Virus record (IMG/VR): IMGVR_UViG_3300021470_000009
Span: 1-21,288 of that record
DNA length: 21,288 bases
Source: a virus
Strand: one strand, 5' to 3'
Below the pieces are notes generated by a model, which was not told the DNA's origin, did not search any database, and saw nothing but the letters and a program-made list of their open reading frames with translations. The number at the start of each line of letters is the position of its first letter. The first letter of the stretch is position 1. Of the stretch, positions 1 to 21,288 are shown in pieces. Position numbers and translations under genes: made by a program.

Positions 1-118
1 CGGCGATGTCGCCGGACTCGATGGGAATCGCATCACACAGCGTCACCGAGGAGCACTGCTTGATGTTGGTGCCAAGTGCGGGAGCGCACTTGGCGAAGAT
101 ATTTGCGGCTACGGCCAT
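1..118 (-). CDS. Probable major capsid protein, N-terminal fragment (partial)
   Basis: Only the first 39 codons are present; the gene runs off the left edge. The start is ATG at 118-116 and the protein begins MAVAANIFAKCAPALG, continuing with several Cys, Thr and Ile residues. No domain can be recognised in so short a piece. The capsid call comes from position only: in many tailed phages the order is portal, small protein(s), scaffold, major capsid, and this ORF directly follows the scaffold-like gene on the same strand. A structured leader (119-191) immediately precedes the ATG, which would suit a highly expressed structural gene. It could instead be another virion protein. Confidence 0.6.
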   Translation of the reverse strand, partial: MAVAANIFAKCAPALGTNIKQCSSVTLCDAIPIESGDIA

Positions 119-191
119 AGGTTTTAACGGTTGCTGAACTCGGGCCACCGGCTGTTCACCAGTGATCTTTGTTCAAGCTTTACCGTTAAAA
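119..191 (-). promoter_or_regulatory. Nested hairpin leader immediately before the capsid-like start codon
   Basis: On the minus strand, TTTTAACGGT (191-182) is perfectly complementary to ACCGTTAAAA (131-122), giving a 10-bp outer stem. Inside it GCTTGAAC (178-171) pairs with GTTCAGC (139-133) with one bulged T. An apical CACTGG (164-159) pairs with CCGGTG (151-146) around a 7-nt loop. The outer stem ends 3 nt before the capsid ATG, and the stop codon of the upstream gene (188-186) lies in its left arm. No U-run follows, so it does not look like a terminator. A role in translational control, RNA processing or mRNA stability of the capsid message is inferred. Confidence 0.65.
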
Positions 192-1601
192 CCCAGCAAT
201 CCAACTGTCTTCAACAGTTTTATTACCGCCGGGTTTGCCACCAGTCGGACCCGCCAAATTTGGCTGACCGCGACCACTTGGAGAAGTGGGTTTCGACGGT
301 GCTGCTGGCTGGTTTTCCCGCTGTGGCGCGTTTCCGGGTTGCGCCTTCGGAGTGGCGGTAGGCACCCCGCCATTGCGCTTGGCGATGATGGTGCTTACAC
401 GCCCTTCTTCAGCGGAAATGATATTCTTGGTGTCTTTTTCAATATCACCTCGCACCATATTGACCATATCCTCCTGGTCGAACGTCCAGTGGATTCGACG
501 CTGCGCGGGAGTTAATGACCAAAATTTGTCAGATGGAAGGAAGTCCTCCAGTGATCGTCCCTTGGGATCATTCCATTGATCCGGTTTCAGGGCGGCCATT
601 TTCCGCTCCATCAGACTTCCGAATTTCACGATGGCGAGATGTTCTGGATTTTTTCCTGGATCAAGGCTTACAGCCCCACTGTAAATCCTTACCACCTCAG
701 ACGAGATTTTGGCCGCCCTCTCCGCTGCATCTGCAATTATGGGAGCCCTGAGGGGATCGGCTTCAAGAGCCGCCTGATACGAAGCGTGGTCGATCTGGCC
801 GTTGGGATTGATCTTGATAGCAAGATCGCCACCTAGTTCTTTAACGATACCGTTTGCGGCATCGGCGGCGACGCTGGCGGCCACCGGCTCCGTCTGGCGA
901 GCGCGCTCCGACTGCTGGATACGCTGCTCGATCTCGCGCGCCTTCTCCGCCATGAGCTGCTCGGCAATGGCTTCAGCGAGGTGCTCGCTGCTCACCTTCT
1001 GCATCGGGTCGGTCGAGTAGAATTCGTTGTGCTCCTCGGCATCGGGATTGAACTGCTCGCCGGGATTGTTCTTGATCCACTCCTGCTCGTAGGTGCGGAG
1101 CCGGTCAACAAACTTCTTCCGCTCGGTGTGAACGGTGCCGTACTCGTCCGGGTAGAGCTTGGCCAGCGCGGCCAGGTTGTTTTGCAGGCGGCGCTCGGCG
1201 GGAGGGAGATCATCCTCGACGACGATCACCGGCTTCACCTCGGGAGCAGGCTGCTGATTCTGGCGCATCTCGCGCGCGACGGCCTTGGCGACAGAAGTGC
1301 CAATCTCCTCGGCGGTGGGCGGAGCGATGGGCTCCGGCTTCTCAACCTTGGGAGCCTTGGCCTTCTTCTTCACCGGTTCAGGCTTGGGCTCCAGGGCGGG
1401 ATCGGCGGCCGGAGCGGGCGGCACCTCCTCCTTGGGCTCCGGAGCGGGATCAGCAGCGGGGGGATCTCCAGCAGGCTTGTTGCCTTCCGGTTCCTTCTTG
1501 TCAGGAGCACCGTCGAGGAACTCGGACAGCAGGGTGCGTGAAAGCTCCTCGTCGAGGAACTTCGGTTTGGCTTCGGGTGGGGTGGTGGTTGGTTTGCTCA
1601 T
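186..1601 (-). CDS. Scaffold-like structural protein with a low-complexity N-terminus (471 aa)
   Basis: The protein is 471 aa. Residues about 1-20 are ordinary; residues about 30-100 are dominated by Pro, Ala, Glu and Lys and look disordered. The remainder is highly charged and helix-prone, for example the run around EQLMAEKAREIEQRIQQSERARQ. No enzymatic motif is visible. A long charged helical protein between portal and capsid is the usual place and character of a head scaffolding protein, which helps procapsid assembly and is later removed. The C-terminus (about 430-471) is again Pro/Gly/Gln rich and ends DSWIAGF. The ATG overlaps the stop of the upstream 103-aa gene by 4 nt (ATGA), implying translational coupling. 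The scaffold role is inferred from context and composition, not from a recognised signature. Confidence 0.7.
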   Translation of the reverse strand: MSKPTTTPPEAKPKFLDEELSRTLLSEFLDGAPDKKEPEGNKPAGDPPAADPAPEPKEEVPPAPAADPALEPKPEPVKKKAKAPKVEKPEPIAPPTAEEIGTSVAKAVAREMRQNQQPAPEVKPVIVVEDDLPPAERRLQNNLAALAKLYPDEYGTVHTERKKFVDRLRTYEQEWIKNNPGEQFNPDAEEHNEFYSTDPMQKVSSEHLAEAIAEQLMAEKAREIEQRIQQSERARQTEPVAASVAADAANGIVKELGGDLAIKINPNGQIDHASYQAALEADPLRAPIIADAAERAAKISSEVVRIYSGAVSLDPGKNPEHLAIVKFGSLMERKMAALKPDQWNDPKGRSLEDFLPSDKFWSLTPAQRRIHWTFDQEDMVNMVRGDIEKDTKNIISAEEGRVSTIIAKRNGGVPTATPKAQPGNAPQRENQPAAPSKPTSPSGRGQPNLAGPTGGKPGGNKTVEDSWIAGF

Positions 1602-1909
1602 GTTATGAAATTGGGTGTGCCGACCAGGTACTCGCCCTCCTCATTGCTGATCTCGGTCAGCACGTTGAGGCATTCCATCAGGCGCTGCGCCTTGGCGAAG
1701 TCCACATCGGCGCGGATATGGCCAACCTGGTCCTTGGCAAGTCCCATCTTGGCAGCAGCACCGGAGAGCATCAGGTCAGAGGCGCGGGTACGGAGGATGC
1801 GCTCAAGGTGTCGGCGATCCGGGGCCGCCAGCCATTTGCGAAGGGCCAGGCTGTCCTGCTGGACCAACGGGGACTTGTCCAGCTTCAGGAGGGGGTTGTT
1901 GGTTGACAT
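1598..1909 (-). CDS. Small structural-region protein (103 aa), overlaps the portal 3' end
   Basis: 103 aa, beginning MSTNNPLLKLDKSPLVQQ, then a helical stretch (LALRKWLAAPDRRHLERILRTRASDLML) and further helices. No known domain is recognised. Its first 107 nt overlap the end of the portal gene in another frame, where the portal encodes a Pro/Gly-rich, low-information tail. Its own reading looks protein-like and no alternative start downstream of the portal stop keeps the N-terminal helix. It is coupled by ATGA to the scaffold-like gene below. Position between portal and scaffold suggests a head-assembly or virion accessory role, but no function is assigned. Confidence 0.7.
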   Translation of the reverse strand: MSTNNPLLKLDKSPLVQQDSLALRKWLAAPDRRHLERILRTRASDLMLSGAAAKMGLAKDQVGHIRADVDFAKAQRLMECLNVLTEISNEEGEYLVGTPNFIT

Positions 1910-4283
1910 CTATCGGGGCGGGTTGAGGTGGCATGGGCGGCTGAACCTCTTGCGGAGGCGGCGCTGCATTTGCGCCTGCGAAAATCTGAGTGAGCTTACC
2001 GACCACCTGTTCGACAGTGGCAAGCTGTGAGGCCATCTGGTCAATCTCCTGCTGCTGCTTCGCGTCCTGCGCGGCAGCGGGCTTGACCACCTGGTCGGCC
2101 ACTTCCTTGCCGATGGTCTGCATGAGCTGCTGGCCCTGCTGCTGGATGAGCTTCTGCACGTCCTCCAGTGTGAGCGGCTTGGCTGTCTGGCCACCGGCTG
2201 CAAGCTGCAACTCGAAGTCGCGGGGAGCGCCACCCATGCGGGCAGCGCGGGTGAGCAACTGGAGCAGGTTCTGCGGCCCCACCTGCTGGGCCAGCTCGGG
2301 GTTTCCGGCCACGGCCTGCACGGTCTGCATCATCACCGCTGCGGCCTGGGCATCAGTGCCACGATCCGGGCCGTCCTTGTTGGACACGAGCCCGTCGATG
2401 AGCAGCGGAAGGAGCTTCACCTTCGATCCGTTGATGACGGTCTTGGTCTTGCCGGAGCCCTGCGACACCACGCTGAAGCCAAGCTTCTTGAGAATTTCGT
2501 CGAGGTTCTTGGTGTCGGGAGAAATCTCCGCCACGAAGTCCACGTCCATGTAGGCCATCATGGCCGAGGCGAGCTGCCGCTTCCACGCATCATTGGCATC
2601 GTCGATGAAGGTACCAGTGTAGGCCACCCGGACGCCGATGCTGTTGCTGATGACGCGCATCTCCTCGGCGCTCTGCTGATGGCTGGCGGCCGAGCCCAAC
2701 TCCTGCGCGCTGAAAGCCAGCATCCGCTCGGCGATGGAGATCACCGTGTTCATCGTGTTCATCAGCTCGCCCGTGCTCTGGCGCGAAAGGGTAATGGGCT
2801 GGAACGCGGTGCGGTTGTCGAGTCCGGCCTTGAGGTTCTTCTCCGAGTCGTACCCGACCAAGTTGATGCCGCGCAGGGCCGTCTCGCCCGCGTTGTTCAG
2901 CTTGCGAATCTGGTCGGCGTCCACGATGTTCGTATCATAGAACACCACATTGGCGAGGTTCTGCTTCACCGTCAGCAGGATCTGGGAGAGCAGGTTACCA
3001 AGCTGGTCCTGGAAAGGAATCAGTTCCAACGCCATGCTGGCATTACGGACGCGGCTGCCATCAGCATCATACCCGTAGTATATATTCGGGGTATAACACA
3101 TCGGCTCCGCATAGACCACCGTGTCATCGGATGCCATGACGAAGCGAAACCAGGCAGGATTCTTGTAGGGCTTCGCCTTCTTCTCGCCGTCGCCGGGCCA
3201 GTACAAGTCCCACTCCTCGGGCTTGAGCTTCATGAACACCTCCGTCACGAACAGGGCCTTGTCCGTGTCAGTGGTGGCATAAACCCCGGCGCTTGTCTCG
3301 CGCATCTGCGGATTGAGCGGCTCCCCGGATGGGAACGTCATCGTGCAGGGCGGATAGAAGTCGCTGAAATAAGTTCCAGCGTAGGGACTCTGGAACCAGT
3401 TCGTGCCGTAGGGAATGGCATTCTGGTTGAAGTACAGGGGATTCGACCGGATCTCGCCGTACCGCTCCACTCGCCAGTGGCCCGTGTACTCGCACCCGCT
3501 GTCGGAGTTGAGCGAGCTGGTGCGATAGAACAGATCGTAGAACATCCGCGTCGGGTGCGGCTGGATGTAACGGATGCCTTCCCGGACAACGCGCTCGGTG
3601 CCGTCCTCATTCTCCTGCTTCTCCTCGTACCAAGCCTCCTGGGGAAACAGGATGTTGATGCCGTAGAGGAGTGTATGAAAGATAGCGTCCCGCAGTTCAT
3701 CCCGATAGCCAAACTGCGTGACCATGCCCTCCATCACGTTGTTCAGCACCTCGCACAGGACGGTGTTCTCGTCGGTGTTGCGCAGGGGCTCGAACTTGAA
3801 GAGAGGCACCTGGTTGCGATCCGTGAAGAGCTTGGCGCAGCGGATGGTCAGGTAGGACTTAACCATCGGAACAAGCGTGCGGACCAGCGATGGAGCAATG
3901 ACTTCGAGCTGTGGCTGGCCCGTCTTCAGGTCCAGGTCCTTGGTGCCATCCGGCTTGAGCTTGATGCGGAAGATGTCACCCCAGCGCAGCCCCCACCCTT
4001 CGACCGCCTTCAGCGACTCCTCATAGGTGAGGGTCTGATTGCAGACGTGCTGCACCAGCGTCGGAGTGGTCTGGTAGTACGGCGCGTCATAGGCATAGTC
4101 CATGGCCGCGAAGTACTTGTAGTCCTTCAAGTTCTGCATCCGGCCCTGCTGCATACGGGAACGGATGCAGCCCAGCAGCGCGATGATCTTCTCCGGGTAT
4201 TCGTACTTCTCCCGCTTCTCAAAGACTTTCCGAAGAGAAGCGGCGTCGCAGCCGTGGCGCTCGAAGACTTTAGGGGAGATCAT
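1803..4283 (-). CDS. Portal protein (head-tail connector), 826 aa
   Basis: The portal forms the dodecameric ring at one capsid vertex through which the terminase pumps DNA. The call rests on overall sequence character and context: a large protein with a long alpha/beta body containing stretches such as VKSYLTIRCAKLFTDRNQVP and GELMNTMNTVISIAERMLAF, followed by a helical, Gln-rich coiled-coil region (EDVQKLIQQQGQQLMQTIGK) and a Pro/Gly tail. At 826 aa it is on the large side, closer to podovirus-type portals than to the roughly 400-500 aa siphovirus type. I chose the ATG at 4283 because it overlaps the stop of the 52-aa gene upstream (ATGA). A longer reading would begin at a TTG at 4352 inside that gene. 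It sits next to the divergent terminase gene. Confidence 0.85.
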   Translation of the reverse strand: MISPKVFERHGCDAASLRKVFEKREKYEYPEKIIALLGCIRSRMQQGRMQNLKDYKYFAAMDYAYDAPYYQTTPTLVQHVCNQTLTYEESLKAVEGWGLRWGDIFRIKLKPDGTKDLDLKTGQPQLEVIAPSLVRTLVPMVKSYLTIRCAKLFTDRNQVPLFKFEPLRNTDENTVLCEVLNNVMEGMVTQFGYRDELRDAIFHTLLYGINILFPQEAWYEEKQENEDGTERVVREGIRYIQPHPTRMFYDLFYRTSSLNSDSGCEYTGHWRVERYGEIRSNPLYFNQNAIPYGTNWFQSPYAGTYFSDFYPPCTMTFPSGEPLNPQMRETSAGVYATTDTDKALFVTEVFMKLKPEEWDLYWPGDGEKKAKPYKNPAWFRFVMASDDTVVYAEPMCYTPNIYYGYDADGSRVRNASMALELIPFQDQLGNLLSQILLTVKQNLANVVFYDTNIVDADQIRKLNNAGETALRGINLVGYDSEKNLKAGLDNRTAFQPITLSRQSTGELMNTMNTVISIAERMLAFSAQELGSAASHQQSAEEMRVISNSIGVRVAYTGTFIDDANDAWKRQLASAMMAYMDVDFVAEISPDTKNLDEILKKLGFSVVSQGSGKTKTVINGSKVKLLPLLIDGLVSNKDGPDRGTDAQAAAVMMQTVQAVAGNPELAQQVGPQNLLQLLTRAARMGGAPRDFELQLAAGGQTAKPLTLEDVQKLIQQQGQQLMQTIGKEVADQVVKPAAAQDAKQQQEIDQMASQLATVEQVVGKLTQIFAGANAAPPPQEVQPPMPPQPAPIDVNQQPPPEAGQVPVGPAGQPGPSQMAGGPGSPTP

Positions 4284-4438
4284 GCGCGCTTGCGGGCGGT
4301 CAACGACAAACGATTGAACTTCTTTGCGCCCATGTTTTTGCGGGAAATCCAAGCCGCCAGCGCAGCCGGATCTTTTGCGCCCTTCGCCTTCAGCTCACCT
4401 TCGAGCTTGGCAAAGCGGCCCCCACCTCCCAGGCGCAT
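4280..4438 (-). CDS. 52-aa basic phage protein upstream of the portal
   Basis: A 52-aa ORF starting ATG at 4438 and stopping TGA at 4280. The sequence has a Gly-rich, basic start (MRLGGGGRFAKLEGELKAKG), then KDPAALAAWISRKNMGAKKF and a basic C-terminus. Short proteins with this layout (GGGRFAKLE, then DPaALAAWIgRKKyGkkkF) are, from memory, common in tailed phages and in GC-rich genomes and have no known role. The stop overlaps the portal ATG (ATGA), and the start lies 5 nt after the stop of the acidic gene upstream, so it fits a translationally coupled chain. Its high positive charge suggests nucleic-acid or membrane contact, but this is only inference. Confidence 0.75.
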   Translation of the reverse strand: MRLGGGGRFAKLEGELKAKGAKDPAALAAWISRKNMGAKKFNRLSLTARKRA

Positions 4439-4443
4439 GGATT

Positions 4444-4782
4444 TCACTTCGGACCCTTTCCGCCGATCAGGACCATCACCCCGGTGCCCTTGTTCTTGCC
4501 GGGCATCGGCTTGCCATCGGCCATGGGCTCACCGGTGCCGTCGCCCATCTCTTCGCCAGAATCGGAATCACCCTCGTCGGTTTCCTTACTCTCTTCCTCG
4601 GGCGACTCCGCGTTCTCCTCGGCGGTGCTTTCCACCTTGCTCACATCGAGCACGTAGTTGTTACCCATGCTGACCACCTTGCCGGTGACTTCGAGGGTGA
4701 CTTCATCGCCCTCCTTGCAGCCCATGATGGCGTCCTTGAAGGCGGGATTCTTAGGGTCGATGGTCAGCGAGTTGATGGGCAT
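4444..4782 (-). CDS. Small protein with an acidic tail (112 aa)
   Basis: Start chosen at ATG 4782 (MPINSLTIDPKNPAFKDAIM); a TTG at 4815 would add 11 unlikely residues. Residues about 1-50 are mixed beta-like, with KEGDEVTLEVTGKVVSMGNNYVLDV resembling a small beta-barrel, followed by a strongly acidic segment (about 55-85, many Glu/Asp/Ser) and a short Gly/Lys-rich C-terminus. Small beta-barrel plus acidic-tail proteins occur beside phage structural genes, but I do not recognise this family. It is the first gene of the leftward morphogenesis operon and diverges from the terminase across only 44 bp. Confidence 0.75.
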   Translation of the reverse strand: MPINSLTIDPKNPAFKDAIMGCKEGDEVTLEVTGKVVSMGNNYVLDVSKVESTAEENAESPEEESKETDEGDSDSGEEMGDGTGEPMADGKPMPGKNKGTGVMVLIGGKGPK

Positions 4783-4800
4783 AAATTTTCGCGTTATCGT
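4772..4800 (+). promoter_or_regulatory. Possible promoter for the terminase gene
   Basis: TTGATG (4772-4777), a 17-nt spacer and TATCGT (4795-4800) form a moderate sigma70-like pair placed 27 nt before the first candidate terminase start. It overlaps the start of the divergent small gene. No equally good promoter is seen for the leftward operon in this gap. Confidence 0.35.
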
Positions 4801-4826
4801 TATCTGTCTGGACAACCCTACTCAGG

Positions 4827-6437
4827 ATGGGGGAAGGTGCAAGCACAAATGAAAGTCGCCACTCAGCCATGCCCGTAACCAACGGCCAGTGGCACCCCGC
4901 CACCTCACCCAAGCAGGACGAGCTGCGCTGGCTCTGCCACCGGGACAACCCGGACAAGCCGCGCTTCGTGTGCGTCTCCGGCCCGCGCAAGTCCTCCAAG
5001 ACCTTCGGCTGTCTGAACACCGTCGTCGAGCACCTCTGGGAGACGGACAAGGCCATGTTTGGCATCATCGCTCCCACTGTCACCTCCGCCGTGGATGGCG
5101 GGTGCTGGCAGCTCATCACAGAGACAATCATCCCGCAGTGGATCGAAGGCGACTTCGGCTTCGAGTGGATTGACAAGCCCTACCAGCACGGCGTCTCCAA
5201 GAAGATGAAGTGCAGCGTCACCAACAAGCACGGCACCAAGTCAGTGCTCCAGCTTGAGACGTTCCGGGACGGAGCCACGGAGAAGGAGATCAGCGCCCGC
5301 TTCAAGAACAAGATCTTCACCGGCCTCTACTGGTCCGAGGTGGGTACCTGGGTCCACACGCAAACCCCCTTCGACATCATCACCGACTGCTTCCGGGCAC
5401 CGCACCTGAAGAGCCGGGACCATCTGATGATGCTGGACACCAACCCGGAGCCGCCCGGCGAGGACCACTGGATTTACCAGCTCTTCTACAAGTTCCGCAG
5501 CGCCGACCGCCTGCTGCTGGAGAAGATGGCCGCCGAGAAGGGGCTCAATCTGGAGCTGCTGCTGGAGCGCCAACGCAACCTCGGGCTCATGGAGTTCTTC
5601 GTCCCGGACAATCCGTTCCTTGAGGAGGCGGACCTGAACGAGCTGAAGATCAAGTACCACCACAACCAGGACCTGTGGGACCGCTACTTCCTGGGCAAGT
5701 GGACCAACGCCGCCGGGGACGGCATCTTCTCCGACGTGTTCCGCCCGGCTACCCACATTGCGGGTGAACTGGAGACGCCCATCAATCCGCAGCCCCGTAT
5801 CCTGCTCCCCCACCCGGACACCTACGAGCTGTACACCGGCAGCGATCCTGGCGTCACCAACTACGCCAGCGTGATCGTCGAGCAGTTGTTCCTGCCAGAT
5901 GCCACCGGCCGGGAGGTGCCCCACTTCAACATCCTCGACGAGCTGGTGTACATCGGCGAGGACATCAGCATCGGGGAGTTCACCATCGAACTCGTGGCCA
6001 AGCTGGAATACTGGGAGCATCAGCTCGGCCGGAAGGTCCGCTGGCAGCACTACGCCGACCGCAGCGTCTTCGACATGCGCGAATCCATCAGCGACCGCCG
6101 CCAGCACGTCGAGGTGTACAACGCCTCCAAAGGCAAGATCCGGCTCATTGCCGTGGAGAAGGGCGATGGCAGCGTGCGCCAGCGCATCGACATCCTCAAG
6201 AAGCTCCTGTTTCAGGACCGCATTGTCATCAGCAAGAGCAAGTGCCCCCACACCATCGAGGCGATCCAGTCCCTGAAGAAGACCAAGAACCGGCCCATCG
6301 ACAAGACCTCCAAGTTCAAGCACGCCTTCGACGCCCTCACCTACGTGCTGTCCACGCTCTGCTACGAGGAGCTTTACCGGGAGACGCGGAGCCTGGTGGA
6401 GAAGCCGAAGTCGGAGTATCTTCAGATACAGTTATAG
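4827..6437 (+). CDS. terL: Terminase large subunit (ATPase-nuclease)
   Basis: The motor that packages phage DNA through the portal and cuts the concatemer. An N-terminal ATPase carries a variant Walker A at residues 51-59 (SGPRKSSKT, not the usual GxxxxGK[ST]) and a Walker B region FTGLYWSEVG (164-173) with the catalytic acid at E171. The LDTNPEP segment near 203-209 could be the coupling motif. The C-terminal RNase H-like nuclease shows three acidic motifs: YTGSDPG (D340), YADRS (D411) and HAFDALTY (D502). Length (536 aa) is normal. A second ATG at 4869 gives MPVTNGQWHP and may be the real start; the first ATG has AGG only 1 nt upstream. A 9-codon mini-ORF (4849-4878) overlaps this region. 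The gene lies opposite in strand to portal and scaffold. No small terminase subunit is visible. Confidence 0.92.
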   Translation: MGEGASTNESRHSAMPVTNGQWHPATSPKQDELRWLCHRDNPDKPRFVCVSGPRKSSKTFGCLNTVVEHLWETDKAMFGIIAPTVTSAVDGGCWQLITETIIPQWIEGDFGFEWIDKPYQHGVSKKMKCSVTNKHGTKSVLQLETFRDGATEKEISARFKNKIFTGLYWSEVGTWVHTQTPFDIITDCFRAPHLKSRDHLMMLDTNPEPPGEDHWIYQLFYKFRSADRLLLEKMAAEKGLNLELLLERQRNLGLMEFFVPDNPFLEEADLNELKIKYHHNQDLWDRYFLGKWTNAAGDGIFSDVFRPATHIAGELETPINPQPRILLPHPDTYELYTGSDPGVTNYASVIVEQLFLPDATGREVPHFNILDELVYIGEDISIGEFTIELVAKLEYWEHQLGRKVRWQHYADRSVFDMRESISDRRQHVEVYNASKGKIRLIAVEKGDGSVRQRIDILKKLLFQDRIVISKSKCPHTIEAIQSLKKTKNRPIDKTSKFKHAFDALTYVLSTLCYEELYRETRSLVEKPKSEYLQIQL

Positions 6438-6441
6438 AAGA

Positions 6442-6905
6442 CGTTTCTGAACACACAGAAATCGTTCAGGAGATGACTTTTCCCACTTGCACTCTGCCAA
6501 ACCTGTGGCAGATTCCCCCTGTCAGCCACGGGTGAAACCGTGGCAAATCAGCCAGAAGTGACACCTGGTACACCCGGTTCATCGCCGTTCGGATAGCCAA
6601 GCCTTTACAGGGCATGAACATTAACGGGGCGCTACTGAAGGACAGACGCAAGCGCAGCGGTGGTGTGGCATGCCTCAAGAGCCGCAGTCTGGCACCCAAG
6701 TTCGGGTGTGATAGTAAGAGGCCAGTGTACGGTGAAACTTGCCAGTACACGCCCTGAAGACGCTCAGCGATTCTCGACTCGATCAGAGAACGGAAGCATC
6801 AGTCAGAAGGGCAGACACCACCAACAAGTAGGATTGGTGTGTCTGCCCATCAACAACTCGCTCAAACTCACCCGATCAGGAGAGCCGAAGAAGAAGAACC
6901 CGAAA
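6442..6905 (+). ncRNA. Candidate large structured noncoding RNA after terL
   Basis: The 569 bp between terL and the next ORF carries no convincing gene but many hairpins on the plus strand. They are TTTCTG/CAGAAA (6444-6461); TCTGCCA/TGGCAGA (6493-6512); GCCACGG-GTGAAA-CCGTGGC (6525-6544); CACCC/GGGTG (6693-6708); GTGTACGG/CC-A-GTACAC closed by GGC/GCC (6720-6753); TTCTC/GAGAA (6771-6790); and a very strong 9+6-bp hairpin with one bulged C (6809-6848). GGTGAAAC occurs in the loop region of two of them, 200 nt apart. No U-tract follows, so these are not simple terminators. Size and phage setting resemble the large phage RNAs GOLLD and ROOL, but I cannot match a family consensus. The boundaries are approximate. 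The rest of the gap, 6906-7006, holds only a perfect palindrome AGGTACGTACCT (6931-6942). Confidence 0.55.
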
Positions 6906-7006
6906 GGAAGAGGGGAAGAGGATCTTGTTAAGGTACGTACCTAGGGGGTATTGCTTGGGAGAAAGCTTGAAGAGAATCCTTCCATTGAGCACCATCCAAA
7001 CAAGCC

Positions 7007-7225
7007 ATGATCGGCAAGCTCGAACAGATCCTCAAGTACCACCGGGACAGGAACCTCCCCCTCGTGTGGCACCCCACTGCCCGGGAGAACATCCACTTCA
7101 AACGCTGCTACGGGTCATGGCAGTTCACGGAGAGCGAGTACGAATGGTGCATCAGCCAGAAAGGCGTGGAGATGTGGCCGGTCAAGGAGACACCTCAGAG
7201 CGTGAAAACTTACCGCATTACTTGA
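7007..7225 (+). CDS. Hypothetical protein (72 aa)
   Basis: A 72-aa ORF starting ATG, MIGKLEQILKYHRDRNLP, then LVWHPTARENIHFKRCYGSWQFTES and a C-terminal TYRIT. It is rich in aromatic residues (W, Y, F) with no cysteine pair and no recognisable domain. It follows the candidate structured RNA on the same strand and is followed within 80 bp by a terminator, so it appears to be the last gene of the rightward terL transcript. There is no clear Shine-Dalgarno before the ATG (ATCCAAACAAGCC). Real coding is likely from its composition; function unknown. Confidence 0.6.
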   Translation: MIGKLEQILKYHRDRNLPLVWHPTARENIHFKRCYGSWQFTESEYEWCISQKGVEMWPVKETPQSVKTYRIT

Positions 7226-7299
7226 AAAAGAGCTTGCGGTACCGGAATAGGTAAAGTATGGTTTCCTTGTCGGTGGCCACATACACCGACATCCTCCAC

Positions 7300-7338
7300 G
7301 GCCAGCGGACCTTATCCCCCCGCTGGCCGCTTCTTTTC
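7300..7338 (+). terminator. Rho-independent terminator of the rightward terL unit
   Basis: GGCCAGCGG (7300-7308) pairs perfectly with CCGCTGGCC (7320-7328) around an 11-nt loop, followed by GCTTCTTTTC. The U-rich side is on the plus strand. The stop codon of the convergent zinc-ribbon gene lies within the loop. A smaller hairpin TCGGTG/CACCGA lies just upstream at 7270-7289. Confidence 0.7.
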
Positions 7339-7527
7339 AGCACACTGCTTCAAACACCGTACCCGGCCGTCTGAATCCATCCGCATGGCCATCAGCTCGA
7401 ACTCCTCATGGCAATCGGTGCATTCCACGAGCTGGCTGGCCGCTGGCTGATAGATTCGAGGAGGAAGGGTGTCGGGAGAGGGTGGAGCGGTCAGGATTGA
7501 TCCTGGGGCATTTTGGGATGGGTCCAT
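7312..7527 (-). CDS. Small zinc-ribbon-like protein (71 aa)
   Basis: 71 aa. The first 30 residues are Pro/Ser/Ala rich and probably flexible. A compact C-terminal module then has CTDCHEEFEL and CLKQC, two Cys pairs about 20 residues apart that could hold one zinc ion. Such minimal ribbons are frequent in phages and usually unassigned. The start is ATG at 7527; there is no good Shine-Dalgarno. Directly upstream (7542-7576) is a perfect inverted repeat that may be an operator or leader hairpin for this gene. The stop lies in the loop of the convergent terminator. Confidence 0.55.
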   Translation of the reverse strand: MDPSQNAPGSILTAPPSPDTLPPRIYQPAASQLVECTDCHEEFELMAMRMDSDGRVRCLKQCAEKKRPAGG

Positions 7528-7541
7528 GCTTTTGAGGGTGG

Positions 7542-7576
7542 AGGTGTCAACAATGGCTTGTCAAATGTTGACACCT
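7542..7576. repeat. Perfect 10-bp inverted repeat upstream of the zinc-ribbon gene
   Basis: AGGTGTCAAC (7542-7551) and GTTGACACCT (7567-7576) are exact inverted copies separated by 15 nt. On the minus strand a further TTTGACA lies between the arms. The repeat sits 14 nt upstream of the start at 7527, where an operator or a leader stem would be expected. No convincing -10 element goes with the TTGACA sequences. Confidence 0.5.
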
Positions 7577-7672
7577 GATGACTTTGTGGCTCAAAGCACT
7601 CTCCAGTTCAAAGCTCCTGGAGATGCTGCCCGAGGTGGCGCGTCGAGGTGGATCTGTGAGGAGATCACCCAG

Positions 7673-7861
7673 TCACGACTTCCCCTTGGGTGTCACGACG
7701 AACTCACCTCGGGCGATGCGCCGCAGGAAGGTGCTCAGGGAGACGGTGCCCTTGTTGGGGCCGGTGCGGGAGTACGCGCCGAGGTGACGGCAGAGGCGCT
7801 TGATTTCGCTCTGGTCATCTTCGGAGAGCTTGATGCGCTGGCGCTTCTGGTGGGCTTGCAT
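7673..7861 (-). CDS. Small basic protein (62 aa) overlapped by the HNH gene
   Basis: 62 aa, strongly basic: MQAHQKRQRIKLSEDDQSEI, then KRLCRHLGAYSRTGPNKGTVSL and a C-terminal GEFVVTPKGKS. The layout (charged helix, Arg-rich helix, short strand) would suit a small DNA-binding or accessory phage protein, but no family is recognised. The leader AAAACACCC before its ATG resembles that of several other genes in this window. The tail of the homing endonuclease runs through it in another frame for 127 nt. This reading looks like the resident gene, while the overlapping HNH tail is low-complexity Ser/Ala/Pro/Arg. A hairpin CTCCAG/CTGGAG lies downstream at 7601-7622. Confidence 0.6.
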   Translation of the reverse strand: MQAHQKRQRIKLSEDDQSEIKRLCRHLGAYSRTGPNKGTVSLSTFLRRIARGEFVVTPKGKS

Positions 7862-8472
7862 GGGTGTTTTTTCAATGGGCTAACATGATCCCACTTCCAT
7901 CTTCCAAGACCAAACGTTACCATTTTGCGTCCGAGGATTGATCGGGAGATGCCAAACTTCAAGGCAATGTCTTTGAGGAGCATTCCAGATCGCCTCATCT
8001 CAACGGCCTCCTGAAGCTGCTGGTACGAGAGCTTTCTGAATGGAGACTTTCGCTTGCCAGTCGTCTTGGCCATGTTTTCAGCGTGCGTCACCCACTCAAG
8101 ATTTCCAACGACATTGTTCAGTGAGTTTCCGTCGATGTGGTTCACCTCGGGATTTCCTTCTGGGTTCGGAATGAAGAGCTTTGCGACGAGTCTGTGAACC
8201 TTGGTGAATGGGTGATTCGGAGATGACTTTCCTGATGGATAAATCCTGACAGCTTTATACCTCTTTCCTTTGCGACCGATGAGTGATGGGATGATCTCGA
8301 AAACGACTCCACATCTTGCCTCGACTGGAATCGTTGCCCTGTTGAAACGCCTGTCGCGAACAACCCTTCCAGATTCGGACACGAAGTAATCCACGTCAGG
8401 AATCTTCATCCATCTTTCCCATGGTTCAGGCTTGATTCCGTGTTCCCGAAGAATGTCTTCAATCATTTCCAT
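7735..8472 (-). CDS. HNH homing endonuclease with NUMOD4 domain
   Basis: A free-standing homing endonuclease that nicks or cuts DNA to spread its own gene. Residues 18-41 (PWERWMKIPDVDYFVSESGR) match the NUMOD4 DNA-binding module. Residues 91-134 form the HNH core: KVHRLVAKLFIPNPEGNPEV, NHIDGNSLNN and NLEWVTHAEN, with His93, Asn111-His112 and Asn120 in the expected places. Residues about 150-186 form a helix-turn-helix with DIALKFGISRSILGRKM that would recognise the target. After about residue 205 the sequence is an out-of-frame reading of the neighbouring 62-aa gene, so the natural C-terminus was probably extended when the element landed here. Its base composition is visibly more A/T rich than its neighbours, as expected for a recent arrival. 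Confidence 0.9.
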   Translation of the reverse strand: MEMIEDILREHGIKPEPWERWMKIPDVDYFVSESGRVVRDRRFNRATIPVEARCGVVFEIIPSLIGRKGKRYKAVRIYPSGKSSPNHPFTKVHRLVAKLFIPNPEGNPEVNHIDGNSLNNVVGNLEWVTHAENMAKTTGKRKSPFRKLSYQQLQEAVEMRRSGMLLKDIALKFGISRSILGRKMVTFGLGRWKWDHVSPLKKHPCKPTRSASASSSPKMTRAKSSASAVTSARTPAPAPTRAPSP

Positions 8473-8730
8473 CAGGTATCATAGTATGCAGGCATTGTCA
8501 AAATGTTTCGAGTGCTCCGAACACGAAAAAGGAGGCATCTGTCTGGACGCGAGGCCACCCCCATGCCCCAAGGCCACCCCCGGCTTCGCGTTCCCGGCCT
8601 GGCGCTCCCCGCTCCCGGCTAGGCCTTCTCCCGTCCGCCATCCTGTAGCAGCCTCCCTACCACGCCCCAAATTTCACCCCAAAAAGGAGAGATCACAATG
8701 TCGGTTATGTTTAGTTGTGCCATTTTGACG
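8473..8730. other. Intergenic stretch upstream of the HNH gene
   Basis: 258 bp without a convincing gene. The sequence GGCCACCCCC occurs twice about 20 bp apart near 8550-8580, within a very C-rich tract. A 34-codon minus-strand ORF (8619-8723, beginning MAQLNITDIV) follows the 155-aa gene by 7 nt but has no Shine-Dalgarno. A plus-strand AAGGAG (8684-8689) stands 8 nt before an ATG at 8698, but the ORF it would open is antisense to a better gene. TTGACA on the minus strand at 8501-8496 could be part of an HNH promoter, though no well-spaced -10 box follows. Confidence 0.4.
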
Positions 8731-9198
8731 CTAGAGCGGAGGCAGGTAGAATTGTTGCGATGCCGGATGGATCTCGCCGGCCGGCCGAGCTGGGGATTGT
8801 CGCTTGCGCTTCCATGGCTGCGGCTTCTTCTTTTTGTTGTGCTCCGCCCAGCGCCTGGCGAGGAGGTCGGCGGTGTCCTGGTTCTCTGGATTGAACCTTC
8901 CCCAGGTTGCCCAGGCGTATGGGCTCGCCAGGTTGGCCGGCGCGTAGGCATATGAGTAGGCGAGCCAGATCGAGCGCCAGAGAGTGCGGGCGGGTTGCAC
9001 TCCCTCTCCCTTGGCGATGGCCGACTGAATCTTGCAGCTAATACCCAACGCGGCAAGCTGTGGCTGGGTGTAGGTACGCGAGGCGAGGCGATACCATTGC
9101 GCCACCTCCGCAGGCGTCGGGGAGCAATAGCGGGCAATCGAGGCGAGGGTTGCGGGCGGGTTGCGCGTGCCGGATGGTAAAGATGCTTTGCCGTACAA
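8731..9198 (-). CDS. Hypothetical protein (155 aa), possible DNA-binding protein
   Basis: 155 aa starting at a TTG (9198-9196) preceded by GAGG with a 5-nt gap, the only reasonable ribosome-binding site. The N-terminal half contains TPAEVAQWYRLASRTYTQPQ and LAALGISCKIQSAIAKGEGV, whose helix-turn-helix-like spacing suggests DNA binding, followed by an aromatic-rich helix (LWRSIWLAYSYAYAPANL). The C-terminus has a Lys/Arg-rich patch (EHNKKKKPQPWKRKRQ). Codon third positions are GC-rich, as in a real coding sequence, and contrast with the antisense ORFs. The family is not recognised. It diverges from the rightward accessory cluster and could regulate it, which is inference from position only. 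Confidence 0.6.
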   Translation of the reverse strand: MYGKASLPSGTRNPPATLASIARYCSPTPAEVAQWYRLASRTYTQPQLAALGISCKIQSAIAKGEGVQPARTLWRSIWLAYSYAYAPANLASPYAWATWGRFNPENQDTADLLARRWAEHNKKKKPQPWKRKRQSPARPAGEIHPASQQFYLPPL

Positions 9199-9480
9199 AG
9201 CAACCTCGTAAAAGACGACACACTTGCCTTTTGCAAGTAATCCCTCTGCGCATCACCTCCTTTACCGATAATCCCTCAGCATTTCCCCTAGAATCCCCCT
9301 CTCATATTCCCCTCCGCGCATACGTTCACCCTCGCGCACAAATTTATTTCAGAAACTACCTTTTTCGTTAACTTACTAAGGAAAACACGCGAAAATAAAT
9401 GTTGCAAACTTTGCGATGTGCTGTAGGCTGTGGGATATCAGCTCGGCAATTACGCCGGGTGAAAATCGAAAGGCAAATCA
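9199..9480. other. Divergent intergenic control region
   Basis: 282 bp between the leftward 155-aa gene and the rightward cluster. On the minus strand a G-rich stretch carries repeated GAGGGATTA/GAGGGGGATT-type sequences (about 9239-9310) and a perfect AAAGGAGGTGA that stands too close to an ATG to serve it well. A hairpin ACTTGC/GCAAGT spans 9222-9238. On the plus strand, AT-rich DNA (9350-9400) leads to TTGCAA (9402-9407) and, 16 nt later, TAGGCT (9424-9429), a weak promoter candidate for the cluster. The AATTAC hairpin follows at 9444-9457. Confidence 0.4.
9441..9480 (+). promoter_or_regulatory. AATYAC-loop leader hairpin plus AAAGG ribosome-binding site, copy 1
   Basis: CGGC (9444-9447), loop AATTAC, GCCG (9454-9457), then GAAAATCGAAAGG and a GTG start 7 nt after AAAGG. 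This is the first of three close copies (with 9768-9805 and 10803-10839), plus a diverged fourth at 11711-11747. The loop and the downstream GAAAATCGAAAGG are conserved while the stem changes by paired substitutions. Confidence 0.6.
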
Positions 9481-9711
9481 GTGAACTATTCAGATTACAC
9501 CGTCGGAATTAGCAATGAACCGAGTTATTATGGTAGATCCTGTTCCGCGTTCGACGCGGAACGTATTGCGGAAAATCTCGCGGCAATGATTCACGCGCAG
9601 TTTCCCGGAATTGATACCCGATCGCACCATGGAAAGACAAATGGTCCGGATGAAACTGTAATCGGGGAAATCAATGAGTGGATTGAAAACAACTGGATGG
9701 CGGCGCTCTGA
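9481..9711 (+). CDS. Hypothetical accessory protein (76 aa)
   Basis: 76 aa with a GTG start placed 7 nt after AAAGG in a conserved leader element. The sequence is acidic: MNYSDYTVGISNEPSYYGRS, then FDAERIAENLAAMIHAQFPG and a C-terminal GEINEWIENNWMAAL. A short beta start followed by a helix (AERIAENLAAMI) is seen, with no catalytic motif. This is the first gene of the rightward accessory cluster and ends in the conserved TGATTCC that opens the intergenic module. The overall style (small, acidic, aromatic) resembles that of phage and plasmid accessory proteins; function unknown. Confidence 0.7.
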   Translation: MNYSDYTVGISNEPSYYGRSCSAFDAERIAENLAAMIHAQFPGIDTRSHHGKTNGPDETVIGEINEWIENNWMAAL

Positions 9712-9805
9712 TTCCGCTCCTCCTCCCTGGCCGCGCGCCGGGGCGGATGGGCGCAACCAGCGCCGCTCGGCAATCACGCCGGCGAAATTGAAAGGTAAAC
9801 ACAGT
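9709..9805 (+). repeat. Intergenic RNA module, copy 2 (three tandem hairpins)
   Basis: Begins with the TGA stop of the preceding gene in TGATTCCGC. Three small hairpins follow: CCCTGGC/GCCGGGG (9725-9743), GGCGC-AACCA-GCGCC (9750-9764) and CGGC-AATCAC-GCCG (9768-9781). Then come GCGAAATTGAAAGG and a 10-nt gap to ATG. The first 35 nt are identical to the module at 12908. Confidence 0.65.
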
Positions 9806-10129
9806 ATGCAATCACTCGACATGCAACTTAATCAGCAACTCTCCCAATGGTCCGCCCTTGTGGCCTCCCTTGTCCCCGACATCCGCGACGAATACCGCGC
9901 CAGCGACGAGCCCGACGACGAAACCCCGGCAATCTGCCTCACCATCGGATTCACCCCGGAGGATGATGAAAAGGATTGTTCCTGGTCATATCAGACCGGC
10001 GACAATTCCTATTCAGGCGGTGCCTATAGCCACGCGCATTGGGCTGTGGTAACAATCACGCGGGACTGTAGCCCGGCGAAGATTGCTGAAGAAATTGCTG
10101 ACCAGATTGCCGAATTGATTTGCCAGTAA
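9806..10129 (+). CDS. Conserved accessory protein of unknown function (107 aa)
   Basis: 107 aa. Start ATG at 9806 is placed 10 nt after AAAGG of the module; upstream in-frame codons lie inside the hairpins. The helical N-terminus (MQLNQQLSQWSALVASLVPD) is followed by acidic loops and a core CSWSYQTGDNSYSGGAYSHA with HWAVVTITRD, then a C-terminal amphipathic helix (AKIAEEIADQIAEL). I recall the pattern W-x-YQTGDNSYxGGAY plus HWAVV from many phage and plasmid accessory regions, always unassigned. No cysteine pair or nucleotide-binding motif is visible. Confidence 0.75.
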   Translation: MQSLDMQLNQQLSQWSALVASLVPDIRDEYRASDEPDDETPAICLTIGFTPEDDEKDCSWSYQTGDNSYSGGAYSHAHWAVVTITRDCSPAKIAEEIADQIAELICQ

Positions 10130-10155
10130 TTCAACCCTTCAACACTTCACCCCCT

Positions 10156-10743
10156 ATGAAAACTCTCTCCCCCTCCCTCATTACCGAATCTAAGCGCCTC
10201 GTCTCCGCCAAATCCCGCTTCGGCCATGCAATCCAAGTCTATGACGACGGGTTTGGCCCGCTGTGGATACACCGCGACAGCATGGGCATTTCCGGCATTG
10301 TCCGGGCGCAGACTTGGGAAGACGCCTATGGTATTTGTGAAGATGAATTCTTCTCTGAAGAATCAATGACCATTGAAGAAATCGCCAAAGAGTATGGGTT
10401 CAAGCGTGAACACGTGAAGATTGTCCGCGATCCGCTCGCCCAGGCTGGAAAACACACGGCCGCCGGTGAAAGGATTTGCCGCGATACTGACTACATTAAT
10501 GGCCGTCTCCCTGACGGGCTTTTTATCCGCTGGCTCACCATTGAAACACCCGACGCTGACGCATGGGCAGACAATGAACTCTTTCAAGAGTCATGCGGAT
10601 TCCGCCCTTCCGGCCCAAATTCAAGGGACACGCTTAATCATGGCATTCACGCCAGGGACTTGAGCGGTGACTATCTCGACAAGCTCACTCCAGCCCTTCT
10701 CTCTGAACTGGAAATCACGCTGGAAATTGTTGAAGAGGATTGA
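10156..10743 (+). CDS. Hypothetical accessory protein (195 aa)
   Basis: 195 aa, start ATG 10156 after an A/C-rich leader (CACTTCACCCCCTA) with no Shine-Dalgarno. The N-terminal domain contains FGHAIQVYDDGFGPLWIHRD and GISGIVRAQTWEDAYGICED, a beta-rich stretch with an acidic helix. A middle segment has SMTIEEIAKEYGFKREHVKI, resembling a short helix-turn-helix. The C-terminal half includes LTIETPDADAWADNELFQES and ends LLSELEITLEIVEED. The FGHAIQVYDDGFGPLW start is, from memory, seen in conserved phage/plasmid proteins, but I cannot name the family. Its TGA is the first codon of the next intergenic module. Confidence 0.75.
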   Translation: MKTLSPSLITESKRLVSAKSRFGHAIQVYDDGFGPLWIHRDSMGISGIVRAQTWEDAYGICEDEFFSEESMTIEEIAKEYGFKREHVKIVRDPLAQAGKHTAAGERICRDTDYINGRLPDGLFIRWLTIETPDADAWADNELFQESCGFRPSGPNSRDTLNHGIHARDLSGDYLDKLTPALLSELEITLEIVEED

Positions 10744-10839
10744 TTCCGCGCTCCCCTCCCGGACCACCCTCCGGGAGCGGACCGCGCAACCAATGCGCCC
10801 GTGCGGGAATTACCCCGCCGAGAATCGAAAGGTCAAACG
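10741..10839 (+). repeat. Intergenic RNA module, copy 3 (three tandem hairpins)
   Basis: Starts with the TGA stop of the preceding gene in TGATTCCGCG. Hairpins: TCCCGGA/TCCGGGA (10757-10776) inside CCGC/GCGG (10746-10780); GCGC-AACCAAT-GCGC (10784-10798); and GCGGG-AATTAC-CCCGC (10803-10818). Then come GAGAATCGAAAGG and a 7-nt gap to ATG. The third stem differs from the other copies by paired changes while the loop stays AATTAC. Confidence 0.65.
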
Positions 10840-11232
10840 ATGAAACTAGCAGCCAGCCTAAAAAACTTGAAGGCGCACGCGGCCGCCCTCCTCGGCAATA
10901 ACCACACACCTGAGACTGAGAAGGCACTTCTCCGGGAATGCCTGACGGGATTTGTGCGCGATACTACCCCCGGCGGCCGTCCCTTTGGCCATATCAGCCA
11001 CGACTACTGCGCGCACCTGGAACGCATCGGCAAAATTCTCGGCACGTGCGGCGTGGAGGGTATGCTCCTCGACCGTCACGGCAACGACATTTCCGGGACT
11101 TGCTCCATGGACGGGGTGAAGCTGGATTGCCAGTATTGCAACACCGGCGACAGTTACGGGATTACCATCCTCTATATCAACGGCCGTTTGTGCATTGGCG
11201 ATTGGGGCTCACTCGTCGAAGCTCTCTCCTGA
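10840..11232 (+). CDS. Conserved accessory protein of unknown function (130 aa)
   Basis: 130 aa; start ATG 10840, 7 nt after AAAGG. N-terminal helices (KNLKAHAAALLGNN; ETEKALLRECLTGF) lead to HISHDYCAHLERIGKILGTC and GVEGMLLDRHGNDISG, then LDCQYCNTGDSYGITILYIN and a final GRLCIGDWGSLVE. The last part, QYCNTGDSYGxT then GDWGSLVE, is a pattern I associate with unassigned proteins shared by many phages and conjugative elements. Two Cys pairs are spaced unlike a classical zinc ribbon. It belongs to the rightward accessory cluster and is followed after 25 nt by a 36-aa ORF. Confidence 0.75.
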   Translation: MKLAASLKNLKAHAAALLGNNHTPETEKALLRECLTGFVRDTTPGGRPFGHISHDYCAHLERIGKILGTCGVEGMLLDRHGNDISGTCSMDGVKLDCQYCNTGDSYGITILYINGRLCIGDWGSLVEALS

Positions 11233-11257
11233 AATTCACTCCACAAATTACACCCCA

Positions 11258-11368
11258 ATGAAATCCAAACTCATTTCCATCACCCTATTTGTCTATCAGC
11301 GCGGATGCCGAGCTTACTTGGTAACGGTCATCGTTCAAGAATCTGCGGTCAATTCAGTCAACTCTTAA
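11258..11368 (+). CDS. Tiny ORF (36 aa)
   Basis: ATG 11258 to TAA 11368: MKSKLISITLFVYQRGCRAY, then LVTVIVQESAVNSVNS. It has an A/C-rich leader like its neighbours (AATTACACCCCA) and stops 6 nt before the next gene, which fits the packing of this operon. The alternation of hydrophobic residues suggests a small beta-hairpin or a short membrane-associated peptide. No family is recognised, and it could be a leader that links two larger genes. Confidence 0.45.
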   Translation: MKSKLISITLFVYQRGCRAYLVTVIVQESAVNSVNS

Positions 11369-11374
11369 CACCTC

Positions 11375-11647
11375 ATGCAACTCGAATCCCCTAAACTCCA
11401 CACGCAAGTCAACCTGGACGCCTTTAACGCCCAGCTCGAAAAGGAATACACACGGATCTTTGCCGAGTCGCCCGAATACGCCTACGCGGCCAACCGCACA
11501 ACGCCCGCCGCGCTCGCCCGCAAGATGACGCTGGGCCTGGACGCAGGCAGCGCGAACAAGGACGGGGAAGGTATCGCCCGGACCTGCAATTACTTCGGAA
11601 TCCCGCATACTTACAAAGCAATTCGCGCCTTCCTTACCGCTCAATAG
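11375..11647 (+). CDS. Conserved accessory protein of unknown function (90 aa)
   Basis: 90 aa, start ATG 11375 after ACACCTC. The protein is helical: LDAFNAQLEKEYTRIFAESP, EYAYAANRTTPAALARKMTL and GSANKDGEGIARTCNYFGI, ending HTYKAIRAFLTAQ. The pattern P-x-x-LARKMTxGL..GxxNKDGxGI..TC..xGIxxTYKAIRAFL is one I have seen often in proteobacterial phage and plasmid accessory proteins; no role is known to me. It contains no enzyme motif. It closes a sub-block of the cluster and is followed by an intergenic region with competing hairpins. Confidence 0.8.
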   Translation: MQLESPKLHTQVNLDAFNAQLEKEYTRIFAESPEYAYAANRTTPAALARKMTLGLDAGSANKDGEGIARTCNYFGIPHTYKAIRAFLTAQ

Positions 11648-11665
11648 CAAGTCCCCCCGCGTCCG

Positions 11666-11747
11666 CCCGCTGGCTCACCCCAGCGCGGCGGCAGCGGGTG
11701 AACAACCCGGCCAGCGGGATTCGCTGGCAAAACGTAAAGGTAAAACT
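11666..11747 (+). promoter_or_regulatory. Leader with mutually exclusive hairpins before the 163-aa gene
   Basis: CCCGCTGG (11666-11673) can pair with CCAGCGGG (11711-11718), with TCACCC/GGGTGA (11675-11680, 11696-11701) nested inside. Alternatively CCAGCG (11711-11716) can pair with CGCTGG (11722-11727) around GGATT. The two folds share the CCAGCG strand. The second resembles the leader hairpin of the other modules, and is followed by AAAACGTAAAGG with a 7-nt gap to ATG 11748. Attenuation-like switching is possible but unproven. Confidence 0.45.
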
Positions 11748-12239
11748 ATGTTCTCAGAACTCGAAGACCGCGCCGACCACCACGACGGAGACTTATCGCT
11801 TCTCCCTGTGGCCTTCGCCCCCGCCCCGACGGCCCGCATCAAGGTGCGCAAGGCCAGCAAGCGCACCATCAATCGCCGCAAGGCATTGCTCCCCAGCGGC
11901 GTCCCCCGTTACATTCGCTGTTATGACAACGGCGGCGAGACGGTTGACCGCTTCACCGCGGTATTTTCCGGGCGCAGCGCGGCGGACCATTCCGGCCATG
12001 TTACCCAATGGCCTTTCCTCGCCATGAATTCCGCCCCGTTTCATCCCCAGGGCTTCGGCCAGCACGGCCACAGTAATAACCTCCCGTGCGACGTTGACTG
12101 CTGGGGCTTTCCTCCCGCCATGGGCCGGAAGAATCATCTCGGCAAGCGGATTCTTTTCGCGGAACTGCCGGAGGATTGCCGCCGCCTGGTGTTGCAGGAC
12201 TATTGCGAAATTTGGAAGCTTGAAGGGGGTACCCTGTGA
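11748..12239 (+). CDS. Conserved accessory protein of unknown function (163 aa)
   Basis: 163 aa; ATG 11748, 7 nt after AAAGG. The first 45 residues are disordered, including a basic patch (RIKVRKASKRTINRRKALL). The conserved core then runs RYIRCYDNGGETVDRFTAVF, SGRSAADHSGHVTQWPFLAM, SAPFHPQGFGQHGHSNN and HLGKRILFAELPEDCRRLVL, ending DYCEIWKLE. I recognise RYIRCYDNGG...DR(Y/F)T.VF, PFHPQGFGQHG and HLGKRI.F.dLP.dCR.LVL.DY as a widespread phage/plasmid family without assigned function. The many His residues suggest a metal site, but this is not shown. The TGA overlaps the GTG start of the next gene (GTGA). Confidence 0.8.
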   Translation: MFSELEDRADHHDGDLSLLPVAFAPAPTARIKVRKASKRTINRRKALLPSGVPRYIRCYDNGGETVDRFTAVFSGRSAADHSGHVTQWPFLAMNSAPFHPQGFGQHGHSNNLPCDVDCWGFPPAMGRKNHLGKRILFAELPEDCRRLVLQDYCEIWKLEGGTL

Positions 12240-12748
12240 ATCCCTCCCTTGATGAATTCACGGCGGCGTATATCCGAACCTCGCTCTGGTCCAGTATCGG
12301 CCCACGCTTTGGCACCTGTCCATGCTGTGGACGGAAAGCCATTCTTGACCGCTTCCCGGAGGAAGAATTCACGGAGGAAGCCATGTGCAGCGCGGAAGGC
12401 TGTGGCGTGCGGGAGATTTCGAACGACGATCCCCTTGACGCTAATTACTCCCCGGACGATCTCGCCCCGGCCGCTCTCGCCCGGATCATCGCCGACTGCG
12501 CAAAATTCCAAGCCGACAACGCAGCCACCCTCGCCGCCGCCATTGAAACCGGCGAGGTAAAATACGGGCCTGACTTCGGGCCGATGGGCCGGGCCGGTCA
12601 CGACTTTTGGCTGACCCGCTGCGGCCATGGTGCCGGGTTTTGGGATGGGGATTGGCCGGAGCCTTACGGGGATCAGCTCACCGATGCCGCCAAGGCGTTT
12701 GGCAACGTGGACCTCGGCCCAGGCGATGACGGGAAGCTTTACTTCTAA
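12236..12748 (+). CDS. Conserved accessory protein with an inserted zinc ribbon (170 aa)
   Basis: 170 aa, GTG start overlapping the upstream stop. The ends match a family I recall from phages and plasmids: FTAAYIRTSLWSS at the start, then LDANYSPDDLAPAALARIIADCAKFQ, AGHDFWLTRCGHGAGFWDGD and an LxDAAKAFGNVDL tail. In the form I remember, the region after LWSS is short and acidic. Here residues about 21-62 hold TCPCCGRKAI and CSAEGCGVREI, a four- to five-Cys zinc-ribbon-like insert with acidic linker. Function is unknown for the family; the insert could add nucleic-acid or protein binding. Base use in the insert looks like the rest of the gene. Confidence 0.8.
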   Translation: MNPSLDEFTAAYIRTSLWSSIGPRFGTCPCCGRKAILDRFPEEEFTEEAMCSAEGCGVREISNDDPLDANYSPDDLAPAALARIIADCAKFQADNAATLAAAIETGEVKYGPDFGPMGRAGHDFWLTRCGHGAGFWDGDWPEPYGDQLTDAAKAFGNVDLGPGDDGKLYF

Positions 12749-12754
12749 ACCTCC

Positions 12755-12910
12755 ATGCGCCGCCTTCTCATAATCCTCGCTTGCGTCCCCTGGTCCGCCG
12801 TTGTCTTTGCCTCCCTGCAATGGGGGTGGATGGCAATGTTGATCCAATCCTCCGCCTTAACCGCGTTCTGTGTGCTGATGATGCGCCGGAAGGATGCCCC
12901 GCCGTTCTGA
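12755..12910 (+). CDS. Small membrane protein (51 aa)
   Basis: ATG 12755 to TGA 12908-12910, 6 nt after the preceding stop. MRRLLIILACVPWSAVVFAS is followed by LQWGWMAMLIQSSALTAFCV and a basic tail (LMMRRKDAPPF). Two hydrophobic segments (about residues 4-22 and 27-42) with positive residues at both ends predict a two-pass inner-membrane protein. The first segment could also be read as a signal peptide. The stop codon is the first codon of the conserved intergenic module. Small membrane proteins of this kind in phages can act in lysis, superinfection exclusion or host membrane modification; none can be chosen here. Confidence 0.65.
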   Translation: MRRLLIILACVPWSAVVFASLQWGWMAMLIQSSALTAFCVLMMRRKDAPPF

Positions 12911-12992
12911 TTCCGCTCCTCCTCCCTGGCCGCGCGCCGGGGAGAATGGGCGCAACCAAGCGCACCAAGCAAAACACCAAAAGGAAAACACC
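12908..12992 (+). repeat. Intergenic RNA module, copy 4
   Basis: Begins with the stop codon of the membrane-protein gene in TGATTCCGC. The first 35 nt are identical to the module at 9709. Hairpins: CTCCCTGGC/GCCGGGGAG (12922-12944, one G-U) and GCGC-AACCAA-GCGC (12950-12963). The third AATYAC hairpin is absent, but AAAAGG with an 8-nt gap still precedes ATG 12993. Confidence 0.65.
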
Positions 12993-13769
12993 ATGAAAAA
13001 ACTCACCAAGCACACGCGCCCGCTCGTTGGCCAAACCTTCACCATCAAATGGGGGACCTCTCGCGGCCGAGACTCCTACGGCTACACCACTTGTTCTTTG
13101 AGCCAGAACGGCCGGACGGTTGCGCGCTGCAATGGCGGCGGATACGACATGTTCGGCACTGTAGTGGGAGACTGGATTACGCGCACCCTTGCGCCCGCCC
13201 TGCTCACGCTCAAGGCTGAAGCCATGCCCGCTCACTCTCATTGGAATCCGGAGCGGGCGCGCTGCTGCGCTGGGGCCTGTGAGGAGGCCGCACGGAAATC
13301 CTTCTTTGAGTCGGAGGATCGAAAGCGCCTGGACCTGCCCAAGCTTCCTGAGGACTGCTGGACCTGCCCGAAGTGCGGCGGTGACACGCGCGCCAGCCGT
13401 GACGGCCAGACTGTTCAGGATGGACGCTATTTCTACGGGCTCACGTTTCACGATCCGAACTTTGACCCGGCGAAGGCGGTGATCGGAAAGGACTGTTCCG
13501 ACCGCACGCTTGGCGATGGCGCAGCCGGTCAAACTGTGGGCGCGGCGGAGGCTGAAGGAAAGTCGTTCGGTTTGGAGCGTTACCAGGCCATTTATTCCGC
13601 CAGCTCGAAGACTCCGACCCGGCGGCACCGCGTGCCCTCCATTGATGGTGCCTGTGGTTATTCCTCCGTGATTGAAATCATCCGGGCGCTTGGCCTGGAC
13701 CTGCGCCGGTTGGACGATTGCCGCCGCCGCAGTTCCGGCCCGGAAATTTACGAGGTTGTCCGCTGCTAA
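12993..13769 (+). CDS. Conserved accessory protein with Cys-rich centre (258 aa)
   Basis: 258 aa; ATG 12993, 8 nt after AAAGG. The N-terminal domain includes IKWGTSRGRDSYGYTTCSLS and RCNGGGYDMFGTVVGDWI. The centre holds RCCAGAC (91-96) and CWTCPKCGG (122-130), probable zinc-binding Cys clusters. The C-terminal domain runs FYGLTFHDPNFDPAKAVIGK, SFGLERYQAIYSASSKTPT and RHRVPSIDGACGYSSVIEII. I recall GRDSYGY...GGGYDMxGT and LYGLTFHDPxxDPxKAVIGK...LERYQAxYxASSxxPTxRH as a widespread phage/plasmid family of unknown role. In the versions I remember the two parts are joined by a shorter linker, so the Cys-rich centre may be an addition. Confidence 0.8.
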   Translation: MKKLTKHTRPLVGQTFTIKWGTSRGRDSYGYTTCSLSQNGRTVARCNGGGYDMFGTVVGDWITRTLAPALLTLKAEAMPAHSHWNPERARCCAGACEEAARKSFFESEDRKRLDLPKLPEDCWTCPKCGGDTRASRDGQTVQDGRYFYGLTFHDPNFDPAKAVIGKDCSDRTLGDGAAGQTVGAAEAEGKSFGLERYQAIYSASSKTPTRRHRVPSIDGACGYSSVIEIIRALGLDLRRLDDCRRRSSGPEIYEVVRC

Positions 13770-13774
13770 TCCCT

Positions 13775-13817
13775 CCCGCCGAGCCGGGCGCGGGCATCCG
13801 CGCTGCGGCTCGGCGGG
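13775..13817 (+). promoter_or_regulatory. Large perfect hairpin between two accessory genes
   Basis: CCCGCCGAGCCG (13775-13786) pairs perfectly with CGGCTCGGCGGG (13806-13817). Inside, CGCGG (13789-13793) pairs with CCGCG (13798-13802) around GCAT. There is no U-run after it, so intrinsic termination is unlikely. It lies between the stop at 13769 and the ATG at 13845 and takes the place of the usual module. Confidence 0.6.
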
Positions 13818-13844
13818 CTGGAGTACCGGCCCGGAAAACACACC

Positions 13845-14045
13845 ATGAAAAAGTTCACCCTGGAAATCACCACACAAAACGCCGCATTTGGAAATGATGA
13901 CGGATCTCCAAGCGAAGACGCTGCCCGCTCTGAGCTGGCGCGCATTTTGCGCGATGCCGCCAAGCATTTGGAAAACGGAAGCGACGGGAGGTCGCTCCAT
14001 GATTACAACGGAAACCGTGTTGGCAAGTTTGACATCGAAGACTAA
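13845..14045 (+). CDS. Conserved small accessory protein (66 aa)
   Basis: 66 aa; leader GGAAAACACACC before ATG. MKKFTLEITTQNAAFGNDDG is followed by ARSELARILRDAAKHLENG and DYNGNRVGKFDIED. A beta strand, a helix and a final NGNxVG beta turn are clear. The pattern F...I.T.NaAF...E.ARIL...A..le.G......D.NGN.VG is common in small phage and mobile-element proteins as I remember them, with no assigned function. It is followed 9 nt later by the next gene. Confidence 0.75.
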   Translation: MKKFTLEITTQNAAFGNDDGSPSEDAARSELARILRDAAKHLENGSDGRSLHDYNGNRVGKFDIED

Positions 14046-14054
14046 ACCACCACC

Positions 14055-14321
14055 ATGAAAAAATCCCGCGTGCATCTCTATGCTACCGGCCTTCCGCAGC
14101 ACATGCCGGAGCGCGACGGCTTCAACCTCACCCGCCACATTCGCGGGCTTGAGCCGGAGCTAAACAACACCAGCACCCCGAAAACTCCCGGCTACCGCGA
14201 GCGCAAGGCGCGGCAGCTCCTGGCCCGCATGGCATCGGGTGAACTCTTCCCGGCCGCGTGCGCCGGGATCGAGCGGGACTATGCTCCCGAACTGGCCAAG
14301 CTGAGAAAGGCTGCCCGATGA
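14055..14321 (+). CDS. Hypothetical accessory protein (88 aa)
   Basis: 88 aa with ATG after CACCACC. Basic and helical: MKKSRVHLYATGLPQHMPER, DGFNLTRHIRGLEPEL, YRERKARQLLARMASGELF and a C-terminal ERDYAPELAKLRKAAR. No known domain is recognised. Its stop TGA overlaps the ATG of the 27-codon ORF after it, and that ORF is coupled in turn to the next, so 14055-14954 looks like one coupled chain of four genes ending with the GNAT-like protein. Confidence 0.65.
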   Translation: MKKSRVHLYATGLPQHMPERDGFNLTRHIRGLEPELNNTSTPKTPGYRERKARQLLARMASGELFPAACAGIERDYAPELAKLRKAAR

Positions 14322-14401
14322 AAACCCTGTTCCGCCTTCTCTACTGCCTCATCTGCGGCCATGTCCTGACCGGCGGCAAATGCCCAAGGGGGCACCGATG
14401 A
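14318..14401 (+). CDS. Tiny Cys/His peptide (27 aa)
   Basis: ATG 14318 to TGA 14399-14401: MKTLFRLLYCLICGHVLTGG then KCPRGHR. Start and stop both overlap neighbouring genes by ATGA. A CLIC pair and CPRGH could bind one zinc ion, and the N-terminus is hydrophobic. Too short for family recognition; the exact coupling on both sides is the main evidence that it is translated. Confidence 0.5.
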   Translation: MKTLFRLLYCLICGHVLTGGKCPRGHR

Positions 14402-14604
14402 AACGCCTACAAGCACTCGCCCAGTGTGAGCCCGTGCCGGAACTGCGCCGCGCCTACGCCGTCGCCAAGTCATGGAGCACTGTCGCCCTGGCCCTGCTCC
14501 TGCGGGACCAGTGCGGCAGCCGCCCCGGTCGCGCACGGTTCACGGCGGCGGATACTGCCCACCTGGCCCGGCTCCTCCGGGAACGCTGCGAGGTGAAGCC
14601 GTGA
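14398..14604 (+). CDS. Hypothetical accessory protein (68 aa)
   Basis: 68 aa, ATG 14398 overlapping the preceding stop; stop overlapping the GTG of the next gene. Mostly helical: MKRLQALAQCEPVPELRRAY, WSTVALALLLRDQCGSRPGR and TAADTAHLARLLRERCEVK. Basic with three Cys that do not form a recognisable metal motif. The family is not recognised. Its place between the 27-aa peptide and the GNAT-like gene suggests co-translation with them. Confidence 0.6.
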   Translation: MKRLQALAQCEPVPELRRAYAVAKSWSTVALALLLRDQCGSRPGRARFTAADTAHLARLLRERCEVKP

Positions 14605-14954
14605 AACTGCAAACCGAACTGGATGCCCTGGCCGCAATCTTTGAATCCGTGGCCATCGTCGAGCTTACCCACTGCCCAGCGCAGGATGATCGGCCAGAAA
14701 CCATCGCCCTCGACTGCCTCCAAGTGCGCGACACCGCCCCGCCCGGCACCGGCACACAGATTCTGACAGCCCTCTTCGCCGTGGCTGACCGCGCCGGGCT
14801 GGCGGTGTGGTGCTATGCGCTGCCCTACCATCGCCGGGGCATCAAAGCGCCAATGAATCAGGACCAGCTTGTGAAGTGGTATGAGGCTAGAGGCTTTCGC
14901 CAGTGGCATGGGATGTTGAAGGCGTGCCTGATCCGTGAACCAAAAATGCAGTGA
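14601..14954 (+). CDS. GNAT-like N-acetyltransferase (117 aa)
   Basis: 117 aa; GTG start overlapping the upstream stop (GTGA). The fold of GCN5-type acetyltransferases is suggested by a central strand and acetyl-CoA loop around IALDCLQVRDTAPPGTGTQI (residues 36-53, pyrophosphate-binding PPGTGTQIL), the helix LTALFAVADRAGLAVWCYAL, and a C-terminal DQLVKWYEARGFRQ (residues 88-101) typical of motif B, followed by a final strand. Such enzymes move an acetyl group from acetyl-CoA to an amine of a small molecule or protein. In a phage accessory cluster it could modify a host protein or tRNA, but no substrate can be inferred. The TGA is the first codon of the last intergenic module. Confidence 0.75.
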   Translation: MKLQTELDALAAIFESVAIVELTHCPAQDDRPETIALDCLQVRDTAPPGTGTQILTALFAVADRAGLAVWCYALPYHRRGIKAPMNQDQLVKWYEARGFRQWHGMLKACLIREPKMQ

Positions 14955-15016
14955 TTCCGCGCTCCCTCTCCGGCACGACCGGAGGGGGACCGCGCAACCA
15001 AGCGCACAACACCATT
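14952..15016 (+). repeat. Intergenic RNA module, copy 5 (short form)
   Basis: Starts at the TGA of the GNAT-like gene in TGATTCCGCG. Hairpins: CCCTCTCCGG/CCGGAGGGGG (14964-14988, loop CACGA, one G-U) and GCGC-AACCAA-GCGC (14992-15005). The AATYAC hairpin and AAAGG are absent; the next gene starts after CACAACACCATT. Confidence 0.6.
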
Positions 15017-15373
15017 ATGAAACACAAAACAAAAAACCTCACTGAACAGATAAGCGCCGAAGCGGACAGCCCTGCTCGGACAATCTTAAACATCTCAAGG
15101 ACGCTTTGTGACCTTCAGTGTGACAGGGAGAAGTTTTCAAAGCTCGAAAAGAAAGCCTGCAAACTGATCGACGACACGCTTGGAAAACTCAGGGATGATC
15201 TTGTCTCAATGGTTTCCAAGGACTGTCACCCGCACTGGAGCCGGTGGATTAGCAGCGACATGTGCGGAATTGAGGGCGAGTTTGAAATTACCACATGGAA
15301 TGAGGGTGATTATTATAGCCATATTGAAGCAGACCTGAAGAAGATGATTAAAGAGGAGTCGGAGAATATTTAA
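15017..15373 (+). CDS. Hypothetical accessory protein (118 aa)
   Basis: 118 aa. The Lys-rich start MKHKTKNLTEQISAEADSPA leads to a helix with two Cys (LNISRTLCDLQCDREKFSKL), a second helix (LIDDTLGKLRDDLVSMVSKD) and an acidic, aromatic C-terminal half (HWSRWISSDMCGIEGEFEIT, then WNEGDYYSHIEADLKKMIKE). No known motif is visible. Codon use is less GC-biased than its neighbours, which may point to a different origin. It stops 4 nt before the next gene. Confidence 0.65.
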   Translation: MKHKTKNLTEQISAEADSPARTILNISRTLCDLQCDREKFSKLEKKACKLIDDTLGKLRDDLVSMVSKDCHPHWSRWISSDMCGIEGEFEITTWNEGDYYSHIEADLKKMIKEESENI

Positions 15374-15377
15374 TCAA

Positions 15378-15716
15378 ATGCAAACCCTGACCGAATCCCC
15401 CGACGACACCGCCGACCGCGAGGCCGGTGATCTCAACCTCGCCCTCACCACCCCGCCACGCCGACGCCACAAGAGCCGCGCCGGGAAGACCGCCGCCCTG
15501 TCGCCCCGGCGCAAGGCCGAGTTCGTCCTCCAGGCCATGCTCTGCGGCCGGGCGGACAGCGCCACCGCCCGCGCCTGCCTCGACGGGCTGGACGGAGCGG
15601 AGGTGATCTGGCGCATCTGGCGGCGGGCGCAGAAGAATCCCCGGCTGGCGCTGCTGCTGACCGATGAGCAGAAGCGGATTGCGCTGCGGCATCAGGCGGG
15701 AAAGGATGCGCTGTGA
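15378..15716 (+). CDS. Hypothetical accessory protein (112 aa)
   Basis: 112 aa, ATG 15378. An acidic, disordered start (MQTLTESPDDTADREAGDLN) is followed by a basic segment (PPRRRHKSRAGKTAALSPRR) and a helical Arg-rich C-terminal domain (KAEFVLQAMLCGRADSATAR; VIWRIWRRAQKNPRLALLLT). The basic middle part and helices suggest nucleic-acid contact; no named domain is seen. The stop overlaps the GTG of the following gene (GTGA). Confidence 0.6.
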   Translation: MQTLTESPDDTADREAGDLNLALTTPPRRRHKSRAGKTAALSPRRKAEFVLQAMLCGRADSATARACLDGLDGAEVIWRIWRRAQKNPRLALLLTDEQKRIALRHQAGKDAL

Positions 15717-15928
15717 GCAAGCCCTTCCCGTATCGCGGCTATGAGCGCCACCCGGACGAGACGTACCGGAAAAGCGTCGAGATTGTGGAGCAGCGGGATG
15801 GCCTCATGCTGACCCGCTGTTACGAGACGATTGTGCGGAGCGCCTCCGGGAGGCTGCTGAAGGTGCTGCGCTGCAAGCTGGCGGACAAGCGGATGGATTC
15901 AGTTCACGCCGCCAGCACGACCACCTGA
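15713..15928 (+). CDS. Hypothetical accessory protein (71 aa)
   Basis: 71 aa with a GTG start overlapping the upstream stop. MSKPFPYRGYERHPDETYRK is followed by the beta-like VEIVEQRDGLMLTRCYETIV and a basic end (GRLLKVLRCKLADKRMD). The family is unknown. Its last 25 nt overlap the end of the convergent leftward gene. It is the last gene of the rightward cluster, and I see no clear rightward terminator after it. Confidence 0.55.
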   Translation: MSKPFPYRGYERHPDETYRKSVEIVEQRDGLMLTRCYETIVRSASGRLLKVLRCKLADKRMDSVHAASTTT

Positions 15929-16113
15929 AGCGCCTCCCCCTGCGACAGCGCCTGCGCGATCTCCGACCGGCGGCGACGGCCCTGGACGGAGCAGTCGTCG
16001 GTGAGTTCCATGAGCGCGAGCTGGCACAGCCCGGCGGCGAGTGGCGCAGCCGGACGGCCCGGTCGGGAGTTCCGCACGGGACGGACACCAACAGCATGGT
16101 TCACGGTCTTCAT
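15904..16113 (-). CDS. Small basic protein (69 aa), first gene after the leftward terminator
   Basis: 69 aa; start ATG 16113. MKTVNHAVGVRPVRNSRPGR (flexible, basic), then PAAPLAAGLCQLALMELTDD, CSVQGRRRRSEIAQALSQGE and ALQVVVLAA. Third-position GC is high throughout, and it has its own promoter only 11 nt upstream, so it is more credible than the overlapping reading frames. The RRRRSEIAQALSQGE helix could contact nucleic acid. Family unknown. It ends inside the last 25 nt of the convergent accessory gene. Confidence 0.55.
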   Translation of the reverse strand: MKTVNHAVGVRPVRNSRPGRPAAPLAAGLCQLALMELTDDCSVQGRRRRSEIAQALSQGEALQVVVLAA

Positions 16114-16124
16114 AAGCGCACCCT

Positions 16125-16153
16125 ACTATCAAAGGTGTGAGTTGTAAAGTGAA
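16125..16153 (-). promoter_or_regulatory. Leftward promoter of the 69-aa gene, overlapped by operator-like site 3
   Basis: Minus strand: TTCACT (16153-16148), 17-nt spacer, GATAGT (16130-16125). A 17-bp sequence ACTCACACCTTTGATAG (16142-16126) matches 13 of 17 positions of the operator-like element at 18883. Transcription would begin about 5 nt before the ATG at 16113. Confidence 0.5.
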
Positions 16154-16181
16154 AACCGGCGGGGAGGTATCCCCGCCGGTT
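16145..16181 (-). terminator. Rho-independent terminator of the leftward replication operon
   Basis: AACCGGCGGGGA (16154-16165) and TCCCCGCCGGTT (16170-16181) form a perfect 12-bp stem with a 4-nt loop. On the minus strand the stem is followed by TTTTCACTTT (including the last stem bases). This ends the operon running from 20876 to 16254 and insulates the 69-aa gene's promoter that begins just after it. Confidence 0.85.
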
Positions 16182-16253
16182 CATCGCCTGCCCGTGGTTA
16201 CATAGCAGAAGGCGCTCTGCACAAGGCTGGCAGTATGAGCCAGTGTCTCACAC

Positions 16254-16604
16254 TCACGGGTTATGGCCGGTCAGTTCGACCGGAAAATGACTGACACCAT
16301 GATTCTCCCGTTCAAGGATATACCTGAGAGCGGTTTCGTGCCGGGTTTCACCTTCACATTTAACGACTACAGCATGGATTAGCTCATAATACTTGGAGCG
16401 TAGTTCATCCATACCAATGCCTGGAATGTACGTCACCGACTGAGCCTGGTTGTCCACCCGGACATGCCGGATGAAATCACCTGCCTTGATGGCCTGCTTG
16501 ATGGCATCTGCCATCTGGCGCTCGGTGAGCTGCTCGACGGCGATGCCGTGGTTGCGAATCATCCGCAGGATGGACTTGTCGATTTGCTGTTCAGTGGGGA
16601 TCAT
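16254..16604 (-). CDS. Hypothetical protein (116 aa), last gene of the leftward operon
   Basis: 116 aa; ATG 16604 overlaps the preceding stop (4 nt). MIPTEQQIDKSILRMIRNHG, IAVEQLTERQMADAIKQAIK, AGDFIRHVRVDNQAQSVTYI and a helical end containing ETRHETALRYILEREN. The early helices have the spacing of a winged-helix module, but the evidence is weak. There is no enzyme motif. A hairpin CCGGTC/GACCGG (16267-16283) lies within the 3' end of the gene. Function unknown. Confidence 0.7.
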   Translation of the reverse strand: MIPTEQQIDKSILRMIRNHGIAVEQLTERQMADAIKQAIKAGDFIRHVRVDNQAQSVTYIPGIGMDELRSKYYELIHAVVVKCEGETRHETALRYILERENHGVSHFPVELTGHNP

Positions 16605-16825
16605 GGCTTGATGGATTCAATGGTCCAGCCCTTCTTCTTCAAGGCTTCAACATGCCACTCGTCACGGTAGGTCATGCGGATGCCGTTCTGGGCGAGCGTG
16701 TTCACGACTTCACTGAGCTTCATGTCAGCCAGCTGTTCGATGGGGATGTATCCACCAGCCTGCGCCAGTGCCTCTTCGAGCTGGTTCCAGAAATCTCCGC
16801 GACAGGTTTGCGTTTCAATACTCAT
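16601..16825 (-). CDS. Hypothetical protein (74 aa)
   Basis: 74 aa, coupled to both neighbours by 4-nt overlaps. MSIETQTCRGDFWNQLEEAL, AQAGGYIPIEQLADMKLSEV and VNTLAQNGIRMTYRDEWHVE, ending KKKGWTIESIKP. The middle resembles a small helix-turn-helix (IPIEQLADMKLSEVVNTLAQNG), and the following gene has a similar HxIxxEQLxxxx pattern, so the two might be related. Function unknown. Confidence 0.65.
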   Translation of the reverse strand: MSIETQTCRGDFWNQLEEALAQAGGYIPIEQLADMKLSEVVNTLAQNGIRMTYRDEWHVEALKKKGWTIESIKP

Positions 16826-17019
16826 TGCTTGAACGGTTCGATGCTTGGAAGATCACCTTCTCCACATTGCGGGCACTGGAAATTATCCCAACATCCAGTC
16901 CAGCTCACCATGCACTTATCGCACCACATTCCGCGAGAGTATGCAGGGTCAACGGCTGAGAAGTTTCCGACATACTTGTACCCATACGTATCCCGATCAA
17001 CCGTGCATTCAATTTTCAT
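16822..17019 (-). CDS. Small zinc-ribbon protein (65 aa)
   Basis: 65 aa; start ATG 17019 chosen because it overlaps the upstream stop (ATGA); the longer upstream reading is the other frame of the previous gene. MKIECTVDRDTYGYKYVGNF is followed by a zinc module: MWCDKCMVSWTGCWDNFQCP and QCGEGD, with CxxC pairs at about 33-36 and 49-52. Such single zinc ribbons often bind nucleic acid or a partner protein in phages; no more specific role can be claimed. Confidence 0.7.
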   Translation of the reverse strand: MKIECTVDRDTYGYKYVGNFSAVDPAYSRGMWCDKCMVSWTGCWDNFQCPQCGEGDLPSIEPFKQ

Positions 17020-17222
17020 GTTGCCAGCACATAGTTTACCGCGCACCCCTTCCGCTTGACCGTCATGGAGTACACCTTCACGCCCTGCTGCTTCAGGAGC
17101 GCCAGCCGGGCAATCACCTCGCTGGATGGGATCAGTTCGCATTCTGGTTCAGGGGTTTTCCGGGATGCTGGTGTCAGGGCTTCGACTGGCGGGGGTGCGG
17201 AGCGGGAGGGGATGCGGGGCAT
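17016..17222 (-). CDS. Hypothetical protein (68 aa)
   Basis: 68 aa. A Pro/Ser-rich flexible start (MPRIPSRSAPPPVEALTPAS) and a small folded end: IPSSEVIARLALLKQQGVKV followed by YSMTVKRKGCAVNYVLAT, a helix and two strands. No domain is recognised. It is coupled to the downstream zinc-ribbon gene by ATGA and starts 1 nt after the upstream stop. Part of the leftward replication operon. Confidence 0.6.
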   Translation of the reverse strand: MPRIPSRSAPPPVEALTPASRKTPEPECELIPSSEVIARLALLKQQGVKVYSMTVKRKGCAVNYVLAT

Positions 17223-17223
17223 A

Positions 17224-17538
17224 TCACTTGGCCTTCATCGCCTCCTCATACTTCAGCTTGATCGGGTCCAGCTTGCGTTGTTTGGCCGACGGCCGCTTGT
17301 TCACACCCAGCTCGAAGCCCTGCAACACGAGCCAATCGTCCAGCCGTCTTGCCAGGTCTTCCGCCACCGGCCTGCTCAACCCATCCAGGCAGCGGGTAAT
17401 CTCCCGGCCCGCAGCGTCGCGGGTCTTCACCGGAAGCTTCGCCGCCTCGGCGGTCTGCCAGCCGACAAAGCTGCGGAAGAGGCCGATGCGGAGGTTGTAG
17501 CCCCGGCCTGAGATTATGAGGTGGACGTGGTGGTACAT
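17224..17538 (-). CDS. Hypothetical protein (104 aa)
   Basis: 104 aa; ATG 17538 lies 25 nt inside the previous gene. MYHHVHLIISGRGYNLRIGL is beta-like, with an HHVHLI start; the rest is helical and basic: FRSFVGWQTAEAAKLPVKT, EITRCLDGLSRPVAEDLARR and DDWLVLQGFELGVNKRPS, ending KYEEAMKAK. No catalytic motif is evident. A nucleic-acid-binding role in replication is possible from charge and context only. Confidence 0.6.
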   Translation of the reverse strand: MYHHVHLIISGRGYNLRIGLFRSFVGWQTAEAAKLPVKTRDAAGREITRCLDGLSRPVAEDLARRLDDWLVLQGFELGVNKRPSAKQRKLDPIKLKYEEAMKAK

Positions 17539-17705
17539 TTCAGCTCAGTGATGGCCTTTTGCAGCAGCGCGGCACGGCGTTCAGCGGCACGGGTTTCGTT
17601 GGTGGCTACCGCGCGCGAGTGACCAGTTCGTGAAGACCGGTTATCAGCCGCCAAGCGTAGCTCAAACAGCCACTCTCGGAGTTCGCTTAGTTCAAGCGCG
17701 TTCAT
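17514..17705 (-). CDS. Small helical protein (63 aa)
   Basis: 63 aa, ATG 17705, 3 nt after the preceding stop. MNALELSELREWLFELRLAA followed by an Arg/Ser/Thr stretch (DNRSSRTGHSRAVATNETRA) and the helix AERRAALLQKAITELKC. It looks like a two-helix, possibly coiled-coil peptide. No family recognised. Its last 25 nt overlap the next gene. Confidence 0.55.
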   Translation of the reverse strand: MNALELSELREWLFELRLAADNRSSRTGHSRAVATNETRAAERRAALLQKAITELKCTTTSTS

Positions 17706-17708
17706 GGC

Positions 17709-18245
17709 TCAAAACTTCTTTCCGCCATCCGCCTTGCGCGCTTCGATGGAGTGGTCCTTCCGGGTTAGGTTGTAGGCCATCTTCTCCGCGATGGCTCCTT
17801 CGAGGTCAAGGTTGTGACGATAGCAGTAGGAGCGAATTCCTAAGACAAGGACTGAAATATCCATTCCAACATCATCGGGACTATTCTCCCAGATGGAAAT
17901 TACATCCCGGCACATGCCAAGAATATCTTCACCCTTGTTTCCGTCAACCCCATCAGGCCGCAGCATCGCATCAGGGAAGTCATGCAGATCCTGCTTAAAC
18001 CCTCCCGCAAAATCCAGCAGCCGGATCACCGCGTCCGCCATCTCCACCTCCTCCATCCTGCGGTGTGGCAGCTTGTCGTCCATGAGGTTCTTGCGGATGC
18101 CTTCCACCGCTTCAGCCAGCTCGGTGATGACCAGCATCAGCAGCTCGCCCCGGTTGCGCTGGAGCGGTTCCCCGGTGTGGATGTCGTGCCACCATTGATG
18201 GTTGGCGGCGTGGACCTGGGCGGCAAGTTCGTTGAGGTTTTTCAT
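17709..18245 (-). CDS. MazG-like nucleotide pyrophosphohydrolase (178 aa)
   Basis: Start ATG 18245 chosen because it overlaps the upstream stop (ATGA). The MazG-type helical core is visible: GELLMLVITELAEAVEGIRK with Glu42 and Glu45 (ExxE), then HRRMEEVEMADAVIRLLDFA with Glu68 and Asp71 (ExxD), the Mg-binding layout of all-alpha NTP pyrophosphatases. These enzymes hydrolyse (d)NTPs to monophosphates and pyrophosphate. In phages they may alter the dNTP pool or the alarmone level of the host. The C-terminal half (to 178) carries extra helices, including AIAEKMAYNLTRKDHSIEAR, which resembles the end of phage MazG-like proteins. It belongs to the replication operon, fitting a nucleotide-metabolism role. 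Confidence 0.8.
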   Translation of the reverse strand: MKNLNELAAQVHAANHQWWHDIHTGEPLQRNRGELLMLVITELAEAVEGIRKNLMDDKLPHRRMEEVEMADAVIRLLDFAGGFKQDLHDFPDAMLRPDGVDGNKGEDILGMCRDVISIWENSPDDVGMDISVLVLGIRSYCYRHNLDLEGAIAEKMAYNLTRKDHSIEARKADGGKKF

Positions 18246-18619
18246 ATTGATGTCACTACTGGAAATTCCATCTGACCTTTCATCGGCACCTCGCCATTGC
18301 GCTTCAGGAACGTCTCCGCGAGCTTCACGCTCTTCAGCCGCCACGCCCACACGCGCCTTCCCTTCTGCGCAGCCACCCGCGAGTTACGCCATGCGCCCGT
18401 CTGCTCGATGAGCTTGGCGCGGTAGAGCGTCTTAAATCCGTTGCCAATGGCATTCCTAGAATCAGCAGGCACGTTGTCGAAGGTCTGGTCGTCGGGCCAG
18501 AACTCCTCGGGCGATGCGAGCGCGGAATGGATCACGCCGACCATGGCAGCGCGCAATTCGTTCGGCTTATATGCCAACTGCAATGCGATGGCTTCTTCCT
18601 GGGTGGCGACGGTGCTCAT
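18242..18619 (-). CDS. Winged-helix-like phage protein (125 aa)
   Basis: 125 aa, coupled to the HTH gene upstream and the MazG-like gene downstream by ATGA overlaps. Helical start (EEAIALQLAYKPNELRAAMV), then HSALASPEEFWPDDQTFDNV, DSRNAIGNGFKTLYRAKLIE and TGAWRNSRVAAQKGRRVWAW. The pattern of helices followed by GR-x-VWAWRL strands suggests a winged helix, a form I recall from small proteins in phage replication modules. No catalytic residues. Likely DNA-binding. Confidence 0.65.
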   Translation of the reverse strand: MSTVATQEEAIALQLAYKPNELRAAMVGVIHSALASPEEFWPDDQTFDNVPADSRNAIGNGFKTLYRAKLIEQTGAWRNSRVAAQKGRRVWAWRLKSVKLAETFLKRNGEVPMKGQMEFPVVTSI

Positions 18620-18861
18620 AGATTCTTCCCTCCCAAATTCTCAAATGCCCGCTTCAGCACTATCGCCGCGCCAATCTTCGGCTCGACCGGCTTGCCCTTG
18701 TTCATCAGCCATCTCCAGACCATCTGCGGTGCGATCTTCCGTCCGCTCACCCGCTGGTACTCCCGCGTCAGCATGTCCACGGTGATGGTCCGTGAGGAGA
18801 CGGCTGACTGGATGGGCCGGATGAAATCGCGCGCGGCCTGCTGGGGGGTGAGTTTCGGCAT
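18616..18861 (-). CDS. Cro-like helix-turn-helix protein (81 aa)
   Basis: Start ATG 18861 chosen over a TTG 12 nt upstream because a TTGACA/CATATT promoter ends 11 nt before it. MPKLTPQQAARDFIRPIQSA, SSRTITVDMLTREYQRVSGR and KIAPQMVWRWLMNKGKPVEP, then KIGAAIVLKRAFENLGGK. The segment APQMVWRWLMNKGKPVEPKI resembles the recognition helix and following loop of Cro/YdaS-type repressors (VSxWLxxGKPIP), though the first helix of the HTH is less clear. It has its own promoter with an operator-like repeat over the -10 box, so it may be an autoregulated repressor of the three related promoters. That link is inference. Confidence 0.65.
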   Translation of the reverse strand: MPKLTPQQAARDFIRPIQSAVSSRTITVDMLTREYQRVSGRKIAPQMVWRWLMNKGKPVEPKIGAAIVLKRAFENLGGKNL

Positions 18862-18866
18862 TGCTG

Positions 18867-18901
18867 GTAACAAATATGTGAGTGGACTGCGCTGCTGTCA
18901 A
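18867..18901 (-). promoter_or_regulatory. Internal leftward promoter with operator-like site 2
   Basis: Minus strand: TTGACA (18901-18896), exact 17-nt spacer, CATATT (18878-18873). The ATG at 18861 starts 11 nt after the -10 box. A 17-bp element, plus-strand GTAACAAATATGTGAGT (18867-18883), overlaps the -10 and matches 16 of 17 positions of the site at 20883-20899 in inverted orientation. Confidence 0.7.
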
Positions 18902-19368
18902 GACTTCGGCTCAATCTTCATAAAAAACTCCACTGCTTCCTCCTTCGAGAACACCACCCCGACGACCGCCCCCGCCTTGCGCATCCACGCCAACTCTCCT
19001 TGCTGCTCGGTGGATGGCTTTCCGCCGGGCTTTTTTACTTCGAGCCCGAAGGCGCGGCCTCGCCACGAGCCCACAAAGTCTGGAACCCCAACCCTGGAGG
19101 TGGTCGGTCGGTCCATTCTCTTGCGGTCCCACCAGCACTGATGTACCTGGGTCATAAGCCAGTCCTCGATCTCCTGTTGGATCTCGTTCTCCAGCTTCTC
19201 CGGCCGTCGCTCCAGATTGGCCGTTCGCTTCTTCATGGCCACATCAGCGACAGTCGCGGCCACGATGGCGGGAGTGGTCAGTGCCAGCTTCTTCAGCCGG
19301 CCAGCCTCAACCTTGCGGTTCTGCTCCTCGACCCATGCGAGGGTGTGCTTGGCAAATGGGTTGCTCAT
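18898..19368 (-). CDS. VRR-NUC domain nuclease (156 aa)
   Basis: 156 aa. Restriction-endonuclease fold of the VRR-NUC family: Glu62 in LENEIQQEIEDWL, Asp97 in RVGVPDFVGSWRGRA, and Glu110-x-Lys112 in FGLEVKKPGGKPSTEQQ form the expected catalytic E...D...ExK set. The sequence EQ..EL.WM.KAGAV.GVVFSKEEA completes the domain. Small phage VRR-NUC proteins are thought to cut branched or forked DNA during replication and recombination, like Holliday-junction resolvases. An N-terminal helical extension of about 55 residues precedes the domain. ATG 19368 overlaps the upstream stop. It sits in the middle of the replication operon. Confidence 0.88.
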   Translation of the reverse strand: MSNPFAKHTLAWVEEQNRKVEAGRLKKLALTTPAIVAATVADVAMKKRTANLERRPEKLENEIQQEIEDWLMTQVHQCWWDRKRMDRPTTSRVGVPDFVGSWRGRAFGLEVKKPGGKPSTEQQGELAWMRKAGAVVGVVFSKEEAVEFFMKIEPKS

Positions 19369-19781
19369 TTCAGATCAATGGTCATCAAGTTCTCCCCGGA
19401 CACTCGTCGCAGCACCACCTTGCCAGCCTTCTCCAGCTTGCGGCCAATGCCGCCCACGATGCCCGCATTCCACTTGGGATTGCGGTCAGGATCGCCGTTG
19501 ACGATGGCGGCCAGGTTCTGCGTGTTCAGGCCGGGGTGCGCGAGCACGAGGTCCAGCAGGGTGCGCTCGGCAGGGGAGAGCCCATCAGGATCGAGCGTGC
19601 GGGGATTGATGGGCAGGGGGTTAAGCTGCGCGGCATTCGCTAAGAAAGGCTGGCCATGCCCACGTTTTACCAATACGGCGTTGAGCTGGCCGAGGTCGCG
19701 CACGAATTTGACCTGACGTATCGGTCCCTTGCTGTTTACCAGCAGGTACGTTTCGTTTGGGATGAGTTCGGTGGGGTTCAT
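19365..19781 (-). CDS. Protein with C-terminal winged-helix-like region (138 aa)
   Basis: 138 aa, ATG 19781. The N-terminal half is beta-like (NETYLLVNSKGPIRQVKFVR; LNAVLVKRGHGQPFLANAAQ). After a Pro-rich linker, residues about 67-130 form helices and a hairpin: LSPAERTLLDLVLAHPGLNT, QNLAAIVNGDPDRNP, WNAGIVGGIGRKLEKAGKVV and a final strand. This is the layout of a winged-helix DNA-binding domain. No named family. The stop overlaps the VRR-NUC start (ATGA), so the two proteins are probably made together. Confidence 0.65.
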   Translation of the reverse strand: MNPTELIPNETYLLVNSKGPIRQVKFVRDLGQLNAVLVKRGHGQPFLANAAQLNPLPINPRTLDPDGLSPAERTLLDLVLAHPGLNTQNLAAIVNGDPDRNPKWNAGIVGGIGRKLEKAGKVVLRRVSGENLMTIDLK

Positions 19782-19787
19782 TTGTCG

Positions 19788-20057
19788 TCAGGAGATCTTT
19801 CCACCGCAGTATGGGCAGATTTTTGGCAGACGCACTTGCCTCTGCGGCTCAGGAAGTCCAAGCCATCTGGCGACTTCCTTGTGACTTTTCCACCCGTAGT
19901 TTCTAGGCCCTCGCTTCCCGACCGTCAACCTGCCGGACTGGTATGCTGCGAGCGCCTCTTCGCGGCTGTTAATATTGAAACTGTTGAGACAGTTCCATGC
20001 TCTGACGCTTAGGGCGTCCATAGAATTCGGTTCAATGTTCATATTAAATTTGGCCAT
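19788..20057 (-). CDS. Stand-alone RNA polymerase alpha-CTD-like protein with zinc pair (89 aa)
   Basis: 89 aa from ATG 20057 (a second ATG at 20042 is possible; the longer reading upstream is the previous gene's other frame). Residues 14-68 align with the C-terminal domain of bacterial RNA polymerase alpha: DALSVRAWNCLNSFNINSRE and NYGWKSHKEVARWLGLPE correspond to E. coli LTVRSANCLK and NLGKKSLTEI. The residues that contact UP-element DNA are kept: Arg19 (R265), Asn22 (N268), Cys23 (C269), Asn53 (N294), Gly55 (G296), Lys57 (K298) and Ser58 (S299). The N-terminal assembly domain of alpha is absent. A CPYCGGK end suggests half a zinc ribbon. It could bind A/T-rich promoter DNA or interfere with host alpha. 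It overlaps the previous gene by 14 nt. Confidence 0.75.
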   Translation of the reverse strand: MAKFNMNIEPNSMDALSVRAWNCLNSFNINSREEALAAYQSGRLTVGKRGPRNYGWKSHKEVARWLGLPEPQRQVRLPKICPYCGGKIS

Positions 20058-20493
20058 GCCGTTTTTCAAACTGGTCAACCTTCCCACGCAGCCTCTCGCA
20101 CTCCTCCGCAAGCTGCTGGTTGGCGCGCAGCAATCCGTCATGGCGCGTCTGGAGCGCCTTCAGGTCACTGATCCCCGCCAGGATCAGCCTGCCATGCCCG
20201 GCCAGCGCGCTCTCTTCTTTGACGCCAACCAGATGCTTGCATGGCTTCACGCTAAAGTCCGACCGGTCCCAGCTCGGGGCGACGTTGCATCGGAACAGCT
20301 TGCAGGTGCAGCTTCCACGGCCACCGTACATGTTCAGGTCGATGCGGTAGAGTGCGGGCTCGGCCACAGCTTTGCACCGGGGGCACTTTCCGGACTTGTT
20401 CCTGGCGAAGGTCTTGCCACAGAAGCAGAGCAGGGTGGTGTCGCTCTGGACCAGAAACGGCCTAAGTATCGGCATGTCAAAGAGGAAGGTCAC
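20044..20493 (-). CDS. Zinc-ribbon and SWIM-type zinc protein with coiled coil (149 aa)
   Basis: 149 aa. Residues 23-40 form one zinc module (LCFCGKTFARNKSGKCPRCK, Cys23/25/37/40). Residues 62-87 form a second: SCTCKLFRCN...KPCKHLVG, i.e. CxC...CxH (Cys62, Cys64, Cys85, His87), the SWIM zinc-finger layout used for DNA or protein binding. Residues about 105-145 are a heptad-like coiled coil (LKALQTRHDGLLRANQQLAE ECERLRGKV). I do not know a phage protein with exactly this order. ATG 20493 overlaps the upstream stop (ATGA), and the gene is followed by the alpha-CTD-like gene, suggesting the two may act together on DNA. Confidence 0.7.
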   Translation of the reverse strand: MTFLFDMPILRPFLVQSDTTLLCFCGKTFARNKSGKCPRCKAVAEPALYRIDLNMYGGRGSCTCKLFRCNVAPSWDRSDFSVKPCKHLVGVKEESALAGHGRLILAGISDLKALQTRHDGLLRANQQLAEECERLRGKVDQFEKRHGQI

Positions 20494-20876
20494 AGCGGCA
20501 AATCCAGTGCGTAGTCCTCCTTGTCCATGTCAACAGTCCTAATCGGCGAGGCCTTCTCCGTATCCTCGACCGCGTAGTAGGTCTTCTTTCCCGCCGTCGG
20601 GTCGAAGGCGATGATGACATTGCGCGCACGCTGCTCCTGCCCGGCGTTGAGCAGGACGCGGAGCCCTTCGATCTGCGACTTCAGCGCCTTCACCTGGTCA
20701 GCGTACAGGGCCGCCGCCTTGCGTGCCTCCGCTTCGATGGCTCCGATGCGCCCGAACATGTCGTTCTGTTTCCGGCCCATGTCCAACCGCTCATCCTTGG
20801 AGAAGGAATGGGGCAGCATGACCTGGGCAATCTTGTCCGGCTGGGGTTTGCGTGGGGTGGTTTCGGTGGTGTTCAT
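20490..20876 (-). CDS. Coiled-coil phage protein (128 aa), first gene of the leftward operon
   Basis: Start ATG 20876 (MNTTETTPRKPQPDKIAQVM). The upstream frame would start inside the promoter. After a flexible basic start comes LPHSFSKDERLDMGRKQNDM, then a long coiled coil (GRIGAIEAEARKAAALYADQ; VKALKSQIEGLRVLLNAGQE) and a beta-rich end with IIAFDPTAGKKTYYAVEDTE and TVDMDKEDYALDLPL. I recall the scheme 'F...E...LG......I..LE.EKK......K..I......L.......G.E.R.V.......G.K...R.DTGE.V..R.M...E' from small proteins of phage replication modules, of unknown function. A strong promoter ends 13 nt before the start. Confidence 0.75.
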   Translation of the reverse strand: MNTTETTPRKPQPDKIAQVMLPHSFSKDERLDMGRKQNDMFGRIGAIEAEARKAAALYADQVKALKSQIEGLRVLLNAGQEQRARNVIIAFDPTAGKKTYYAVEDTEKASPIRTVDMDKEDYALDLPL

Positions 20877-20882
20877 TTGACT

Positions 20883-20918
20883 ACTCACATATATGTTACT
20901 GCTCGACGAAAAAGTCAA
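20883..20918 (-). promoter_or_regulatory. Main leftward operon promoter with operator-like site 1
   Basis: Minus strand: TTGACT (20918-20913), exact 17-nt spacer, CATATA (20895-20890). A 17-bp element, GTAACATATATGTGAGT read on the minus strand (20899-20883), is centred on the -10 box and contains the palindrome ACATATATGT. The ATG at 20876 lies only 13 nt after the -10, so transcripts should have about 7 nt or less of leader. Confidence 0.75.
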
Positions 20919-20928
20919 CGCGAATTTT

Positions 20929-21288
20929 TCAGAAAACTTCTTTCGGCGTGCTGGTCCAGTAGGACTCGGCCTGCTTCAGCTCCACGATCAGGGAGTTTCG
21001 GTGCAGCCGGTCAGCCACGCGCTTGTCGAATCGTTCCGCCCACGTCTCTGGCGGATGGTTCGTGGTCAAGATCGTCCACTTGCGCTCCCGTGCATTAAGC
21101 ATCCGCGCCAGATTGGCCACCGGCAGGCCGCTCTTGAAGCGGTCCACGTCAGCGCCCACGTCATCCACTACTGCCAAGTCCGCGTCGATCATGGCATCCC
21201 ACGCCGGGCTGGCGCGGCCAGGCTCGCACTCGGCCAGATCCAACCACTCACAGAAGATCGCGTGCGGGGTGCGCTCACAGCCCCAGCC
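20929..21288 (-). CDS. DnaC-like AAA+ helicase loader, C-terminal part (5' end outside window)
   Basis: 119 residues are visible; the frame is open through the right edge. Walker B and its neighbourhood are clear in MIDADLAVVDDVGADVDRFK, sensor-1 in KWTILTTNHPPETWAERFDK, and a probable Arg finger in RVADRLHRNSLIVEL. This matches DnaC/IstB-type ATPases, which load the replicative helicase at a phage origin or assist transposition. The Walker A motif would lie outside the window. The stop is followed by the main leftward promoter, so this gene belongs to an upstream transcript. An IstB reading is less likely because no transposase partner is seen. Confidence 0.8.
   Translation of the reverse strand, partial: GWGCERTPHAIFCEWLDLAECEPGRASPAWDAMIDADLAVVDDVGADVDRFKSGLPVANLARMLNARERKWTILTTNHPPETWAERFDKRVADRLHRNSLIVELKQAESYWTSTPKEVF

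Follow-up and report, generated by a model that had tools for sequence, protein, structure and literature searches.

A solid candidate for a new class of structured non-coding RNA, encoded close to terL in a lineage of phages

Introduction

Only a small number of large phage RNAs with elaborate folds have been described, and two of them, GOLLD and ROOL, are still without an established function. The pRNA of phage phi29, a molecule of about 170 nt, has two mutually complementary loops and serves packaging. OLE is a bacterial rather than a phage RNA and works with protein partners. It is large, contains kissing loops and forms a dimer (PMC12286853). GOLLD is often longer than 800 nt, often lies near tRNAs and assembles into a closed cage of 14 copies (PMC12286853). 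Its 5' part is variable and its 3' part more constant (PMC12286853), as in the RNA described here. ROOL is a large RNA of phages and prophages that has several pseudoknots, and its conserved loop contact was first found by covariation; its env-120 representative is 659 nt long, the class is often found near tRNA islands, and the RNA forms a multimeric cage (PMC12286853).

Here we analyse an IMG/VR virus record of 21,288 bp, the whole stretch of which we call the window. An original prediction, made from the sequence of the window, had proposed a large structured RNA between terL and a 72-aa gene, belonging either to GOLLD or ROOL or to a new class.

Results

A non-coding stretch after terL

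The candidate RNA and its neighbours, all on the plus strand, are the following (the homologue count includes the near-identical contig L002):

4827-6437, plus strand: terL, the upstream neighbour, outside the RNA (Pfam Terminase_3, 3.7e-05; PHROG terminase large subunit, 1.4e-15)
6438-6925, plus strand: whole candidate RNA (non-coding, fold z -2.8, homologues in seven further IMG/VR contigs)
6876-6925, plus strand: unstructured polypurine tract lying between the RNA body and the next ORF, read directly in the sequence
7007-7225, plus strand: 72-aa ORF, the downstream neighbour, outside the RNA (no Pfam or PHROG match)

The 5' end of the element is uncertain and its 3' end was set at the end of the polypurine tract, a comparable tract being present in the related contigs L007, L009, L016 and L020, and a short A-rich one in L022. 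The original prediction had placed the RNA at 6442-6905, in a stretch with no good ORF; the location was right, the element reaches somewhat beyond those limits, and positions 6438 to about 6925 are indeed non-coding. No conserved ORF was found between terL and the 72-aa ORF, which itself has no match in Pfam or PHROG. The prediction would have fallen had a conserved protein emerged after frameshift correction, and no reading frame across the RNA is common to the window, L009 and L020, the three distinct sequences of what we call type B below. We found no sigma-70 promoter match for the RNA, and no 3' terminator marking off a discrete transcript was seen.

The 543-nt region that was folded has a minimum free energy (MFE) of -187.6 kcal/mol, compared with -169.0 +/- 6.6 for dinucleotide shuffles (z -2.83, none of 100 as low). 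In 200-nt sliding windows z reached -2.8 at 6400-6599 and -3.3 at 6700-6899, and was about 0 across terL. The absolute fold energy is similar to that of GC-rich genes and lower only than composition predicts, and the claim that the structure is far stronger than that of coding DNA survives against shuffles (z -2.8) but not for absolute energy, which is not higher. Because the reverse strand of the same region folds too (z -3.4), the strand is not told by fold energy alone.

Two other features of the window were seen. A second strongly folding non-coding stretch follows the 72-aa ORF at 7226-7499 (z -4.9 and -3.5, plus strand); it includes a hairpin, GGCCAGCGG/CCGCTGGCC, that resembles a terminator and has a T-rich tail, and L002 differs there. 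An intergenic module of 50-60 nt, TGATTCCGC...CCGG...CGCAACCA, occurs in four copies (9701-9759, 10741-10793, 12900-12958 and 14952-15001) and has an internal GC-rich inverted repeat; two of the four begin at the stop codon that closes the ORF before them.

Homologues and covariation

Homologues were gathered via terL relatives in IMG/VR, whose terL products share with that of the window 99% (L002), 78% (L020), 76% (L003) or, in a further group, about 55% amino acid identity. The RNAs fall into two types, type B (the window, L002, L009 and L020) and type A (L006, L007, L016 and L022), and comprise six distinct sequences, three of them of type B, for which the register was partly aligned by hand. 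By blastn the window matches L009 at 63% over 281 nt (E 3e-10), L009 matches the minus strand of L020 at 65% over 329 nt (2e-19), and L007 matches L022 at 71% over 296 nt (2e-40). The window and L002 are identical over the 550 nt of 6423-6972 and about 10% divergent over 7200-7799; stretches of terL and portal are near-identical too, so that the identity of the RNA is supporting, not decisive.

The type A sequences, in an unsupervised MAFFT alignment, gave an RNAalifold energy z of -5.95, with none of 200 column shuffles as good. The type A alignment contains 13 double-compensatory pairs, against a shuffle mean of 4.6 (0 of 500 shuffles reach 13), and 94% of its cells are paired, compared with 31-40% when the structure is slid. 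When only type B was used for training, a covariance model (R1) located L006, L007 and L016 in their slot with E values of 0.003-0.005 in 348 kb; its next matches, L037 and L047, had entered the set through a pattern having the same motif. A second model (R2), trained on type B plus L006 and L007, detected the held-out L022 with 56 bits (E 8.6e-16), and its core, made of P4, the GCGG hairpin, P5, GATAGT and P6, is present in seven relatives at E<=9e-16. The combined core alignment of five sequences is model-fitted and hence leans towards structure; its doubly changed cells number 24 against 9.5 (0/500), and its covariation score is 0.63 against 0.22. Covariation among homologues, the check proposed with the original prediction, is therefore present in these shuffle-tested alignments.

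A conserved predicted fold

The elements of the RNA in the window, with the evidence for each, are:

6444-6512, plus strand: window-specific 5' hairpins TTTCTG/CAGAAA (6444-6461) and TCTGCCA/TGGCAGA (6493-6512), from sequence only, without homologue
6525-6544, plus strand: window-specific hexaloop hairpin GCCACGG-GTGAAA-CCGTGGC, 7 bp, from sequence and in the MFE fold
6577-6619, plus strand: P3 (tentative), GTTCAT 6577-6582 with ATGAAC 6614-6619, from hand alignment
6629-6655, plus strand: P4, GCGC 6629-6632 with GCGC 6652-6655, from covariation
6657-6685, plus strand: GCGG/CCGC hairpin, which contains the family's best-conserved sequence (AGCGGTRRTGYG...AGAGCCGCA), from alignment
6693-6708, plus strand: P5, CACCC 6693-6697 with GGGTG 6704-6708, loop AAGTTC, from covariation
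6698-6740, plus strand: contact K, AAGTT 6698-6702 (P5 loop) with AACTT 6736-6740 (P6 loop), from complementarity
6710-6715, plus strand: conserved linker GATAGT, GAGAGT in type A, from alignment
6725-6750, plus strand: P6, GTGTAC 6725-6730 with GTACAC 6745-6750, from covariation
6809-6848, plus strand: P8, long 3' hairpin GGGCAGACACCACCAA/TTGGTGTGTCTGCCC, bipartite 9+6-bp stem with one bulged base, from covariation

The alignments show a conserved predicted fold consisting of P4, the GCGG/CCGC hairpin, P5, the GATAGT linker, P6 and P8, to which a contact between P5 and P6 is added. When the window, L009 and L020 were aligned by hand, the pairs found to be doubly compensated were 2/4 in P4, 3/5 in P5, 4/6 in P6 and 6/6 in upper P8. 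The counterparts of P4 are GCAC/GTGC in L009, GTGC/GCAC in L020 and GTCC/GGAC in type A; those of P5 are CGACC/GGTTG in L009 and GGGCA/TGCTT in L020, with G-U pairs that fit the plus strand; and those of P6 are GTAGGC/GCCTAC in L009 and TTGTGC/GCACGA in L020, with 5/10 pairs doubly compensated in type A. In P8 the lower part, GGCAGA/TCTGCC, is constant in type B, and the upper 6 bp vary in all three sequences with pairing kept; its type A counterpart is AGGCAACGCACGAC/GTCGTGCTTTGCC. P3 also pairs in L009 (GTGGC/GCCAC) and L020 (ACTGGA/TCCAGT) in the hand alignment, and is missing from the MFE fold of the window. The sequence of the GCGG/CCGC hairpin is invariant in type B, and in type A it is degenerate yet recognisable. 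We considered the palindrome in its loop (GCATGC, GGCC) as a kissing site of two copies and rejected it as too short for significance.

The two hairpins singled out in the original prediction, that with the GTGAAA hexaloop and that with the 9+6-bp stem, are both there. The hairpins at 6438-6576, about 140 nt, are specific to the window, with neither homologues nor covariation support. Read from the opposite strand, the G-U pairs of the helices would become C-A; this speaks for the plus strand, with the reservation that the helices were chosen because they pair.

A putative loop-loop contact between P5 and P6

Complementarity between the loops of P5 and P6 extends over 6 nt in the window, 6 nt in L009, 8 nt in L020 and 7 nt in L022, with shuffle p values of 0.011, 0.005, 0.0005 and 0.002, respectively. 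The counterparts of the window's pairing are AGCAGT/ACTGCT in L009, AAGTGATT/AATCACTT in L020 and AATAAGT/ACTTATT in L022. In L006 and L007 the loops are complementary over just 3 nt and contact K is absent, so that it is found in four of the six distinct sequences. Some of its bases also close P5, and K and the top of P5 thus compete in part. It had also been noticed that GGTGAAAC recurs 200 nt downstream: it does occur at 6531 and again at 6731, in the loop of another hairpin, but the repeat looks incidental, because the overlapping AACTT, just after GGTGA in the second hairpin, serves the loop-loop contact.

Distribution and genomic context

All copies of the RNA lie within about 2 kb of terL, and DNA-pattern scans that did not require terL found no copy beyond the contigs of this terL lineage. 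Apart from L002, the relatives of types A and B have a terminator-like hairpin, then the RNA and then an ORF, and the ORF 3' of the RNA differs among the window, L009, L007, L006, L022 and L020. L009 and L011 have the upstream terminator element and the downstream ORF in common, and L011 has no model match to the RNA. The L020 copy has the inverted orientation and lies about 1.6 kb from terL. L003, despite its related terL, has no RNA in the slot; in L008, L012 and L013 the terminator is followed directly by a gene, no such RNA follows terL, and R2 matches nothing in the records, which may be incomplete. A non-homologous spacer ("type C") with the same 5' hairpin fills the slot in two contigs (L004:3628-3790 and L011:4489-4650), and was rejected as a member of the family, having no extra folding (z 0.1 and -0.4) and no model match. 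As far as the contigs allow us to judge, they show an accessory distribution that is independent of the adjacent genes, and the element looks more like an accessory module specific to the lineage than like a leader that belongs to one given gene.

The terminator-like hairpin was located at L007:4153-4225, L009:4594-4668, L011:4406-4480, L012:1713-1800, L004:3544-3618, L022:7233-7305 and L021:8102-8170, and at about 5552-5440 on the minus strand of L020. Its apical loop can pair with the upstream strand, being complementary over 6-11 bp to a segment about 40-90 nt upstream, and the differing sequences all pair (GTGTAGCG/CGCTACAC, GTGTGACG/CGTCACAC, GTGTAACG/CGTTACAC, GTGAAAGC/GCTTTCAC and GTTTGACACCC/GGGTGTCAAAC). 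It is apparently a covarying pseudoknotted terminator, with or without the RNA 3' of it. As a separate matter, the terL match of L003:6001-7549 spans residues 22-536, yet no single open frame of more than 400 aa covers it; this broken frame is a frameshift or an assembly error.

Searches outside the family

The window gave nothing in Rfam at gathering thresholds and only chance-level, unrelated families at E<=10, and the homologues gave no relevant match; a weak resemblance to ctRNA_p42d in relatives sits on the terminator-like hairpin. The comparison with Rfam that had been proposed at the outset accordingly returned no GOLLD, ROOL or group I/II intron. In particular, the GOLLD model had no match at E<=10 in the region of the window and none in the homologues, and the ROOL and phi29 pRNA models matched neither. 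No tRNA was found in the 21-kb window by ARAGORN, tRNAs being frequent but not constant neighbours of GOLLD. The RNAs of the window, L009 and L007 had no blastn match in a phage database, terL and portal had no tblastn match among named phages, and a terL profile found no relative in GTDB genomes. R2 had no match across 299 genomes of one phylum, a result of little weight because this may not be the phylum of the host.

Several sets of candidates were discarded: L019 and L023-L031, from DNA-pattern scans, as coding or chance matches; L032-L051, none of which matches by blastn, including L047, the best R1 match among them, which lies inside a coding gene; and the matches of a GTDB pattern scan, whose pattern was too permissive and returned chance matches only.

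Discussion

We think it fairly probable that the window encodes a stand-alone structured non-coding RNA of phage origin, about 400-500 nt long, on the plus strand and of a class absent from Rfam. Comparative sequence evidence makes it a solid candidate for a new class of RNA, and between the two outcomes originally envisaged, a known large RNA or a new one, the lack of any Rfam match together with the covariation of the homologues supports the latter.

The RNA could instead be a cis-acting 5' UTR, riboswitch-like or simply a folded leader, that controls the translation or transcription of the next gene. We regard this as unlikely, and still as a serious reading because an ORF always follows: in all members the start codon of a same-strand ORF comes after the RNA body and its polypurine or A-rich tract, and in the type A and B relatives the terminator-like hairpin stands just 5', as for a fresh transcript start. 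Against it, the next gene is different in every member examined, one such gene exists without the RNA (L011 compared with L009), neither an alternative terminator nor a sequestered start site was seen, and more than 400 nt is large for a leader. A stand-alone, trans-acting RNA is favoured over the leader of one gene since the presence, position and orientation of the element vary independently of the neighbouring genes, and since different genes follow it.

Much less probable is a packaging RNA like that of phi29, in which neighbouring copies would be joined by loop pairing into a ring at the portal or terminase. That one RNA carries two complementary loops is a pRNA trait, and the restriction to contigs of this terL lineage, at most about 2 kb from terL, emerged even from scans that did not require terL; however, four contigs with a related terL (L003, L008, L012 and L013) have no RNA in the slot, so that packaging seems not to need it, its size and sequence are unlike those of pRNA, with no Rfam match, and TerL is a terminase-type motor, not one of the phi29 gp16 type.

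We give very little credence to a self-splicing intron or its remnant, or to the guide RNA of a nearby nuclease: the presence and absence of the element are mobile-like and about 0.8 kb away lies an HNH_3 gene (7735-8472) that weakly matches NUMOD4, but the element is intergenic between two intact genes and interrupts none, terL being complete, no group I/II intron or guide RNA of Rfam matches it, and the HNH protein has no RuvC or Cas9/IscB domain. That the locus is just a GC-rich spacer with chance hairpins, as a fold energy only about 3 sd under shuffles and the folding of both strands might hint, is scarcely credible given the covariation, the model-based detection of a held-out homologue, and the identity with L002 over 550 nt beside a stretch, 7200-7799, that diverges by about 10%.

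A stand-alone RNA could work as follows. In the window it would be co-transcribed with terL and the 72-aa gene, would persist as a stable RNA and would then act in trans during infection. It may be a compact scaffold in which the single-stranded stretches that stay constant, namely the AGCGGTRRTGYG...AGAGCCGCA loop and GATAGT, provide the binding sites for a partner, candidates for which are a phage or host factor or a second copy of the RNA, as in GOLLD and ROOL. A bolder version, in which the class acts as a homo-oligomer (a ring or cage) whose copies pair with one another through their P5 and P6 loops, and so joins GOLLD and ROOL as a third, independent case, seems to us a rather long shot.

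How does this RNA compare with those already described? Like OLE, it is a large RNA with a putative loop-loop contact, but it comes from a phage and has no Rfam match to OLE. With phi29 pRNA it has in common that it possesses putatively pairing, complementary loops, and it lies near a packaging gene, terL; it differs in having no Rfam match and in that part of its own terL lineage lacks it. It is like GOLLD a large ornate RNA encoded by a phage, with covarying helices and a putative loop contact, and differs in its length of about 400-500 nt, in the lack of tRNAs in the window and in having no Rfam match. As in ROOL, covariation points to a candidate loop contact in a large phage RNA; sequence and fold are unrelated at the sensitivity of Rfam. 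By this analysis, then, the RNA of the window resembles GOLLD and ROOL in kind and is not homologous to them at that sensitivity. Such RNAs are still to be discovered in uncultured phages, and this one, of comparable complexity, smaller, portable in its gene-independent location and with a defined candidate loop contact, may offer a more tractable object for the study of function than GOLLD and ROOL.
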